A stretch of 64,000 nt of DNA from Nanobdellota archaeon. Lineage in GTDB: Archaea; Nanobdellota; Nanobdellia; Parvarchaeales; Parvarchaeaceae. The stretch spans positions 1-64,000 of the forward strand of contig JAKBJF010000002.1 in the NCBI GenBank assembly GCA_021836125.1, in the 5' to 3' direction. Positions 1-64,000 of the stretch are shown here, in pieces (positions within the stretch are counted from its first letter, which is position 1; the number at the start of each line of letters is the position of its first letter). The notes beneath the pieces were generated by a model. The model was not told the DNA's origin. It was given only the letters and a program-made list of their open reading frames with translations, and made no database searches. The translations under genes were made by a program, and so were the position numbers.

Positions 1-127
1 CCACTCTCCCTCCAACAGGACATTTCTTTACCTTTCGTTCAAGCGTCCGCACCGGTGTTCCTGAACATGTCGGTCATAAGGTTCGTTTCATCGTCTGCAG
101 CGTACAGTTTCTCCGTCCCCACACTTT
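1..127 (+). repeat. Direct repeat, copy 1 of 127-bp exact duplication
   Basis: The first 127 bases of the window recur without a mismatch at 1447-1573. The offset is 1446 bp (482 codons), so both copies are read in the same frame of the same surface-protein gene. The copy may continue left of the window. Identity ends at position 128 (T here, C in copy 2), after which the protein sequences are similar but diverged. Confidence 0.95.
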
Positions 128-1680
128 TAAACAGCACTGCCGGCTGTGATACTATTTTCACGCCTTCGGTCTCATCAGGAAATCTACAAGCAGGCGACTC
201 AAGCTCTTTAATAACTTTCGTGAAGTCCAACAACTGTACGACCACAGTATTTACTGAGACCGGATTACCAGCAGGTCTTTCATGGGGGGCTAAGTATGAA
301 GGGATAAGCAAGCGCTCTAACACAAACAACATGAGCTTCGTTAGCGAACCAGGTAGCCTGCCTTTCTCAGTGAACCAGTCGTTATTGGTCAACACGTCAC
401 AGCCGATGTGTAACGCCACTTACACTTCGAACGTATCATCAGGCTCGCACACAGCGGGCACCACCCTTCATCTTTCATTTACCATAACATCAGTTTCATG
501 TGCAACCACTTTCTTCGAGCAAGGTCTACCTTCATGGCGTACCTGGAACGTGACATACGACGGAGTAACAAAGCAGGAGAAACCCATCTCCATGCTCTTC
601 GTACCAAGCGATTCAAACCCTACCGAAGGGCACATGATAAATCTGACCTCCAACACAGGGATTTACAATTTCTCGATACCTGTATCTAGTGTTTTATTCT
701 CTAAAATCACTCCTGGTAACAAGACCATACTTCTCATATCAAGTCAGAACTTATCCCTGATGAACATCACGTCAGGTACAATAATCAAGCATAAGATGCT
801 TCCTTACTATCCCTACAGCGCGGTGTTCACTAACAATTCAAAGTACGCGTATCTCGGGACGAGCACGAATATTGTCGTATTCTTTAACATGACGTCGTTC
901 TCAGTAATAAAGAACATAAGCGCAAGTTCGACTCCGTTCGTTTTAGCGATGTCCGATAACGGCAAGTTCGTGTACGCAGACTCTGGAAACACGAATAACA
1001 TCACAGTGATAAATACGTCTTCAAACACCAACATAGCGAACATAAGCCTCAACAAGGGAACGTATACGTATGCCGTTGCCGTAAATCCCAACGACACGAA
1101 GATATACGCAGTAAGCTATTACAACCAATACATCAATCTTACGACAATCAATGCGTCGGCACCGTACAACGTTGAGCACGTAGATGTGCATCCCGTACCG
1201 CAGTATTATTACCCTTACAGCCAGTATCCTACCCAACTATGGACTTCTAATGATGGCAGTAGAATATATCTCGCCACATCCTATGATGGTTATTCTATCG
1301 GTTATGTTTATGGGATATACGCCTCGAATTACAGCTCCTTCGGAGATACGTTCGCTTACTATCCCCACGCAGGAACGATAGCAGGCAACCGGGTGTATTT
1401 CAGCAGCGGCACCGAAGCCCCATCAATAAGCGAGCTTAATATACAGCCACTCTCCCTCCAACAGGACATTTCTTTACCTTTCGTTCAAGCGTCCGCACCG
1501 GTGTTCCTGAACATGTCGGTCATAAGGTTCGTTTCATCGTCTGCAGCGTACAGTTTCTCCGTCCCCACACTTTCAAATTCATCGGCTGGGCACACAACTA
1601 CTTACACACCACTTTCGTCTTCTGGTAATTTACAGGCAGGCTACTCTACACTAATAGATTTTACGTATTCCTACAGCTGA
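1..1680 (+). CDS. Large extracellular surface protein, C-terminal part (YVTN-like beta-propeller)
   Basis: The frame is open from base 1, so the true start lies left of the window; the stop is at 1678-1680. The visible 559 codons are rich in Asn, Ser and Thr with many N-x-S/T glycosylation sequons, typical of archaeal surface proteins. The middle (about 700-1400) carries repeats of the type in which strings like YAYLGTSTN and KFVYADSGN alternate with TVINTSS, resembling YVTN beta-propeller blades. They are flanked by beta-sandwich-like repeats of the kind FTETGLPAGLSWGAKYEG. A segment beginning PLSLQQDISLPF occurs at both ends of the visible protein. No membrane anchor is visible at the C-terminus. 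The exact role is unknown; adhesion or an S-layer-associated function is an inference. Confidence 0.75.
   Translation, partial: PLSLQQDISLPFVQASAPVFLNMSVIRFVSSSAAYSFSVPTLLNSTAGCDTIFTPSVSSGNLQAGDSSSLITFVKSNNCTTTVFTETGLPAGLSWGAKYEGISKRSNTNNMSFVSEPGSLPFSVNQSLLVNTSQPMCNATYTSNVSSGSHTAGTTLHLSFTITSVSCATTFFEQGLPSWRTWNVTYDGVTKQEKPISMLFVPSDSNPTEGHMINLTSNTGIYNFSIPVSSVLFSKITPGNKTILLISSQNLSLMNITSGTIIKHKMLPYYPYSAVFTNNSKYAYLGTSTNIVVFFNMTSFSVIKNISASSTPFVLAMSDNGKFVYADSGNTNNITVINTSSNTNIANISLNKGTYTYAVAVNPNDTKIYAVSYYNQYINLTTINASAPYNVEHVDVHPVPQYYYPYSQYPTQLWTSNDGSRIYLATSYDGYSIGYVYGIYASNYSSFGDTFAYYPHAGTIAGNRVYFSSGTEAPSISELNIQPLSLQQDISLPFVQASAPVFLNMSVIRFVSSSAAYSFSVPTLSNSSAGHTTTYTPLSSSGNLQAGYSTLIDFTYSYS
1447..1573 (+). 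repeat. Direct repeat, copy 2 of 127-bp exact duplication
   Basis: This copy is identical to bases 1-127. It lies 107 bp before the stop codon of the surface-protein gene. The downstream unit keeps a SSGNLQAG string found after copy 1 but is otherwise diverged. An exact DNA match inside a diverged repeat suggests recent duplication or gene conversion. Confidence 0.95.
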
Positions 1681-1702
1681 ATGACTTCGCTGCTATATAG
1701 GC

Positions 1703-1710
1703 ATTTATAG
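1703..1710 (+). promoter_or_regulatory. TATA-like box for aIF1A
   Basis: The string ATTTATAG is centred about 25 bp before the ATG at 1731. This is the spacing expected when transcription starts at the A of the start codon (leaderless mRNA). No Shine-Dalgarno sequence precedes the ATG. Confidence 0.5.
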
Positions 1711-1730
1711 GTATATCTTATTCAGATTAG

Positions 1731-2024
1731 ATGACAGAAGCACCAAGATTTAGATACCCCGGTAAAGAAGAAGTCCTGGGGTATGTTACACAACTTCTTG
1801 GATTTGGAAGAATGTACGTTAAGTGTGCCGATGAAAAGATAAGACTGTGCCAAATAAAAGGAAGCCTTAGTAGATATCTGTGGGTGCGCGAAGGAGATTT
1901 GGTAATAGTAAAACCTTCTACTATAGAATTTGATAAGAAAGGGGATGTTATGTATAGATACGAGAAAAATGAATGGGATCTGCTGCGCACAAGAAACCTT
2001 CCTGTAGAGAAGCTAACCCAATAG
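1731..2024 (+). CDS. eif1A: Translation initiation factor aIF1A
   Basis: This 97-residue protein has the length and sequence character of archaeal aIF1A. It has a short charged N-terminus, then an S1/OB-fold core with the family strings EEVLGYVTQLLGFGRMYVKC and GSLSRYLWVREGDLVIVKP, and a charged tail. aIF1A binds the A site of the small ribosomal subunit and helps scanning and initiator tRNA placement. The ATG at 1731 has a TATA-like box at leaderless spacing. It ends 5 bp before the convergent membrane-protein gene at 2030. Confidence 0.95.
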   Translation: MTEAPRFRYPGKEEVLGYVTQLLGFGRMYVKCADEKIRLCQIKGSLSRYLWVREGDLVIVKPSTIEFDKKGDVMYRYEKNEWDLLRTRNLPVEKLTQ

Positions 2025-2029
2025 TAATC

Positions 2030-2482
2030 CTATATTGATGAGCTCGTAATGCGCCCGTTTATCACTGCGGTTATAGGGTTATTGACGGTTTCGTTTATTC
2101 TTTGGGAGTACGTATATGAAACCTGTACTGAGACACTATAATTATAGTTTAGGTACTTGCAGTTTAATCCTGAAAATACGTTCAGTATGCCGCCGTGCGA
2201 TATTTCGCCGCTAGTGTATCGTGATTGTTCCTGTTGTCCGTTCACGAATAGAGTCAAGTTGTCCACGTACACGGTAGAATCAGCATTGTTCATAAACCCA
2301 GCATATAGACCAGAAGAATTGCAGTTGTTTGAAACAATGCTGAAAGCGTAATAGACCGGCTTCGAAACCGAGTTATATACTGCGTAATATGTAAGGAAAA
2401 CTACGAAAAATATCGCGATTAAAAAAAGTACGATAGTACTTAACGGAATCAATAAAGGTTGTTTAATGCGTCTTCCAGCCAT
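2030..2482 (-). CDS. Single-pass membrane protein with extracellular domain, unrecognised
   Basis: The 150-residue product has a short basic N-terminus (MAGRRIKQ), one hydrophobic segment at about residues 9-34, and a beta-rich, Asn/Ser/Tyr-rich remainder with several N-x-S/T sequons and two cysteines. This fits a protein anchored by its N-terminus and exposed outside the cell. I do not recognise the family. It follows rpoD on the same strand (about 36 bp spacing) and may be read through from the ribosomal operon, but nothing in the sequence links it to translation. Confidence 0.6.
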   Translation of the reverse strand: MAGRRIKQPLLIPLSTIVLFLIAIFFVVFLTYYAVYNSVSKPVYYAFSIVSNNCNSSGLYAGFMNNADSTVYVDNLTLFVNGQQEQSRYTSGEISHGGILNVFSGLNCKYLNYNYSVSVQVSYTYSQRINETVNNPITAVINGRITSSSI

Positions 2483-2518
2483 AAAAAGACAACACGTTTC
2501 TAAAATAAAAGCTATTAA

Positions 2519-3271
2519 TCAACTGAGTGATTTTATGAGTTCCTTAGCTTCTGTTTCTAGATTCTCAGCCGCTTCCGTCAGTATCTCTTTGTAGTCCAAT
2601 TGCCCCCAGCTTTCTATGTTTAGTATTATTTTGCTGGGGTCTGACGATATTTTTATTACATCCTCCCCTGCGAAGTCTTCGCATGCATTGCAGAGTATAC
2701 ATTTGTTAAGTTGCCCCTTTTTTACAGATAGCTTGTTATCGCTGCCGTCCAGTATATCAACCGGACATAGCGAGGCTATCTTGTTAGAGCCGCGTATTTC
2801 TTTCTTAGTTGTGGTTATTACCGGTTGAAAATGATAAGTTACGTGTGCAGGCGCAAATTTCGCGTGTTCTTTTCCGCTTCCAAAGACTGCCTTTGCTTCT
2901 AATTCGATTTTCTCCCCTTCGTTAAGCCGCATCAGTAACATTTTTTCATAGATAGGTCTTACATCCTCGTCACTGGGCTTCAAATCGGATGCGTATACCG
3001 TTTTTGGTCCGCTTTCATTTAGTTTGAAAGTAAACTCTTTTCCTTTCTTGTTTAGTTCAGGCACCGTTTTAATCGGGATCAAACCTAATCTAAGTGCCAG
3101 TACTTCGTCGTACATAGAACTGGTATTTTTGTATATAGTTACGTCGTCTATAGCTATCGTGTTAACATCATTAAGGATAGCTCTTCTCAATGCATTGACA
3201 AGAGAAACTTTGAAATCAGAAAGTTCCAGTGATAAAGATTCTTCTTCCTTTCCTAACACTTTAACATCCAT
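2519..3271 (-). CDS. rpoD: DNA-directed RNA polymerase subunit D
   Basis: This 250-residue subunit corresponds to eukaryotic Rpb3 and bacterial alpha. It forms the assembly platform of RNA polymerase with subunit L. The N-terminal dimerisation part includes VSLVNALRRAILND (residues 23-36), typical of the alpha/D family. A ferredoxin-like insert has four cysteines, C169, C191, C194 and C197, in the C-x(n)-C-x2-C-x2-C arrangement of Fe-S-containing archaeal D subunits, so one cluster is expected. It is the last gene of uS13-uS4-uS11-rpoD, an order conserved across archaea, and starts 2 bp after uS11. Confidence 0.96.
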   Translation of the reverse strand: MDVKVLGKEEESLSLELSDFKVSLVNALRRAILNDVNTIAIDDVTIYKNTSSMYDEVLALRLGLIPIKTVPELNKKGKEFTFKLNESGPKTVYASDLKPSDEDVRPIYEKMLLMRLNEGEKIELEAKAVFGSGKEHAKFAPAHVTYHFQPVITTTKKEIRGSNKIASLCPVDILDGSDNKLSVKKGQLNKCILCNACEDFAGEDVIKISSDPSKIILNIESWGQLDYKEILTEAAENLETEAKELIKSLS

Positions 3272-3273
3272 AT

Positions 3274-3663
3274 TTACATCCTTCTCCCTTTTCTGCCACC
3301 CTTTCTTTTGCAGCCGTCATGAGGCACGGGTGTGACGTTCTCAACACCTATTACTTTTATCCCCGCCCTTTCAAGAGCTTTTATTGCAGGTCTAGCGCCA
3401 GGACCAGGAGTCTTCGATTTTATACCGCCAGCAGCGCGTACCTTTACCTTTACTGCAGTTATACCTTTGTTTAATATGTCCTCAGCTACTTGTTTTGCCG
3501 CATCCATTGCTGCTTTAGGTGATGAACCTAATCTGTCAGCTTTTACTTGTGAACCGCCGCTTTTTATTGAAAAAGTATGACCGTTGCTTATATCCGTTAC
3601 ATGTATTATCGTGTTATTCATAGTTGCGTAAATATGCGCTACGCCTAGTTTTCCTTCTGCCAT
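3274..3663 (-). CDS. rps11: Ribosomal protein uS11
   Basis: The 129-residue protein is a full-length uS11 with diagnostic strings [13 protein letters not shown] near the N-terminus, [18 protein letters not shown] in the middle and a basic C-terminus ending in RKGRRM. uS11 lies on the platform of the small subunit near the mRNA exit. It sits 2 bp after uS4 and 2 bp before rpoD, so the operon is tightly packed and probably translationally coupled. Confidence 0.97.
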
Positions 3664-3665
3664 AT

Positions 3666-4199
3666 CTAAACGTTACTCTCCTTATTTGCCGTACGAATAG
3701 GGTGATTTTCAGCCGCGAGTGGCGAATTCTCAGCAAATACTATCTTGTTTTCCTCGTCGCGTTTTACCATATAACTAGGTGTGTCGACTATCTTTTCTCC
3801 AACTTGTATGTGTCTGTGAGTTATTACTTGTCTAGATTCGCGTATGCTTCTTGCCATTTTTTTCTTAAGCACAAGAGTCTGTAGTCTTCTTTCCATAAAA
3901 TCAGTAAGCTCTAAATCCAGCACATCATCAACGGTAGCGTCGCTCTCGACTAAACCAAGGGAATGTAACTTTCTTACGAATTCCTTTTCCTCTTCTTGTC
4001 CTTTTCCAAGTGCCTTAAGACTAATAAGTTTCCTTGCACGGTTTCTTATCCTTCTAAGCAGAGATTCGGTTTTCCAAAGTTCTTTTTTGTTCTTGAAACC
4101 GTAAGTCTTTCTTAATTCTATGTCGCGATCTATCCTTGCTTTATCCCAAATCTTCTTTGGAGATTTATACTTATTAGACTGTCTTTTAGCGGTTCCCAT
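3666..4199 (-). CDS. rps4: Ribosomal protein uS4
   Basis: The 177-residue protein is an archaeal uS4, a primary 16S rRNA-binding protein. The N-terminus ([20 protein letters not shown]) and the S4 RNA-binding segment around [20 protein letters not shown] and [10 protein letters not shown] are visible. Its start codon immediately follows the stop of uS13, so the two are likely coupled. Confidence 0.97.
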
Positions 4200-4763
4200 T
4201 TATTTCTTCTTTTCCTCTGTTCCTGCTTGTTGTTGCTGCGCAGTTTTCTTAGTTACGCCCATCGTACTCCCTATCCTACCTCTAGTGTTGGCACCTCTAG
4301 ATTTGACTCTCTGGCCGCGTAATTTATAATTGAACGAATGTCTGTATCCTCTGTATGTTCTGCTGCTCTTTATGTTTTGGATGTGCAGCGTAACTTTAGA
4401 TTTAAGTTCGTTGCCTACGTAATGATAATCGAGCCCGCTGTGTTCGTCTTTTCTCCAGTTGCACAACCATACCGGTATGTTGTATTTTTTAGGATCGTAA
4501 AGTGCCTCTTTAAGTTTTGATAACGTGTTATCGTCTATTTCCTGAAGTTTTTTGTTGTATTCTATGCTTAACACCCGCATTACGGCGTTAGAGAATGAAA
4601 AACTTACCCCGTGTATGTCTCTTAGGGCATCTCCGACCTTTTTGTCACCATTTAGGTCTGTATCGGCAATCCTTATTATCTTCCTTTCACCGACTACTTT
4701 GGGAGCCGGCGGCTTGCCCTGTTGCGATTTTCCTTGTGTCTGTACGGGTTTACTTCCCTGCAT
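4200..4763 (-). CDS. rps13: Ribosomal protein uS13, extended at both ends
   Basis: uS13 of the small-subunit head contacts tRNA and the large subunit. The family core runs from about residue 29 (IIRIADTDLNGDKKVGDALR) through YRGYRHSFNYKLRGQRVKSR to TRGRIGSTMGVTKK. The protein is 187 residues, longer than the roughly 150 usual for archaea. It has a Gln/Lys/Pro-rich N-terminal tail of about 28 residues and a Gln/Lys-rich C-terminal tail. It is the first gene of the uS13-uS4-uS11-rpoD operon. The 5S rRNA gene ends about 50 bp upstream on the same strand. Confidence 0.95.
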   Translation of the reverse strand: MQGSKPVQTQGKSQQGKPPAPKVVGERKIIRIADTDLNGDKKVGDALRDIHGVSFSFSNAVMRVLSIEYNKKLQEIDDNTLSKLKEALYDPKKYNIPVWLCNWRKDEHSGLDYHYVGNELKSKVTLHIQNIKSSRTYRGYRHSFNYKLRGQRVKSRGANTRGRIGSTMGVTKKTAQQQQAGTEEKKK

Positions 4764-4812
4764 ATCTTATCTTAAGCCAAACTTAGGTATTTAAACCTTG
4801 TTTTTATTGTAA

Positions 4813-4927
4813 GCGATAGCACCAACTTACTTTCTCTCTTTTACGAAATACTCGTAAGACGCACCGACGATTATCTTCCGTGTTCGAAATGGGAACGGGA
4901 TTTGCCATCAGCCTATGGGCGCTATCT
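4813..4927 (-). rRNA. rrf: 5S ribosomal RNA
   Basis: Read on the minus strand, the region contains CCCGTTCCCATTTCGAACACGG, here cited as 4878-4899, the near-invariant loop/helix III block of 5S rRNA. The ends pair as GATAGCGCC with GGTGCTATC (nine pairs, one G-U), forming helix I. The length of about 112-115 nt is normal. The ends are fixed only by this pairing and could shift a few bases. It is unlinked to 16S or 23S genes in this window and lies just upstream of the uS13 operon on the same strand. Confidence 0.9.
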
Positions 4928-5174
4928 TTATCTTATTACCACACTTCATTTAAAAGCTTTTAAAATAGACAGACCGGTAGTTCGACAATCAAAATTGCGA
5001 AGTCTTTTTATGTTGCTTTTCATGTCAAAAGTGCACCTAATAGCACAGAATAAGCAAATTTGCTACAACCTCAATAATTTAAGAAAAGACATCGTGAGAC
5101 TTAAATGTTGGTCAAAGGTTCTTGTTCAGAACCATGCTGAAGGAGTATTAATTCGCGTTTTAACTATAAAAATA

Positions 5175-5654
5175 ATGAGACGTTTGGATAGGAAGACTTT
5201 CGACAGGCGCATAAACGCAGGAGTTTATTGGTATAAAGTAAAAAATCCACTCAGGATAATAGCCAATGGCCTTATTCTATCTTTCGCGAAATATTTTCCA
5301 TCGCTTCCTGTAAAGCGAGGCCTCTTGAGACTGACTGGAGTAAGGGTTGGAAAGAATGTCTCCGTTGCACCATCTACGATCGACCCAATCTTTCCCGAAC
5401 TTATTGATATAGGTGACAATGTAATGATAGGCTGGGACACCATGATATTAACACACGAGATAATTGGTAGCGAGTTCAGGAAAGGCCGGGTTAAAATAGG
5501 TGAGAATACTACAATAGGTGCAAGGTCATTGATATTAGCTGGTGTAAAAATAGGAAAAAACGCGATTATTGAAGCAGATTCTTTAGTGAACAAGGACGTA
5601 AAGGATAATTGTATAGTCGGGGACGTTCCTATAAAGCAAATAAAGCTAAAATGA
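5175..5654 (+). CDS. Left-handed beta-helix (hexapeptide) acyltransferase
   Basis: The C-terminal half shows hexapeptide repeats with the [LIV]-G-x4 pattern (VRVGKNVSVAP, IDIGDNVMIGWDT, VKIGENTTIGARS, VKIGKNAIIEADS), typical of the WbbJ/LacA-like acyltransferase superfamily. These proteins transfer acyl groups to sugars or amino sugars, often in surface glycan synthesis. I chose the ATG at 5175 (160 residues). The open frame continues upstream into the 5S rRNA gene, and residues before this Met look non-coding. No partner glycosyltransferase is adjacent, so the substrate is unknown. Confidence 0.75.
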   Translation: MRRLDRKTFDRRINAGVYWYKVKNPLRIIANGLILSFAKYFPSLPVKRGLLRLTGVRVGKNVSVAPSTIDPIFPELIDIGDNVMIGWDTMILTHEIIGSEFRKGRVKIGENTTIGARSLILAGVKIGKNAIIEADSLVNKDVKDNCIVGDVPIKQIKLK

Positions 5655-5826
5655 CCATCATCTCCTCACATTAGCAAGCCATAGCCAAAATTTCAAACTT
5701 TATAATAATCTAATTCTATGTTATTTCTAAATTTGCTATTTGATCATTACAGAAATGGCGACTGTTTGACTGCAAATCGATGCCCATTAGTTAATCTCCA
5801 AAAATTACTTATTTATCTACCCCATA

Positions 5827-6231
5827 ATGTATTCTATGAAAAAGAAAATTTCTGCCAATCAACAAAAGCCAAGCAAAAGCCCGGGTGCAAGAGAAGTGTA
5901 TGGAGAAAATGCAGTGCTTACGGCAATAGCCGCAATGCCGGAACCAGACCGCAATGTTGGCGAGCGGCTCCACGTGATTATAAGGAACAATGCACCATCT
6001 CTCATGCCTAGAACTTGGTATGGAATGCCCGCATATGCAAACGATGATGGAGAAGTAATCTGCTTCTTTCGCAGTAGAGATAAATTCAAAGAGCGATATA
6101 TGACGCTTGGCTTCAATCAGGGCGCCAAACTAGACAGCGGAAACATGTGGCCCATCGTATTTGCATTGACAAAGCTTACTGCTGATGAAGAGGCAAAAAT
6201 TAGCGCACTAATAAAGAAAGCAATCCCTTAA
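5827..6231 (+). CDS. DUF1801/YdhG-like small protein
   Basis: This 134-residue protein resembles the DUF1801/YdhG fold family. Visible hallmarks are the central [10 protein letters not shown] block, a conserved [20 protein letters not shown] stretch, and a tail of the form [20 protein letters not shown]. Members are small single-domain proteins common in bacteria, some annotated as iron chaperone-like; the biochemical role is not settled. Start choice is uncertain between Met1 and Met4. A family mainly known from bacteria, beside a broken peptidase gene, suggests acquired DNA; this is an inference. Confidence 0.7.
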
Positions 6232-6290
6232 AATTATCAGACGGCACTAAAAATATAGAAGATTTATAAAATGTAATCCTATAATTAATT

Positions 6291-6901
6291 ATGAAATTTT
6301 ACCTCTCATCGTATAAAATGGGTCGCGAAGCAGCGAAACTAAAGAAGATGCTTCCGAAGAACAAAAAATAGCATACATAATAAATGCACTTGATTACAAG
6401 GTACCGAACCCTGAAAAACTAAGCGACAACCTTAAAAGGTTAAAAACGGCAGGACTTAAACCGGAGATACTCGATTTGAAAAAATACTTTGGAAAACAAA
6501 GAGGACTGGAGAAAAAGCTTGCTGAGTTCGGCGCAGTCTGGGTAAACGGCGGCAATACGTTTGTATTAAGGCAAGCTATGCGACGTAGTGGTTTTGACAA
6601 TATTTTCAATAAACTTCTAAAAAGGAAAGATTTTGTGTATGGAGGATACAGCGCCGGGATATGTATTTTGGCAAAGGATCTGCATGGGCTAGAAATAGTA
6701 GATGATCCGCACCAGAAACCATACGAGAAAAGATCTAAAGTGCTTTGGAACGGTCTCGGCTTTCTAGATTATATGATACTGCCGCATTACAAATCAGACC
6801 ATCCGGAGAGCAAACTTGTTGGCAAAACGGTCCAGTACTTTATAGATAACAAACTGCTGTTTAAGGTTCTCAGAGACGGAGAAGTAATAATTATAGAATG
6901 A
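6291..6901 (+). pseudogene. pepE: Peptidase E (family S51) gene with a frameshift
   Basis: The start at 6291 reads MKFYLSSYKMGREAAKLKKM, the usual peptidase E N-terminus, then hits TAG at 6369-6371 after a run of six A (6363-6368). From 6368 a different frame continues as IAYIINALDYKVPNPEKL and runs to the stop at 6901. One missing A in the homopolymer explains the break. The downstream part keeps the GGYSAG nucleophile motif of the S51 family (Ser protease, Asp-dipeptide hydrolysis in the cytoplasm) and a plausible C-terminus. The break is either a real inactivation or an assembly error in the A-run. Translation restarting at the Met at 6476 would lack the first strands of the fold. Confidence 0.8.
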
Positions 6902-6930
6902 GCGAACACTACGAAGTACAGCCGGTCACC

Positions 6931-6978
6931 AAATTTTGTCTGCTAAATACAAACAATTATACTTTGCCGACAAAATTT
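6931..6978. repeat. 10-bp perfect inverted repeat upstream of the heme genes
   Basis: AAATTTTGTC at 6931-6940 is matched by GACAAAATTT at 6969-6978, leaving a 28-base loop. It lies in the 227-bp gap between the peptidase E remnant and hemH. It could be an operator with two half-sites or a weak hairpin. The distance to hemH (about 150 bp) argues against a direct promoter-overlapping operator. No other feature is seen in this gap. Confidence 0.35.
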
Positions 6979-7128
6979 ATGATAGAGGGTGGCAGGTTAA
7001 ATTTGCTACCGTTATTATATCGAAAATAAAGTGTTATATCCGCAGTAGAAGTTAACAATGCTAATTTATAAGATTACTTTGCTAACTACTTAACAGATGA
7101 TGACGTATTATCCGATTATTAAACGATT

Positions 7129-8007
7129 ATGGTGGACACTGTTGTTTTATTGATGGCTTACGGTACTCCGGCAAAAAGCGAGGAGGTAGGTCCTTATCTG
7201 AAGGACGTATTCGGTGGGAGGGATGTTCCTGAGCACATAGTAAAGGAGACAGTCAGGAAATACAATGCGATAGGGTTTTCTCCTTTGAAAGAAATAACGA
7301 ACAGACAAGCGGAGCTATTGGAAGCCCGGCTGCGCAATGGCGGCTTGGACTGCAAGGTCACCATAGGGATGAAACATTGGCATCCGAAAATTGAAGAGGC
7401 GATATTGCAGATAAGGGAGTTAGGGCCTAAAAATATAATCGGAATGGTTGCCCATCCGTTCAGGTCGCTGGCCGGGAGCGAAGAGTACAAACATAGGTTT
7501 ATTTTGGCTTCACATGGTCTTAATAGCATCTTTATAGACGATTGGTACCTGCAGAAACCGCTCCACTCATTGTGGGGCAAGAACATAGAAGAAGCTATGT
7601 CAGAATTAGGCCGAGACGAAACGTTCGTGATTTTTACTTCTCACGGCCTGCCAAATTCGATAAAGGACGACGTATACAAAAAACAACTCTTGGATTTCGC
7701 TGCGGACATAGCTATCGAAAACGGCATAGAACAGTGCTGTTTAGCGTATCAAAATGGGGAACACAAAGACTGGTACGAGCCGGAAGTGATGGAAAAGCTG
7801 AAAGAGTTAACTGCGACCGGCATAAAAAAAGTGCTGATCGTGCCGATAGGGTATCTTTCGGACAGCCTTGAAACGTTGTACGATATCGACGTAATGTACA
7901 AGGCCGAAGCCGACAAGATGGGCCTGAAACTGTATAGGGTGAAGTGCCCGAATACTTCACAGGAGCTTATAGAAGCCATGGCCGGCGCAGTCGAATCCTC
8001 CGTTTGA
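7129..8007 (+). CDS. hemH: Ferrochelatase family protein
   Basis: The 292-residue protein matches the ferrochelatase family, which inserts ferrous iron into protoporphyrin IX or coproporphyrin III. The N-terminus VVLLMAYGTP, the active-site block FTSHGLP (His172) and the metal-binding block SDSLETLYDID (244-254, Glu248) are visible. The usual His in SDHxE is replaced by Ser246. The short, soluble form fits a coproporphyrin ferrochelatase as well as a classical one. The next gene, about 98 bp downstream on the same strand, is a radical SAM/SPASM protein of the heme-related type. Together they point to coproporphyrin III to coproheme to heme; this is an inference. Confidence 0.88.
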   Translation: MVDTVVLLMAYGTPAKSEEVGPYLKDVFGGRDVPEHIVKETVRKYNAIGFSPLKEITNRQAELLEARLRNGGLDCKVTIGMKHWHPKIEEAILQIRELGPKNIIGMVAHPFRSLAGSEEYKHRFILASHGLNSIFIDDWYLQKPLHSLWGKNIEEAMSELGRDETFVIFTSHGLPNSIKDDVYKKQLLDFAADIAIENGIEQCCLAYQNGEHKDWYEPEVMEKLKELTATGIKKVLIVPIGYLSDSLETLYDIDVMYKAEADKMGLKLYRVKCPNTSQELIEAMAGAVESSV

Positions 8008-8105
8008 CGCAAAAACCGCCAAGAATGCTTATATCTTTAAACAAGTCTATGGTTTCCTTGTAAGTCAACAAATTAAGGTAAAACTAATAAGGGCGAGAGT
8101 ACAAA

Positions 8106-9200
8106 ATGGATTTTTCAAGCAAACCAGTTCTCGTGTTCTGGGAATTGACAAAGGCATGCGGATTGGCGTGTAAGCACTGCAGGGCATCTGCAATAAAAAC
8201 GCCCTTGCCAGGTGAACTAACTACAAAAGAAGGTTTCCGATTGTTGGAACAAGTTGCAGCTTTTGGCAGACCGTATCCCGTCCTGATATTCACAGGGGGA
8301 GACCCCCTAATGCGAAATGACTTTCCAGAACTGCTCGCCTACGTAAAAAATCTCGGCATAAAGTTCGCGGTATCGCCAGCCGTGACGGACATATTAACAC
8401 ACGAAAAACTGGTCGAAATACGAGATTCTGGAGCTACATCAGTGTCCGTAAGCCTTGATGGCGCATGCAAAGAGACACATGACGGTATACGCAGTATCGA
8501 TGGAACGTTTGAAAAGACTCTTGAAACGATAAAACATGCGATAAGCATCGGACTTAACATACAGGTAAACACTACCGTGATGAGGCGAAACGTAAACGAA
8601 CTTGCAAAGATATTTCATCTTATAAAGAGTCTTGGAATAAAGACTTGGGAAGTGTTCTTTCTAATAAAGGTCGGCAGAGGTACTAAAATAGAGGAGCTAA
8701 ACTCGGACGAATACGAAAGTGTGTGCAATTTTCTATATGATGCTTCAATGCTAGGGATGACCGTAAGGACCGTCGAGGGACCTTTTATACGCAGGATAAG
8801 CATCACCAGATCCAAAGAAGGGCGATATTGGAATTCTAGTCTGTATAAGGACCTGAGCACAGAATTGAACGCGTTAGACGGTAAACAGACACTTGCTACA
8901 TCAACTATAGCCACACACGGTACGCTGGACGGAGACGGTATAATATTTATTGCGCATGACGGCGATGTATACCCTGGAGGATTCATACCGATAGCATTAG
9001 GAAACGTCAAGTCAGACAATCTGGCAAGGATTTACAGGGAGGACCCGCTTTTGAAAGATATAAGGAACAGGAAAATTCTTGGTGATTGTGGTGTGTGCGA
9101 GTTCAAGAACGATTGCGGTGGCAGCAGGGCAAGGGCTTACGCTTCGTCTGATAACCCTTTAGGATCCGACCCGGCCTGCATAAAAGCCAAAATATTTTAA
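8106..9200 (+). CDS. Radical SAM/SPASM protein, AhbD/NirJ-like
   Basis: The 364-residue enzyme carries the radical SAM cluster motif C18-x3-C22-x2-C25 (ACGLACKHC) and the GGDPL motif for SAM binding. A C-terminal SPASM-type cysteine cluster (CGVCEFKNDCGG, then PACI) should bind auxiliary Fe-S clusters. The architecture matches the AhbD/NirJ group of heme and heme d1 synthesis, and AhbD decarboxylates Fe-coproporphyrin III to heme. The ferrochelatase just upstream supports that role. Other SPASM enzymes mature peptides, but no peptide substrate gene is visible nearby. An intergenic stretch of about 140 bp with no clear signal follows. Confidence 0.78.
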   Translation: MDFSSKPVLVFWELTKACGLACKHCRASAIKTPLPGELTTKEGFRLLEQVAAFGRPYPVLIFTGGDPLMRNDFPELLAYVKNLGIKFAVSPAVTDILTHEKLVEIRDSGATSVSVSLDGACKETHDGIRSIDGTFEKTLETIKHAISIGLNIQVNTTVMRRNVNELAKIFHLIKSLGIKTWEVFFLIKVGRGTKIEELNSDEYESVCNFLYDASMLGMTVRTVEGPFIRRISITRSKEGRYWNSSLYKDLSTELNALDGKQTLATSTIATHGTLDGDGIIFIAHDGDVYPGGFIPIALGNVKSDNLARIYREDPLLKDIRNRKILGDCGVCEFKNDCGGSRARAYASSDNPLGSDPACIKAKIF

Positions 9201-9343
9201 TTTGTTGGTAGAATTACCGGATCTAGAATCCCTCGCCGGACATTATCGGTATTATCGCAGCGACATAATCCTGATCACAAAATCTTCAATAAACTAAGCG
9301 CATTAAGAGACGCGGCAAAAAGAGTGAAACGCACGAAGACGAT

Positions 9344-10498
9344 TCACCTTTTGTCTATGTCTACGTATTTTAGGTCCAACTCACCAGTATAGAATTCGAG
9401 CGGCCTGAATATCCGGTTATTAGTCCAATATTCAAGCAGATGTGCACACCAGCCGACCATCCTGCTTGCTGCGAATATGGATGTGAAAAGCTCCGGCGGT
9501 ATGCCAGCCCAGACATAAAGAGGGCCGGAAAAGAAATCTACGTTAGGCCATATGCCCTTGCTGTTTCCAAGTTTGTCTATCATGAGCTTCTCTGCACGGA
9601 TAGCTATTTCTATGAGTCTTCTTGTTTCGGGATCCTTGTCGTTTCTAAGCTCTTCAAGATAGCTTCTTAATATCCTGGCGCGCGGATCATAAGTCTTATA
9701 AACACGATGGCCAAAGCCCATTATTTTCTGTTTACCGGCAAGCGCATCCTCTATATATTGTTCTGTATTCCCGGGATCTCCTATATTCATCATCATCTTC
9801 AGAGCAGCTTCATCCGCGCCGCCATGCAGTGGTCCTTTCAATGCAGCCATGCCGGCCGTCACAGAGGAATAAATGTCAGCCAAAGTCGAACCAGCTACTA
9901 GCGTAGTGAAAGTAGAGGCGTTTGAGCTATGCTCCGCATGCAGTACGAACATCGTATTAATTAGTTTGGATTGACCACTAGATGGCTTGCTTCCAGTAAG
10001 CATGTACATGAAGTTGTCGGTATGGCTTAACGACGGATCCGGTGCTACCGGCTCCTTTCCATTTCTTGCACGTTCTATAGCGGCTGCAAGCGTAGCAATC
10101 TTCGATATAAGCCTGACGGCTTTTCTTGCATTGGCTTCAGGAGAGTTATCCGCCAATTCCTCATCCTCCGAAGCAAGCGCGGACACCGCCGTCTTTAATA
10201 CATCGGTCGGGTGCATTTTTTTAGAAAGAGATCTTGCAAGATACATTACTTCTGTAGACACGGTGCGTTCATTTCTTAAGTCACTTTTAAACTTCTCAAA
10301 TTCATCTTTTTTTGGCAAACGTCCGTAAAGAAGCAAGTAACACACTTCTTCATAATCGGAATTATCGTTTAAAGTTTCTATGGAATAACCGCGGTAGTAT
10401 AATCTGCCGTTTATGCCGTCCACTTTGCATATTTTGCTTTCTTGGATGTATATCCCCTCAAGTCCGCTGCTTATCTTCGGTTGTGTTTCTTCCATCAT
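9344..10498 (-). CDS. prpC: Citrate synthase / 2-methylcitrate synthase
   Basis: The protein (about 384 residues) is a full-length citrate synthase family member. Catalytic residues are visible: His in LHAEHSSNAST, His in MGFGHRVYK and Asp in NVDFFSG. It condenses oxaloacetate with acetyl-CoA or propionyl-CoA. Divergent placement 62 bp from prpD and prpB argues for a 2-methylcitrate synthase role, although such archaeal enzymes often use both substrates. The frame is open to a Met at 10513, but the first residues (MIVIIM) look like untranslated sequence; Met at 10498 or 10495 is preferred. Confidence 0.88.
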   Translation of the reverse strand: MMEETQPKISSGLEGIYIQESKICKVDGINGRLYYRGYSIETLNDNSDYEEVCYLLLYGRLPKKDEFEKFKSDLRNERTVSTEVMYLARSLSKKMHPTDVLKTAVSALASEDEELADNSPEANARKAVRLISKIATLAAAIERARNGKEPVAPDPSLSHTDNFMYMLTGSKPSSGQSKLINTMFVLHAEHSSNASTFTTLVAGSTLADIYSSVTAGMAALKGPLHGGADEAALKMMMNIGDPGNTEQYIEDALAGKQKIMGFGHRVYKTYDPRARILRSYLEELRNDKDPETRRLIEIAIRAEKLMIDKLGNSKGIWPNVDFFSGPLYVWAGIPPELFTSIFAASRMVGWCAHLLEYWTNNRIFRPLEFYTGELDLKYVDIDKR

Positions 10499-10532
10499 AA
10501 TAATAACAATCAATAGAATTTAAAATGTCCCC

Positions 10533-10539
10533 TTTTAAT
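10533..10539 (+). promoter_or_regulatory. TATA-like box for prpD
   Basis: TTTTAAT preceded by CC lies about 25 bp before the prpD ATG at 10561, consistent with a leaderless transcript. The 62-bp divergent region must also hold the prpC promoter, so the two are likely controlled together. Confidence 0.35.
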
Positions 10540-10560
10540 CTTGGCAGGATATAATATCTT

Positions 10561-11856
10561 ATGAAAGTTGAAGACTTCATAGTCGAGTCGGTGGCACGCA
10601 GCTTATCAGCCGATTTCAGTGAACAATCCTTACATGAGGCAAAGAGGCGGATAATAGATTCTTTCGGTGTTGCGCTAGCATCCGTAGACTCGCAACCGTC
10701 AGCCACGACCTTGAAAGCAATGCGTTATTTTGAAGGCACGGCTTCTGCGTTCGGAGGATTAAAGGTTTCCCCCGACATGGCCGCGTTTTACAACACCCTT
10801 CTGATACGTTACCTCGATTTCAACGATACATATCTGTCAAAGGAGCCTCTGCATCCAAGCGATATGCTCGGCGCGCTTCTGTCTTTGGGTTCTTTGTATA
10901 AACTCAAGGGCAGCGACGTGATGCGTGCGATGCTTGTCGGCTATGAGATAGGAACTAGGCTTTGTGATTCTACGTCTTTGCGTGCAAAAGGTTACGATCA
11001 CGTGAACTTCCTGCAGATCGCGACGGTTGCTGCACTATGTTCTCTTTTGAAGTTAGACAAGGAAATAACCCTGCAGGCACTTGGGATCTCAATCATACCA
11101 AATGTAGCGTTAAGACAGTCCCGCGTCGGCAATCTATCGATGTGGAAGGCAGGCGCCGCAGCGGATGCGAGCAGAAACGCGGCTTTTTCGGTCATACTTG
11201 CCAGGAATGGGTTTACAGGCCCGTCCGATCCTATATCAGGAGAAAAAGGATTCCGCAATGAAATAGCTAGGGACATGCACTTTGATACCAGTATTCCTAA
11301 TTTCGATGCGATACTTGAAACTTATGTTAAAAAATACCCTGTAGAATATCACGCACAGGCAGCGGTCGAAGCAGCTCTACGTCTTAGCAAAGGCGTAAGG
11401 CGGCAGGACATAAAAAAAATAGTCATACAAACTTATGAAGCCGGCATGTCGATACTCGCGGACAAAGAGAAATGGAATCCGGAAAATAAGGAAACTGCAG
11501 ACCACAGTCTGCCCTTTTGCGTTTCTGCAGCCTTTGTTTTTAAGGATTTCGACATAGGCGTTTATTCGCATATAAAAGACTCAAGGATACGCAGCTTAAT
11601 GAGAGTTACCGACGTGGAAGAGCTAGGAGAATATACGCGTATGTATCCCGAGGAATTACCGACTAAGATAAAGGTCTACACGCGCGCCGGCGTATTTGAA
11701 AACGAAGTAGCTATACCAAGAGGACACTCCAAGAACAGGATTACAGATTCAGAAATAGATGAAAAATTTATTAGTCTTACAAACGATAAAAGACTATTGG
11801 AAACGCTGTGGAGTTTGGATAATAAAGAGGTTGATAAACTTGTCAAACTTACTTAA
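10561..11856 (+). CDS. prpD: 2-methylcitrate dehydratase (MmgE/PrpD family)
   Basis: The 431-residue protein matches the MmgE/PrpD family in length and in strings such as RIIDSFGVALASVDSQPSA, DFNDTYL, HPSDMLGALL, AMLVGYEIGTRLC and the later VEYHAQAAVEAAL and ADHSLPFCV. PrpD dehydrates 2-methylcitrate to 2-methyl-cis-aconitate without an Fe-S cluster. It is followed by prpB with a 17-bp overlap and is divergent from the citrate synthase gene. This places it in the methylcitrate cycle, which converts propionyl-CoA and oxaloacetate to pyruvate and succinate. Confidence 0.9.
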   Translation: MKVEDFIVESVARSLSADFSEQSLHEAKRRIIDSFGVALASVDSQPSATTLKAMRYFEGTASAFGGLKVSPDMAAFYNTLLIRYLDFNDTYLSKEPLHPSDMLGALLSLGSLYKLKGSDVMRAMLVGYEIGTRLCDSTSLRAKGYDHVNFLQIATVAALCSLLKLDKEITLQALGISIIPNVALRQSRVGNLSMWKAGAAADASRNAAFSVILARNGFTGPSDPISGEKGFRNEIARDMHFDTSIPNFDAILETYVKKYPVEYHAQAAVEAALRLSKGVRRQDIKKIVIQTYEAGMSILADKEKWNPENKETADHSLPFCVSAAFVFKDFDIGVYSHIKDSRIRSLMRVTDVEELGEYTRMYPEELPTKIKVYTRAGVFENEVAIPRGHSKNRITDSEIDEKFISLTNDKRLLETLWSLDNKEVDKLVKLT

Positions 11857-12676
11857 TGACGAAAAATTTCTAGTCGTACCCGGCGTGTTTAACCCGTTTA
11901 CCGCGCTTCTCGCGGAGAAGGCAGGGTTTAAAGCAGCTTACCTTTCAGGCGGAGCACTTACCTCTTCCTATGGGATCCCAGATATAGGATTGATAACGTT
12001 GAAAGAAATAGAAGAGATGGTCAAAAAGATAAGGGAAGTGACTTCTCTGCCGCTCATAGTCGATATGGACACCGGATTCGGAGAGGCAATAAACGTCTAC
12101 AGGGCCGTAAAGACCCTCGAAGCGGCGGGAGCTAACGCAGTGCATTTAGAGGATCAAAAGATGCCAAAGCGCTGCGGACACCTGAACGGAAAGGAACTCA
12201 TAGACGAGAGCAATATGGCAGAAAAAATAAAAGCCGCTATAAAAGCGAGAAACAAAATGCTGATAATAGCAAGGACAGATGCCCGCAGCGTAACTGGGTT
12301 CGATGACGCTGTAAAACGCGCGAAAGCCTATGTGGCAGCCGGTGCGGACATGGTATTCCCCGAGGCCCTGCAGACGAGGGAAGAGTTCAAGGCTTTTGCA
12401 TCAAGCGTAAAAATACCACTCATGGCCAACATGACAGAGTTCGGAAAGACGCCTTTCATAAAAGCGGGCGAGTTCAAGAAGTTAGGATACAAGTTTGTGA
12501 TATTTCCCGTGACGTTGTTCCGAATAGCGGCAAGATCGATGGAAGAGGCCTTGGAAGTACTAAAGAAAGAGGGAACGCAGGAAAATCTTATAGATAAGAT
12601 GATGACAAGAGAACACCAATATTCCATCATAAAATACGACGAATACGAAGAAGTTGACAATAATACAAAAATTTAA
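11840..12676 (+). CDS. prpB: 2-methylisocitrate lyase
   Basis: PrpB cleaves 2-methylisocitrate to pyruvate and succinate. The isocitrate lyase-superfamily signature is clear: AYLSGGALTSS, VDMDTGFGEA, the catalytic cysteine in PKRCGHL (consensus K-[KR]-C-G-H), and IARTDARS. I chose the TTG at 11840 because GAGGT at 11827-11831 lies 8 bp upstream and the product then begins at the usual place (about 278 residues). An earlier TTG at 11759 would add 27 residues unlike the family. The start lies inside the end of prpD, implying translational coupling. Confidence 0.9.
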   Translation: MSNLLNDEKFLVVPGVFNPFTALLAEKAGFKAAYLSGGALTSSYGIPDIGLITLKEIEEMVKKIREVTSLPLIVDMDTGFGEAINVYRAVKTLEAAGANAVHLEDQKMPKRCGHLNGKELIDESNMAEKIKAAIKARNKMLIIARTDARSVTGFDDAVKRAKAYVAAGADMVFPEALQTREEFKAFASSVKIPLMANMTEFGKTPFIKAGEFKKLGYKFVIFPVTLFRIAARSMEEALEVLKKEGTQENLIDKMMTREHQYSIIKYDEYEEVDNNTKI

Positions 12677-12746
12677 AAGATTTTTATTTAATTATTGTTT
12701 AGATAATTGATTATTATTTGATGCTGGTCGAAAACAACAATTTGAC

Positions 12747-15398
12747 ATGGATAAGAAGAATTATAACACCCATAAGAAAAAGTTACTGCCTTTAGTAGCC
12801 ATAATTTTAATACTCGCTGTAATATCCACGTTAGCAATCGTACTATACCATACTAATCCGGTTAAAAACGCACAGAATACCAACGTGAACAACAACGCTA
12901 CCCAATTCGATCCTTCTGCCCATCTTTCCGCCGCGAATTTTGCATTGGTTGCTCCAGAGCAGATTCTTGCGGGAAATACCCAGTTCATAACCTTAGCAAG
13001 ACAAAAATACGTTTTTTTGTACGCGAACGCTTCTAATTTTACGTCTGTGGACGGCTCGCAGTTCATAATCATCGTGGTCAACGGTACGGGACCGTATATG
13101 AACCTCGCACTTTCGGTTTTCAATGCCACCGCATTGGACTATGCGATTAACGACACAAAAGGCATAATCCTGAGCAAAAAAGACGTATGGGCAAGCGATC
13201 AGACGGTGTTCGTGTTAGTAGGTTTCAAAAACGACAGCTCTCTGTCTTCCGCTTTGTTAAAGTTTTTTGTAAAATCGCCCGTTTACGCGCCGCGTAAACT
13301 AACCGGGAAATTTATATCTTTTAACTCTACTTTGAAGAATTCGTCATCTGGAGTGCCATTTAATTCAAGGGACCCCGTACTAGAAGCGTTTTTGGATGGA
13401 TCGTATGGGCTTTCGCCCCAGGACACCGCCCTTTCATATCCGTACGACTACTACCTGAATTTTGCGTATTTACTCTATTATGCGCCCGTCCTTAGCTCAT
13501 ATGCCCCTGGATTTGGGGGAGAAGAGTCTGGATTAAATTTGCCTATGAGTGCGATGCTTTGTATACCTCCGCCCCCGCCTCCAGACGGTTCTTCGATCTG
13601 CGTAGGGAATTATGTTGCTATGCCAATATTCCAATTTGGGATGTATGGAGTTTCACAGCCACAAGCTTCATTCGATACTGGCGATTGCAACTTTTTCGGT
13701 ATAACCGATTGCATCGATACAGAGGGTTGGGCAGTATCGGGAATAAATCCGCAGCTGCCTTATGCACAGATACCCAGCATATTATACGGTTTTACTTCGA
13801 CATTAAGTGGTATCCCTCCCTCTCTAACCGGCACGACAGGACCGGTAAGTAGTGCAACACCGTTAACGTGGTGGGAGTATGGACCGGGTTCGGTAGGCAC
13901 GACTACGGGAGGAATTCAACAGAACATAATAACGCAGAACCAGACTTTACTTTTAATGGACGCAGGTGTAGAAGCATTCTCGGCTCCATACAGCGAGACT
14001 CCGTCAGGTAACTTCACGGGGTACACAGGTAATAATACAGTAACGTATTCCTGCGACTCGTCGCTCTGCGGAATGGACTTTAACTATTATATTTATGTTC
14101 TGATGACCGAATCTTCAACCGTACCGTCTAGCGCATACGTCATATCGCCGTCAAATTATAATCTGGTACCGGGAAGCAACTATTATGCGCTATTTGATCC
14201 CGTCACTCTAAGTACGCCAACGATAATCGTTACGCCGGCAGCTACTTACTATTTCAGTTATTGGAGTGTTTATTCAGAAATCGGCAGCAACCAATATTAC
14301 CAAATTTTTGACACTTCTAATGCGACGTTTCAGATAACCGGGCCAACGCAGGCAAAAGCGATATACACAAGAAAAGTAATGTCAGGAAGCATAACGGCAG
14401 AGTCCGGTTTTATGACTCCAAGTGCATACTATACCTGCCCACCTCCATTGAGCAATTGTAACAACATGTCCTCAATTAATCCGATAGGAGGCGTGAATAT
14501 AAAGATAACCGGACAGAATGGCACTGTACTTTTTTCAAACTCCACGAATTCTAACGGTACCGTGACGTCCCCTGTATTACCGGGAGGTTGTTACAACGTA
14601 AACGCATACAAAAACGGATATATTTTTTCAGTTGAGCCAAACCCCTTGTGTGTCAACGGCAACACGGGAGTGTATGCAATAGACGTCAGTCCGTACATAT
14701 TAAAGATAAACTGGCCGAATGGATATCCTTCATTTGACGCCCCGCTTAATAAGACAATCAAGATAAACGTTGCGCTTAATTATTCGAATGGAGATGCAGC
14801 TTCGAACATCCCCATCCACGCATCCGCTGGCGTAGGCACAATAAATAGTTCCATAACTACATCAAGCAACGGTTCAGCCGATTTTATTTGGTATTCTGGG
14901 AGAAATTCAGGCAAGACCGTATTGAGCTTTACTCCAACCAGTATTTTCTGGCAGCCACCTGCGTATAAAGTTCCCGTGATAGTCTACCCTAACAACACGA
15001 CATTTGCATACGTGAATATCGCGCTAAAAAACAGCACATTGTACGCATCCACTTATGGATCGGCCTTCAGAGACAACGTATCCGCTAGTTTTTGCAGGGT
15101 AATATTCAGTTATCCGTCAAATATAACTGATGTATGCAGTGCCTCATCGCCTATGACATTCAGCCTTACGTGGTTGCCTTCAGGCATAAATTATACGTTT
15201 AATCCGAGCACTACGCCGGCAAATTATACGATAAACAGCTCAAAATCGATCCTTTATATAAACACAAGTAATCATCTAAGCGTAGGCGTTTACAAGACAA
15301 ACGTTGCTGTAAAAGTTACTACAGCATCCGGCGCATTATACAATGCAACAGTCCCCCTGTCTATAATAGTTAACCAGTACGGATACTACGGCCCTTAA
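12747..15398 (+). CDS. Large N-anchored surface protein with Ig-like domains
   Basis: The 883-residue protein has a basic N-terminus (NYNTHKKKL), a membrane segment at about 14-34, and a long extracellular part rich in Asn, Ser, Thr and Tyr with many N-x-S/T sequons. A proline run (IPPPPPPDG) sits near residue 274. Residues about 580-650 look like a carboxypeptidase-regulatory/Cna-B-like sandwich (GGVNIKITGQNGTVLFSN, then GGCYNVNAYKNGY). Residues about 675-760 resemble a bacterial Ig-like domain (NIPIHASAGVG, SSNGSADFIWYSG). I do not recognise the N-terminal domain. It probably belongs to the cell envelope. No catalytic motif is evident. Confidence 0.7.
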   Translation: MDKKNYNTHKKKLLPLVAIILILAVISTLAIVLYHTNPVKNAQNTNVNNNATQFDPSAHLSAANFALVAPEQILAGNTQFITLARQKYVFLYANASNFTSVDGSQFIIIVVNGTGPYMNLALSVFNATALDYAINDTKGIILSKKDVWASDQTVFVLVGFKNDSSLSSALLKFFVKSPVYAPRKLTGKFISFNSTLKNSSSGVPFNSRDPVLEAFLDGSYGLSPQDTALSYPYDYYLNFAYLLYYAPVLSSYAPGFGGEESGLNLPMSAMLCIPPPPPPDGSSICVGNYVAMPIFQFGMYGVSQPQASFDTGDCNFFGITDCIDTEGWAVSGINPQLPYAQIPSILYGFTSTLSGIPPSLTGTTGPVSSATPLTWWEYGPGSVGTTTGGIQQNIITQNQTLLLMDAGVEAFSAPYSETPSGNFTGYTGNNTVTYSCDSSLCGMDFNYYIYVLMTESSTVPSSAYVISPSNYNLVPGSNYYALFDPVTLSTPTIIVTPAATYYFSYWSVYSEIGSNQYYQIFDTSNATFQITGPTQAKAIYTRKVMSGSITAESGFMTPSAYYTCPPPLSNCNNMSSINPIGGVNIKITGQNGTVLFSNSTNSNGTVTSPVLPGGCYNVNAYKNGYIFSVEPNPLCVNGNTGVYAIDVSPYILKINWPNGYPSFDAPLNKTIKINVALNYSNGDAASNIPIHASAGVGTINSSITTSSNGSADFIWYSGRNSGKTVLSFTPTSIFWQPPAYKVPVIVYPNNTTFAYVNIALKNSTLYASTYGSAFRDNVSASFCRVIFSYPSNITDVCSASSPMTFSLTWLPSGINYTFNPSTTPANYTINSSKSILYINTSNHLSVGVYKTNVAVKVTTASGALYNATVPLSIIVNQYGYYGP

Positions 15399-15442
15399 GA
15401 GGAAAGAAAATAAGACTACACGCCAAATTTTATGCGCTTAAT

Positions 15443-16075
15443 CTACAGTGCATATGACATGTAAAGAGGCGACATGTATACCGCAAGGGAGAAAGATGCA
15501 ATCGCACCGGCGATCAATAAGACCCATAATAATGCCAATACTGCATCCCACGTCTTTGGTATCTTATTCTCCATCATCGGAAAGCGATCGATTATGTACG
15601 TGACGGGGAAGAAAGAAATCCCTATCGCACCGAAAATAACAAAAAGGATAAGGAATCCAATCGGATTTGGAGCAATAGACATCATATATCCCCATATTCC
15701 GTACCATATCGTCATCACTCCAAACATCAGAGACATTATGCCAACATAAACCATTTTTGATTTTAACTTCACAACTAAGAAGAACGATATTAATATTAAT
15801 CCGAACGAGGCTAAGGGGTCATAAAAAAGTATATCGAAGACGCTAGATAATCCCCAAATGATCTGTGACGACAACGATGTAATAAGCAAATAACTGCCTA
15901 ACAACACCATGGGCATCGCCGCGCCTTCGAGATGAATGTGCAGGTCAAAACTCTTTTTATAGTAAGCTTTATACATATCTGACATCAGATATGCAAAAAC
16001 GACGCACACTAAGGACAGTATAAAAAGCGGATATTCCAGTATATTTATTAAGACCATATCTACTGTAGTAATCAA
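15443..16075 (-). CDS. Multi-pass membrane protein, possibly DUF981 family
   Basis: The 210-residue protein has about six hydrophobic segments. Charged or polar features include SDMYKAYYKKSFDLHIHLEGAA after the first segment and an IDRFP loop late in the protein. Length and layout resemble archaeal DUF981-type proteins, often found in acidophiles, but I cannot confirm the family by eye. The substrate or role is unknown. It is transcribed towards the surface-protein gene and divergently from the acyl-CoA dehydrogenase. Confidence 0.6.
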   Translation of the reverse strand: MITTVDMVLINILEYPLFILSLVCVVFAYLMSDMYKAYYKKSFDLHIHLEGAAMPMVLLGSYLLITSLSSQIIWGLSSVFDILFYDPLASFGLILISFFLVVKLKSKMVYVGIMSLMFGVMTIWYGIWGYMMSIAPNPIGFLILFVIFGAIGISFFPVTYIIDRFPMMENKIPKTWDAVLALLWVLLIAGAIASFSLAVYMSPLYMSYAL

Positions 16076-16174
16076 ATTTTATATAAATGTTTAATAAGCG
16101 TAATATACGGAGTAACATTCTTAAATCAGGCTAAATTTCAAACAGTCGGGTTTTGCAACACTTAGCAAAAGAAG

Positions 16175-16182
16175 TTTATAAG
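16175..16182 (+). promoter_or_regulatory. TATA-like box for acyl-CoA dehydrogenase
   Basis: TTTATAAG is centred 26 bp before the ATG at 16204, the spacing for a leaderless transcript. This decides the start of the downstream gene, because the open frame also runs through this box from a TTG at 16153. Confidence 0.6.
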
Positions 16183-16203
16183 CCACCGCGTTTTAACCTA
16201 TAT

Positions 16204-17424
16204 ATGGAGCCTCTTTTTGAGGAATCGATAGCAGACATTTCAGAGTTGCACAAGTTCTCAGATGAAGACATGAGGGTACTTAAGACGGTCGACAGTGCCG
16301 CAGAAGAACTCGTATTGTCGGAGACGGAGAATTATCTTAAACGTCAGTTCAATAAAGATGCAGTGAAAACCTGCAAAAAGCACGGCATATTCGCAATCCC
16401 TGTCGAAATCGAATCGGGAGGCCGCGGTATGTCACCGATAGTAACGCTTTTAGCAAAGGAAAGACTTGGTCAGGTAGGTCTCGGGCTGTCCTCGTTTCTT
16501 AACGTGCAGATATTTCTCGGCGAACTCACCCTTCAGAGGTGGGCAAACAAGGATCAGAAGGAACGCTACCTTAAACCCGCAGTAAAGGGGGATAAGATAC
16601 TTGCATTCGGTCTGACGGAGCCGGACATAGGCAGCAATCCAGAATCAATGAAAACGATTTATAAGAAGAGAGGGGGGAAGTTCGTAATATCCGGTTCAAA
16701 GTACCTGATAACCAACGGTTCCATCGCAGACAACATCATACTATTCGCAAGGTCTTCAGAAAACAAAAACGAAATAAGTTCATTCATAATAGACTCAAAA
16801 TCCGCAGGCTTCTCCGCTACACCGCTAAAAGAGAAGATAGGACTTTTCACGTCTGATACTGCTTTTTTGGAGTTGAATGAAGTCGTTGTCGACAAGGCGG
16901 ACATCCTTGGGCGACAAGGACACGGGTTATCGATCGCCTATTCCGGACTTGTAAACGGAAGGTTCGGTGTAAGCGCAGGTTGCATAGGCTGCATAGAGGA
17001 TTGTCTCAATGTCGTGTCAAACCGTGCAAAGGAGAGAATACAATTCAACAAACCGATCGGCAAGCATCAACTTGTGCAGCGGCACATCGCTGAAATAGCG
17101 AAGAACCTTGAAATGGCAAGATGGCCCGCGTATTTCATGGCAGTAAAAAGGGAAGAGTACGACAAGTCTCCAGAAAATAAGACTCTGATAAAAGAAATGG
17201 ACCGCCGAACTTCGCTTGCGAAGCGCATAGCGTCCAGGCTTGCTTTCGAGTCCGCCGACCACGCGGTGCAGGTATTCGGGGGTCTGGGATATACGACCCT
17301 AGCTTCGCCGGGAAGACACTACTGCGACTCAAGAGTCACACGGATATACGAAGGCACAGACGAAATAATGGACTTAAAAATAGCTTCCTACGTTTTGGGT
17401 GACGATTTCAAGGCATTTTACTGA
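16204..17424 (+). CDS. Acyl-CoA dehydrogenase
   Basis: This FAD enzyme (406 residues from the chosen ATG) oxidises acyl-CoA to enoyl-CoA. The family strings are present: FGLTEPDIGSNPESM, GSKYLITNGSIADN, RIQFNKPIGKHQLVQ, QVFGGLGYT and IYEGTDEI, where Glu of YEGT is the usual catalytic base. The preferred start follows a TATA-like box at 16175-16182; a TTG at 16153 would add 17 residues. The next gene overlaps at TGATG (CoxG-like protein). No electron-transfer flavoprotein genes are visible nearby. Substrate chain length is unknown; a link to propionyl-CoA metabolism upstream is only suggestive. Confidence 0.9.
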   Translation: MEPLFEESIADISELHKFSDEDMRVLKTVDSAAEELVLSETENYLKRQFNKDAVKTCKKHGIFAIPVEIESGGRGMSPIVTLLAKERLGQVGLGLSSFLNVQIFLGELTLQRWANKDQKERYLKPAVKGDKILAFGLTEPDIGSNPESMKTIYKKRGGKFVISGSKYLITNGSIADNIILFARSSENKNEISSFIIDSKSAGFSATPLKEKIGLFTSDTAFLELNEVVVDKADILGRQGHGLSIAYSGLVNGRFGVSAGCIGCIEDCLNVVSNRAKERIQFNKPIGKHQLVQRHIAEIAKNLEMARWPAYFMAVKREEYDKSPENKTLIKEMDRRTSLAKRIASRLAFESADHAVQVFGGLGYTTLASPGRHYCDSRVTRIYEGTDEIMDLKIASYVLGDDFKAFY

Positions 17425-17870
17425 TGGAATTGAAGTTCGACGGCAAGTCGATTCTTTCTAGCGACATAAAAAGCACGAGGTCCATAATAATAAACACAGA
17501 TAATTACGAGAAACTCATACCTGATTTGACAGCCTTTACCAAATCTTCAAAATCTTCGTTTGATGCGAAAATAAAGATACCCATCGGATATTTCTCCGCC
17601 GGATTTGATATAGAGGGAAAATTAAAGGAGACAGGCAAATTCGAGCTGCAAATCTCGCTTATAGGCCATACAATAGGAAGCGAGATGAAAACACTGCTGA
17701 ACATAACTCTTAAACAGCAAGGTAAGAAAACTAAACTCGAGTGGGACGCCGAAGTAGTGCTTACCGGCATAGCGGCGGCAATGGACCAGCAGCTCTTGAA
17801 GGGGATACTCAAAGAAAAGACTGATCAAATAATACAAAATCTTAAAAAAATGCTCGTGGATACAGAATAA
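17424..17870 (+). CDS. CoxG/SRPBCC-fold protein
   Basis: The 148-residue protein resembles the CoxG (CO dehydrogenase subunit G) branch of the SRPBCC/START-like lipid-binding fold. The pattern includes a start of the form ELKFDGKSILSSD, a central SFDAKIKIPIGYFSAGFDIEGK strand pair (17 of its residues beta-like), and a C-terminal amphipathic helix with AAAMDQQLLKGILKEKTDQI. Its ATG overlaps the dehydrogenase stop (TGATG), so the two are co-translated. It may bind a hydrophobic ligand or help mature the partner oxidoreductase; both are inferences. Confidence 0.7.
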   Translation: MELKFDGKSILSSDIKSTRSIIINTDNYEKLIPDLTAFTKSSKSSFDAKIKIPIGYFSAGFDIEGKLKETGKFELQISLIGHTIGSEMKTLLNITLKQQGKKTKLEWDAEVVLTGIAAAMDQQLLKGILKEKTDQIIQNLKKMLVDTE

Positions 17871-17981
17871 GATACCTGTAGATACCATGGCAAATACGCT
17901 CTGATGCAAGCGGAGTTTTTTACATCGATATTATCGCACGCTTTCATAATCGATAGGCTTAAAACGTTTTAATTTGATAAA

Positions 17982-18326
17982 ATGCAATATTATCTGCATA
18001 TGGGAGACAAAAGAGACCTGCTGGAGAACATACTCGAGAGACCTTTGTTAGTGTCAAGCGATAGAGACGTTGCAATATGCTCAATAGTCAGCAAAGGCAG
18101 AGGTCTTACTATAAACGGTTACGTTAAAAGCGAATCAAACCCGAACGCCCTGTATCCAGTTGAGGTAACATACTTGCCGGCAGGCAAACAGATAATGTTT
18201 GGCAACTGCCAGTGCGAATCGTACAGATATTACGGGGATCCGTGCAAGCATATACTGAAGCTGCGAAACGTTTACGTAAAGAACGAAAAGAAGCTCTATA
18301 CGCAGGATAAAGGCACGACGGTTTAA
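17982..18326 (+). CDS. Small SWIM zinc-finger protein
   Basis: The 114-residue protein contains a SWIM-type zinc site, CxC-x(n)-CxH, seen as NCQCESYRYYGDPCKHILKL near residues 74-93. SWIM domains bind nucleic acid or protein and occur alone or in helicases and recombination factors. The start could be the ATG at 17982 or at 18000 (MGDKRDLL). It precedes the LonB-like operon by about 90 bp. The later gene has its own TATA-like box, so co-transcription is not required. Confidence 0.7.
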   Translation: MQYYLHMGDKRDLLENILERPLLVSSDRDVAICSIVSKGRGLTINGYVKSESNPNALYPVEVTYLPAGKQIMFGNCQCESYRYYGDPCKHILKLRNVYVKNEKKLYTQDKGTTV

Positions 18327-18382
18327 AATCTTATAAATTTTACAACAATTCTTCTATAATTTTATAAGAAGTATAATGCTAA

Positions 18383-18392
18383 TTTTTAAATA
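18383..18392 (+). promoter_or_regulatory. TATA-like box for the LonB-like operon
   Basis: TTTTTAAATA is centred 28 bp before the ATG at 18416, supporting a leaderless start there rather than at the in-frame codon at 18395. Confidence 0.5.
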
Positions 18393-18415
18393 GGTTGCAT
18401 ATTCTTAGTATTCAG

Positions 18416-20656
18416 ATGACTAAGCAAGACCTAGCCACGATTATTAAAAGAATAGACGCGACCCAACAAAGGCCAAGATGGGATACGTTGGACCAGTTCC
18501 TTAGTGATGAGAAATTCCACGAAGAAGAATTCAAAGACACTTCGCAGCTCCCGCTTCACTTTGTCATGGAGATGCAGGGAAAAGAACGTTTCTATAATCC
18601 ATATAACCGTATAGTCGGACACGAAAAGGACAAAGAACTTTCTAAAAGAAGCGTAGAGCAGTTCGTGAATTCCATAGTAGAACTTGAGTCGAAGATAGCC
18701 AAATTAAAGGAGCAGGGCTACCGAAAAGAGGATATAATAGACATGGTCAGAAAAGGGCTCACCATGCCCATAATCTTTAGAGTAGGCCCTTACGGCAGCA
18801 GTAAGACAATACAGCAGGAAGCCGAAATGGAGTACCTTCAGATGCTTAAGAAAAGTTTAAAACTGAAAGGTTTCGATTACGTCGCATTTAGGGACGCACG
18901 CGCTCCGCAGGGCTTTAGATTGGAACAGATGGCCTCTCCTAGCGGCAGGAAATTGCGCGACGAATATGAGGAGAACCAGAAATTAAACGAAAAATTATCT
19001 AAATATCTAAAATGGGGAACTATAGGAACGATATTGACCGGAACGACTTACGGATTGGCAGAGCTTCTCGTGCAATACTGGTGGGTAGCACAGTATTACG
19101 GATACGACTGGACGGAATGGATATTCTTAAACTACGCGCAGTTCGTACCGCCGCTTGCGCTTTCGGTCATAGCCGGCGCAACCCTATCGATAGGCCGCAC
19201 GCTTTACAACGCTTTCAATAAAGACAAGAAGGATCACCCAGCGCTCCTTTCGGAAGGCGGAGAAGTCCCTCACGTGTACATAGGAAAGAACGAAACGATC
19301 GAGGGCTTGATAGGTGGCGTTGAAAATAAAAACGGCGTGGCGCCGCAGGATTCCATACGGCAAGCCGACATGCTGAGAGCGCACGAAAACATATTCATGG
19401 TCGAGAACCTCGGCGACCTTTCAGACGAGCTGCAGGGCAGCCTTGCTCAGATATTGGAGGAAAAAGTGATAGAATTCGCGAATCTTCCCCGCGGTTACAG
19501 GCAACTTGTGTACTCGCTTATGTCGCTCAATGTGAACACAGAAAAATTGCCGTTCATAAAAGAATCGTTGAGAAACAGGATGAACTATGCGAAAATAATG
19601 AACGTACTTAATGAAGTGGATCGCGATAGTGTTGATGTCGTAATAGAAGGCCAGAACGGTTCGTCTACAGTTGTAAGCAGCAGATACGTAAAAAGAAGCA
19701 GATTCAATGAAAGACATTTCGGGCTCGCCGTACTTGCAAAGACGATATATGGAATAGGCGGACGACCGTGGAAAAAGGAAGGATATGAAGAGCTCGTCAA
19801 TTACTGCTCAAGACTAGCAGATAATTCACGCCAGATGAGAATAAGCAGGCGCGTGATAGGCATGATAAAATCGGCCGAAGACATCAGGGCCGCAGAGGAG
19901 GAAAAAACAAGGATTAGATTGCCTTACGTCGAATTGCGTCACATACTAATGGCGGAAGAAGAGTCAAAATCGATAACAAGAGCGGTAATGGAAACAAAGT
20001 TAGATAATTATTCAGTTCAGACTTCCGGCACGCACGATAAGTTTTTAGTAGGCAGGGTGAACGTGGCCACGATATACCATGACCCTCTTCTGAAAGGTCT
20101 TGGTTCTGATGTGCCTGAAGAGATATACGACTATATCGAAAAAGAGGATTATATGGGCTACACAATACCGATACAAGCAGTTGCGAAGACTCTTCCTGCT
20201 GGAGTGCTTGGAGAATTAAACATAGTAAGCAAGGACAGCAGCCTTAACAGAGACTTCTATCGTTCATCGTTGAAGATACTCCTGCAAATGGATGGAATAG
20301 ACCTCGATTCTTATAAAATATCGATATCCATCCCTTCTCTTAAGGACGACGATTCGATACTGGCGGGCGCTTATGTAGCAGTAAAGTCTGCTATCAATAA
20401 TACTCCCGTAAGGCAGGATGTAAAGCTGGCTTTACATATGCTTGAAACGGGTGAAATAACCTCCTTAGACAAGCTCAATATGAGGCTATTGGATACAGTT
20501 GCACAAGGAAACAAATTCCTGATATCAGGATATGATATGCACAACAAAACGTTGGATGCTCATGGTAACAGCTTATACAAAGGAACGAATATAAAAGAAG
20601 TATCAAACAAATCAGAGCTTATGAAGCTAATTTCGGGGGAGAATGGAACAGCCTGA
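18416..20656 (+). CDS. Membrane LonB-like AAA+/protease homolog with degraded active sites
   Basis: The 746-residue protein follows the archaeal LonB plan: an IVGHEKDKEL lead-in, a P-loop, a segment APQGFRLEQMASPSGRKLRD, two membrane helices (about 199-221 and 240-260), a Walker B region, an alpha domain with SRRVIGMIKSAEDIRAAE, and a C-terminal Lon-like domain. The P-loop is GPYGSSKT (124-131), lacking the last Gly of GxxxxGK[ST]. Walker B reads IFMVENLG (326-333), so the usual Asp-Glu is Glu-Asn. In the protease domain the Ser aligns with Ser647 in DDDSILAG, before TPVRQDV, but the dyad Lys position appears to be Arg690. ATP hydrolysis and proteolysis may be lost. It overlaps the next membrane-protein gene by 14 bp. 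LonB descent is well supported; inactivity is an inference. Confidence 0.75.
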   Translation: MTKQDLATIIKRIDATQQRPRWDTLDQFLSDEKFHEEEFKDTSQLPLHFVMEMQGKERFYNPYNRIVGHEKDKELSKRSVEQFVNSIVELESKIAKLKEQGYRKEDIIDMVRKGLTMPIIFRVGPYGSSKTIQQEAEMEYLQMLKKSLKLKGFDYVAFRDARAPQGFRLEQMASPSGRKLRDEYEENQKLNEKLSKYLKWGTIGTILTGTTYGLAELLVQYWWVAQYYGYDWTEWIFLNYAQFVPPLALSVIAGATLSIGRTLYNAFNKDKKDHPALLSEGGEVPHVYIGKNETIEGLIGGVENKNGVAPQDSIRQADMLRAHENIFMVENLGDLSDELQGSLAQILEEKVIEFANLPRGYRQLVYSLMSLNVNTEKLPFIKESLRNRMNYAKIMNVLNEVDRDSVDVVIEGQNGSSTVVSSRYVKRSRFNERHFGLAVLAKTIYGIGGRPWKKEGYEELVNYCSRLADNSRQMRISRRVIGMIKSAEDIRAAEEEKTRIRLPYVELRHILMAEEESKSITRAVMETKLDNYSVQTSGTHDKFLVGRVNVATIYHDPLLKGLGSDVPEEIYDYIEKEDYMGYTIPIQAVAKTLPAGVLGELNIVSKDSSLNRDFYRSSLKILLQMDGIDLDSYKISISIPSLKDDDSILAGAYVAVKSAINNTPVRQDVKLALHMLETGEITSLDKLNMRLLDTVAQGNKFLISGYDMHNKTLDAHGNSLYKGTNIKEVSNKSELMKLISGENGTA

Positions 20657-21353
20657 TTATAAATCGAGAATGGAGCAGCTACTGCAAGAGGAGTTGCACA
20701 AACAAGCGTCGGCGAAAGCTAAAAACAGCATAAATACCAAGGCAAAATCGCTGCTTGTGAACATCATCGCCCCGACAGGAATGCTTCCGTACACGTTGCA
20801 GAAAAAAATAAGCGATAAGTTTGCATTCTTTAAGCCGAAATTAGCAAGCATCGCTTCCTCAATCTACATGTTTGCACTCGGCGCATATACCTTTGGATTA
20901 CAGAGCATGGAATTAGAGAAAGTCAGTTCCGTAAACATACCCGGTTATCTATCCTATAGCGCAACAGTGTACGATATAGTCATACCCGCATTATTGTTCC
21001 AGACAATCGGTGCATATCTTATGCTTGATGCAATAAGAGCGCCGATAAGCTACCTTAAAAGGCCGACCGGTACGTTAATCGGTGAGGCGCTAGCTTACAT
21101 ACCTCGAGCAGTATCAAAGCTCTTCAAGTTTGACGATGCGGACGTCGCCAAAGCACTGTCTAGTGCCCGTTCAAAATTGTACGCAGAAAACATTCTGTCT
21201 TCGATAAATGAAAAGAATAAGGACCTCAAGGATCTGGCAAATTACACTTCCTCCCTTTATACTACGAGTGATCCGTGGACAAAATATGTACTCGCTTACA
21301 AGATAAACGAACTTAGGAAAAAGATGGGTTTAGAGGAGCTTAAACAGCCCTAA
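20643..21353 (+). CDS. Membrane protein encoded with the LonB-like protein
   Basis: The 236-residue protein starts inside the end of the LonB-like gene (14-bp overlap), implying coupled translation. The N-terminal 45 residues are charged and Lys/Glu/Gln-rich. Two or three hydrophobic segments lie between about residues 60 and 140, and the C-terminal 90 residues are charged and helical (KDLKDLANYTSSLYTTSDPW). I do not recognise a family. The arrangement suggests a dedicated partner, adaptor or substrate receptor for the LonB-like protein. A second Met at 20670 is a possible alternative start. Confidence 0.65.
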   Translation: MEQPDYKSRMEQLLQEELHKQASAKAKNSINTKAKSLLVNIIAPTGMLPYTLQKKISDKFAFFKPKLASIASSIYMFALGAYTFGLQSMELEKVSSVNIPGYLSYSATVYDIVIPALLFQTIGAYLMLDAIRAPISYLKRPTGTLIGEALAYIPRAVSKLFKFDDADVAKALSSARSKLYAENILSSINEKNKDLKDLANYTSSLYTTSDPWTKYVLAYKINELRKKMGLEELKQP

Positions 21354-21539
21354 AGGCGATTTAGACATCCGGCACACAGTTGTTGAGCAAAGCAGGTAGC
21401 TGATGGGGAAGTCGTTCGCTTTGAGCAGCATTTACATTTAAAAGCAGAGGCAGAGTATAAGTTTTTTCAAGAGGTGAGGTTACAGCATAATGGATATCCC
21501 GACAGAAACTAGCGCCAGGCTGGTAAACAGTAGGATTAT

Positions 21540-22124
21540 ATGAAAATACCGGAAAACGCAAAGGTAGTCTTCAGCGGCAACAAGTTCAAGGTCTATGGCT
21601 GGGATCAGAAGATGTTCGACGGGTCTTACAGAGAATTCGAACGAATAAGTTGGACTTACGGTGTGATGGTCATAGCGGTGTCGGACGGTAAAGTCATCGT
21701 GCTGGACGAGGAGCAACCCACTCGACCAAGATCTTTAGGAGTAATCGGCGGCACGATAGAAGACGGTGAAAAACCCATCGAGACCGCAAAAAGGGAACTT
21801 CTTGAGGAAACCGGATACGAATCAGATGACTGGGTGCCATTGAAAGAGTATGAACCGTACGTCTTCGTAGATTTCAAGATACACCTATTTTTGGCGAGAA
21901 ACTGCAGAAAGGTAAAGGAGCAGGAACTAGACGGCGGCGAAAAAATAACAGTAACTAAACAAAGCATAGAAGATTTTATGGGGCTTTATAGGATACTTAG
22001 GGTAATAGGCCTGGATATGGCAACGATATTCTACAACGCTGAAAAAAAGAGAAAATTCATAGAACTTCTTTCCGGCGTTTCTAACGAAAACGTATTCTCA
22101 GAATTGGATTTTCCTATCGTGTAA
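21540..22124 (+). CDS. Nudix hydrolase, ADP-ribose pyrophosphatase-like
   Basis: The 194-residue protein has a perfect Nudix box, G-x5-E-x7-R-E-x2-E-E-x-G (GTIEDGE ... RELLEETGY) at about residues 72-93. It hydrolyses nucleoside diphosphates linked to another moiety; the layout resembles ADP-ribose pyrophosphatases, but the substrate is not fixed by the box. The last 27 bp overlap the convergent ITPase gene. The 186-bp gap upstream holds no clear gene. Confidence 0.88.
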   Translation: MKIPENAKVVFSGNKFKVYGWDQKMFDGSYREFERISWTYGVMVIAVSDGKVIVLDEEQPTRPRSLGVIGGTIEDGEKPIETAKRELLEETGYESDDWVPLKEYEPYVFVDFKIHLFLARNCRKVKEQELDGGEKITVTKQSIEDFMGLYRILRVIGLDMATIFYNAEKKRKFIELLSGVSNENVFSELDFPIV

Positions 22125-22649
22125 AAACTGGTTTAGTTTTGCGAGCGCGAGACCCCGATGGCTTATGCTGTTCTTTTCTTTTAGAGACATCTCTGCAAAA
22201 GTTTTGGTGTAACCCGTCGGCATGAATAGGTCGTCCCAGAAGCTATTAGAATTTTTCGCTGGTTTTATTACTAAGCCCTTTATGCTGGCATCGAAAAAAT
22301 GAATATCGCTTTCGGATTCTGCGTACCCCACCTCAATGCTGGACACGGCACCATAATTTTTGAACCGGTCTGCTATCTCAAATATCCCCATAGTGCCTAT
22401 ACTTTTCAGGAACCATTTTATCAGAGGGCCGGGAAGCCCACCGATACAATTCAATGAAAAAGACACATCTTCTACTATAAATTCGCCCTTTTTGTATCTG
22501 AACGCCTGCTCCAATTTTTTGCGTATTATTTCTTTAGAGTCAAGCGACTGTACTTCCTCCAAATCCAACTTAAGCCATTCAAGTCCTTTGATTATCTGGG
22601 AGGCCTCACGAAATTTTATGCTGTTTCCCGTGACGTAATACAGTACCAT
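22098..22649 (-). CDS. Non-canonical purine NTP pyrophosphatase (Ham1/RdgB family)
   Basis: The 183-residue protein fits the ITPase/XTPase family, which removes dITP and XTP before they enter DNA or RNA. Visible motifs are the N-terminal TGNSIKFREA, VEDVSF (metal site), LPGPLIKWF, and the C-terminal SHRGLALAKL. It overlaps the convergent Nudix gene at its 3' end, so two housecleaning hydrolases end in each other. Downstream-of-start spacing to the preceding gene on the same strand is 11 bp, suggesting co-transcription with the DUF6899-like gene. Confidence 0.92.
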   Translation of the reverse strand: MVLYYVTGNSIKFREASQIIKGLEWLKLDLEEVQSLDSKEIIRKKLEQAFRYKKGEFIVEDVSFSLNCIGGLPGPLIKWFLKSIGTMGIFEIADRFKNYGAVSSIEVGYAESESDIHFFDASIKGLVIKPAKNSNSFWDDLFMPTGYTKTFAEMSLKEKNSISHRGLALAKLNQFLHDRKIQF

Positions 22650-22660
22650 TTTACGCGGGC

Positions 22661-23326
22661 TTATTCGACTTTTTTATCCTGTGTTTTTTCCTTTCTATAG
22701 TCCTTCATTATTTCAGTATATCCGATAAGATTATTCGAAGCGTCTTTTTCATCTTTTAGTTCCGTGTGATACGGGCCATCGTAGCAGTCGCCGGACTTCC
22801 TTATCTGCACTGCTTCATAGGCAGTGTTTACTCTTCGTTTGTATTCGTCCTTTATGTCTATAAGCGCGCCTATTATTCCGTTCAATATATAAGCGTGCTT
22901 CTCAAGCGTAAGCTGCTTGTTTATCTTAAGAGCTGCTTTTTCCAAAGCGCCAGACGTTTGAGCGAATATCCAATACCTGAACTCGTCCTTCCATTTTCCC
23001 TTTTCTACCATTTTTCTTGGCACTAACTGTATAAGCCTAGTGATCGAATAGTTTAGTTCCCCCAGCCAAGGACAATCATAATCATGCTCTTTTGCTATTT
23101 CGAAAATGGTCTCTGCAAGGGATTGTTCCGTCGTTTTTAATTTTTTAAGTTTGCCCCCTATTTCAAGCTTGTATAAGGTCTCGATAACTTTCATCAGGCT
23201 ATCTTCGTAAAGCACGGATATATGCGCCGTCTTGTTAATCTTTATCAGCTTGTTCGACAGCTCGTCCGCAAGGATATCAACGGTTTTATCCAACGCTGGT
23301 CTATCAGCTTGTGGTATATATGGCAT
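22661..23326 (-). CDS. DUF6899-like protein
   Basis: The 221-residue protein starts MPYIPQADRPALDKTVDILA and later has GELNYSITRLIQL. This pairing is typical of a small family (DUF6899-like) seen in archaea, bacteria and phages. The C-terminal third is charged and contains YDGPYHTELKDEKDASN. No catalytic motif is recognised. It is 11 bp upstream of the ITPase gene on the same strand, so the two are likely in one transcript. Confidence 0.55.
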   Translation of the reverse strand: MPYIPQADRPALDKTVDILADELSNKLIKINKTAHISVLYEDSLMKVIETLYKLEIGGKLKKLKTTEQSLAETIFEIAKEHDYDCPWLGELNYSITRLIQLVPRKMVEKGKWKDEFRYWIFAQTSGALEKAALKINKQLTLEKHAYILNGIIGALIDIKDEYKRRVNTAYEAVQIRKSGDCYDGPYHTELKDEKDASNNLIGYTEIMKDYRKEKTQDKKVE

Positions 23327-23455
23327 TAAGTATCTAGTTTTTTCGAGGATATAAATTTTTACAATAAAGCTGTAAAGGGAAATTCAAGCTAGAGTCCTGG
23401 TATAATACGCTTTTATCTTGAAAAGATATCTAAACTAAATTAAGACGGAGGGTTT

Positions 23456-23989
23456 ATGAAGACGCTTGGTGAAATAATAGCAGATTTTGAAGGCAAAGAA
23501 GTCATCGGAGAAGGAGACGTTTTTACCGGCAACGGGATTTTAGTTTCAGATTTTTATACAGGTTATGCTCCAGCAGACGGGAGCAAGCCGATTAGATATA
23601 ACCACAAAAACGGCGTAACACTTTACGAAATCGGAATGGATTCCAATTATCTCCCCATAAGCTTGAACGTCACGAAGAACCGCCTGCATGATCTTTCATC
23701 GAAGCTAAATCTAATGAAAGACGCAGTAAACATGATGCTGTTTGGAGACCCGAGATGGGTATACAAAAATTACAACTCTAAAATCTCGAAAGTTAACAAC
23801 AACCTATACACCGTTGAAGTCGATAGGAAAAGCTCGGGCATAAACATGTTACCGGAAATCGCGATAGTAGTCGAGTTACACGTTTCTGACGACGATGTGC
23901 TTAAAAAGACAAGGATCGTGACGCTTGCCGTACAAAAAAATTCTCAAAAGGAACTCGGAACAGAGGAAATAAATTTCGTTTATCCTTGA
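23456..23989 (+). CDS. Unrecognised 177-residue soluble protein
   Basis: A strong ribosome binding site, GGAGGG at 23447-23452, precedes the ATG at 23456 by only 3 bp, which supports translation although the spacing is short. The protein has no membrane segment or signal peptide. The second half alternates hydrophobic and charged residues like a beta-sheet fold (LYTVEVDRK, PEIAIVVELHVSDDD). I do not recognise a family or motif. It is flanked by divergent and convergent genes and appears monocistronic. Confidence 0.6.
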   Translation: MKTLGEIIADFEGKEVIGEGDVFTGNGILVSDFYTGYAPADGSKPIRYNHKNGVTLYEIGMDSNYLPISLNVTKNRLHDLSSKLNLMKDAVNMMLFGDPRWVYKNYNSKISKVNNNLYTVEVDRKSSGINMLPEIAIVVELHVSDDDVLKKTRIVTLAVQKNSQKELGTEEINFVYP

Positions 23990-24016
23990 TCGTCGCGAAG
24001 TTAGGAAAGTATACGT

Positions 24017-24940
24017 TCACTCAAGCAGCTTCTTTTCGTTAAGAAACGCGAAAACATCAAGAGCTGCCATGCTGCCCCATCCGGCGGCAACGATAGCCTG
24101 TTTGTACTTCCTGTCCTGTACATCTCCGGCAGCGAAGACACCGTCTTTGCTAGTCTTCGTCAACTCGTGCGTTTTTATGTAGCCGCTTTCGTCCAGTTCA
24201 AGCTGTCCGTTAAAAAGCGTAGTGTTTGGAGAATGACCTATTGCTATGAACACGCCACCCGTGGCAATATTGCTCTCCTTTCCTGTAACTGTGTCCTTTA
24301 CCGTTACAGCTTCAACTTTATCCTTTCCGATTATCTCCTTTATTTCGCTGTTCCAAAGCACTTTTATCTTTGGATTTGACAGCACCCTTTCCTGCATGAT
24401 TTTGCTGGCTTTGAACGAATCTCGTCTGTGGATTATGGTCACGCTTTTTACCATCTTTGTCAAGAAAAGAGAGTCCTCCATTGCACTGTCTCCGCCGCCG
24501 ACAACAATAACGTCCTTATTCTTGAAGAAAGGGCCGTCACATACGGCGCAACCAGACACACCTTTTCCTATCAGTCTTTTTTCGCTTTGAAGTCCAAGCC
24601 ACTTGGAACTCGCACCGGTGGATATCACCACCGAATAGGCTTCATAGCAATCGTCTTCGACATTTATTTTGTAAGGATAACTAGTAAAATCCACAGAGGA
24701 TACGTCCTTGTCTATTATCCTGCAACCAAGAGACTTGGCATGTTCGAACATCTTGTCCATTAGCTCCGTGCCTAATATAGATTTGAAACCAGGATAATTC
24801 TCGACGTAAGAAGTAAGCATAAGCTGTCCACCACTTTGGTAACCGCGTATAAGGAGAGGATTTAAACCGTTCCTGACGCAGTATATCGCAGCGGCGTAGC
24901 CGGCAGGACCGGAACCTATTATAACGATGTTCTCAACCAT
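24017..24940 (-). CDS. trxB: Thioredoxin reductase
   Basis: The 307-residue flavoprotein has the FAD-binding GSGPAG (9-14), the redox pair C131-A-V-C134 followed by DG, and the second dinucleotide-binding motif GGGDSA (148-153) with a downstream HRRD-type stretch that in the family contacts NADPH phosphate. It is the low-molecular-weight type that reduces thioredoxin. The thioredoxin gene lies about 100 bp away, divergently transcribed, so both may share regulation. Confidence 0.95.
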   Translation of the reverse strand: MVENIVIIGSGPAGYAAAIYCVRNGLNPLLIRGYQSGGQLMLTSYVENYPGFKSILGTELMDKMFEHAKSLGCRIIDKDVSSVDFTSYPYKINVEDDCYEAYSVVISTGASSKWLGLQSEKRLIGKGVSGCAVCDGPFFKNKDVIVVGGGDSAMEDSLFLTKMVKSVTIIHRRDSFKASKIMQERVLSNPKIKVLWNSEIKEIIGKDKVEAVTVKDTVTGKESNIATGGVFIAIGHSPNTTLFNGQLELDESGYIKTHELTKTSKDGVFAAGDVQDRKYKQAIVAAGWGSMAALDVFAFLNEKKLLE

Positions 24941-25008
24941 TATAATAGTAATACTCGCCGTATAAAATACCTTTTCGTTTTTACACTAAGGTGCACCAAC
25001 GACCTTTA

Positions 25009-25018
25009 CTTTTAAATA
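25009..25018 (+). promoter_or_regulatory. TATA-like box for thioredoxin
   Basis: CTTTTAAATA is centred about 26 bp before the thioredoxin ATG at 25040, the spacing for a leaderless transcript. It lies in the divergent region shared with trxB. Confidence 0.55.
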
Positions 25019-25039
25019 GAATGTAAGCAAATATCAGTT

Positions 25040-25363
25040 ATGGTAGTAAACGCAATAGAAGGAAACGAACAGTTTGAAAAGGAAGTACTTAAATCAAGCA
25101 CCCCTGTTTTTGTGGATCTCTGGGCAGCATGGTGTGGCCCGTGCAAGATGTACGGCCCTGTTGTGGAAGAAGTGTCAGAAAAATTCTCCGGCAAGGTCAA
25201 GTTCGTAAAGGTCAACGTCGATGACAATGAAGATATAGCGGCGAAATACGGCGTGCAGAGCATACCGACCTCGCTTCTTATAGAGGGCGGAAAAGTCAAG
25301 GCGACTACTGTCGGAGCGATAAACGTTTCACAGCTTGAAGCGTGGCTTAAGAAGAATGTATAA
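25040..25363 (+). CDS. trxA: Thioredoxin
   Basis: The 107-residue protein is a classic thioredoxin with the active site W-C32-G-P-C35 and the cis-proline loop SIPTSLL. It reduces disulfides in the cytoplasm using electrons from the neighbouring thioredoxin reductase. The next gene (sulfite-oxidase family) begins 5 bp after its stop, so thioredoxin and that oxidoreductase are probably co-transcribed. Confidence 0.96.
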   Translation: MVVNAIEGNEQFEKEVLKSSTPVFVDLWAAWCGPCKMYGPVVEEVSEKFSGKVKFVKVNVDDNEDIAAKYGVQSIPTSLLIEGGKVKATTVGAINVSQLEAWLKKNV

Positions 25364-25368
25364 AGGTT

Positions 25369-25995
25369 ATGCCTGAAGTTGAAACACCCGAAGCGCGCGG
25401 TCAGCATTACATAAAAGACTGGATTTTATACGATGCGCTGGGCGGAAAGACGATCGATGTTACTAAATGGAGACTAGACGTGGGCGGTTTAGTCAAAAAT
25501 AATCTTTCATTATCCTACGAAGACTTAAACAGGATGGCTCAAGTTAAATATGTTCATGATTTTAATTGCGTGACGCGCTGGTCAATAAAAGACGTGCACT
25601 GGGAAGGCGTGTCTTTGAAATCTGTTATAGAAAAGGCTAAGCCGTTGGAAAATGCAAAGTTTATCATGTTTAGATGCATCGAAGGATACAGCACACCAGT
25701 GCCTCTGGAGGAAGCGATATCGGAAAACTCGATAATAGCACTGAAGATAGATGAGAAGCCCATCGGCTTTGAGCGAGGAGGGCCGGTCAGGCCGTTCATA
25801 CCTGATCTGTATGGATGGAAAAGTGCAAAATGGCTCACCAAGATAGAACTGATGGAACAGTACGAAGACGGTTACTGGGAACAGTACGGTTACCACGGCC
25901 GCGGCAGGACCGACCTCGAAGAGCGTTTCAAGAGTTACGAGTGGCAGAAGATAAAGAAGCATATACTCGGTGTTTTCGATTCTGCAAAAAATTAG
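25369..25995 (+). CDS. Sulfite-oxidase-family molybdopterin oxidoreductase
   Basis: The 208-residue protein is a minimal molybdopterin-binding domain of the sulfite oxidase/YedY family. Family strings are WRLDVGGLV, HDFNCVTRWS with the expected Mo-ligand Cys67, WEGVSLKSVI, and GGPVRPFIPDLYGWKSAKW. It lacks a signal peptide, a heme domain and the dimerisation domain of true sulfite oxidases. Placement 5 bp after thioredoxin suggests a thiol-linked electron path, perhaps repair of an oxidised sulfur compound; that is an inference. No Moco synthesis genes are in the window. Confidence 0.85.
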   Translation: MPEVETPEARGQHYIKDWILYDALGGKTIDVTKWRLDVGGLVKNNLSLSYEDLNRMAQVKYVHDFNCVTRWSIKDVHWEGVSLKSVIEKAKPLENAKFIMFRCIEGYSTPVPLEEAISENSIIALKIDEKPIGFERGGPVRPFIPDLYGWKSAKWLTKIELMEQYEDGYWEQYGYHGRGRTDLEERFKSYEWQKIKKHILGVFDSAKN

Positions 25996-26033
25996 GCTTA
26001 AAGGCTTAAATATTATCCCGCCAAAACATTAAA

Positions 26034-26540
26034 ATGGATCTTTCGAAACAGACAAAAGACTTTCCCGAGACTTTCTGGGCGATGGTAGAGATACCGGCCG
26101 GAAGCAACTGCAAGTATGAGTACGACGAGGAACTTGACGGCATAAAGCTCGACAGGGTACTGTTTACAGCGATGACTTATCCAACTAACTATGGCTTTAT
26201 ACTTAACACAGAAGGCAAGGACGGCGACCCGATGGATGTTATGGTGATAGCATCAACACCGATAGCATCTGGCATGCTCGTTAAATGCAGGGCCATAGGT
26301 ATAGCAGAGATGGAAGACGAAGAGGGATCCGATAATAAGATAATTGCTGTGCCCGTAGACAAGGTCGACCCAGCTTCACAGACGATAAAAGAAGCTAACG
26401 ACATACCGTTATACTTAAAAGACAAGATGAAACACTTCTATGAGCATTACAAGGAACTTGAAAAAGGAAAATTTATGAAGTTTCTCGGCTTCAAAGGACG
26501 AGACGAAGCTTTGAAACAGATAAAGGAATCTGCCCTTTAA
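26034..26540 (+). CDS. ppa: Inorganic pyrophosphatase (family I)
   Basis: The 168-residue enzyme hydrolyses pyrophosphate to phosphate in the cytoplasm. The family I signature DGDPMDVMV, the N-terminal FWAMVEIPAGSNCKYEYD and the YPTNYGF block are present. Length is normal. It lies 38 bp after the sulfite-oxidase-family gene and 74 bp before tRNA-Gln on the same strand. Confidence 0.96.
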   Translation: MDLSKQTKDFPETFWAMVEIPAGSNCKYEYDEELDGIKLDRVLFTAMTYPTNYGFILNTEGKDGDPMDVMVIASTPIASGMLVKCRAIGIAEMEDEEGSDNKIIAVPVDKVDPASQTIKEANDIPLYLKDKMKHFYEHYKELEKGKFMKFLGFKGRDEALKQIKESAL

Positions 26541-26614
26541 TAAATTTATAAGTTACGCATTAATTACTTTACTAAACCTTTATTTACAGACACCATTAAT
26601 TTAATATAACACAT

Positions 26615-26688
26615 AGCCCCGTAGTACAGCTGGTCAAGTACACGAGCCTCTGGAGCTTGGGACATCGGTTCAAATCCGGTCGGGGCTA
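26615..26688 (+). tRNA. tRNA-Gln (CUG)
   Basis: A 74-nt cloverleaf can be drawn: acceptor AGCCCCG/CGGGGCT, D stem GTAC/GTAC, anticodon stem CGAGC/GCTTG with loop CTCTGGA (anticodon CTG) and T arm ATCGG/CCGGT around TTCAAAT. A is the discriminator; CCA is not encoded. No intron is seen. Glutamine charging in archaea normally goes through GluRS, present at 43997-45721, and an amidotransferase not seen here. Confidence 0.93.
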
Positions 26689-26780
26689 TCTTCGAGAAGG
26701 GATAATGCTATCTCAAAGAAATGGCACTACTTTCAGTATTTAAATTCTGCATACAATAAAAATTCGTGATATAGAATAGT

Positions 26781-28088
26781 ATGGAAGAAAATAAACCAGA
26801 CATTCTGCGAAAACGTAAGATGCTCGTAACGATATACGAGAAGCTTGAGAAAGCCGTTTCTAAACTAGAGAAGCATTATGCAGGATACGTGCAATTTCGT
26901 GCTAAAAATGCACCATTTATTTATGAAATACAACTGGAGGCTAGTTCTGAATCACTAGAACATGAGATACTAATAGATGCTGTTGAAATATATAATCTTC
27001 ATGAAAGCCTTGAATCATTACTCCCAAAATTGCCTGCCAAAGAATTTAAAGCTAAACTGAAAGAAACACTAGAAAAAATGTCCAATGCGAGAATCAAATA
27101 TACTGATGTAATTGACGCTGTGAATTTTAGTAAATCTTTGAGTTCTGCCGCTATTATTGTTTTGTCTGGAGAAATCGCGCGATTAGACGCGATTATAGAA
27201 AGTTTATCTGTTAATGATCAAAATGGGACGGCAATCGCGATAAGCGGAATCAAAACGGATACTAATGATGATTTACATTATAGAATATCTAGATTAACAG
27301 CGGAGATTCGAGATTTTAAGTTTAAGCTTTTAGAGTATAGAACGCCGAGTGATTTAAAAAAAGATAAAACCGATGCCGAGCTGGACAAAGAGCTATACTC
27401 AGAATTTTCGCCAGAAATAATCAATTCTTATGAAAGCTTGTCAGAAGAGGCACCAGAAGCCAATGCACGTTTTAGACAAATTATAAAGGACGCTATGACT
27501 CTTTTTTCAGATGAAGCCGAATATATTAAGACGCGAGCTAGCTCAAGAGATTTAGCGATAGACGAAGCTCTAACAATTTGTAAGGAACTAATTGAATTGG
27601 GACATAAAAGTTTAGCTTGGTCTCCGCAGAGTTCTACTACACTACATCCTGGAACCCCCAGAACAAATATTTTAGCCTACGAGCAGCTTTTTGCTGAAGC
27701 TAAGGATTTTATATTTATCTTAGACAAGCATGTGGATGTAACTTGTTTAAACGCTTGTCTGAAAGCAAAACACGTTAAAGAAATAAAAATATTGAGCGCC
27801 TCCCCCTCCTTCAATAAAAATTTAAATGATGAATTCAAAAAAGCCCTTGAGGATACAAAAAAAGAATTAGAACAACAAGGAGTAAAACTTTCTGTTAATA
27901 TACTGGATATTGATTCTTCAAAAGAAGATCATGACCGATTTTTTATCGACAAAGAAATTATATACAATATACCTTCCTCAAGCGTAGTGGCCAAAAATTC
28001 TTTAAGCCAGATTAACAAGACTGGTGATAGAGATAAGATTTTGGACTGGTTCAAAAAAGCGCTTGCTCGTAGCACGGAGTATAATTAA
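26781..28088 (+). CDS. Unrecognised accessory protein, possible PLD-like C-terminal domain
   Basis: The 435-residue protein begins 92 bp after tRNA-Gln. The N-terminal 250 residues are charged and helical (coiled-coil-like, for example KLEKAVSKLEKHYAGY). The last 150 residues read like an alpha/beta domain (KDFIFILDKHVDV, KEIKILSASP) with HDRFFIDKEIIYNIPSSS near residue 384. The HDR-F-I-D string is seen in some phospholipase-D-like defence domains, but only one such motif is present and no HxK pair is clear. The DNA appears more A+T-rich than flanking genes. A defence or mobile-element role is possible, not shown. Confidence 0.55.
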   Translation: MEENKPDILRKRKMLVTIYEKLEKAVSKLEKHYAGYVQFRAKNAPFIYEIQLEASSESLEHEILIDAVEIYNLHESLESLLPKLPAKEFKAKLKETLEKMSNARIKYTDVIDAVNFSKSLSSAAIIVLSGEIARLDAIIESLSVNDQNGTAIAISGIKTDTNDDLHYRISRLTAEIRDFKFKLLEYRTPSDLKKDKTDAELDKELYSEFSPEIINSYESLSEEAPEANARFRQIIKDAMTLFSDEAEYIKTRASSRDLAIDEALTICKELIELGHKSLAWSPQSSTTLHPGTPRTNILAYEQLFAEAKDFIFILDKHVDVTCLNACLKAKHVKEIKILSASPSFNKNLNDEFKKALEDTKKELEQQGVKLSVNILDIDSSKEDHDRFFIDKEIIYNIPSSSVVAKNSLSQINKTGDRDKILDWFKKALARSTEYN

Positions 28089-28093
28089 ATAAT

Positions 28094-28888
28094 TTATATA
28101 ATCCTCTTTTTGGTTCTATTTCTTAATTTAAGAAATTTGCCTTTTCTTATATATTTCTTTAGTCTAAAAAACGTCCTTCTTGGTATCCCTAATTTTTTGG
28201 CATCCTTAAGAGTCATTGAAGCAATCTTATTCTTAATCAAGGCTTCTCGATTGTAAACACTTACTCTGCCCGTATCCAGCCCGCTTAGGTTATTCTCTAT
28301 CTTATTGGCTTCTTTTCCTATGTAGATTATACTATCAGCGACAACTCGTCGTCTATCTAGTAAGCCTGTCTTATCTGTATCATCGAACTTCGCTTCGGGG
28401 TGTTTTATGTAATCCAGAAGCACTTCGCTCAACGGTAACCAGTATTCCGAGCCGTTATAGATCTTTCCGGTCTTGTAATCTATGAAGTCTCCATAGACCA
28501 CACTTTGCGTGTCTTTCGAATACGGAGCTATCGGTTTAATGTCTTTATCCGTTCCGAATCCTATCAGGAAGAAATTGAAAGGCTTTATCGTAGCTTCCGG
28601 GTGCTTCTTGTTATACTCAGCGAACCTTTTGAGGAGACTCGGACCGGAGACGGTAAACTGTGAGATGGCGTAATAGTCCTTGTACCCGTCTATGAAATCG
28701 TCCAGCGTAATCCGACCATAATGGAGTTTCAAGATGTCGACCCATATCCTTTTCTGCCATTTGGTCTCCTTGTCTCCGAATGGGTTTATTAGATGGCCCA
28801 GACCGTGCAGAGAATAGTTCTCATCGTCCTCTGATTCGTCTATTACGAACTCCCACAATTCCAACAAAATGAACATCGTCGGGTACAT
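28094..28888 (-). CDS. Unrecognised ORF, perhaps a 5'-truncated mobile-element gene
   Basis: The 264-residue ORF ends 5 bp from the convergent accessory gene. Upstream of its ATG the same frame stays open for 14 codons back to a TGA at 28931-28933. Those codons read GKTPIKVSVLDVKS, giving LDVKSMYPT across the start. This string resembles motif A (DxxSLYPS) of family B DNA polymerases, but motifs B and C are missing. The C-terminus (IKNKIASMTLKDAKKLGI, then PRRTFFRLKKYIRKGK) looks like a helix-turn-helix with a basic tail. It may be the remnant of a longer replication or element gene. Function is unknown. Confidence 0.45.
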   Translation of the reverse strand: MYPTMFILLELWEFVIDESEDDENYSLHGLGHLINPFGDKETKWQKRIWVDILKLHYGRITLDDFIDGYKDYYAISQFTVSGPSLLKRFAEYNKKHPEATIKPFNFFLIGFGTDKDIKPIAPYSKDTQSVVYGDFIDYKTGKIYNGSEYWLPLSEVLLDYIKHPEAKFDDTDKTGLLDRRRVVADSIIYIGKEANKIENNLSGLDTGRVSVYNREALIKNKIASMTLKDAKKLGIPRRTFFRLKKYIRKGKFLKLRNRTKKRII

Positions 28889-28994
28889 GGATTTGACGTC
28901 TAATACTGATACTTTTATTGGTGTTTTTCCTCATAAGCCATTATTATCGACTTTCTTCATTAATCCTTAATAAAAATAAGAAGACCGTAAAAGC

Positions 28995-29004
28995 TCTATA
29001 TACT
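28995..29004 (+). promoter_or_regulatory. TATA-like box for the DUF2341 pilin-like gene
   Basis: TCTATATACT is centred about 25 bp before the ATG at 29024, consistent with a leaderless transcript. Confidence 0.5.
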
Positions 29005-29023
29005 TTAATGTGTACACATTTGT

Positions 29024-30490
29024 ATGAGCTTAGCATCACGAAAGTCGCAGTCGGCATTAGAATATATGATGACTTACGGCTGGGCAATACTCATAATAGT
29101 GATAGTAGCTGCCATACTATACACGATGGGAATATTCAACCCTGCAGCTTCATCTTCACAAACAGTAAATGGGTTTGGCGGATTCACGGCAACAGAATAC
29201 TACTGTTCCAATTCGTTAGGTTTATCAGTATCTCTAGGAAATAGTTTAGGCTATCCTATAAAAGTATACAATGCCTCCATAGTCTCAAGTTCAGGTCTTA
29301 ATCCTTTAAACGTTACTGTGGCAAATAGCCCCGTAACCGTCCTTCCTGGAGAACAATTTGCTATAAAGAACTCTTCAGGTTCTCCTTGTCCCAATTCCGG
29401 GAGCAACTTCGGACTGTCTCTGAAGGTGAAGTTTGAATATCAAGGGGCAAATTACACCTCCACAGGTTCTATATCTGGGTTAGTATCATCATCCAGCGCT
29501 TCAAATATCCCTTCGCTTCCCTTCGCACATTATATATCTATAACGATAACCAACAATCAAGCATCCCCTACTCCGAATCCGTTCCAGCAGAACGTAACTC
29601 TTAATATTACAAAATATTCCACATATCTAGCTGCCAATCTTGAAAATGTAGCCTTCTCTTGGCCAAATGGCACGATACTCCCTTCATGGAGGGAGAATGC
29701 TTCTTCTACCACAAACAAAACGGCATTGTACTGGGTCAAAATCCCAGCAATGGGTAAATTAGGGCAGCCAAACGACTCCCTAATAATAGAGTTAGGATTC
29801 TTTCCCACATCGGCAAATGTACTTAACACAACGAATACGGGAGAAGCACCTCAACTCTCTTCAATATACGGGAAATATGACGATGGTGCGAAAGTCTTTA
29901 ATTTCTATGACAATTTTTCCGGTACATCCTTAGATTCGCAATGGTCCACAGCATTAGCGAGTGGACTGACATACTCCGTAAATAACGGTCTTTCTGTGAC
30001 GCAAGCATCCGTGCTGGTAGCCTCCATAATATCTTCTTCCTACCAGGTATCCCCACCGGTAATAGCAGAGTTTTATGGAACCATATGGCAGGCAACCAAT
30101 GCTATGGCAATTGATATGGGCGTGGGCACAAACAACTCGTGCGGGTCTTTTATACAATCATATAACGGAGCAGTTTTTGTCCAGCAACAGGATTATTTCT
30201 CTGCATGTGGTGCTGGTGCTAATTCGAATTCTGGCACAATTGTATCGTCTCAAAATACTGGCGTGTGGTCTGTCATAGTTCAATCGACAACTACTTCTGC
30301 GGGTAGCCTTAACTATGGTCCGGCAGTGACACCCGTGAGTTCTTATGCGCCCCATTACCCCGAGCCCATCTTTGTAGGCAACTACAACACCGGCACGTTT
30401 ACAACGCCGGAAACCATAACATGGGTCCGTACACGGGCTTATCCTCCTAACGACGTGATGCCGTCAATAGCTTACGGAACGCTACAATAA
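29024..30490 (+). CDS. Class III signal-peptide surface protein with DUF2341-like and lectin-like domains
   Basis: The 488-residue protein starts with a class III (archaeal type IV pilin-like) signal, basic SRKSQSALEYMMTYGW followed by a hydrophobic helix to about residue 36, the motif processed in the QSALE type. The middle (about 165-290) resembles DUF2341, with FSWPNGTILPSW, LYWVKIPAM and a later YDDGAKVFNFYDNFSG. The rest looks like a concanavalin-type beta sandwich. Many N-x-S/T sequons are present. A filament tip or cell-surface adhesin is the most likely role. An envelope location is supported; the ligand is unknown. Confidence 0.78.
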   Translation: MSLASRKSQSALEYMMTYGWAILIIVIVAAILYTMGIFNPAASSSQTVNGFGGFTATEYYCSNSLGLSVSLGNSLGYPIKVYNASIVSSSGLNPLNVTVANSPVTVLPGEQFAIKNSSGSPCPNSGSNFGLSLKVKFEYQGANYTSTGSISGLVSSSSASNIPSLPFAHYISITITNNQASPTPNPFQQNVTLNITKYSTYLAANLENVAFSWPNGTILPSWRENASSTTNKTALYWVKIPAMGKLGQPNDSLIIELGFFPTSANVLNTTNTGEAPQLSSIYGKYDDGAKVFNFYDNFSGTSLDSQWSTALASGLTYSVNNGLSVTQASVLVASIISSSYQVSPPVIAEFYGTIWQATNAMAIDMGVGTNNSCGSFIQSYNGAVFVQQQDYFSACGAGANSNSGTIVSSQNTGVWSVIVQSTTTSAGSLNYGPAVTPVSSYAPHYPEPIFVGNYNTGTFTTPETITWVRTRAYPPNDVMPSIAYGTLQ

Positions 30491-30562
30491 TCGATTTGTA
30501 CGCTGTTCCAGATCCCGATTCCATCAGAGTTTCGGCTTTGGAAAAAAGCCCTCTAAAAGCTT

Positions 30563-30943
30563 TTATCTGATATCAACATCAAATATTCCGAGCCTCCCAT
30601 TTAGTTGGATCGGCTTTTCAAATCTTATTGGATCCTCAAGAACAAAACCGAAGTGGTGGCCCTTTTTGTAATCTTCTGCTAAATGCAGATCTTTGTCCTT
30701 TAGGAATTCCGCATCGTTTTTATAATCTTTGCAGTCAACTATATTTACTTTACCGATTACCGCACCGAGTTTTATCGCATTTACATCTATTTTGAACCGG
30801 TTTAACGCTGAAAACTCAGGTACCTTAGAAGCGTGTACAAGAAGTTCACCCCTGTAATTCGTCTTCCAGTTGCGTATCTCTATCTTTTTTTTACCGCTGA
30901 TAATCAGCTCTGCAAAAGGTTGTTTTATCGAAAGGCACTTCAT
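30563..30943 (-). CDS. ASCH-domain protein
   Basis: The 126-residue protein fits the ASCH/PUA-like fold: it opens MKCLSIKQPFAELIISGKKK, continues IEIRNWKTNYRGELLVHASK and ends in strands with GRLGIFDVD. ASCH domains bind RNA or modified nucleosides. It is followed by a HIT-family gene on the same strand after about 117 bp; there is no sign of an operon. Which RNA it binds is unknown. Confidence 0.85.
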   Translation of the reverse strand: MKCLSIKQPFAELIISGKKKIEIRNWKTNYRGELLVHASKVPEFSALNRFKIDVNAIKLGAVIGKVNIVDCKDYKNDAEFLKDKDLHLAEDYKKGHHFGFVLEDPIRFEKPIQLNGRLGIFDVDIR

Positions 30944-31060
30944 AATTTAATTACTATTGCTCATTATTAAACCAGATTTAAGTTTAAAGCGGTTCTGTTC
31001 TTGTACTCGCCCATGTTCGATCATTTTAATGTTTGGACGTGGACATGTGGGGAGGTCAAG

Positions 31061-31471
31061 TCACTTCATTGCATCTTTTATTTTCTCCAGCGTTTTTTCC
31101 AGTTCGTTTTTTGCTTCTGGTTTTCCATGGAACCACAGGTCAATTCCGTCGTTTTCTTCTCTTGGAACTATATGGAGATGAAAGTGGAAAACACTTTGCT
31201 GCGCCTCTTTTCCAGAGGCATTAAGGAGATTGACCGCTTTTACAGCGAGAGCCTTCTTATAAATTAATGCTAGTCTCTTTGATATCGATGCTATCTGTTC
31301 AAGCGTGCCAGACTCGATATCAAATACGTTCTCGTAATGTTTTTTAGGTATAATAAGAGTATGTCCGATGCTGATGGGATTGGTATCAAGAAAGGCCATT
31401 ACTTCCTCGTCCTCATAGACAGTCTTGGAATCAGCTTCATGTGTCGCAATTTTACAAAAAATACACGCCAT
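31061..31471 (-). CDS. HIT-family nucleotide hydrolase
   Basis: The 136-residue protein has the histidine triad HFHLHIVP (H-x-H-x-H), an N-terminal zinc-type CIFCKIA and the GHTLIIPKKHYENVF block of the HINT/HIT family. These enzymes hydrolyse nucleoside phosphoramidates or dinucleotides. The size and motifs are typical; the substrate cannot be told from sequence. Confidence 0.93.
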   Translation of the reverse strand: MACIFCKIATHEADSKTVYEDEEVMAFLDTNPISIGHTLIIPKKHYENVFDIESGTLEQIASISKRLALIYKKALAVKAVNLLNASGKEAQQSVFHFHLHIVPREENDGIDLWFHGKPEAKNELEKTLEKIKDAMK

Positions 31472-31599
31472 AAAACTAATTAATCCGTAAGATATTTATA
31501 ATCGCAAACTACATTTAGCCTATTATAATTTAGCATTTTTATTTAAAATAATACATAAAAGCTAGAAAACAAACAAAGTGTCGTTTTAGTAATCAGGCA

Positions 31600-32247
31600 C
31601 TATTTTCTATAATTCGCTAAATCGAACATTCCAGACGTTCTACCGATCCTGTAGAGAGTCTTGACTTCCTCGTCTTTTAGCTCTACAAGACTGTACTTAC
31701 CTTTGTTAAGGAGTCGACCTAATTTACATTTAGAAAAATGTAGATCCGGATGGTAGCTTAGGTATAATCTTGATTTGACGTATTTTTTAGTTTGTCCCCA
31801 CGTATAAATAAAGAACTCCTGATCCAAATAAGTATGGTCCGACCCGCATTCAGGCTTGCCACACATTAAGCGTCTATTGAGCATACCTATATTGTAGATA
31901 GCGTTTCCCCTATTGTTGTACTTAAACCTAAGAGCGTAAACGTGATTTAAGTCGGCGCCCTCGAGAGTCGTCTCTTCCCTTGACCACAGGCTTTCTAATA
32001 AGTCATTAAGGGACTTCGGTATTTTGCTCTTACTAAACTCTACACCGTCATTCACTAGGTGGTTATCCGTAGACCCATTTAACAGGGGCTTCATCTTTTT
32101 GATGCGCATATACATATCTATGATACGCATCTTTAAATAGCTAACACTCAACATCTTTGAGTAACGCCAGATTTGCAATAGTTCTTGCGCGATTTTACTC
32201 GAATAGAGTACACAACCCCACGCTTCACTAAGATAGGCCAACTCCAT
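31600..32247 (-). CDS. Unrecognised 215-residue ORF with a cysteine-rich patch
   Basis: The ORF is transcribed divergently from the GXGXG-like gene. The middle carries MCGKPECGSDHTYLDQEF followed by FIYTWGQTKKYVKSRLYL. This is faintly like the CGKPxCxC...G strands of DUF6788-type element proteins, with a later single Cys (SKCKLGR). The N-terminal 40 residues look unusual and the start may be a later Met. It has no membrane segment. I cannot assign a function; an origin in a mobile element is possible. Confidence 0.4.
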   Translation of the reverse strand: MELAYLSEAWGCVLYSSKIAQELLQIWRYSKMLSVSYLKMRIIDMYMRIKKMKPLLNGSTDNHLVNDGVEFSKSKIPKSLNDLLESLWSREETTLEGADLNHVYALRFKYNNRGNAIYNIGMLNRRLMCGKPECGSDHTYLDQEFFIYTWGQTKKYVKSRLYLSYHPDLHFSKCKLGRLLNKGKYSLVELKDEEVKTLYRIGRTSGMFDLANYRK

Positions 32248-32335
32248 TCTCTATTTATAATTTGAATGATAGCAATTCGTGTACAGCTCGAATCGCGCGA
32301 GTCATCACAAACTGCGTCTCATTTCGTGGATCGTT

Positions 32336-33181
32336 ATGCGTTTAGATAAACATTTAGGTGGAGAAAACAAGACTGCAACGCTTTCGGACATACTTGAAAA
32401 AGGCAAAGAATCCGAAGTGGCAGTCAACGTAAGTAAGAATGTATCAAAGATTCTCCCATATTTGATAGACGCAATAGTCTCCTCTTCGGAGTCCATTTAC
32501 GATGTTTCAACCTTTTATTATCAGGTATACGCTGCGCTTAGTGATCAAGGATACAAAAATAAATTAGATATGGATACGATTCAAGAAATAATAAATAACT
32601 CCATGACACAAATAATCGGTTCGTGCAAGGATGTCTTGTTCTTCAGGGGGCAAAATGCAGATAGTATAAGGGGAATTGTCGCGAGCGTGCTAATAAACCT
32701 GTCGAAAGATAAAAAAATAGAACTAAAGGACGCATCAAATTTTGATCATTTAGGATCTTTTTTGGAGAGGGGCAAGACTCTGATTATACATGGTGGTGTC
32801 GGCCCGTATGCGGGATATCGAAGTCATAAAGGGAGCACTATAATTTCGGAAAACGCAGACGATTATTATGGCTCGGAAGCCGAAGGAAGGTTCATAGCTA
32901 AGCACGCAGGAGAGTATCTTGGCTACGAAGCCAAACACGCGTGCAAAATATATGTTATCTCCGCAGATAGGTTCGCGGCCTCCTATTCAGACGCCTCATT
33001 TTATCTTTTTTCGGCTAAATCCTACGTTGGTGCGGGAAGTGCTTATGATTGCACGATAAATGTAGTCAACTGCCATAAAATGAGGAATACAGACGCTGGC
33101 AAATCAAAGATAAAAATAATATCCGAAAAGAACCTAAAAGATACATTCAGGAAAGTAGGCCTTTTTCTAGAAAATAAGTAA
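32336..33181 (+). CDS. Unrecognised protein with GXGXG-like beta-helix repeats, upstream of MoxR
   Basis: The product is about 281 residues from the preferred ATG at 32336. The N-terminal half is helical. Residues about 145-205 contain spaced repeats of the form IHGGVGPYAGYRSHKGS, ENADDYYGSEAEGRF and KHAGEYLGYEAKHACK. This spacing recalls the GXGXG right-handed helix of glutamate synthase C-termini and formylmethanofuran dehydrogenase C subunits, but outside those enzymes. It sits 97 bp upstream of the MoxR gene on the same strand, so it may belong to the MoxR system. Function is unknown; the family resemblance is tentative. Confidence 0.55.
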   Translation: MRLDKHLGGENKTATLSDILEKGKESEVAVNVSKNVSKILPYLIDAIVSSSESIYDVSTFYYQVYAALSDQGYKNKLDMDTIQEIINNSMTQIIGSCKDVLFFRGQNADSIRGIVASVLINLSKDKKIELKDASNFDHLGSFLERGKTLIIHGGVGPYAGYRSHKGSTIISENADDYYGSEAEGRFIAKHAGEYLGYEAKHACKIYVISADRFAASYSDASFYLFSAKSYVGAGSAYDCTINVVNCHKMRNTDAGKSKIKIISEKNLKDTFRKVGLFLENK

Positions 33182-33277
33182 CTGTAAATATTACAACAAT
33201 TCTTTGCGTTTGTCTGAAATATAATCATTAAATTACAGGGGCGAGATTATATGTAATTCCAGGCTTTGAAGGATAAT

Positions 33278-34726
33278 ATGCCAAAGAAAATCAGACCTTC
33301 TACGTCACAGACCGAAGGCGTAATTGCCGCTAAAAGTTCGACGCATGCAAGCAAGTTATTGTCAATACTTGAAAAGATTGATCAAGAGCACATTGCTGAA
33401 CCAGACATGTTTACAAGCGAAAGAGGGTATGTATCGCTCACGCTGTTTGGGCTTTTGTCTACGGTCGTAGGAGAAAACATGCTTATAATTGGCGAACCCG
33501 GCACAGGAAAGACAACAGTGTCAAAACTGTTTGCTAGCAGTATATATAATATTCCTTCAAGCGTCGTTAGCGCGTCCATGATACGAGGCACTCCAGAGGT
33601 CACGCTTGCGTCAATGATAGGCTATCTTAATCCAGGCGATTTCGTAAAAGGCAAGGAGTCAGTAGTCTGGCGGCTGTTTCCATTTTCACCGTTAAAGATA
33701 ATAGACGAATTCAACAGAATCCCGCCTCAAAAACAAAACATATTATTCCAGGGCATCGACAAGGACGACGCCATATGGGAAGTCTACAGCAATATCCTGA
33801 TAGGGATTACATCATCAATATTTGCTACTATAAATTATAGCGATGAAGGCACATCACCCATGTCTGGACCTATATTGGACAGATTTGGTGTGATGGTCGA
33901 GGCTTCGCCACCTCCCGCAATACACATACCCGATATAAAGATACGCAATCCCGATAAAAAGAATGTGGACCTAAAACAAGTTTCTTATTGGAGAAAACAG
34001 ATGAACGACGCTGTTGAACTCGGCGACGTCGTTTCTGCCCTGGAGATACTACTAAGTGCGGATAAAGGAGGAGAACGCATAAAGTTATCTGAGATGCGCG
34101 AAATACGAGAAAAAGTTTATGAAATTGCAAACCAAATACCAGAATTCGCATATAGTTCCGCCGCAGGAAAAGAGAGGACGGAAGAAAGTTTAAAGGCGTA
34201 TCTATTCCTTTCTTATCTTACTGCAGAAGCGAATTATTCACCGTTTGGCGTGAAGAGAAGCACAGACCCGCTTACTTCAACAAAAGACCATTTTAAGGGG
34301 TTACAGTTTTCAGATGTAATAAAATTCAATCTTACTCCAAGAAGTGCCAATTCGATAAGATTGTATGCAGCGGCACTGGCCTTCATAGAAGGCAGAGAGT
34401 ACGTTACATTGAAAGACATAGTCGCAGTAGCTCCTTATTGTATAGCCCATAAACTGGTCTTTGTAGATCGAAACAAATATCTAAACGATGCGCAGAGATC
34501 CGATGAATATAGGATATTCGCCGCGAAGACGAAAATAAATGGAGTCCTGAAAAGATTTACGGAGACATATCACTTGATATTGAAATATGACGAGACGCTG
34601 AAATCGTTAGATCCAAAGTACTTCACAAAGAACGATTGGAAAGACAATATGGGATTCGATCATCCGATGGCCCAGAAGCTTTTTGATAGCTATAAGAGGG
34701 AAAAGCTTGGCAACCGCCGCTCTTGA
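33278..34726 (+). CDS. MoxR-type AAA+ ATPase
   Basis: The protein is 482 residues from the ATG at 33278; a TTG at 33266 is less likely. It has Walker A GEPGTGKT at about 72-79 and Walker B with D143-E144 (KIIDEFNRIP), then the usual QNILFQGID and sensor-1 regions (SIFATINY). MoxR ATPases remodel partner complexes and act with a von Willebrand factor A protein. The next gene encodes such a protein and starts inside the end of this one, so the pair is a MoxR-VWA unit. Confidence 0.9.
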   Translation: MPKKIRPSTSQTEGVIAAKSSTHASKLLSILEKIDQEHIAEPDMFTSERGYVSLTLFGLLSTVVGENMLIIGEPGTGKTTVSKLFASSIYNIPSSVVSASMIRGTPEVTLASMIGYLNPGDFVKGKESVVWRLFPFSPLKIIDEFNRIPPQKQNILFQGIDKDDAIWEVYSNILIGITSSIFATINYSDEGTSPMSGPILDRFGVMVEASPPPAIHIPDIKIRNPDKKNVDLKQVSYWRKQMNDAVELGDVVSALEILLSADKGGERIKLSEMREIREKVYEIANQIPEFAYSSAAGKERTEESLKAYLFLSYLTAEANYSPFGVKRSTDPLTSTKDHFKGLQFSDVIKFNLTPRSANSIRLYAAALAFIEGREYVTLKDIVAVAPYCIAHKLVFVDRNKYLNDAQRSDEYRIFAAKTKINGVLKRFTETYHLILKYDETLKSLDPKYFTKNDWKDNMGFDHPMAQKLFDSYKREKLGNRRS

Positions 34727-36344
34727 AGAACTCCTTGCCATTGCATGGAGGAAAATAATCTCAAGATATTCACCATTGCTCGATTTTCCGGTAATAGTGG
34801 GAGAAGATGACAAAAAAACAGATACAGCTTCCTTTGACAATGAGACACACAAGATATTTGTGAACAAAGGATATGTAGATAGCGAGTCCAAAAATAAAGA
34901 AATAGCTAAGGAGTCTTTGTTAGAGACCCTTCTGACACACGAAACGTTTCACCATCTAGTAGCCCCATACGACTCTGATACGGCGATACGTAACGCGATC
35001 CTTGTCAGTAAAATAACCTTCGACAAGGAAATATCCTCCAGAATAATAGAATATTACTATGAAATGAAAGTGCACTCAATACATGCACTAGAAACTCCGG
35101 CAGTTAAAGATACAATTTACAAGACAATAATAAAGCCCGCAGAAAAAAGCAATGATCCAAACACAACGCTGTATGCGGATGTGTTGGCAACAAGGTTGGG
35201 CTTGGAAATACCAATGCGCGAAATAAGCGATCCCGAGTACAAAAAAGCAGTCTCTATACTCGGCAAGATGGATTATCTCAGGGATGACGAAAATGATGCA
35301 AGACTCTCATTGTTTGCAAGGATTTTCAAAAAATTCATAAAAGAAGACAAAAAAGACGAATCTGACAGCGGCGAAGGAGGCAGTGTATTCTCAAAACACG
35401 ACAAACTAAATGGCGGTAAATATGGCTTGGGTAGGTTTTCTAAGGAAGAGATGATGCATGGTCTTGGACAGATAGCGCAGCAAATAGACAAGCAGCAGTT
35501 CAAGAAGATGTTATCGGATCTCGGGTTAGACAAGTCGTTTGCACAAAAAAATTACGGACAGATGGTCGGACGAAGAGGGGTAAACGACATAAAATTTGAC
35601 GACACTCTGTATTTCATGTCAAAAGCAGAGATGTACAACCCCCCTAAAATAGTAAAGAGCAGGAAAGTTTATGACCTGTATCAGTCAGGTACTTCTCCCT
35701 TCGATATAAACGAAAACGAACTGGAAGATTACGATCCGATAAACAGTTTTGGACAGCTTACAGAACCGCTTGCCAGAAAAAAGGAATACTCAAAAGTGAC
35801 GTCGTATGAGAAGGGCGACCAGAGACTTGGCGATCTGCTGATAATAAAAGATACGTCATCTTCTATGGATAACATTCATGATGAAGTCACTATCGCTTCG
35901 CTGGTCATGGCAAAGGCTTATATCAACAGCGGATCTGAAGTCTCAATCTACAACTTTTCGTCAAAAAACCAGCATTCGCATCTGCCGCGCAGTAGAGACA
36001 TATGGTCGATAGCAAGGCTGCTTGTCGGTAAGTACAGCGGCGGCACAGAAATAAACATTTCTGACCTCAAGAAAAGGCTTGGCAAAGGGGAGGATGTGCT
36101 GTTATTCACTGATTTAGGAATAGCCAACATAGAAGAACTCATGGGACTGTTGACAATGACAGATAATGGGAGAGTCGCGGTTTTCCTAAAGATCGGAAAA
36201 GAAATCTATCACGACGCCGGCATTTTTTCCCATATAACGAAGAAGTACAAGAACATAAGGATATACAAGTACGAAAATGTTGACGAATTATCCTCGCTGG
36301 TAATAAATGACATAAACAGCCAGATAGACGACACTCCAGATTAA
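34707..36344 (+). CDS. Metallopeptidase-like/VWA protein paired with MoxR
   Basis: I chose the TTG at 34707 because GAGGG at 34696-34700 lies 6 bp before it; an upstream TTG at 34683 is the alternative. The protein is about 545 residues. Near residues 78-82 it has HETFH within LTHETFHHLV, an HExxH zinc-peptidase motif. The C-terminal half is a VWA-like domain with an intact MIDAS DTSSS (382-386) and a later FTDLG. The domain order resembles proteins combining DUF2201-type metallopeptidase and VWA_2 domains. The start lies 20 bp inside the MoxR gene, so the two are co-translated. Whether the peptidase is active is unknown. Confidence 0.82.
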   Translation: MATAALEELLAIAWRKIISRYSPLLDFPVIVGEDDKKTDTASFDNETHKIFVNKGYVDSESKNKEIAKESLLETLLTHETFHHLVAPYDSDTAIRNAILVSKITFDKEISSRIIEYYYEMKVHSIHALETPAVKDTIYKTIIKPAEKSNDPNTTLYADVLATRLGLEIPMREISDPEYKKAVSILGKMDYLRDDENDARLSLFARIFKKFIKEDKKDESDSGEGGSVFSKHDKLNGGKYGLGRFSKEEMMHGLGQIAQQIDKQQFKKMLSDLGLDKSFAQKNYGQMVGRRGVNDIKFDDTLYFMSKAEMYNPPKIVKSRKVYDLYQSGTSPFDINENELEDYDPINSFGQLTEPLARKKEYSKVTSYEKGDQRLGDLLIIKDTSSSMDNIHDEVTIASLVMAKAYINSGSEVSIYNFSSKNQHSHLPRSRDIWSIARLLVGKYSGGTEINISDLKKRLGKGEDVLLFTDLGIANIEELMGLLTMTDNGRVAVFLKIGKEIYHDAGIFSHITKKYKNIRIYKYENVDELSSLVINDINSQIDDTPD

Positions 36345-36374
36345 GCTTTTTAAAACAAAAGTATTAAAGTTATT

Positions 36375-36719
36375 ATGATATACGATCAGTTTCACTCCAT
36401 ATGGCTGTGGATAGAGCTTTTGAACGGGATCTTCGTTACGGTTTTTTCACTGATTGGAGTTTACATCCTGTATAAACATAGAGAAGATGGCGCGCCACTT
36501 ACGATATGGGCTCTAAACGCTAAAAAATCGAAATTCCAGTTCACTCTCCTGGTAGTGTTTACCTTCGTTTTGATAGCATCTTTCGCCATATTCATTTTTG
36601 GGACAGCGCAGGCCAACGACACCATACGCGAGATTTCGGATATCATAGGTACTTTCACTTACCTTTTCGTAGGCGGAATAATGATGTGGTGGGTAAGGGA
36701 TTTTGTGAGGTTTCTATGA
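36375..36719 (+). CDS. Small membrane protein A, unrecognised
   Basis: The 114-residue protein has three hydrophobic segments (about 10-32, 52-76 and 90-110) and a short loop with HREDGAPLTIW. No family is recognised. Its stop overlaps the ATG of the next small membrane protein (ATGA), and it starts 30 bp after the VWA gene. The run therefore reads as one transcript from the MoxR unit, but a functional link is only inferred. Confidence 0.6.
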   Translation: MIYDQFHSIWLWIELLNGIFVTVFSLIGVYILYKHREDGAPLTIWALNAKKSKFQFTLLVVFTFVLIASFAIFIFGTAQANDTIREISDIIGTFTYLFVGGIMMWWVRDFVRFL

Positions 36720-37036
36720 TAAACACCGACGTATACTTGTCCGTAATCATAATCGTTATGAGTCTTTTTATGCTCTTTTCTATATTTCGGTTCATCAGAA
36801 TGTTCTATAAAAATCCACAAGTCTCCGTGCAAAGGATACGGCTTAATAAAAATTCGTATATAACGTTTTCGTTCCTGCTGATGTTAAATCTGGCGTTCAC
36901 CCTGGGTTTCGTGTCAGATATATTTTTCGGCACGCAGAACGTAGACTTGGCGGCGATATTATTCTATGTAGCGGGGCTTAGCGTAGTTATGCTTAAATTC
37001 TCGTTCGATATCTCAAAAGTATACAAATTGAAATAA
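36716..37036 (+). CDS. Small membrane protein B, unrecognised
   Basis: Starting at the ATG of the ATGA overlap gives 106 residues (MINTDVYLS). There are three hydrophobic segments and a central basic loop (NPQVSVQRIRLNKNS). Size and layout resemble membrane protein A, so the two may form a heteromer. NAD kinase begins 3 bp after its stop, so all may be co-transcribed. No family recognised. Confidence 0.6.
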   Translation: MINTDVYLSVIIIVMSLFMLFSIFRFIRMFYKNPQVSVQRIRLNKNSYITFSFLLMLNLAFTLGFVSDIFFGTQNVDLAAILFYVAGLSVVMLKFSFDISKVYKLK

Positions 37037-37039
37037 GAT

Positions 37040-37810
37040 ATGAAGATAAAAATAATATCAAAGAATGAATACCCTGAACTTAAGAAACTGCGCGATAATT
37101 TCGAGGTTTCCGATAAAGCGGACGTATGCGTCGCGGTAGGGGGTGACGGCACGTTCATACGTGCTGCAAATGCTTTCTCAGGACCGATATTGCCCATACG
37201 CTCAGGCGAACCAGGAAGCACCGGTTATTACGCGGACGTTAGTCTACTGGACATAGACAAGATTATTGATCGTTTAAAGACGAAGAAGTATGCTGTAGAA
37301 GCTCTAGGCAAAAAACTAGAGGTCTCCTTCAAGGGCGAAAAAAGATTTGCTGTAAACGAAATTCTTCTGCACAACGTAGTAGAAGAGGTTTATTTCAGGA
37401 TATTTTATTCCGAGGGCGGAAAAATGAACCAGATATATCCGTATGTCATCGCGGGCGATGGACTGATAATAAGCGCCAATGTCGGATCTACGGCATATAA
37501 CCGGGCAGCGAACGGACCGATAATAATAGACCCGGACAACATATGTATAACTCTCCTGGTACCAGACGGTTCATTTAAAAATTCGATAATACTACCGCAC
37601 TATATGCGGTTACACGTAAAGGTGGAGAAGGGCAGCGGTATATTAAGATATGACGGAACGGATCTCTCGAAACTCGAGAAAGGCGACGAATTCTCGGTCT
37701 TTCATTCGGATGTGCCTATAAACGTTATAAAATTCAGCGACATGAGAGAGGAGTTTTCGTCAAAACTTAAAAGACTCGTCGGGAATAAGCTCGTAAATGA
37801 TATAGTATAA
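37040..37810 (+). CDS. nadK: NAD kinase
   Basis: The 256-residue enzyme phosphorylates NAD to NADP. It contains the catalytic GGDGT (VAVGGDGTFIRA), the NE motif (AVNEILL) and the GDGLIISANVGSTAYNRAANG block typical of the family. Length is normal for short archaeal NAD kinases. It starts 3 bp after the second small membrane protein. Confidence 0.95.
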   Translation: MKIKIISKNEYPELKKLRDNFEVSDKADVCVAVGGDGTFIRAANAFSGPILPIRSGEPGSTGYYADVSLLDIDKIIDRLKTKKYAVEALGKKLEVSFKGEKRFAVNEILLHNVVEEVYFRIFYSEGGKMNQIYPYVIAGDGLIISANVGSTAYNRAANGPIIIDPDNICITLLVPDGSFKNSIILPHYMRLHVKVEKGSGILRYDGTDLSKLEKGDEFSVFHSDVPINVIKFSDMREEFSSKLKRLVGNKLVNDIV

Positions 37811-37853
37811 GCGCACAGTCAGTCATTAAATATCATTAAATTTTTATAATCCA

Positions 37854-38501
37854 ATGCAATACGCAGAAGCGAATAATAGCGGAAGCCGCTTGGAAAAACT
37901 TATATCCGGCGATGAAAAACAAGTAGTCCAGAGAAAACATGATACGCTCTCGTACAGGCTTGTCAAGAAAATAAGCAAATTTGTAGGGTCGTTTTTAGCC
38001 GTGGGCGCATTCGATGCGCTACACCCTCGCTCGCTGGATATAATGTTCAAGAACGCCGGAAAGTGGCTAGCTGGAACCATACCTGCAGGAGTACAGTACT
38101 ATTTGCCGATCCCGAGCCAGTTTTATCAGTTTACTGTTATGGGTGTGGATGCGGCTCTTTGCGCTTGGAGTCTTTACGATAAGAAATGGTCAAAAAAGAG
38201 AAATCTCTCAAGCATCGTTATGATGCCAGTTCACGCGGCAGGCATGGACTATTCTTCAGCGGCGATAGCGCTTGGAAATCCCCTTGCATTGCCTCTCCCG
38301 TCGGCAGATTATACCTGGCGCATAAAAGCGTTCAAGAATACCGCGTGGGGCGGCGTGGCCCAATGGGTCGATCAGCCATCAAGGTTTATACCAGGGGCAA
38401 TACAGGGCTATGATCTGGCGATATATCTCACAGCTGGTTATGTTCTGCTGCAGGCAGGATTTATACTTTATAACTATATAAAAAATAAAAATCTTAGATA
38501 A
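37854..38501 (+). CDS. Membrane protein, unrecognised
   Basis: The 215-residue protein has a charged N-terminal 45 residues and several hydrophobic segments (about 45-60, 78-115, 135-155 and 185-207). The last segment ends in a basic KNKNLR tail. No family is recognised. A possible TATA-like box TCATTAAATA at 37824-37833 is centred 25 bp upstream. It precedes another small membrane protein. Confidence 0.6.
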   Translation: MQYAEANNSGSRLEKLISGDEKQVVQRKHDTLSYRLVKKISKFVGSFLAVGAFDALHPRSLDIMFKNAGKWLAGTIPAGVQYYLPIPSQFYQFTVMGVDAALCAWSLYDKKWSKKRNLSSIVMMPVHAAGMDYSSAAIALGNPLALPLPSADYTWRIKAFKNTAWGGVAQWVDQPSRFIPGAIQGYDLAIYLTAGYVLLQAGFILYNYIKNKNLR

Positions 38502-38574
38502 ATATAGAATTATTACAATAAACTACTCGTTTAATTGTAATCTTTATATATCCAGTGCTATCTAAACCAAATGT

Positions 38575-38952
38575 ATGGGATTAAAGAACAGTCTGATGAA
38601 CCTTTTATCTGAACACGGTGATAACGACCCCGTATCTCAATATAAGATTAAGGCAAGAAACAATAAGCTACTTGGTGCCGGGATGCTTGGTACCGGCTCG
38701 TTAATGGCTATGGGCGCAAGCTACGTTCCGATTAATTATATGATGGCAGATGTCGTAACGGGCGCTGTCCTAGCAGTTGCCGGTTTTCTGTTTTATATGA
38801 ACGGCAGAACGTACGAATATGATCCAGACGAGGCCGAGCGCTATTCGAAGGAAGTTCTTTTTAAGCCTTTTCATGGTAGAAGCAAGATAGCACAGTCACT
38901 TATGGGATTTTACTCAAGAAAAGCCCAGGAATATCGGGATTCACACAAATAA
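38575..38952 (+). CDS. Small two-helix membrane protein, unrecognised
   Basis: The 125-residue protein has two hydrophobic segments (about 32-52 and 58-78) flanked by charged tails; the C-terminal 45 residues are basic. Layout (charged tail, two helices, charged tail) resembles the partner of the LonB-like protein, though no sequence identity is evident. Its stop is about 11 bp before the convergent aIF5A gene. Confidence 0.6.
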   Translation: MGLKNSLMNLLSEHGDNDPVSQYKIKARNNKLLGAGMLGTGSLMAMGASYVPINYMMADVVTGAVLAVAGFLFYMNGRTYEYDPDEAERYSKEVLFKPFHGRSKIAQSLMGFYSRKAQEYRDSHK

Positions 38953-38962
38953 ATCTTGATGC

Positions 38963-39355
38963 TCACTTAATGCTTTTTATGACTTTCTGGCCCATCAGAT
39001 CGGAGTAGACGACTTGGACGCCTTCTTTCAATTTCTCTTTCAACTCCTCAGGCACGTTCGTCTCGAATATGTCATACGTCTCTATGTCCATTAACTGTAA
39101 TTTGTCACCGTTAACGCTTATCACCTGTGCGTTCCTCTTGTCTATTATAGGCACCTTTAATTTATTTTCAGAAGGCAGCACGAAGACCCGTTTTTTATCA
39201 TCCAGCAGGCCAACCGCCTCTATTCGTGCTTTAGCATGACCGTGCTTTCCAGGAGCGCTGAACGTAACATCCGTCACTTTACAGATAGCATTATCTTCAG
39301 TAAGGATAGTATCTCCCTTTCTTACCTCATTGACACCCATGACTTTTATATCCAT
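38963..39355 (-). CDS. eif5A: Translation factor aIF5A
   Basis: The 130-residue protein is aIF5A with the hypusine site SAPGKHGHAK; the modified Lys is Lys37. Hypusine-modified aIF5A binds the ribosomal E site and eases stalled peptide-bond formation. The modifying enzyme, deoxyhypusine synthase, is at 56258-57193 and an agmatinase-family gene at 43144-43995. No Shine-Dalgarno is obvious. Confidence 0.96.
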   Translation of the reverse strand: MDIKVMGVNEVRKGDTILTEDNAICKVTDVTFSAPGKHGHAKARIEAVGLLDDKKRVFVLPSENKLKVPIIDKRNAQVISVNGDKLQLMDIETYDIFETNVPEELKEKLKEGVQVVYSDLMGQKVIKSIK

Positions 39356-39500
39356 AACTAAACTTCTTCATTCTAGAAATATAAAAGTCTTTTGATTTAT
39401 CTTACAATGATTAACGAGCATTAAACCGTAAAGTTTTAAATCAATGCAAGCTATATGTCTATCGTTTCTGGAAAGAGGGGCACTTTGTAGTATTTTTGTT

Positions 39501-39935
39501 CTACGGTTGAGATTTTACGAGTTTTCCGCTGTCAATAATGTTTTTAGACAGTGTAAGGCAAAATTTATTTAACGTATCTTCCAAACCCTGCATGAGCTTG
39601 GTATTATCGTTTGTATCTGTCATTAAACTCAGGCCAGAATACATATTATCAACTAAGGCCTTCTTAACAGTATCACTGTTTTCAATTTGCGCAGTTACAA
39701 GATTCCACTGCTTCTTATAAATGTATCTGGTTACTTCAGCAGAAAACTGCCCATCATTCGAGCAATATACATCCACAAACTTGTTCGCTAATAGTTTCTG
39801 CCCGCCTTGCGCCGGGAGGTACTCGTGAACGCGTCTATATTTAACTAACTGCAATTCGGACGCCGTCTTTTCAAGGCATTGCTCTAGATCACTACCGGTT
39901 ATCTCACCACCAAATCCCACCTTGATTTCTGACAT
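39501..39935 (-). CDS. Unrecognised 144-residue soluble protein
   Basis: A strong GGAGG site (minus strand, 39943-39947) sits 7 bp before the ATG, supporting expression. The protein is soluble, mixed alpha/beta in appearance, and has only two Cys (in DLEQCLEKT and VDVYCSND). It does not resemble a family I know. The two gaps beside it (about 145 and 234 bp) show no genes. Confidence 0.55.
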   Translation of the reverse strand: MSEIKVGFGGEITGSDLEQCLEKTASELQLVKYRRVHEYLPAQGGQKLLANKFVDVYCSNDGQFSAEVTRYIYKKQWNLVTAQIENSDTVKKALVDNMYSGLSLMTDTNDNTKLMQGLEDTLNKFCLTLSKNIIDSGKLVKSQP

Positions 39936-40169
39936 AAACGTTCCTCCATTCGCTGTTTATTTTTTATATATGAAGTATAGTACTATTTATAGTTATATCA
40001 TAACCATTTGAGGCCTTGCATAATTTGATTATGGGCGGCCTCGACAAAAGACAAGCTATTTATAGTATAAACCATCTATATATCGTATTATTTAATGCTC
40101 ACACGAATAATAAAGACCCACTTGGTTTTGGTCATTTATTATAAGATTTGAGTAGGAGGTTGATTTGGT

Positions 40170-41369
40170 ATGGCAAAAATAGGGCCAGCTTCGTTTAAGT
40201 ACGTATTACACGCGAAATTTACCGCGGATAGTTTGGTTGATAAACCGGATGTCATAGGCGCGATTTTCGGCCAGACAGAAGGGCTTTTGGGCGATGAGCT
40301 CGACTTAAGAGAAGCGCAGAAAAACGGAAAGATAGGTAGGATAAACGTCGACAGCACGGCTTCAAGTGGCAAGACGGCGGGCGAGATAACCATCCCTTCG
40401 TCCTTGGACATAGCTGAGACTGCTCTTATAGGTGCTGCGATAGAGACTATTGACAGGATAGGTCCTTCAAAAGCGTCAGTGTCCGTAGACAAAATAGAAG
40501 ACGTAAGGCTCTCAAAAAGGGAATACATAATGAAGAAAGCAGGTCAGTTATTGAACGAAGCCCTTAAGACTACTGCCGTGGACACAACAGAACTTCTACA
40601 GAAACTTTATGAGGACGTAAGACAGAAGGAATTCGTTGAATACGGCGCAGAAAAACTGCCCGCAGGTCCGGACGTCAATGATTCGGATGAAGTAATAGTG
40701 ACAGAGGGAAGGGCCGACGTTATGAACATGCTTAAACACGGGTTTACAAATGTTATAGGCATGAATGGAACGAACATTCCAAAAACGGTCATAGACCTCA
40801 GCAGAAAGAAGACAATAATCCTGTTTGTTGACGGCGACAGAGGCGGCGATATGATAGTAAACGCTTTCCTTCAGCTCGGTCATGCGGATTTCATCGCAAA
40901 AGCACCGAGTGGAATGGAAGTAGAGGAATTATCAAAGAAAGAGATAAACCAGTCGCTTAGACTTAAAGTCCCAATAGAGGACTATGAATCAGGAGGCTCA
41001 TCTGGCAGAAGAGAACCGGTAGTAGCGGAAAGCCGGGCCCCACGAGCGAAGGCACCACCTGTCGATCTGCCGGAGTCCTTTAAAGAAAAGGCATTACCCC
41101 TGCTTAACGAAATAATAGGCACAAGGGGCGCGTTTCTTATAAATGACAAGTTTGAAATAATAGGAAAGATCCCCTACAAAGAAGTCGAAGCTTCAATACT
41201 GAACATAGAGAATATCTACGCCATCGTCCTTGACGGCATAATAACCGATGAAATAATCAAATCAGCCGAAGAGACCAAGGTACAATTCCTTATTGGGAAC
41301 AGAGTAGTCGGCAGTAGCGGTTCGGTACGTCTTGTCTCCTACGACGATTTAGGATATAGATATCGCTGA
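40170..41369 (+). CDS. dnaG: DnaG-type primase (archaeal)
   Basis: The 399-residue protein has the archaeal DnaG layout: an N-terminal YVLHAKFTADSLVDKPDVIG region, then a TOPRIM domain (EVIVTEGRADVMNML, LFVDGDRGGDM) and a C-terminal tail. In archaea DnaG is also reported with RNA degradation complexes. GGAGGT at 40155-40160 gives a good ribosome binding site 9 bp upstream. DNA ligase follows after 44 bp. Confidence 0.93.
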   Translation: MAKIGPASFKYVLHAKFTADSLVDKPDVIGAIFGQTEGLLGDELDLREAQKNGKIGRINVDSTASSGKTAGEITIPSSLDIAETALIGAAIETIDRIGPSKASVSVDKIEDVRLSKREYIMKKAGQLLNEALKTTAVDTTELLQKLYEDVRQKEFVEYGAEKLPAGPDVNDSDEVIVTEGRADVMNMLKHGFTNVIGMNGTNIPKTVIDLSRKKTIILFVDGDRGGDMIVNAFLQLGHADFIAKAPSGMEVEELSKKEINQSLRLKVPIEDYESGGSSGRREPVVAESRAPRAKAPPVDLPESFKEKALPLLNEIIGTRGAFLINDKFEIIGKIPYKEVEASILNIENIYAIVLDGIITDEIIKSAEETKVQFLIGNRVVGSSGSVRLVSYDDLGYRYR

Positions 41370-41413
41370 ACGTTTTGCAAAACAATTAATTAGGACAGGG
41401 TCTAGAATTAGCT

Positions 41414-43147
41414 ATGCTTTTCAGTGAACTTAGTGAATATTTCAGCAAGCTAGAAGCGACAACAAAAAGGCTTGAAATGTTTAACATACTCTCAGAGGCT
41501 TTCTCTAAGATCGACAAACGCGAAATAGCTAAGACGGTCTATCTTACGCAGGAAATGCTAAAGCCGTCCTTCTTCGGGGTGCAACTCGGTGTGGCCGACA
41601 AAATGATAGAAAAATCCATAGCAAAGGCTTACGATGTTAACTTATCCGTTGTTCAGTCCGCCGACAAGAGTGCAGGAGACCCCGGTTTGGTATCAGAAAA
41701 ATACAACAGGACGGCCAAAGCAAAAAAACTTGAGGTATCGGAGGTGTACGACAAACTTTTTGAAATATCCGAGATAAGCGGCGAGGGGAGCGTAGACTCA
41801 AAGATAAACCATATATCCGACCTTATAAGTTCACTGTCGCCGCAGGAATCGAAATATGTAGTAAGGTTTATGCTGGGTAAACTGCGCCTAGGTGTTGGCG
41901 AAGCGACTATAATGGAAGCACTATCAAAGGCTAAGACAGGCAGTAGGGATTTTAAGCAAAATCTGGAGAGGGCGTATAACCTTTGCTCAGACCTGGGCTA
42001 TGTTGCAGAAACGTTCTACACTAAAGGGGAAGAAGGTATAAACAGGTTAGAGATAAAAGTAATGAGTCCAATAAGGCCTGCACTTGCCGAAAGACTGGAA
42101 AGCAGCGAGGAGATAATCAAAAAGCTTGACAGATGCGCCGTAGACCAGAAATTCGACGGCTTTAGGGCACAGGTGCACAAGGACGGAGATAAGATAAAGA
42201 TATTCTCACGAAATCTTGAAGATATAACGCATTTTATGCCGGAGATAGTAGAAGCCGCAAGAAAACTTTCATTCAACAAGATGATATTCGACAGCGAAGC
42301 CCTAACCTATGATGAAGATACGAATACACTTTATCCATTTCAGATAACAATACAGAGAAAAAGAAAACACAACGTGGAAGAAATCGCGCAGAACTTCCCG
42401 CTCAGGCTGTTCGTCTTCGACATAATGCTGATAAACGGAAAAAGTCTTATGGGCGAGCCGTATCAGAAGAGAAGAGAGGAACTTGACAAAATATTCAAAG
42501 AGGATGCGGTGATATCAAAATCAAAAATAATAATAACTGCCAGCGCCGCTGAAATAAACAAGTTTTTCGACGACACCATAAGCAATGGTTTGGAAGGGAT
42601 AGTTGCCAAGAAGCTAGATTCCCCTTACTCGGCAGGCGCGAGAAATTTCAATTGGATAAAGATGAAACGATCGTACAGATCCCAGCTAAGCGACACGATA
42701 GACGTCGTTATACTTGGGTATCTGAAGGGGCGCGGCGCAAGGGCGAAGTTCGGCATAGGCGCAGTACTTGTCGGAGTATATGACAAAAAAGCCGACACGT
42801 TCAAGACTATAGCTAAAATCGGCTCAGGATTTTCCGAAGAACAATTCAAACAGCTCAAATCAATGTTAGACGATATAACGGTAGTACACAAGCCTGCAAG
42901 GGTAGATTCAATACTGCAACCCGACGTTTGGGTCGATCCAAAGTATGTTATAACCGTCAAGGCGGATGAAATAACACGAAGCCCAATACACACATGCGGG
43001 ATGCACAACGGGATAGGTTATGCATTGAGATTTCCGAGGGCAGTAACATTTATAAGGGAAGACAAAAACATAGAAGATGCGAACACGACAACTGAGATAG
43101 AAGAAATGTTCGCTAACCAAAAAAAGGTGGAGTTGAAGGGAAAATGA
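41414..43147 (+). CDS. lig: ATP-dependent DNA ligase
   Basis: The 577-residue enzyme has the active-site Lys246 in DQKFDGFRAQVH (motif KxDG), the downstream nucleotidyl-transferase motifs FDSEALTYD, FVFDIMLINGKSL and EGIVAKKLDSPY, an OB-fold region and a helical N-terminal domain, as in archaeal ligase I. It seals nicks in DNA replication and repair. It overlaps the next gene by 4 bp (ATGA). Confidence 0.96.
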   Translation: MLFSELSEYFSKLEATTKRLEMFNILSEAFSKIDKREIAKTVYLTQEMLKPSFFGVQLGVADKMIEKSIAKAYDVNLSVVQSADKSAGDPGLVSEKYNRTAKAKKLEVSEVYDKLFEISEISGEGSVDSKINHISDLISSLSPQESKYVVRFMLGKLRLGVGEATIMEALSKAKTGSRDFKQNLERAYNLCSDLGYVAETFYTKGEEGINRLEIKVMSPIRPALAERLESSEEIIKKLDRCAVDQKFDGFRAQVHKDGDKIKIFSRNLEDITHFMPEIVEAARKLSFNKMIFDSEALTYDEDTNTLYPFQITIQRKRKHNVEEIAQNFPLRLFVFDIMLINGKSLMGEPYQKRREELDKIFKEDAVISKSKIIITASAAEINKFFDDTISNGLEGIVAKKLDSPYSAGARNFNWIKMKRSYRSQLSDTIDVVILGYLKGRGARAKFGIGAVLVGVYDKKADTFKTIAKIGSGFSEEQFKQLKSMLDDITVVHKPARVDSILQPDVWVDPKYVITVKADEITRSPIHTCGMHNGIGYALRFPRAVTFIREDKNIEDANTTTEIEEMFANQKKVELKGK

Positions 43148-43995
43148 TGCTTTACGAGTCCAGTGATTCTTTTCTTGAAGAAACCGTAGACTTCGAGTCT
43201 GCAAAGTACGTAGTAATACCTGCACCGCTGGACATAACGACGACTTATCTTAAGGGCACCAAATTCGGACCTAGAGCCGTGATAGAGGCATCAAGGTCGC
43301 TGGAGAATTACGATGTGGAATTGAGATATGAAATAAGGGACAAGGTGTTCACGCTTGGTGAGCTTGAGCTACCTCCAGACATAAACCTTAGCATGGACGT
43401 TATAAAACTCACAGTCTCCGATGTACTGGCAAAGAGAAAGTTTCCGATAATACTCGGTGGAGAACACACATGCGGCTACGGTGCTTCTTTGGCGTTTGAT
43501 AACGATGTTGTGTTCGTAATATTTGATGCGCACGCAGATTTTAAGAAGGACGTTCTTGGAGTCGGTATAAACCATGCTAGCAATTCGCGGCTTATAAGCA
43601 AGAAAAAGGACACAGCGCTTATAGGTGTAAGAAGCTTGAGCGTAGATGATGAGACTGAATTAAAGAAATCGAAGGTAAAAATTATTTATGCAGACGAAGT
43701 GAACGAAAATAATATAAATAAACTTATCTCCAGTCTAAAAAACAGGAAGGTGTACATAAGCGTAGACATGGACGTTTTTGATCCAGCACTAGCACCTGGT
43801 GTAGGAACGCCCCAACCAGGAGGCATCAGCTACCCGCAATTCCTTTCCATACTCGGCAAAATATCCAAGGCATCGAAAATAGTCGGGCTTGATGTAGTAG
43901 AAGTGAGGCCGATCGGCGAAAATAAGATAACCGAGGTCCTTGCAGCGAAATTAGTAATGGACGTCATATCACTTAACGAATTGAAAAAAAATTAG
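43144..43995 (+). CDS. speB: Agmatinase/arginase family enzyme
   Basis: The 283-residue ureohydrolase has the Mn-binding signatures GGEHTCGYG, FDAHADFK and SVDMDVFDPALAPG, in the usual order. Agmatinase makes putrescine from agmatine; arginase and guanidinobutyrase are alternatives. A polyamine role fits the aIF5A and deoxyhypusine synthase genes in the window, since hypusine is built from spermidine. It overlaps the ligase gene by 4 bp. Confidence 0.9.
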   Translation: MMLYESSDSFLEETVDFESAKYVVIPAPLDITTTYLKGTKFGPRAVIEASRSLENYDVELRYEIRDKVFTLGELELPPDINLSMDVIKLTVSDVLAKRKFPIILGGEHTCGYGASLAFDNDVVFVIFDAHADFKKDVLGVGINHASNSRLISKKKDTALIGVRSLSVDDETELKKSKVKIIYADEVNENNINKLISSLKNRKVYISVDMDVFDPALAPGVGTPQPGGISYPQFLSILGKISKASKIVGLDVVEVRPIGENKITEVLAAKLVMDVISLNELKKN

Positions 43996-43996
43996 T

Positions 43997-45721
43997 CTAC
44001 CGGCTTATAAAGATATAGTTTTTATTTTCTTTATCGTCCAATATACAGAATCCGAATCTTTCAAATTGCACTATGCTGCCTTTCTCGAGAAGGTCTGCCG
44101 AGACCTCGGCTTTACCGCTTATAGTTTTAAGGCTGTTCGAATTAAAGCTGCCGTCTTCGTTGAATAAGGTGCCGATAACAGTAACATTCGCGTCCACGTT
44201 TCTTTCAGTAACCCAGTGAATTATCTTCTCATCACCTATTATTTTAACAGATTCAAATATACCAAAAAGGGTGTCATTGCTTTTCGCGTCTATCCTCAGC
44301 GAGTATAAGTCCTTTAAACGGACTCTGTCGCCAGGCTTTATGTCATCGAAGTCTTTTCTGTCTACAAGGAAATGACCGTTTGTTTTTATCCTTCTATATC
44401 CTAAATTCTCGGACGGGTGGTTCTTGAGGTTCGCTTCGATATTTTCAGCATCCTCCACCTCTAATCTAGCAGGATCAGATACAAAGAACAGCCGTTTTGC
44501 CGTTTGATCCAATATTCTGCGATTCAAAGTGAATAACAGGTCCCAGCTGTACTCGTGTGCGGACTCAGAATAGCCTACTCTCAGCACGAATTCCTTTATA
44601 GCTTCCGGCTTTATTCCTCTGCGTTCCATATTGAACAGAGTGGGCAGCCTTAGGTCCTGCCAGCCGTTTATTTTGCCCTCTTTTATTAGTGCCCGCACCT
44701 TTCTTTTTGAGAAAGGAGTGCCTTTAAAATTGAATCTTGAGAATTGTATGACCGTTGGACTCGCAAATCCGAGAGTCTTGCGGAGTACGTCCTGAAACGC
44801 GGATTTGAATTCATTGCTTCTGAGTATGTGGGTAACGCCACAAATGTTGTCTTCTATCACGTTAGCAAAATCATATATCGGCCAAAGGTGTATGCGTTCC
44901 TCCCTTTTGAGCCATGGGAAATTATAATCTGCGTCTATTATCCTGAATAGTCCTTGGTCACGCAGCGTGAAGTCTTTACTCTTCATATCGCCTCTGAACC
45001 GCACAAGCGCCTTTTTCTCGGCGATTTTACCAGATTTTGCGTCGTTGAAAAGAGAAACGTTTTCGTCCGATCCTCTTTTCCTGCATTTGCATTCGGTGCC
45101 GTTAAGTCGGCCTTCTTTTATTTCGTCCGCCGAACAAGTGCATACATACGCTCTGTTTTCCTTTAGCAAACGCTCACCGTATCCGTATATCTTGTCCATA
45201 TCGGAAGTTATGAACTTCGTTTCGTCCCATTCTATGCCTAACCATTTATAACCTTCCTCGAATGTTTTAATGAATTCTGGCTTTACAAGGCGCGGATTCG
45301 TATCTTCGAACCTTAACCACAACTTGCCGTTGTATTTTTGTTTGTAGAGAAAATTTATCATACCAGATATTGCGTGCCCCAAGTGCATGTACCCGGAAGG
45401 CTCTGGTGGAAGTCTAAGCACGACTTTCTCGCCGACATTAGGAAGATCCTTTAAGCCGGATTTTTGCTCGGTTTTTTTCTCGTTTTCAGACACACCTAAT
45501 TCGTCAGCTCTTCGCTTTAGGTCATCGCCAAGCAGGTTAACATAATCTACAATCTTTTTTATTTTGGATTTCCACTCGTTTACATCCTTTAGAATAGACC
45601 TATCCAGGCCAACAACTTTAGAGAATACCGCACCGAAATCAGCCTTTCCGCCGTGTTGTAGTGCGTTTTTTATGGCTATTTTCTCGATCTCTAAATCATC
45701 CATAGATATTATCTGATTCAC
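43997..45721 (-). CDS. gltX: Glutamyl-tRNA synthetase (archaeal type)
   Basis: The 574-residue enzyme has the class I signature RLPPEPSGYMHLGHAISG (HIGH variant) and a KMSKS-like FSKRK in GTPFSKRKVR, with the archaeal/eukaryotic C-terminal beta-barrel domain. It charges tRNA-Glu and probably also tRNA-Gln for later amidation. It ends 1 bp after the convergent agmatinase gene and lies just downstream of tRNA-Tyr on the same strand. Confidence 0.94.
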   Translation of the reverse strand: MNQIISMDDLEIEKIAIKNALQHGGKADFGAVFSKVVGLDRSILKDVNEWKSKIKKIVDYVNLLGDDLKRRADELGVSENEKKTEQKSGLKDLPNVGEKVVLRLPPEPSGYMHLGHAISGMINFLYKQKYNGKLWLRFEDTNPRLVKPEFIKTFEEGYKWLGIEWDETKFITSDMDKIYGYGERLLKENRAYVCTCSADEIKEGRLNGTECKCRKRGSDENVSLFNDAKSGKIAEKKALVRFRGDMKSKDFTLRDQGLFRIIDADYNFPWLKREERIHLWPIYDFANVIEDNICGVTHILRSNEFKSAFQDVLRKTLGFASPTVIQFSRFNFKGTPFSKRKVRALIKEGKINGWQDLRLPTLFNMERRGIKPEAIKEFVLRVGYSESAHEYSWDLLFTLNRRILDQTAKRLFFVSDPARLEVEDAENIEANLKNHPSENLGYRRIKTNGHFLVDRKDFDDIKPGDRVRLKDLYSLRIDAKSNDTLFGIFESVKIIGDEKIIHWVTERNVDANVTVIGTLFNEDGSFNSNSLKTISGKAEVSADLLEKGSIVQFERFGFCILDDKENKNYIFISR

Positions 45722-45785
45722 GTTTATTTATAACATTAATAACGCATCATCGCTTATCGCTAAGAGCAGGACGTTTTAATTAGTA

Positions 45786-45902
45786 TCCACCCGGCCGGAT
45801 TTGAACCTGCAACCTACCGGTGACCGCTGATAACTCTTCATCGCACTAAATTAGCACTTGGTATTTCTACAGCCGGTCGCTCTGCCGTTGAGCTACGGGT
45901 GG
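45786..45902 (-). tRNA. tRNA-Tyr (GUA) with a 45-nt intron
   Basis: On the minus strand a 72-nt mature tRNA is interrupted after the anticodon. The acceptor is CCACCCG/CGGGTGG (C1-G72, as in archaeal tRNA-Tyr), D stem GCTC/GAGC, anticodon stem ACCGG/CCGGT, and loop CTGTAG plus A, with anticodon GTA. The intron of about 45 nt sits at the canonical 37/38 position. The T stem GCAGG/CCGGC has one A-G mismatch. A full bulge-helix-bulge is not obvious, although GCTG can pair with CAGC near the splice sites. Confidence 0.88.
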
Positions 45903-45968
45903 TATTAATATTATCTACCAATAAGGTAAATAAACCTTTTGCGCATCTAAAGTATATTATCTCTTCAA

Positions 45969-46244
45969 TCAACTGACGCTTTCTTTAACTACGTTTTCAA
46001 TTTCAGGTTTGAGTCGTTCACCCAGCTTATTAAGCGTTTTTCCGAGATTACCTTCTAATTTCTTGTAGTCTTCCTCACACATGTAATTATGATGAACTTC
46101 TACACGAGGCCCGAATCTAAGACCTACATCAACCGAAAATGCCTTAGTGTCAGCTTCGCACAAATCTTTGGAGCAGACAGGACAAGTCTTTACAGCTATC
46201 CTTTGCTTGCATATATCACATATAGTGACTGTAACCTTTGCCAT
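45969..46244 (-). CDS. Small zinc-binding protein, unrecognised
   Basis: The 91-residue protein has two CxxC pairs (CDICKQ and CPVCSK), a further Cys in DLCEADT and one in MCEEDY, so one or two zinc sites are likely. The C-terminus is a charged helix. I do not recognise a named family; it is not a ribosomal protein. Confidence 0.65.
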   Translation of the reverse strand: MAKVTVTICDICKQRIAVKTCPVCSKDLCEADTKAFSVDVGLRFGPRVEVHHNYMCEEDYKKLEGNLGKTLNKLGERLKPEIENVVKESVS

Positions 46245-46442
46245 ATTTTATCACCTTCTTTATGATTTCCCGAACCAGTCAGGACAATAAGGATTATCAA
46301 TAGTCATATTTAACTGTTTCCCGGTAAAATCGACAAACAAGTTACAATTGCGAGCAATGCGTTTTTTATAAGCCAATTATGGATTATTATGCCCTAATAT
46401 CGCACGTGCTATTATTTAATATTATGCGACACAAATTATGAT

Positions 46443-47681
46443 ATGGTTATTACACTTACCGATACGGTAGTTACCGTGTTCATGCTTGGAGCCGCAGCAA
46501 TACTTTTTATAGGATTTCTAGGAAGGGCACTGGCCAAAAAAACGCTAATACCATACATAGTCTGGCTTATGCTGTTTGGGGTGCTCATAGGCCCTATCTT
46601 CGGCGTAATAAATTTTTCAACGTCAAGTATGCTTCTGCCGTCAGTTTCGACGATAGTGCTAGTTCTTTTCCTTTTCAATGGCGGTTTGAACCTAAATATA
46701 AAAAAGATTTTCAACAATAAGGCGCCCTTACTGACCTTGTCATTCGCAAATTTTTGCGCAGCAACGGCATTAATAGGGCTGGTAATGTACGTTTTGGGCT
46801 ACAGCGTAGTTCAGTCCGTTTTGATAGGGCTCTTGATGGGCAGTATAAGTTCGGCTATAATACCTTCCTTAAAAGAAGGCGCAAACAAAAAAGACGGTAA
46901 TATACTGGCGAGTCTTGAATCAATTATAACGGAACCATTCGGCATAATAATGGTTCTTATAGCGCTGGCAGCGATATTAATAAGCAATTACAGCATCAGC
47001 ACAATAACTACCTCCCTTTTCTCAGAATTTTCTATAGGCGTAGTGATAGGCGCCATATTCGGTATGGGCTGGATCCCTGCAATGAGTTACTTTCAGAGAT
47101 TTCGATATGAATACTCCTATGCAGCATCTCTTGCGATAGTCTTTGCACTGTACACAATAGTGCAGTATGTTGGCGGAAGCGGCCCGATAGCAGCTCTCGT
47201 CTTCGGCTTCATAATAGCAAATGGCGATGGCATGTATCACGCACTAAAGTATCGTCATGGGTCCTCGTTCAGCTTAAGCAGAGAATCAAAGTCCTTTAAT
47301 GATCTAATCACCTTTCTAATGACTTCTTTTTTCTTCGTGTATTTTGGAAGTTTGATAACGACAAATGACTATTACGGGTTTATAGTAGGCGCAATGATAG
47401 CCTTGGCCGCTATGGTAGCGAGGCAAATAAGTACGAACGCCGCGCTTTACAAACAAAACGTTTCTTCTGAGGAAAAGTATCATACGTCTTTTATGCTTTC
47501 TAGAGGGACAGGCACGGCTATAATTGCAGCGCTTCTTTTTTCTTACAATTTATTTGGCGGGTTAAATCTGCTCGATGTTACATTCGGCGCCATACTCTTT
47601 ACGGTTTTTCTAAATGGAATGTTGCTTCTCGTTTTCAGAGAGGTTTCAGTTTCGGGAGGGAAGGAAGCAAAAAAACAATAA
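46443..47681 (+). CDS. Cation/proton antiporter, paralog 1 (CPA type)
   Basis: The 412-residue protein has about twelve membrane helices and the pattern of CPA1/KefB-like Na+/H+ or K+/H+ antiporters, including VGGSGPIAALVFGFIIANG and SSAIIPSLKEG. It likely exports cations or balances pH. A second paralog follows after 4 bp, so the two are an operon. Substrate is unknown; acid-stress or K+ homeostasis is an inference. Confidence 0.82.
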   Translation: MVITLTDTVVTVFMLGAAAILFIGFLGRALAKKTLIPYIVWLMLFGVLIGPIFGVINFSTSSMLLPSVSTIVLVLFLFNGGLNLNIKKIFNNKAPLLTLSFANFCAATALIGLVMYVLGYSVVQSVLIGLLMGSISSAIIPSLKEGANKKDGNILASLESIITEPFGIIMVLIALAAILISNYSISTITTSLFSEFSIGVVIGAIFGMGWIPAMSYFQRFRYEYSYAASLAIVFALYTIVQYVGGSGPIAALVFGFIIANGDGMYHALKYRHGSSFSLSRESKSFNDLITFLMTSFFFVYFGSLITTNDYYGFIVGAMIALAAMVARQISTNAALYKQNVSSEEKYHTSFMLSRGTGTAIIAALLFSYNLFGGLNLLDVTFGAILFTVFLNGMLLLVFREVSVSGGKEAKKQ

Positions 47682-47685
47682 TCTT

Positions 47686-48909
47686 ATGTTAGATCTATCA
47701 AACACGGTTTCGGTTTTCTCTATAGTGGCCGTCATAATACTGATAGGCTTTGCCGGCGACCAATTTTTTAAGCGCACAAAGGTGCCCTCATTTATATTTT
47801 TGATATTACTGGGTGTGATCATCGGTCCGATATTAAACTTATTTTCTAGCAGTGAAATACTGCCTGCAGTAAGTATACTTGGTGAACTAACTCTTGTCAT
47901 GGTTCTTTTTTATGGAGGAATGGACATAGATTTGAAAACTATACTCTCTGGCGGTATAAGGATAATCGTTGAGGTATTCCTTTACGTAACTATCAGTATA
48001 ATTACAATTACCGCCGCTACGCACTACTTTTTGGGCTGGTCTGTTTATGAGGCGCTTATCTTCGCGAGCATCATAGGCGGCGAAACATCTGCGGCAGTAA
48101 TAATACCTCTTTCGAGAGCGATAGGGATAAATGAGAAAAGTACGATATTTTTGACTCTAGAGTCTGCACTAAATTCTGTAGTTCTGGTTATACTTTTTTT
48201 TACTTTTCTGCAACTATATCAGACCGGTGCTGTAAGCTCAAATTTAATAATAGATTCGCTGGCTTCCAGCTTTTCTATAGGCATCTTCATAGGTGGTTCG
48301 CTTTCGCTTTTATGGATATATGTATTGAAGTATTTCAAGAAACATAGGTATACTTACGTTCTGACTCTTGGATTATTATTAGGCACTTTCTCCATAACAA
48401 CAACCGTCGGAGGCAGCGGGCTGCTGTCAGTTGTAGTTTTCGGAATAGTACTAGGAAATCACAAGTTCATAAGTTCGATAATAAAAAGGAAGGTAGACAT
48501 ACAGAAGCTTCAGAAACAGCTGTCCATATTCCAAGGTGAAATTAGCTTTCTGTTAGAGACTTTCTTCTTCGTGTTTTTAGGGATGGTGTTCTCAATATCA
48601 CTGTCAAATCTTATATTCGGTCTCGAATTCGGTGCACTAATGGTAGGCATACTGCTTTTAACAAGGACGTTTTCCGTTACGGCATCCACATTTGGGTCCG
48701 AGATGTCCGCCGATAGAAAGGCGATAATAATATCATGTGCCCAGGGGCTTACTGTTGCAACCCTTGCACTGCTTTCATTGCAGTATGCTATACCAAATGC
48801 GGACACATTCGTTGTACTAGCTACCTATGTCATAATACTAACTAACGTTGTAACTACAATTGGAACGTATTTCGTCTCAAAGGGCAAATTAATCAGTTAT
48901 CATCCGTAA
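47686..48909 (+). CDS. Cation/proton antiporter, paralog 2 (CPA type)
   Basis: The 407-residue protein shares the layout of paralog 1 (IGGETSAAVIIPLSRAIG, VGGSGLLSVVVFGIVLGNH, ending VVLATYVIILTNVVTT) but differs clearly in sequence. I chose the ATG at 47686, 4 bp after the first gene's stop. The pair may form a heteromer or serve different ions. It ends about 20 bp before the convergent pilin-like gene. Confidence 0.82.
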   Translation: MLDLSNTVSVFSIVAVIILIGFAGDQFFKRTKVPSFIFLILLGVIIGPILNLFSSSEILPAVSILGELTLVMVLFYGGMDIDLKTILSGGIRIIVEVFLYVTISIITITAATHYFLGWSVYEALIFASIIGGETSAAVIIPLSRAIGINEKSTIFLTLESALNSVVLVILFFTFLQLYQTGAVSSNLIIDSLASSFSIGIFIGGSLSLLWIYVLKYFKKHRYTYVLTLGLLLGTFSITTTVGGSGLLSVVVFGIVLGNHKFISSIIKRKVDIQKLQKQLSIFQGEISFLLETFFFVFLGMVFSISLSNLIFGLEFGALMVGILLLTRTFSVTASTFGSEMSADRKAIIISCAQGLTVATLALLSLQYAIPNADTFVVLATYVIILTNVVTTIGTYFVSKGKLISYHP

Positions 48910-48930
48910 TAAGATCTAAATTCGATACTA

Positions 48931-50037
48931 CTAAGTTTTAAATATCGAAGAGCTTTCTATAGACTCCCCGTTCGGGTTTACTATTTTAAGTGTGCCTCCA
49001 GACCCAGACTGTATCGAAAGGAAGCCGAAGTTTTCGCCTATTATCGCTAGGAGGGTTCTTTGTTGCTGACTAGCATCAGTAAGGACGAAATTATTATTGT
49101 TGCAGTTTATCGGAACGCACACAATACTATTCGGGTTTACTTCACTGTTTTGTACCGCATTTACTAAACCCATACACTGCTGAGAAAGCACGTTTTGTTC
49201 ATAAATTTTAGACGAAACAGTCATGGATATGTTCGCTTGAACAAGCACGGCCGCGTTTGGATTAATTATTTGCAGCACAATGTTCGTTATTGCCGGGCAT
49301 TGAGTCGGATATATCGTATTAGATGTTACGCCAGAATATAGATATTGTACGGTGTTGTAACAGTTCACACCCTGATCATAGAACAATAAACTATATCCAA
49401 CGTTTGATTTGTTTATGTAGATATACAAGGTAATAACATTATTGGGCGAATAGGGACTTAACCCGTAAAAACCCATGCTGTATTGTGTCGATTGCGTAAA
49501 AACCTCCTCTGCGGCACCAAGCCCATACACACCCAATTCCGTTGAGCCAGCCGGTATAGTGGTCGCTGGATAGGGGGCAGAGGCGTATTGAACAGAATTT
49601 ACGTTCGCCGGAGTGTAATAATACTGGCCAACATTATATCCGTTTATTTCACTTACGTGCATCGTCCCTAGGCCAAACAAACCGCCGGATGTTATACCAG
49701 TCACATTTGCGTAACACAGGTCGTAATTATTTAACAGGTTTGAATTGTATGGGGATGAGGGGTTAAATAAGTTAGTAGAAGACTGTAAAGCACCGTTGCA
49801 AGTAGAGTTATCATATATTTGTATCACCGCTGCATCCGGGTTTCCTAAATTGATGTTGTTTGTTGTAGGGTTAGAAAAACAGGACTGGCCGGCCATACTA
49901 GTTATCTGGTTAAAATAATAAAGAGAGCTTTCCGGTTTGCTAAAAACGCCTTCCAATGACAGGAATATGAATATAAGTATTATGGCCATCAACACGACCA
50001 TAAGAATCCCGTAAGTCTCTATCGATCCCTTTTTCAT
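48931..50037 (-). CDS. Pilin-like N-anchored surface protein 1
   Basis: The 368-residue protein has a class III-like start, MKKGSIETYGILMVV, with a hydrophobic helix to about residue 30, as in type IV pilin-like proteins. The rest is beta-rich with many Asn, Gln and Tyr and several N-x-S/T sequons. It has about nine Cys residues, possibly disulfide-bonded outside the cell. It is encoded 1 bp after pilin-like protein 2 on the same strand, so they form an operon. Assembly into filaments is not proven. Confidence 0.7.
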   Translation of the reverse strand: MKKGSIETYGILMVVLMAIILIFIFLSLEGVFSKPESSLYYFNQITSMAGQSCFSNPTTNNINLGNPDAAVIQIYDNSTCNGALQSSTNLFNPSSPYNSNLLNNYDLCYANVTGITSGGLFGLGTMHVSEINGYNVGQYYYTPANVNSVQYASAPYPATTIPAGSTELGVYGLGAAEEVFTQSTQYSMGFYGLSPYSPNNVITLYIYINKSNVGYSLLFYDQGVNCYNTVQYLYSGVTSNTIYPTQCPAITNIVLQIINPNAAVLVQANISMTVSSKIYEQNVLSQQCMGLVNAVQNSEVNPNSIVCVPINCNNNNFVLTDASQQQRTLLAIIGENFGFLSIQSGSGGTLKIVNPNGESIESSSIFKT

Positions 50038-50038
50038 A

Positions 50039-50872
50039 TTATACCAGCGATATCTCGCATATTATCGACGGGCCGCCGTAATATCTGCACACCTGTTGCG
50101 ATATGCTTGCGGGACTACCATGTATAAAAAGCAGAGGGTTTCCGCTGCACATTTGCGGGTTTGCGCCACATTGTGGTGTTTCTACGCTTATGAAATAAGT
50201 AACCCCGGCATTCTCTATAGGCACGCAGTTCATCGATGTTATGTAGGCCTGAGGATCGTTATATTCTTGAGTGCCGGATACGTCTACAGTAGCATTCAGG
50301 AAATTGGTACAAGATTCATTAAAGTAACTTATAATATTCGAAGCGCTTATGCTAGAGCCGGTTGTGTTTTCGAAAGTGACTGTCCCCTCAGAGCCATTCA
50401 TTCCTGCCAAGTTAGATTGCGAATACCATAAGGGTGGTGCCGGGCTTCCCCAGCTTGTTACTGCTTGCCATGAAGACTGATAAGGGCCCTGGCTGCCCAC
50501 ATAAAAACTGAAATCGTTATAGCTGCCTATACATACAAAAAACGTATTCGAAAGCGTTGATGGGTTCGTTGGGTTTTGCAAAATACCGTGTGCGGACAGG
50601 CCATTCAACAGATTTAAGCATTGTCTAGTGCCGTAAAATTGTGCAAGGAACTGGTGGTTGTCTAAGCTAACGCTCCCTCCAGTAAGTATGGATATGCCGC
50701 TAGTTATTGCCGATTCGGTCTGGGAAACATACGAATTCGTATTGGAGCCGACGGACTTTATAGTGCCAGTGCCAAGCAGGAGAATGTAAACGACTATAAC
50801 AACGATCACCGCGACTATTATTACAGATATTATAAAGGAGTATACCTCATTTATCCCTTTTCGGTTGACCAT
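50039..50872 (-). CDS. Pilin-like N-anchored surface protein 2
   Basis: The 277-residue protein starts MVNRKGINEVYSFIISVIIV, a class III-like signal with Glu at +3 after the Gly and a long hydrophobic helix. The remainder is Ser/Asn-rich with several Cys and N-x-S/T sequons. It lies upstream of pilin-like protein 1 and 34 bp downstream of eL24 on the same strand. Confidence 0.7.
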   Translation of the reverse strand: MVNRKGINEVYSFIISVIIVAVIVVIVVYILLLGTGTIKSVGSNTNSYVSQTESAITSGISILTGGSVSLDNHQFLAQFYGTRQCLNLLNGLSAHGILQNPTNPSTLSNTFFVCIGSYNDFSFYVGSQGPYQSSWQAVTSWGSPAPPLWYSQSNLAGMNGSEGTVTFENTTGSSISASNIISYFNESCTNFLNATVDVSGTQEYNDPQAYITSMNCVPIENAGVTYFISVETPQCGANPQMCSGNPLLFIHGSPASISQQVCRYYGGPSIICEISLV

Positions 50873-50906
50873 ATGATATGGTACCTGACAATTTATTTAA
50901 CGGTGT

Positions 50907-51089
50907 TTATGCTGTTTTTGTGACCGCGTTCTCTCGTTTAGAAGCCCATTTTAATTTTTTAGGATTCCTCTTAGTGAGCATGTATTTCATACATCTTTTG
51001 CTGCAGAAATTGTATACCGTACCGTCCACCTTAGCGTACATTAAACCGGTACCGCGGCGTATTTCATTGCCGCAAAAGCTGCATTTCAT
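50907..51089 (-). CDS. rpl24e: Ribosomal protein eL24
   Basis: The 60-residue protein is a full eL24 with the zinc site CSFCGNEIRRGTG and FCSKRC. It binds 23S rRNA in the large subunit. It is the third gene of eL8-eS28-eL24, the order conserved in archaea; the nucleoside diphosphate kinase gene that often follows is absent here. Confidence 0.96.
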   Translation of the reverse strand: MKCSFCGNEIRRGTGLMYAKVDGTVYNFCSKRCMKYMLTKRNPKKLKWASKRENAVTKTA

Positions 51090-51090
51090 A

Positions 51091-51366
51091 CTATCTTATT
51101 GGAAGAGCCTCCATTTCGGTTTCTTTGAGCATAAGAACATCACCAGTTACAACAGGTCCGCGCACGTTTCTTCTTATTACTTTATCTTTATCAAAACCCT
51201 CTAGAACCTTACATTTCACCTGGGTGACTTCTCCAGTAGAACCTTTACCTGAAAGTCTTCCGACAATCTCTATGACTTCCGCTGGATAAGCCTCTCTTTG
51301 AGCTTCACCAAATTTCTGTGAAGTTCTTTTTTGTTTGATTTCTCTATTAGACGAAGGCTTATTCAT
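51091..51366 (-). CDS. rps28e: Ribosomal protein eS28, with N-terminal extension
   Basis: The family core begins near residue 27 ([20 protein letters not shown]) and ends with the characteristic [21 protein letters not shown] charged tail of about 25 residues precedes it, with no internal start codon that would remove it; most archaeal eS28 are about 70 residues. It overlaps eL8 by 4 bp. Confidence 0.94.
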
Positions 51367-51716
51367 AAGTTCTTTGTTTTTGATACGAGTTCTTCAAGAG
51401 CATGCGCTTCTTCACCAGGGTTTAGAACCGCTACTGCAGCTGTAGGCACATCCACGCCAACCGATTTACCGAGTTCCGTTCTGCTCTTTACAACTATACA
51501 CGGGATATTTTTGTCTTTGCACAACAACGGCAAGTGCATTACTATCTCTTTAGGTGATGTATCAGAAGCATAAACCACCAGTTTAGCTTGTGATCTTTCC
51601 AAAGCTTTAGTAGCTTCGTTTACTCCTTTTTTTATCTGACCGCCTTTCGATCTTATTTTTTCAAGCACAGAATACACATGGCTATCCAAATCTTTTTTTC
51701 CAGCTTCATCCGCCAT
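51363..51716 (-). CDS. rpl7ae: Ribosomal protein eL8 (L7Ae)
   Basis: The 117-residue protein is L7Ae, which binds kink-turns in 23S rRNA and in archaeal box C/D, H/ACA and RNase P RNAs. The strings [20 protein letters not shown] and [18 protein letters not shown] are typical. GGAGG on the minus strand at 51727-51731 lies 10 bp before the ATG, and the overlap with eS28 is 4 bp. Confidence 0.96.
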
Positions 51717-51937
51717 AATCAGCTAACCTCCTTATTTTTTTATTATAGTTTATGATAATGGCAGTATTTATAAGCTTTTTTTTAGTGTTTACACCGCTTA
51801 AAACGACAGAAAAAATAATACTGCACAAAAACCCCAAATTTTAAGCGTAAAATGCGTGTCTAATATTAATAGTTTTTTTTAATTTAGCCGCGTATTACCT
51901 TTATATTGGTTATTTATTCATATCTAATTATATTCCT

Positions 51938-53329
51938 ATGGCTGTTGCTTCATACGAAAAGAGAGCCCTTGACCGAATTCTTCTTGAAAATGGTAGGTTA
52001 GAAAAGATAAAGAGGGTGCTTGCGCATCAGGACAAACACATGCTGAAAAAGGGCGCAGCCGACGTGCATATACTCGCATCGCTGGAATACCCCTGGTATC
52101 AGCATCAATGGCTCCGCGATTCCTCGAAAGGAATAATGAATATGATAGAGACCGCGAGTTTTCTTAACGATTTTGATCTGTTTGATACGTTCAATATAAA
52201 AGAAGGAGAAATCGAGCGCAAGTTGTCCGCGGCGATAAATACGATGTGGAGGTCCCTGTATTTTTTTAGTCAAGACATAAAGAAAGGAGAGATACGCGAC
52301 ATACGAGACCACGCATCAAAGTTGGGTAAGAACCACATTCTGGCAAGGTTCGACATACTGGATAACGGAAATGTAAGCCTGTGCGAACCCGACAAAGATC
52401 AACCAAACACGTTCAGAAGTTGGCTTATGCAGTATGATTCCGTGCCGCTTACTCTCATTGCAACAATGCGTTTCATCGACAGTTTCGGAGAAAACAATAT
52501 AAAATATGGTCTAGATACAGCAAAAAGCATATTACCGTGGCTTGTGAGTTACATGCAAAATTATTACAATACGCCATGTGCAGACGCTTGGGAGTTGTAC
52601 TACAATATAGGAAAAATAAATGGAATAGACGCTGGCAACACTATAGACTCATACAGCGTGGCAGCGATATATTCCGGCATTGAAACCGCAAAAATACTGT
52701 CAAAACTACTCGGGGTGTATCTGCCTAAAGAAACGGATTCTGCTAAGGTTGAGGACTTCCTGCTTGAACATTTTATAAGCGAGATACCCTCTTCTACGGG
52801 CAGAATATTGTGCAAGTCTAAAATAGAACACGGTGAACTTATGAAAAGCATAGACTCAAGCGCTATAGATGTATTTAGACTCTTCAAACCACCGAGGATA
52901 ACCGGCTCACGTGTAGAAGATGATACGATACGTGCTGTGGAGCAACACCTTATGGAGGGCAGTCCATTGCCGATCCGCTTTAAGTTCTTTGACAAGCACA
53001 GTCACATAAAAGACACTTACTTTTTTGGAGGCAACTGGTTCCCGAACGCTGAAGAATATGCGATGTATAAATTGGCAAAGGGCGACATAAACAAAGCAAA
53101 GGAGACATTGGATTTCATAGAAAGCCGCATAGAAGATGACGGATCGATACCCGAACAGACACTAATAAAACCTGCAAGTCAGGGATACGACCCGGAGCAT
53201 TACTTTGAGAGAAATGGAAACAAGATGATAAGGTGTCTATGGTGGTCTGAAACGGGTTATTTAGGATTAATTTCTATGTACGCACGCAAGATAATCGCTT
53301 CAGCAAACTCCAAATCTGGCGCACCATAA
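51938..53329 (+). CDS. GH15 glucoamylase-like enzyme
   Basis: The 463-residue protein has GH15 features: WLRDSSKGIM near residue 58, CADAWELY in the region that normally carries the catalytic acid, and SIPEQ with WWSETGYLG near the end. GH15 enzymes hydrolyse alpha-glucosides or trehalose by inversion. There is no signal peptide, so it probably acts on intracellular glucan or disaccharides. The 220-bp gap upstream has no gene. Confidence 0.85.
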   Translation: MAVASYEKRALDRILLENGRLEKIKRVLAHQDKHMLKKGAADVHILASLEYPWYQHQWLRDSSKGIMNMIETASFLNDFDLFDTFNIKEGEIERKLSAAINTMWRSLYFFSQDIKKGEIRDIRDHASKLGKNHILARFDILDNGNVSLCEPDKDQPNTFRSWLMQYDSVPLTLIATMRFIDSFGENNIKYGLDTAKSILPWLVSYMQNYYNTPCADAWELYYNIGKINGIDAGNTIDSYSVAAIYSGIETAKILSKLLGVYLPKETDSAKVEDFLLEHFISEIPSSTGRILCKSKIEHGELMKSIDSSAIDVFRLFKPPRITGSRVEDDTIRAVEQHLMEGSPLPIRFKFFDKHSHIKDTYFFGGNWFPNAEEYAMYKLAKGDINKAKETLDFIESRIEDDGSIPEQTLIKPASQGYDPEHYFERNGNKMIRCLWWSETGYLGLISMYARKIIASANSKSGAP

Positions 53330-53386
53330 CGTTGTTTCCCCTATAAACATATTTAAATACATGAAATATACTTACTAAATTGTAAT

Positions 53387-53698
53387 ATGCAAAAAGCAAG
53401 GATAAAACTGACAGCAACGGATTCCGTGAAGCTAAAGCAAGTGTGCGACGACATACTTGAAATATCAAGGAAACTCGGTACGCCCCTTCAAGGACCCATT
53501 CCTATGCCAACAAAGAAGATAAAAGTGACCACGAGAAGAGCACCTGGCGGTGCAGGCAGGGAATCGTACGAGACATGGGAACTACGATTACATAAGCGCA
53601 TAATAGACATGCAAGCAGATCCAAAAGCGCTCCATCTTATAATGAAGACTTCAGTACCGAAAGAAGTAAATATAGAAATGGAAATAATAGGCAAATAG
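53387..53698 (+). CDS. rps10: Ribosomal protein uS10
   Basis: The 103-residue protein is uS10 with the family blocks ARIKLTATDS, GPIPMPTKKIKVTTRRAPGG and TWELRLHKRIIDM. It lies in the small-subunit head. It stands apart from the elongation factor gene it often follows in archaea; a membrane protein gene starts 50 bp later. Confidence 0.96.
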   Translation: MQKARIKLTATDSVKLKQVCDDILEISRKLGTPLQGPIPMPTKKIKVTTRRAPGGAGRESYETWELRLHKRIIDMQADPKALHLIMKTSVPKEVNIEMEIIGK

Positions 53699-53747
53699 TT
53701 CTTTCTTCCAGCGATTCGCTTAAAAACATTAACTGTCTACCATTGGA

Positions 53748-54455
53748 ATGGACGGCATAAAAGAAAGCGCCGAGAAAGTGCTTATAGCTGGTTTGATATT
53801 ACTTTCTTTGTTCGTGATTTTGATAGTGCTAGTGTCCAACGACCAACCGAGCTCGTTTACCAGTTCATTTTTGTCTATAATATTTGCGTTAGAGACTTTC
53901 AATTTTAGAGGAGTATACGGTCCGGCATTATTGTTCCTTTCCCTTTTTATGGGAGTATTTGCAGTTTATCTTTTTGAGTTCTTAGTTTCAAGTCTAAGAA
54001 ACGAATTTGGAGGTGTAATATATATGGCGCAGTATCTACGTCTTAAAAATCACAGCATAATATGCGGTGGTGGTAGGATAGGCGAGCGTGTCGCTTTCGC
54101 ACTTAAAGAGAGAGGCGAAAACGCGCTTATAATAGAAAATAGCGAAGCTAGAGCGATAGAACTAAAAAAACTGGACTTTAAAGTTCTTCGTGAAAACTCT
54201 TTGGACGAAAAAGCTATGAAGATGGCTAATCTTAAGAGGGCCAGTACGATATTCGCATGCCTCGGAACAGACGTCGACAATTTTATAATAGTCCTAAACG
54301 CGAGGGAAATGAATAAGAACGTAAAAATAATAACAAGGTGCAACTCTCTTAGGAACATAAGCAAATTCAAGTTGCTCGGGGCCGACGAGGTCGTTTTACC
54401 TGAAATAGTCGGCGCTGACAGGATGGTCTATCTCAAAGAGAAGAAAAGATCATGA
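53748..54455 (+). CDS. Membrane protein with RCK/TrkA-N domain, no canonical K+ filter
   Basis: The 235-residue protein has two hydrophobic segments (about 12-30 and 62-86), then a TrkA-N/RCK domain starting at HSIICGGGRIGERV (about 100) and continuing LIIENSEARAIEL and TIFACLGTDVDN. Between the helices, FALETFNFRGVYG stands where a K+ filter (TVGYG) would be; that motif is absent. It could be a regulatory subunit, a channel of altered selectivity or a paralog. It overlaps the PAP2 gene by 4 bp. Confidence 0.75.
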   Translation: MDGIKESAEKVLIAGLILLSLFVILIVLVSNDQPSSFTSSFLSIIFALETFNFRGVYGPALLFLSLFMGVFAVYLFEFLVSSLRNEFGGVIYMAQYLRLKNHSIICGGGRIGERVAFALKERGENALIIENSEARAIELKKLDFKVLRENSLDEKAMKMANLKRASTIFACLGTDVDNFIIVLNAREMNKNVKIITRCNSLRNISKFKLLGADEVVLPEIVGADRMVYLKEKKRS

Positions 54456-54907
54456 ATTATCTTCGCGCGATATCGATAGGGATAGAAAAATACTTAGAGA
54501 TATTTTTGGTAGAGCTTTTCCTCTTGGCAGTCTTTTTCTCAAGGATATACACAATCGCAATAATGATATTTGGTTTTTTCGCAGTAATTATACTGTCCAC
54601 TTTCATAAAAGCGATAGTAAAAGAGAAGAGGCCCAAACTTGCAGTCGAGCGTAAGGAGTTTAAGCGCGTATTCAGGATAGAGCTTAGAAGTTTTCCTTCA
54701 TCACATTCCGCCGCTGCCGCTTTTTTCGTTGGATTCTGCTTAAACACGATTGTTTTTATACCGACGCTGGCCTTCGCATTGCTTGTAATGTGGAGTAGAG
54801 TGTATATAAAATCACACTACCCTCGTGACGTAATAGCAGGAGGATTACTAGGATTTTTAGTCGGGATGGCAGCAGCAAATTTACACGTTCTTTCTTACTT
54901 TGTTTAG
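54452..54907 (+). CDS. PAP2-family membrane phosphatase
   Basis: The 151-residue protein carries the three PAP2 motifs: KEKRP (motif 1), FPSSHSAAA (motif 2, consensus PSGH) and SRVYIKSHYPRDVIAG (motif 3). These enzymes dephosphorylate lipid phosphates such as polyprenyl pyrophosphate in the membrane. It overlaps the RCK gene by 4 bp, and its last 27 bp overlap the convergent primase gene. Confidence 0.9.
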   Translation: MNYLRAISIGIEKYLEIFLVELFLLAVFFSRIYTIAIMIFGFFAVIILSTFIKAIVKEKRPKLAVERKEFKRVFRIELRSFPSSHSAAAAFFVGFCLNTIVFIPTLAFALLVMWSRVYIKSHYPRDVIAGGLLGFLVGMAAANLHVLSYFV

Positions 54908-56176
54908 GTTCCTTTTCGCCGGCGATGCCATTTTTAAGTAGTATGACAATGGATTTTTTATCCTTTTGCACGTTTCATCCGGCGAACATACATTAAAATA
55001 TTTGTAATAGCCCTCTGCATCGCAATTTGGAGGTGGATATCGCCTGCCGCCGAAAGCATAATCCAGCTGCGATTGTATGTAGCTCCCCTTCAGAGGGGGA
55101 CTATTTTTTGTGTTCCAGCTAGTGAGTATATTATTTATCTCTTCCCGCGTCTTACCGATACTTCTATAGAAATTTATAAGGATGAACACGCTGCGTTTTT
55201 TTCCGTCGGATATACCGGCACTTATTGCTTTTATGCATGGTGGTAGTTTATCCAGATTTATCGGAAGGTTATACTCTTTGTACTCAGATTTTTTCACGGC
55301 ATCCTTTTCGGCAATAATTTTCGGTTCAAAGCTATCATACGCCCTTACGAACAGTCTTTCCGCTTCATTTTTTCTAACTTTCAAATCAAAGAAGTCAATT
55401 CTAGTGTCTATATTGTTCGGTTCAGCGTCTTTTATAGTGAAAGAATCGATGCCAGACCTTTTTATAGGCACCGATACGAGCCATTTTTTCTCGTTTAAGG
55501 AATACTGCATTCTGAACATGTGTCTTTCAGAAATCAACACCGTGTCTATGTCTATTATTTTGTAAGGGTCGATATAACCGTCTTGTGCAAGCGACGAAGC
55601 ATCAATTCCAAACATTTTTGACAACCTTTGTAAACCGAAATCTTTCTCGAGCGCGTCGCTCAACGTGTTTTTTAGCTCATTCTTTAAGTATATAGAGACT
55701 ATCATCGATGCATCAGGAAACAACTTATTTATCGGCTCGCCATTTATCGCCTCCGGAAAACTTTCATACGGTACTAACATATGAAATCCAGATCCGCCGC
55801 TGAATTTTATTGAAAAGGTGTTCACGCCTTCCTTTTCAAATTTTGCAGCTATCATCTTGCAGAATATCTTGGACACTTCAAGCTGTTTACAATCTATGTC
55901 TATCAAGATGTCCCAGCCAGATCTCAGTGAATTGAAATCTTCCTTCTTCATGTCCGTACGCAAAAGGAGCGGGTTCTGCCAGCGCTCTTCGCTTACATGA
56001 AAACTAGTCGCACCCATCTTCACCACCTTTTCTATCTCAGAATGATACTGAAAGAAGGCAGGCCTCTTCCCGAAAATTTCACCGTATCTTACCGCACACT
56101 CCCTCTCTCGTGTATTTATGAGCTTTTGGATGACATCATCTCTTAAATAATAGGAAAGTATCTCTGAGGGTTTCAT
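54881..56176 (-). CDS. priS: Fused primase: PriS catalytic domain plus PriL Fe-S domain
   Basis: The 431-residue protein has the PriS catalytic Asp pair (D93, D95 in ILIDIDCK), SGGSGFH (126-132) and the HMFRMQYSL segment. The tail (about 310-415) matches the C-terminal Fe-S domain of PriL, with Cys314 (PPCIKAIS), Cys385, Cys397 and Cys403 before IKNPLSYY. The PriL N-terminal domain appears missing. In most archaea PriS and PriL are separate subunits, while a fused form is known from Nanoarchaeota. It starts RNA primers for DNA replication. The 3' end overlaps the PAP2 gene. Confidence 0.87.
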   Translation of the reverse strand: MKPSEILSYYLRDDVIQKLINTRERECAVRYGEIFGKRPAFFQYHSEIEKVVKMGATSFHVSEERWQNPLLLRTDMKKEDFNSLRSGWDILIDIDCKQLEVSKIFCKMIAAKFEKEGVNTFSIKFSGGSGFHMLVPYESFPEAINGEPINKLFPDASMIVSIYLKNELKNTLSDALEKDFGLQRLSKMFGIDASSLAQDGYIDPYKIIDIDTVLISERHMFRMQYSLNEKKWLVSVPIKRSGIDSFTIKDAEPNNIDTRIDFFDLKVRKNEAERLFVRAYDSFEPKIIAEKDAVKKSEYKEYNLPINLDKLPPCIKAISAGISDGKKRSVFILINFYRSIGKTREEINNILTSWNTKNSPPLKGSYIQSQLDYAFGGRRYPPPNCDAEGYYKYFNVCSPDETCKRIKNPLSYYLKMASPAKRNLNKVRKNV

Positions 56177-56226
56177 TTCAATATTTTAATGCTGTACAAA
56201 TATTAAACCGATAACTTGGCTTATAG

Positions 56227-56236
56227 CTATTTAAAT
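56227..56236 (+). promoter_or_regulatory. TATA-like box for deoxyhypusine synthase
   Basis: CTATTTAAAT is centred about 26 bp before the ATG at 56258, supporting a leaderless start there and not at the TTG at 56216. Confidence 0.5.
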
Positions 56237-56257
56237 CATACGAATCTAATTAATCGA

Positions 56258-57193
56258 ATGTTAGGTAAAAAAGTAGAAAACATAAGCATAAAGAAAGGAC
56301 AATCCGTAAAGGACCTTATAGATCAATTTAGGCTTTCCGGCGGCTTCACTTCAAAGAAGCTAGCGATTGCCTCTGAGATATTTAATGAGATGCAGGCCGA
56401 AAAAGACTGTGTAAAGTTCTTATCATTTCCAGCAGATATAATATCAACCGGAGCACGTGGTGTAATAAAGGACCTGGTTAAAAACAAACTTGTTGACGTA
56501 ATAATAACAACGTGCGGGATGCTGGATCACGATCTTGCCAGAGTGTGGAAGGACTATTATGCAGGAGATGAGAAAGCGGACGACGCAAAATTAAGGGAAG
56601 GAAAGATAAATAGGCTTTATAACATTTTTATCCCTGATGAAAGCTACGGCTTCATATTAGAAGAAAAAGTCGGCGCTATACTGAAAAATGCTGCATCGGT
56701 GAAGAAAGAATATTCTACAAGCGAGCTGATAGCTTTTGTAGGCGAATCGCTAAAGGATGAAAAAAGTGCGGAAGACTCCATTACTTATTGGGCGTGGAAG
56801 AACAAAATACCTATAGTAGTCCCTGGAATAACCGATGGAAGTTTTGGCTCACAAATCTGGATGCACACGCAGACAGACAGCAATTTCAAGATAAACTTGT
56901 TCTCTGATGAGAATCTTCTTTCTGATATAGTCTTCAAGGCAAAGAAAAGCGGCGCTCTTATGCTTGGAGGAGGGATATCAAAGCACCACACAATTTGGTG
57001 GAATCAGTTCCGTAAAGGCTTGGATTATGCAGTGTATATAACTACCGCAGTAGACTGGGATGGCAGCCTTTCGGGAGCGAGATTGGAAGAAGCCATATCG
57101 TGGGGCAAGATAAAGCCAAAGGCAAAACAAATAACAGTAGAGGGTGATGTGACGGTATTGCTACCATTAATATACTCTTATTATCTTAATTAA
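56258..57193 (+). CDS. dys: Deoxyhypusine synthase
   Basis: The enzyme (about 311 residues from the chosen ATG) moves a 4-aminobutyl group from spermidine to aIF5A Lys37. It keeps the catalytic Lys242 in GGGISKHHTIWW, the NAD-binding region (SFPADIISTGARG) and the VPGITDGSFG motif. The substrate, aIF5A, is encoded at 38963-39355. The next gene, an OB-fold protein, begins 4 bp later. Confidence 0.95.
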   Translation: MLGKKVENISIKKGQSVKDLIDQFRLSGGFTSKKLAIASEIFNEMQAEKDCVKFLSFPADIISTGARGVIKDLVKNKLVDVIITTCGMLDHDLARVWKDYYAGDEKADDAKLREGKINRLYNIFIPDESYGFILEEKVGAILKNAASVKKEYSTSELIAFVGESLKDEKSAEDSITYWAWKNKIPIVVPGITDGSFGSQIWMHTQTDSNFKINLFSDENLLSDIVFKAKKSGALMLGGGISKHHTIWWNQFRKGLDYAVYITTAVDWDGSLSGARLEEAISWGKIKPKAKQITVEGDVTVLLPLIYSYYLN

Positions 57194-57197
57194 CTAT

Positions 57198-57482
57198 ATG
57201 AAAATAAATGAATTGAAAGGAGACATGAACAACGTTGACGTTGCAGGCGAGATAGTTGAAATATCCCAGCCACGCGATGTAATCACAAAGTTCGGAAACA
57301 GTAAGGTTGCTACGGCAAAACTTAAGGATGATACCGGCACTGTAGACCTGTCCTTGTGGGGAAAGCAGATAGACCAATTCCACATCGGTGATAAAGTTGA
57401 AATAACCTCTGGTTATACAAAGACTTTCAGAGACAATATACAGGTTAATGTCGGAAAGAACGGCTCTATTAAAAAATTGTGA
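57198..57482 (+). CDS. Small OB-fold (RPA-like) ssDNA-binding protein
   Basis: The 94-residue protein is a single OB fold like the RPA/SOSS-B family: VDVAGEIVEISQPRDV, then GTVDLSLWGKQID and KVEITSGYTKTFRDN. It probably binds single-stranded DNA. It starts 4 bp after deoxyhypusine synthase and ends 3 bp before the convergent RPA gene. Confidence 0.85.
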   Translation: MKINELKGDMNNVDVAGEIVEISQPRDVITKFGNSKVATAKLKDDTGTVDLSLWGKQIDQFHIGDKVEITSGYTKTFRDNIQVNVGKNGSIKKL

Positions 57483-57485
57483 AGA

Positions 57486-58394
57486 TTACGATGCAAGATT
57501 ATAATCGACTTTTCTTACATCCTTAACGTTTAGAGACAGTAGATCGTTGTATCTGTTCGGTACTGCATCGATTTCAATCTGAAACATACCGAACGATATG
57601 TCGTTTAGTTTCGCCTCTACATTTTCTTTACTAGACATAGAAAGCAATTTTTCAGCGTTCTTATCAAAGAACGAAGCGCGAATACTTGACGAACCATCGT
57701 CAACTATTCCAGAAACCATAAGGGTTTTGTATATTGCCTTTTCGCCGTGTAACTCGCATTTTTCGGTTACCTTTTTGTTACACAGACGACACCTTATTAT
57801 GAACGGGCTCCCGTTTACAAACAAACGCGTAATAAAACATGTTATCGTGTATACGCCGTTTTCCGACACGTCTTTTATACTATTGTAAGTTCTGGTCACT
57901 GGAACAACCGCCTCACTATCAACATGAGTAGTTTTTATGGCGCTGTTCTTGCTTATGTTTATTTCATAACTCTCATTAAGCCGGTTCTTCTTAGAATATC
58001 CGTTAACTATCACTATTTCATCGCCGTTCTTGGCTGATGATAACTGGTTTATCTTCTCGGCATCCCATATGACGACGTTTATATCTCCAGTATCATCCGA
58101 GATTATCAAGTTCATTATTTTTGATGATGCACCCTTGATTTTTATTTCTCTGGCTGGAAAGCAGCGCTTTATTTTTCCAGAGATGTTTATATGTTTTATT
58201 TCTAGCGAAATGTCATTCACTTTGAAATTTCTTCTTATTGGCATTACGCCATTCTCCGTCGCAAGCATTTTAACTGCCGCGTCCTCGCTTAAGCTAGGGA
58301 ACTCAGACAATTTTGTTTTTATCTTTGATGAAATCGTTTCCCTCGACATCCCGGTTTTTTGCTCTATAGCTTCCAAAAGCCATTCTTCTACCAT
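57486..58394 (-). CDS. Replication protein A-like ssDNA-binding protein
   Basis: The 302-residue protein has an N-terminal helical region, OB-fold strings (DISLEIKHINISGKIKR, DDTGDINVVIWD) and a later zinc finger with CRLCNKKV and CELHG in the C-terminal OB fold. The order matches archaeal RPA with one zinc finger. It protects single-stranded DNA in replication and recombination with RadA. It follows the phosphomannomutase gene by 2 bp on the same strand, so the two are co-transcribed. Confidence 0.9.
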   Translation of the reverse strand: MVEEWLLEAIEQKTGMSRETISSKIKTKLSEFPSLSEDAAVKMLATENGVMPIRRNFKVNDISLEIKHINISGKIKRCFPAREIKIKGASSKIMNLIISDDTGDINVVIWDAEKINQLSSAKNGDEIVIVNGYSKKNRLNESYEINISKNSAIKTTHVDSEAVVPVTRTYNSIKDVSENGVYTITCFITRLFVNGSPFIIRCRLCNKKVTEKCELHGEKAIYKTLMVSGIVDDGSSSIRASFFDKNAEKLLSMSSKENVEAKLNDISFGMFQIEIDAVPNRYNDLLSLNVKDVRKVDYNLAS

Positions 58395-58396
58395 AC

Positions 58397-59665
58397 CTAT
58401 TCTAGAATATCTTCTACCATCCTTTTTATTCTTTCATAAGACCTGCGATCCTTTCCTTCATAGTACGCTCTTATAAGTGGCTCGGTGTTAGATTCTCTAA
58501 ATAATATGAAACCATCGTTCAGCATTACCTTTATGCCGTCTATTTTGATGGTTTTTCCCAACTTGCTTATCTTATAACTTATTTCCGCCATTTTTCCTGT
58601 GCGTTCCTCTTCCGCGTTGAATTTTGCCGTCGATAACCCGTAATAGAGTTCAGGAAAAGTATTTACTAATTCACTCATGCTTTTACCCCATTTTTTGAGA
58701 ATTCTCGACATTAAAAGACTAGCAAGTATGCCGTCAGAAAAAGGATAATACTTTCCGAAATAGAAATGCGATGAAACCTCAAAACCAAAATCGCAAGTTT
58801 TCTTTAGGTAGGGTTCCATGAAAGGCCCGCCAACTCTGGTGTATTTCACCTTGGAATATCTTTCTATAATGCTTGGGCATGCAACGTTAACTACACTGTT
58901 TTTAATTTTCATGAATTTTATAAATATCAAGGCCGCGGTTACTGGATCTACAAAATCACCGTTTTCATCGATGAATATTACCCTGTCACAGTCTCCGTCA
59001 AGCTGAATGCCAAAATCCAATTTTTCCTTTTTAACAATGTCGGAAAGTTCTTTAGAGTTTTCCTTACTAGGTTCCGGTATCTTACCATAGAAATTTTCAG
59101 ATGGTTTATCGTTCATCATCCTGGCATCAAGTCCAGCAAGTTCTAGACACTCTGGAACTATGAACGTCCCGGATCCACCCATGCAGTCTACGCCTATCTT
59201 CAGGCCGACGTTTCTAATGCCCTTTGTGATATATTTTATGTATTTGTCGTCGTAATGGTATGGTATGGTTTTGCCCATTTTTTTTGAAAAACCTTTGCTA
59301 TCGAATATTTTTTTGATCTTCTCCGGTGTTATTGTAGTGCCATTCAAAAAACTCAGTATTCCCGTGTACTCCGCAGGATTATGCGATGCACTTATGCACA
59401 CCCCATACCCCCTTTCGTTAAAAGAGGCGAACGCAGGCACGCAAACCGGGCCCATGTTGAGTTCGTACACTGTCGCACCGCTGTGTACAAGCCCTAGTGT
59501 AAAAGAGCTCCTTATGGCTATGCTACCCCCCCTATTGTCGTTGTTTACAAAAATTTTTCTCTTGGGATAAGCTGTAGCTATAGACCTTCCAAGTTCAAAT
59601 GCAGTGTCAGCATTAAGCTCTGTCGGATAAACGCCCCTTATATCGTAAGCTTTGAATATATCCAT
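58397..59665 (-). CDS. Phosphomannomutase/phosphoglucomutase
   Basis: The protein (422 residues from Met at 59665) has the start MDIFKAYDIRG, the phosphoserine loop CISASHNPAEYTG, the metal loop DGDCDRVIFID and the sugar-binding FRESNTEPLIR near the end. It interconverts hexose 1- and 6-phosphates for glycan and nucleotide-sugar synthesis. The frame is open for six more codons to a Met at 59683; a TTTAATAAAATA-like stretch about 25 bp upstream favours 59665. Confidence 0.92.
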   Translation of the reverse strand: MDIFKAYDIRGVYPTELNADTAFELGRSIATAYPKRKIFVNNDNRGGSIAIRSSFTLGLVHSGATVYELNMGPVCVPAFASFNERGYGVCISASHNPAEYTGILSFLNGTTITPEKIKKIFDSKGFSKKMGKTIPYHYDDKYIKYITKGIRNVGLKIGVDCMGGSGTFIVPECLELAGLDARMMNDKPSENFYGKIPEPSKENSKELSDIVKKEKLDFGIQLDGDCDRVIFIDENGDFVDPVTAALIFIKFMKIKNSVVNVACPSIIERYSKVKYTRVGGPFMEPYLKKTCDFGFEVSSHFYFGKYYPFSDGILASLLMSRILKKWGKSMSELVNTFPELYYGLSTAKFNAEEERTGKMAEISYKISKLGKTIKIDGIKVMLNDGFILFRESNTEPLIRAYYEGKDRRSYERIKRMVEDILE

Positions 59666-59792
59666 ATCTTTTCTATCATGCATATTTTATTAAACTTTAA
59701 TGGGGCAAATGGTTAAAAATGCGATCTAAGACCTTAGTTATATATAGCACAATATACCGAGAATATTTAAAATCCAAAAGTAGAAGTCTATT

Positions 59793-60710
59793 ATGGTAAC
59801 CACGCTTTTATCTTCTTCAGCCGACATAGAAGATAAACTTAAGAAACTAGTGTCGAAGAAGATAGATGAAACGAACAACATAAGTACGTATCTTATGCGG
59901 AACAAGGACTTTCTTCTTGTAGTTTCGGATTACCCATCGTCTATAGTCTCTCTTTTAAGGGCTTTATCAGTTTCTAACTCAGTGGTTTTCGTACTAAACA
60001 ATAACATATCTGCGTTGGATGCGGAGTTAGTGCTTTCATTTGAGAATTCAGGTATCCAGAATTGTACTGTAGTTTACGATGAGGCCTCTGATACAAGCAC
60101 GTTTGAAAAGTTATTTGCAGGAATGGAACTTGCAAAAAGCAAGCCCATCAACATAGCCGAGGCTTCTTCCATACCAGTACACGCTGTGGACAAAGGCGGA
60201 ATAAACTATGTTTCTATAGACAAACATTTCCTTGTGAAGGGGATAGGCAGCGTGATAATCGGCTTTGTCGTAAGCGGTCAAATAAACAAGGGCGACCATA
60301 TGTTTTTGTTGCCATCTATGAAAGAAGTTACCGTAAAAAACATACAATTAATGGACGTCGACGTACAATCTGCAGCTGCCGGAAGCCACGCTGGCCTCGC
60401 GTTAAATAACACAACTGAAAAGGACATGGAAAACAACTATGCGCTTTGCGGGGCTAAAGAAGCTTACGTCGAGTTAAATGGCGAGTTAAAAGCTTCTAAA
60501 TTCTACAGCAGAGATGTTACATCTTTGAAAGACATCGCCATAGCCAATGGAGGAGAAGCGTTTTTAGCTAAAATAGAAAGGAACGGCAATTATTCGAAAT
60601 TACGACTAAATAAACCGACGGTGCCGGTTAGGAAGAAGTTTGTCGTGGCAGACCCAAGCCTTCCAGTGGGCAAAAACAGAATAGTCGGGGCTTTCGAGCT
60701 GAGTAATTGA
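59793..60710 (+). CDS. EF-Tu/SelB-like domain protein without a GTPase P-loop
   Basis: The 305-residue protein matches domain 2 of EF-Tu/SelB in VSIDKHFLVKGIGSVIIGFV and VSGQINKGDHMFLLPSMKEV, followed by a domain-3-like end (KPTVPVRKKFVVADPSLP). The N-terminal 130 residues hold an alpha/beta region where a GTPase would be, but no GxxxxGK[ST] or NKxD is present. Archaea have related EF-Tu domain 2 proteins with unclear roles. It is 2 bp upstream of a small DUF5752-like gene. Confidence 0.78.
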   Translation: MVTTLLSSSADIEDKLKKLVSKKIDETNNISTYLMRNKDFLLVVSDYPSSIVSLLRALSVSNSVVFVLNNNISALDAELVLSFENSGIQNCTVVYDEASDTSTFEKLFAGMELAKSKPINIAEASSIPVHAVDKGGINYVSIDKHFLVKGIGSVIIGFVVSGQINKGDHMFLLPSMKEVTVKNIQLMDVDVQSAAAGSHAGLALNNTTEKDMENNYALCGAKEAYVELNGELKASKFYSRDVTSLKDIAIANGGEAFLAKIERNGNYSKLRLNKPTVPVRKKFVVADPSLPVGKNRIVGAFELSN

Positions 60711-60712
60711 AT

Positions 60713-61003
60713 ATGGCTTTGGATAAAGGCAGCGTCAAAAATGCTATATCAGAAAAGAGCACAGAATTCATATTTAAACTAAAAAATGGGATGGAAATCG
60801 CAAGGGCCAATAATTTAAAAGATTTCGTTTTTAGGGTCAAGGAAATCGCTGCAGAGTCCCTGGAGTATCACACGTATAACGGGCACTTCGGGTCATGGTT
60901 GCGATATTTTAACCGTTTTGAGCTCGCGGAAAAAATAGACTCTTTGAAAAGCAACGGCGAAAGGCTTAGAGAAGATATATTGCGTATAATAGGAAAAATT
61001 TAA
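60713..61003 (+). CDS. DUF5752-like small protein
   Basis: The protein is about 96 residues from the ATG at 60713. It has a conserved-looking EYHTYNGHFGSWLRYF and a pattern (FKLKNGMEI, KDFVFRVKEIA, FELAEKIDSL) like DUF5752 proteins, which are small helical proteins of unknown role. It follows the EF-Tu-like protein by 2 bp and overlaps the convergent Mrp gene by 4 bp. Confidence 0.55.
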   Translation: MALDKGSVKNAISEKSTEFIFKLKNGMEIARANNLKDFVFRVKEIAAESLEYHTYNGHFGSWLRYFNRFELAEKIDSLKSNGERLREDILRIIGKI

Positions 61004-62055
61004 GAGGTTTCGGTTTCCTTTAAGACAGCTTTAAGCGCTGATTTTAATTGAACGACTATCTCCTTGTCCGCCATACCAGATTCAATATTTGAGGACATGT
61101 TCATTTCGAACGGCAGGTGGCAAACGACTTTTACTCCTTCGAGCTTGTCCACGTATCCTCTGTTGAATTCCATATGTTTATTACAGTGGTCACATTTTAT
61201 GTAACTCATATTCTCTATCACTCCGCTTACCGGTATTTTCAAGGCATTCGCTATAGATAGAGTCTTGTTGCCTATTACGTTAGACAGACTTTGCGGTGTT
61301 GTAACCAAAAGTACCTCGTCGACAGGAATAGATTGAAATACAGTAAGCGGTCCATCGCTGGTACCCGGCGGCATGTCTAAGAAAAGTATGTCTAAATCTC
61401 CCCAATTCGTGTCGCCATACATCTGTTTCAGAGCGCCCGTTACGAGCGGACCCCTCCATATTAGTGCACCGGCATCAGTTAGCATATCTACAGATATGAT
61501 TTTTATCCCTTCGTGGTTTATCGGATCGAAACTCTTGTCGTCGTTAAGATACACCCTTTTTGACATTCCAAATATAGTCTGTATGGATGGGCCAGAAACA
61601 TCACAGTCCAATATACCTGTTTTATAGCCCTCCCTTTTTGCTTCGAGAGCCAAAAGCCCGACTATCGTGCTTTTTCCTACACCACCCTTTGCGGAATAAA
61701 CTGCCACTATCTTTTTTATAGACTTCTTATCGTATTTTCTTATCGGAGAAGGTATCTTTCCTGAACTTCTCTGCAACATGCCTTTCACAGCTTCCAAATC
61801 TTCTTTACTCATCTGCTCGAAGGACACATTTATGTTCGCATACGTCTGATTTAGGCCCGATTTTACGTCAGTTTCTATTTTTGAGGTCAGTGGACAGTTC
61901 GGTACCGTTAGTTTTATAATAACACCGAGAGTCCCGTCTTTAAATTCTACTGATTTTACCATCCCCAGGCGTACTATGCTTACGCCTATTTCAGGATCCT
62001 TTATTTTATCGAGTACAGAATAGATTCTTTTTATTTCTGCGTCGTCAAGACTCAT
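61000..62055 (-). CDS. Mrp/NBP35-type Fe-S cluster carrier ATPase
   Basis: The 351-residue protein has an N-terminal DUF59/MIP18-like domain ([20 protein letters not shown]), then the deviant Walker [15 protein letters not shown] and the later [14 protein letters not shown] CxxC pair ([10 protein letters not shown]) is present for cluster binding. These ATPases carry and deliver Fe-S clusters; clients here could be RNA polymerase D, the radical SAM enzyme and primase. It overlaps radA by 4 bp. Confidence 0.93.
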
Positions 62056-63080
62056 TTTCTTTTTTCCTCGTCTACGTCTTTGACGCCTTCTGCAGTCACT
62101 TCAAAAACGGCCTCTCCTTCCGGTAGGCTAGGAGAATCTATAAGTCTCGCTACTCTGCTGCCTTTCTTTCCTTTTCTTAAATACACCCTGTAAGTAGCGA
62201 CGTGACCTATTATGTGTCCTCCGACGGCGACCGTCGGGTCTCCGAACATTACATCCGGTCTAGCCATTACTTGGTTCGTTATGTACACCGCAAGATTAAA
62301 TCTGTCCGCATACCTTTGCAGGTTGTGTAGAATTACGTTTACTTTTTGCTGTCTGTCTGCAAGAGTGCCACGACCAACGTATTCTGCCCTGAAAAGGGCC
62401 ATCATGCTGTCGACGATTACCAATCTTATTTTAGGATCTTTATTTACAAGTTCAGGTATTTTGTCTATCAAAAGCATCTGGTGGTCAGAAGAATATGCGC
62501 GGCCTATTTTCATGTTTTGCAGTGTTTCCTTAGGGTCTAAGTTTCTGCTCAATGCGAGTTGTTCGATTCTTGCAGGCCTAAAAGTACCTTCGGTGTCTAT
62601 CCATATTACGTGGCCCTCAAGACCGCCTTTCTCTTTTTGTAATTGCACATTTACAGCCAACTGAAACGCCAACTGGCTTTTTCCGGATCCGAATTCACCA
62701 TAGCATTCTGTTATGGCCTGAGTCTCAACTCCTCCGCCAAGCAACAAGTCAAAAGTCTGGCTTCCAGTAGTTATTCTTTGCACGGCCTTCCTTCGATCCT
62801 CAAACTCGATGCCAGAAAGGAAATTCATTTTCGCAGCGGCCCTAGCCTCCGCGATTATCTTCTTAGCAGTAGGTTCGCCTATTTCACATACTTCCGCCAA
62901 ATCCAAAGGATTCGCTGTCGCCAATGACATTATATCTACGTAGTCAGCGTTCCTCAGCTTGCTAGCAAGTGTAGACCCAACACCCGGCAAATCTTTTATA
63001 TCCTTGTATTCTACATCTTCGGATATCTCTACATTTTCTGTCTCAATTTCTTCTTCATCAGACTGTTGGGATTTTGCCAT
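62052..63080 (-). CDS. radA: DNA repair and recombination protein RadA
   Basis: The 342-residue recombinase has an N-terminal helix-hairpin-helix domain ([20 protein letters not shown]), Walker [16 protein letters not shown], Walker [20 protein letters not shown] and the C-terminal [20 protein letters not shown]. It forms filaments on single-stranded DNA and exchanges strands. GAGGT on the minus strand at 63088-63092 precedes the start by 7 bp. The Mrp gene follows with a 4-bp overlap. Confidence 0.97.
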
Positions 63081-63122
63081 AACATTTACCTCTTTTTTTC
63101 AATTTTATTAAAGAAACGCATC

Positions 63123-63371
63123 CTATTTAATCTTATCCAGGACAACTACAGTGTCGGTCTCTCCGACCTCACCTATCGATTCAAGCTCGTCCACAACGAA
63201 TTTCGAAAGATCGGACATTTTTTCATATGCATATCTCACCAGAATATGCCATTCGCCGCTTATCAATAGCACTTCTTCAACGCCATCCTTTTTGGCGACT
63301 TCCTCCGCTACATCTATAGGCGACACTTTAGAGCCCTGCTTAAGTTTCAAGAATACGAATCCGCTCGTCAT
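63123..63371 (-). CDS. Stand-alone Lrp/AsnC ligand-binding (RAM) domain
   Basis: The 82-residue protein is a RAM domain (ACT-like fold of Lrp/AsnC regulators) without a DNA-binding helix-turn-helix: GFVFLKLKQGSKVSP, AKKDGVEEVLLISGEWHILV. Such proteins sense amino acids or act as partners of full regulators. It is about 40 bp upstream of radA and on the same strand. Confidence 0.88.
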   Translation of the reverse strand: MTSGFVFLKLKQGSKVSPIDVAEEVAKKDGVEEVLLISGEWHILVRYAYEKMSDLSKFVVDELESIGEVGETDTVVVLDKIK

Positions 63372-63518
63372 ACTTTATAATAATACTCAACGTTTATATC
63401 CTTATTCGATAAGCTAAAAAGTAGCAGTTATATACTCTTCTTACTAAAAGGTTTTGTGCAAGCGGCAAAAGTAACCGTTATAAACCTTAAAAATCATAAA
63501 TTACTCTATTAATCTGCT

Positions 63519-64000
63519 ATGGAAAAGGATTCCCTGGAAAAGGCTTTAGTTAAGCTGAGAGAGGACGCTAAAAAAAGCGATAAAAAGTTCACGCAATCGA
63601 TAGACCTAATAATAACTCTTAAAGCCATAAAATCAAAGTCGCAGAATTCTTCCATTGACGCAGTTACGCATTTACCCCACAAAGTTAAGGAGGTAAAGAC
63701 TTGTGCGTTTATAGACAAGGACATGCAGGTGCAGAGCGCAGGCAATTTTTCGATGCTCATAACAAAGGATGATCTTGCAAAGTATGATAAAAAGCAGGTT
63801 AGAAAAGTCATAAAGAACCACGAGTTCTTCTTCGCAGAGGCCTCTATAATGCCACAGGTTGCGGCTAAGTTCGGTAAGCAGCTTGCTGCAAAGGGTAAGA
63901 TGCCGAATCCAAAGACAAACACAATAATAACTCCTTCTTCGAACCTAAAGACTGTAGCCGAATCTGTAAAGACACTTTTAAAATTAAACACGTCCAAAAA
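63519..64000 (+). CDS. rpl1: Ribosomal protein uL1, N-terminal part
   Basis: The frame opens at ATG 63519 and runs past the right edge with about 160 codons. It has uL1 strings: FTQSIDLIITLKAI, HLPHKVKEVKTCAF, IMPQVAAKFGKQL and KGKMPNPKTNTIITPSS. uL1 binds the L1 stalk of 23S rRNA and often represses its own operon; uL10 and L12 genes would be expected next, outside the window. Confidence 0.95.
   Translation, partial: MEKDSLEKALVKLREDAKKSDKKFTQSIDLIITLKAIKSKSQNSSIDAVTHLPHKVKEVKTCAFIDKDMQVQSAGNFSMLITKDDLAKYDKKQVRKVIKNHEFFFAEASIMPQVAAKFGKQLAAKGKMPNPKTNTIITPSSNLKTVAESVKTLLKLNTSK

Follow-up and report, generated by a model that had tools for sequence, protein, structure and literature searches.

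A putative LonB-derived pseudoprotease family with a co-encoded membrane partner in Micrarchaeota

Two overlapping genes on the forward strand (Table 1) form the subject of this analysis; they lie in the window, i.e. the whole 64,000-nucleotide stretch of contig JAKBJF010000002.1 that was analysed. The first, referred to here as pseudo-LonB, belongs to an open reading frame at 18395-20656 (+) that encodes 753 amino acids if read from a TTG at 18395, and 746 if read from an ATG at 18416. The latter, presumably leaderless start, which an earlier note on this DNA had assumed, is the likelier one because of its spacing from a TATA-like element. Residue numbers are counted from the TTG. The source genome of the window has a size of 800 kb and is 66% complete. 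A contig scan identified an 8.3 kb contig (L017) of a Candidatus Micrarchaeota MAG as a 99.55% identical copy, the sole match there. A further genome labelled as the same species (G155) gave no meaningful match to either 16 kb or 8 kb of window DNA, and is therefore uninformative on insertion or loss of the gene pair. Almost no DNA similarity to it is found over window positions 1-24000, even at the RNA polymerase and ribosomal protein genes; the mismatch is a problem of labelling, incompleteness or binning. Elsewhere in the window (33266-36344), a gene for a MoxR-type AAA+ ATPase is followed by an overlapping gene whose 553-residue product has no Pfam match but contains DTSSSM, suggestive of von Willebrand A.

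Table 1. Positions of the genes, sites and motifs discussed, in window coordinates.
Feature	Position	Strand	Basis and conservation
TATA-box-like element TTTTTAAATA	18383..18392	+	Sequence; about 28 nt 5' of ATG 18416
Pseudo-LonB gene	18416..20656	+	ORF call; profile comparisons with LonB
P-loop GPYGSSKT, residues 131-138	18785..18808	+	Per-residue table; Lys137 in 9/9, Gly-to-Ser variable
Two-helix membrane hairpin, residues ~206-232 and 243-266	19010..19192	+	Hydropathy and alignment; position as in LonB
Walker B Asp-Glu replaced by Glu337-Asn338 (MVENL)	19403..19408	+	EN in 9, EQ in 1 of 10 members
Arg395, Arg-finger position	19577..19579	+	Alignment; invariant, 10/10
Ser654, catalytic Ser position	20354..20356	+	Ser in 2, Ala in 6, Thr in 3 of 11 members
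Arg697, catalytic Lys position	20483..20485	+	Arg in 11/11 members
Co-encoded membrane partner, 236 aa	20643..21353	+	Overlaps pseudo-LonB by 14 bp; hydropathy

Profile comparisons indicate that pseudo-LonB is a diverged paralogue of archaeal LonB. The claim rests on profiles since no Pfam model passes its cut-off, either for this protein or for the 236-residue partner. In a profile-profile alignment (hhalign) with 14 Micrarchaeota LonBs, the match extends over 531 columns from the P-loop to the C-terminus, with a probability of 99.7% and an E-value of 1e-26. TIGR00764, the LonB model, matches all eight full-length members of the family (best E-value 1.8e-11), at scores far under its 516.6-bit cut-off, and the top PDB match is a LonB structure (3k1j; E 3e-14); the LonB fold homology that the earlier note had proposed to look for is thus found by all of these comparisons. 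A single-sequence AlphaFold2 model had a pLDDT of 34, too low for it to be interpreted. The order of domains is that of LonB, as had been claimed: the P-loop is followed by a membrane hairpin, Walker B, the lid and the S16 domain. The two helices of the hairpin are placed between Walker A and Walker B by the hydropathy of eight members and by their aligned position. An N-terminal FKxT motif is also shared with LonB; in contrast, pseudo-LonB has a helical insert of about 33 residues ahead of the P-loop.

The catalytic sites differ from those of LonB. At the protease site, Arg had been read at the position of the dyad Lys, and this substitution is found in every member (Table 1). In Lon proteases, 42 residues separate the catalytic Ser from the catalytic Lys (PMC9569914); exactly 42 lie between Ser654 and Arg697, so the Arg occupies the true Lys position and is not a product of misalignment. 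The catalytic Ser, which the earlier note had regarded as kept, is indeed present in the window gene, but not as a family feature: it is Ala or Thr in 9/11 members, and the retained Ser654 appears incidental. The Ser-Lys catalytic dyad of LonB is therefore absent from the family as a whole.

The ATP site appears to have been altered selectively. The reported change of the Walker B Asp-Glu to Glu-Asn turns out to be conserved: the Asp is replaced by Glu in 10/10 members, and the catalytic Glu by an amide, with Asn in two of the three families and Gln in the other. Exchange of the Walker B Glu for Gln or Asn is the engineered trap change used to freeze AAA+ machines. The P-loop behaves differently. 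The replacement of its Gly by Ser is real in the window gene, but the family does not share it; three relatives (G006, G004 and G031) have a normal Walker A sequence, GxxxxGK[ST], and the Lys is retained throughout. Judged by these residues, the P-loop of pseudo-LonB is not generally dead, although in members with a non-consensus version, including the GPYGSSKT of the window, it may bind ATP poorly. The sensor 1 Asn and the sensor 2 Arg are retained in 10/10 members, like the Arg finger; P-loop Lys, sensor 1, Arg finger and sensor 2, all of them shared with LonB, are invariant wherever the position is present. Finally, two LonB segments, PFQSGG and RSERSAGAM, assigned by position as pore loops 1 and 2, are deleted in 9/9 aligned members.

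With binding residues kept, the hydrolysis residue turned into an amide and the pore loops deleted, the AAA+ part looks selectively locked rather than simply decayed; had the gene decayed at random, the two sensors and the Arg finger would probably not all have survived. The pattern suggests that nucleotide binding is kept, and that hydrolysis, threading and proteolysis are lost. The same invariant residues could also belong to a working ATPase with a shifted catalytic acid, either Glu337, which is an invariant acid at the Walker B position, or another residue; such a protein would remodel membranes or extract proteins from them, with no proteolysis. The amide at the catalytic Glu in all ten members and the loss of both pore loops make this improbable.

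Searches at the levels of genus, class and phylum detected relatives, some complete and some partial, in 11 genomes from three families of Micrarchaeota: eight of one genus, one of another family (G031), and two of a third family, in which the genes are fragments at contig ends (G224 and G420). They form a monophyletic clade with a support of 1.0 and a long stem. That this might be a decaying, functionless duplicate of LonB could be argued from the several lost catalytic residues and from the patchy occurrence, in only 8/28 sampled genomes of the genus. However, open frames of 718-825 amino acids are maintained in eight divergent genomes. Synonymous sites are saturated, and yet the closest pair still has 80% protein identity (pN 0.12), which identifies these as maintained genes. 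Together with the invariant residues and the conserved partner gene, this contradicts simple pseudogene decay, and leaves only a marginal chance for the duplicate as a functionless remnant.

Divergent Lon paralogues are also seen in G224 and G031 (L097:3329-6326 (-), L100:5421-8228, L098:2-2389 and L099:3904-7284), and reflect an expansion of Lon in Micrarchaeota. One of them has 796 residues, an intact dyad and its own overlapping gene for a 204-residue protein with one membrane helix; another, of 1126 residues, combines a pair of AAA+ modules with a C-terminus that is Lon-like.

Two membrane helices are predicted in the partner. Its C-terminal part is soluble and helical, and in most members it ends in the conserved sequence N-x-[LV]-R-[KE]. 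The 14 bp overlap described for the window gene is one instance of a general arrangement, as the partner lies directly 3' of pseudo-LonB in 10/11 genomes, with overlaps of 14, 4, 1, 4, 4, 0, 1, -1, 4 and 4 bp. This adjacency is found both in family f1 and in the distant family f62. Flanking genes vary between genomes, so that pseudo-LonB and its partner make up the conserved unit. No convincing match to a partner without pseudo-LonB was found among 371 phylum genomes, and partner searches against Pfam and PDB gave nothing above chance. Evolutionary distances of the two proteins correlate with r 0.95, over pairs that are non-independent. Across relatives, then, the Walker B change, the Lys-to-Arg replacement and the partner are conserved; the Ser and the Gly-to-Ser change in the P-loop are not.

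Several local variations accompany the pair. In family f62, a third gene follows straight after the partner (L103:2062-3177 in G420; L101:1217-2284 in G224); it encodes 355-371 amino acids, with one N-terminal membrane helix, a soluble domain and no Pfam match. In G023 (L021:10329-12239), the partner is enlarged to 636 residues by a large insertion ahead of its membrane helices that contains HEYSH, an HExxH-like motif; in G004 (L023:7390-7794), a 134-residue open reading frame with a zincin-like HELSH closely precedes pseudo-LonB in the same orientation. Neither protein has a Pfam match and there is no cross-genome pattern, and the idea that a metalloprotease belongs with the pair found no support. 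Proteasome alpha is near pseudo-LonB in G006, G013 and G031, a proximity that the other neighbourhoods examined do not share. In G031 (L025:7603-9602, -), where no partner is detectable, pseudo-LonB is divided at the Arg finger into two frames overlapping at ATGA, either because the gene is genuinely split or through a frameshift; the next gene downstream is for an M50-like membrane protease.

The second, intact LonB whose presence the earlier note had raised does exist. The window assembly encodes it elsewhere (L001; G000:C27), with GEPGTGKS, FIDEI, GDSAS and a Lys at the dyad position, so the housekeeping role of LonB is covered; the same assembly also has a separate membrane S16 protein that lacks an AAA+ module. 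Intact LonB is present in 9/10 tested holders of pseudo-LonB. This co-occurrence, and the retention of an Arg finger, which mixed interfaces would need, are what might be expected of a regulator of the canonical enzyme, the idea put forward in the earlier note. Pseudo-subunits would insert into LonB rings or sit on them, poisoning or retargeting the protease, and the partner would serve as receptor. This is a doubtful reading. Pseudo-LonB is only 17-20% identical to the LonB of the same genome, its pore loops are absent, and it evolves much faster, with identities of 34-57% against 73-82% for LonB over the same genome pairs. Furthermore, LonB is near-universal whereas pseudo-LonB is patchy, and one genome (G024, 84% complete) holds pseudo-LonB with no LonB found. 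Since the dedicated partner is invariant, a stand-alone membrane complex is at least as likely as a LonB regulator or substrate receptor.

Of the original proposal, that an inactive AAA+/Lon scaffold has been turned to a new membrane task, the derivation from LonB and the catalytically dead membrane protein stand; inactivity is too simple a description of the AAA+ part, which seems selectively locked with its binding residues kept. Pseudo-LonB is probably a membrane scaffold or adaptor, and not a protease. The best explanation of the residue pattern, put forward with about even confidence, is that pseudo-LonB is an ATP-locked pseudoenzyme scaffold in the membrane with a dedicated partner subunit. 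In this mechanism, the protein would assemble into a hexameric ring, probably of itself. ATP bound between the subunits would serve as a structural glue that stays unhydrolysed, as in a Walker B mutant engineered as a trap. Ring and partner would be seated together on the membrane, and may hold membrane proteins or hand them over, acting as a scaffold, adaptor or holdase that neither threads nor cuts. A more specific and more tentative version is that of a natural Walker B trap, in which ATP has become permanent glue, threading and proteolysis have been discarded and a membrane subunit of its own has been gained; this would be a new archaeal scaffold or adaptor, a counterpart of FtsHi or iRhom.

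Pseudoproteases related to rhomboids and to FtsH are well documented. Those of the iRhom/Derlin type are membrane proteins that serve as cargo adaptors; their fold is unrelated and has no AAA+ module, and they provide an analogy only. The chloroplast FtsHi proteins, which are membrane AAA+ relatives with dead proteolysis, occur in a dedicated complex that is reported to act in protein import as an ATP-driven motor (PMC8197885). They are the best functional analogy, and no more than an analogy: they belong to the FtsH family and have lost the HEXXH zinc site, and, unlike their ATP-driven motor, pseudo-LonB seems to have lost hydrolysis as well. Within the Lon family, LonC-type proteins such as MtaLonC have an AAA+ module without ATPase activity, with sensors and Arg finger lost, and are active proteases without membrane helices (PMC3391209). 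Pseudo-LonB shares with them the loss of AAA+ ATPase activity, as far as its residues indicate, but is otherwise their mirror image: it keeps sensors, Arg finger and membrane hairpin, and it is the protease dyad that is gone. Thus, neither the lack of membrane helices nor the active Ser-Lys dyad of LonC is found here. As for archaeal LonB itself, the Walker B Asp-Glu, dyad Lys and pore-loop segments, and usually the Ser, were looked for and are missing, and a dedicated partner has been added; because of these absences, pseudo-LonB is to be classed as a LonB-derived pseudoprotease family and not among the LonB proteases. No description of it was found in a search for LonB and Lon protease in Micrarchaeota, and in the part of the literature covered, no Lon-family member lacking both ATP hydrolysis and proteolysis was found, nor an archaeal one.

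To our knowledge, the cell biology of DPANN archaea is almost unknown, and the gene pair offers a candidate membrane complex that has a name and can be tested. Should the nucleotide-locked reading be correct, evolution would have arrived unaided at the Glu-to-Gln/Asn exchange with which biochemists freeze AAA+ proteins, and would have kept it.
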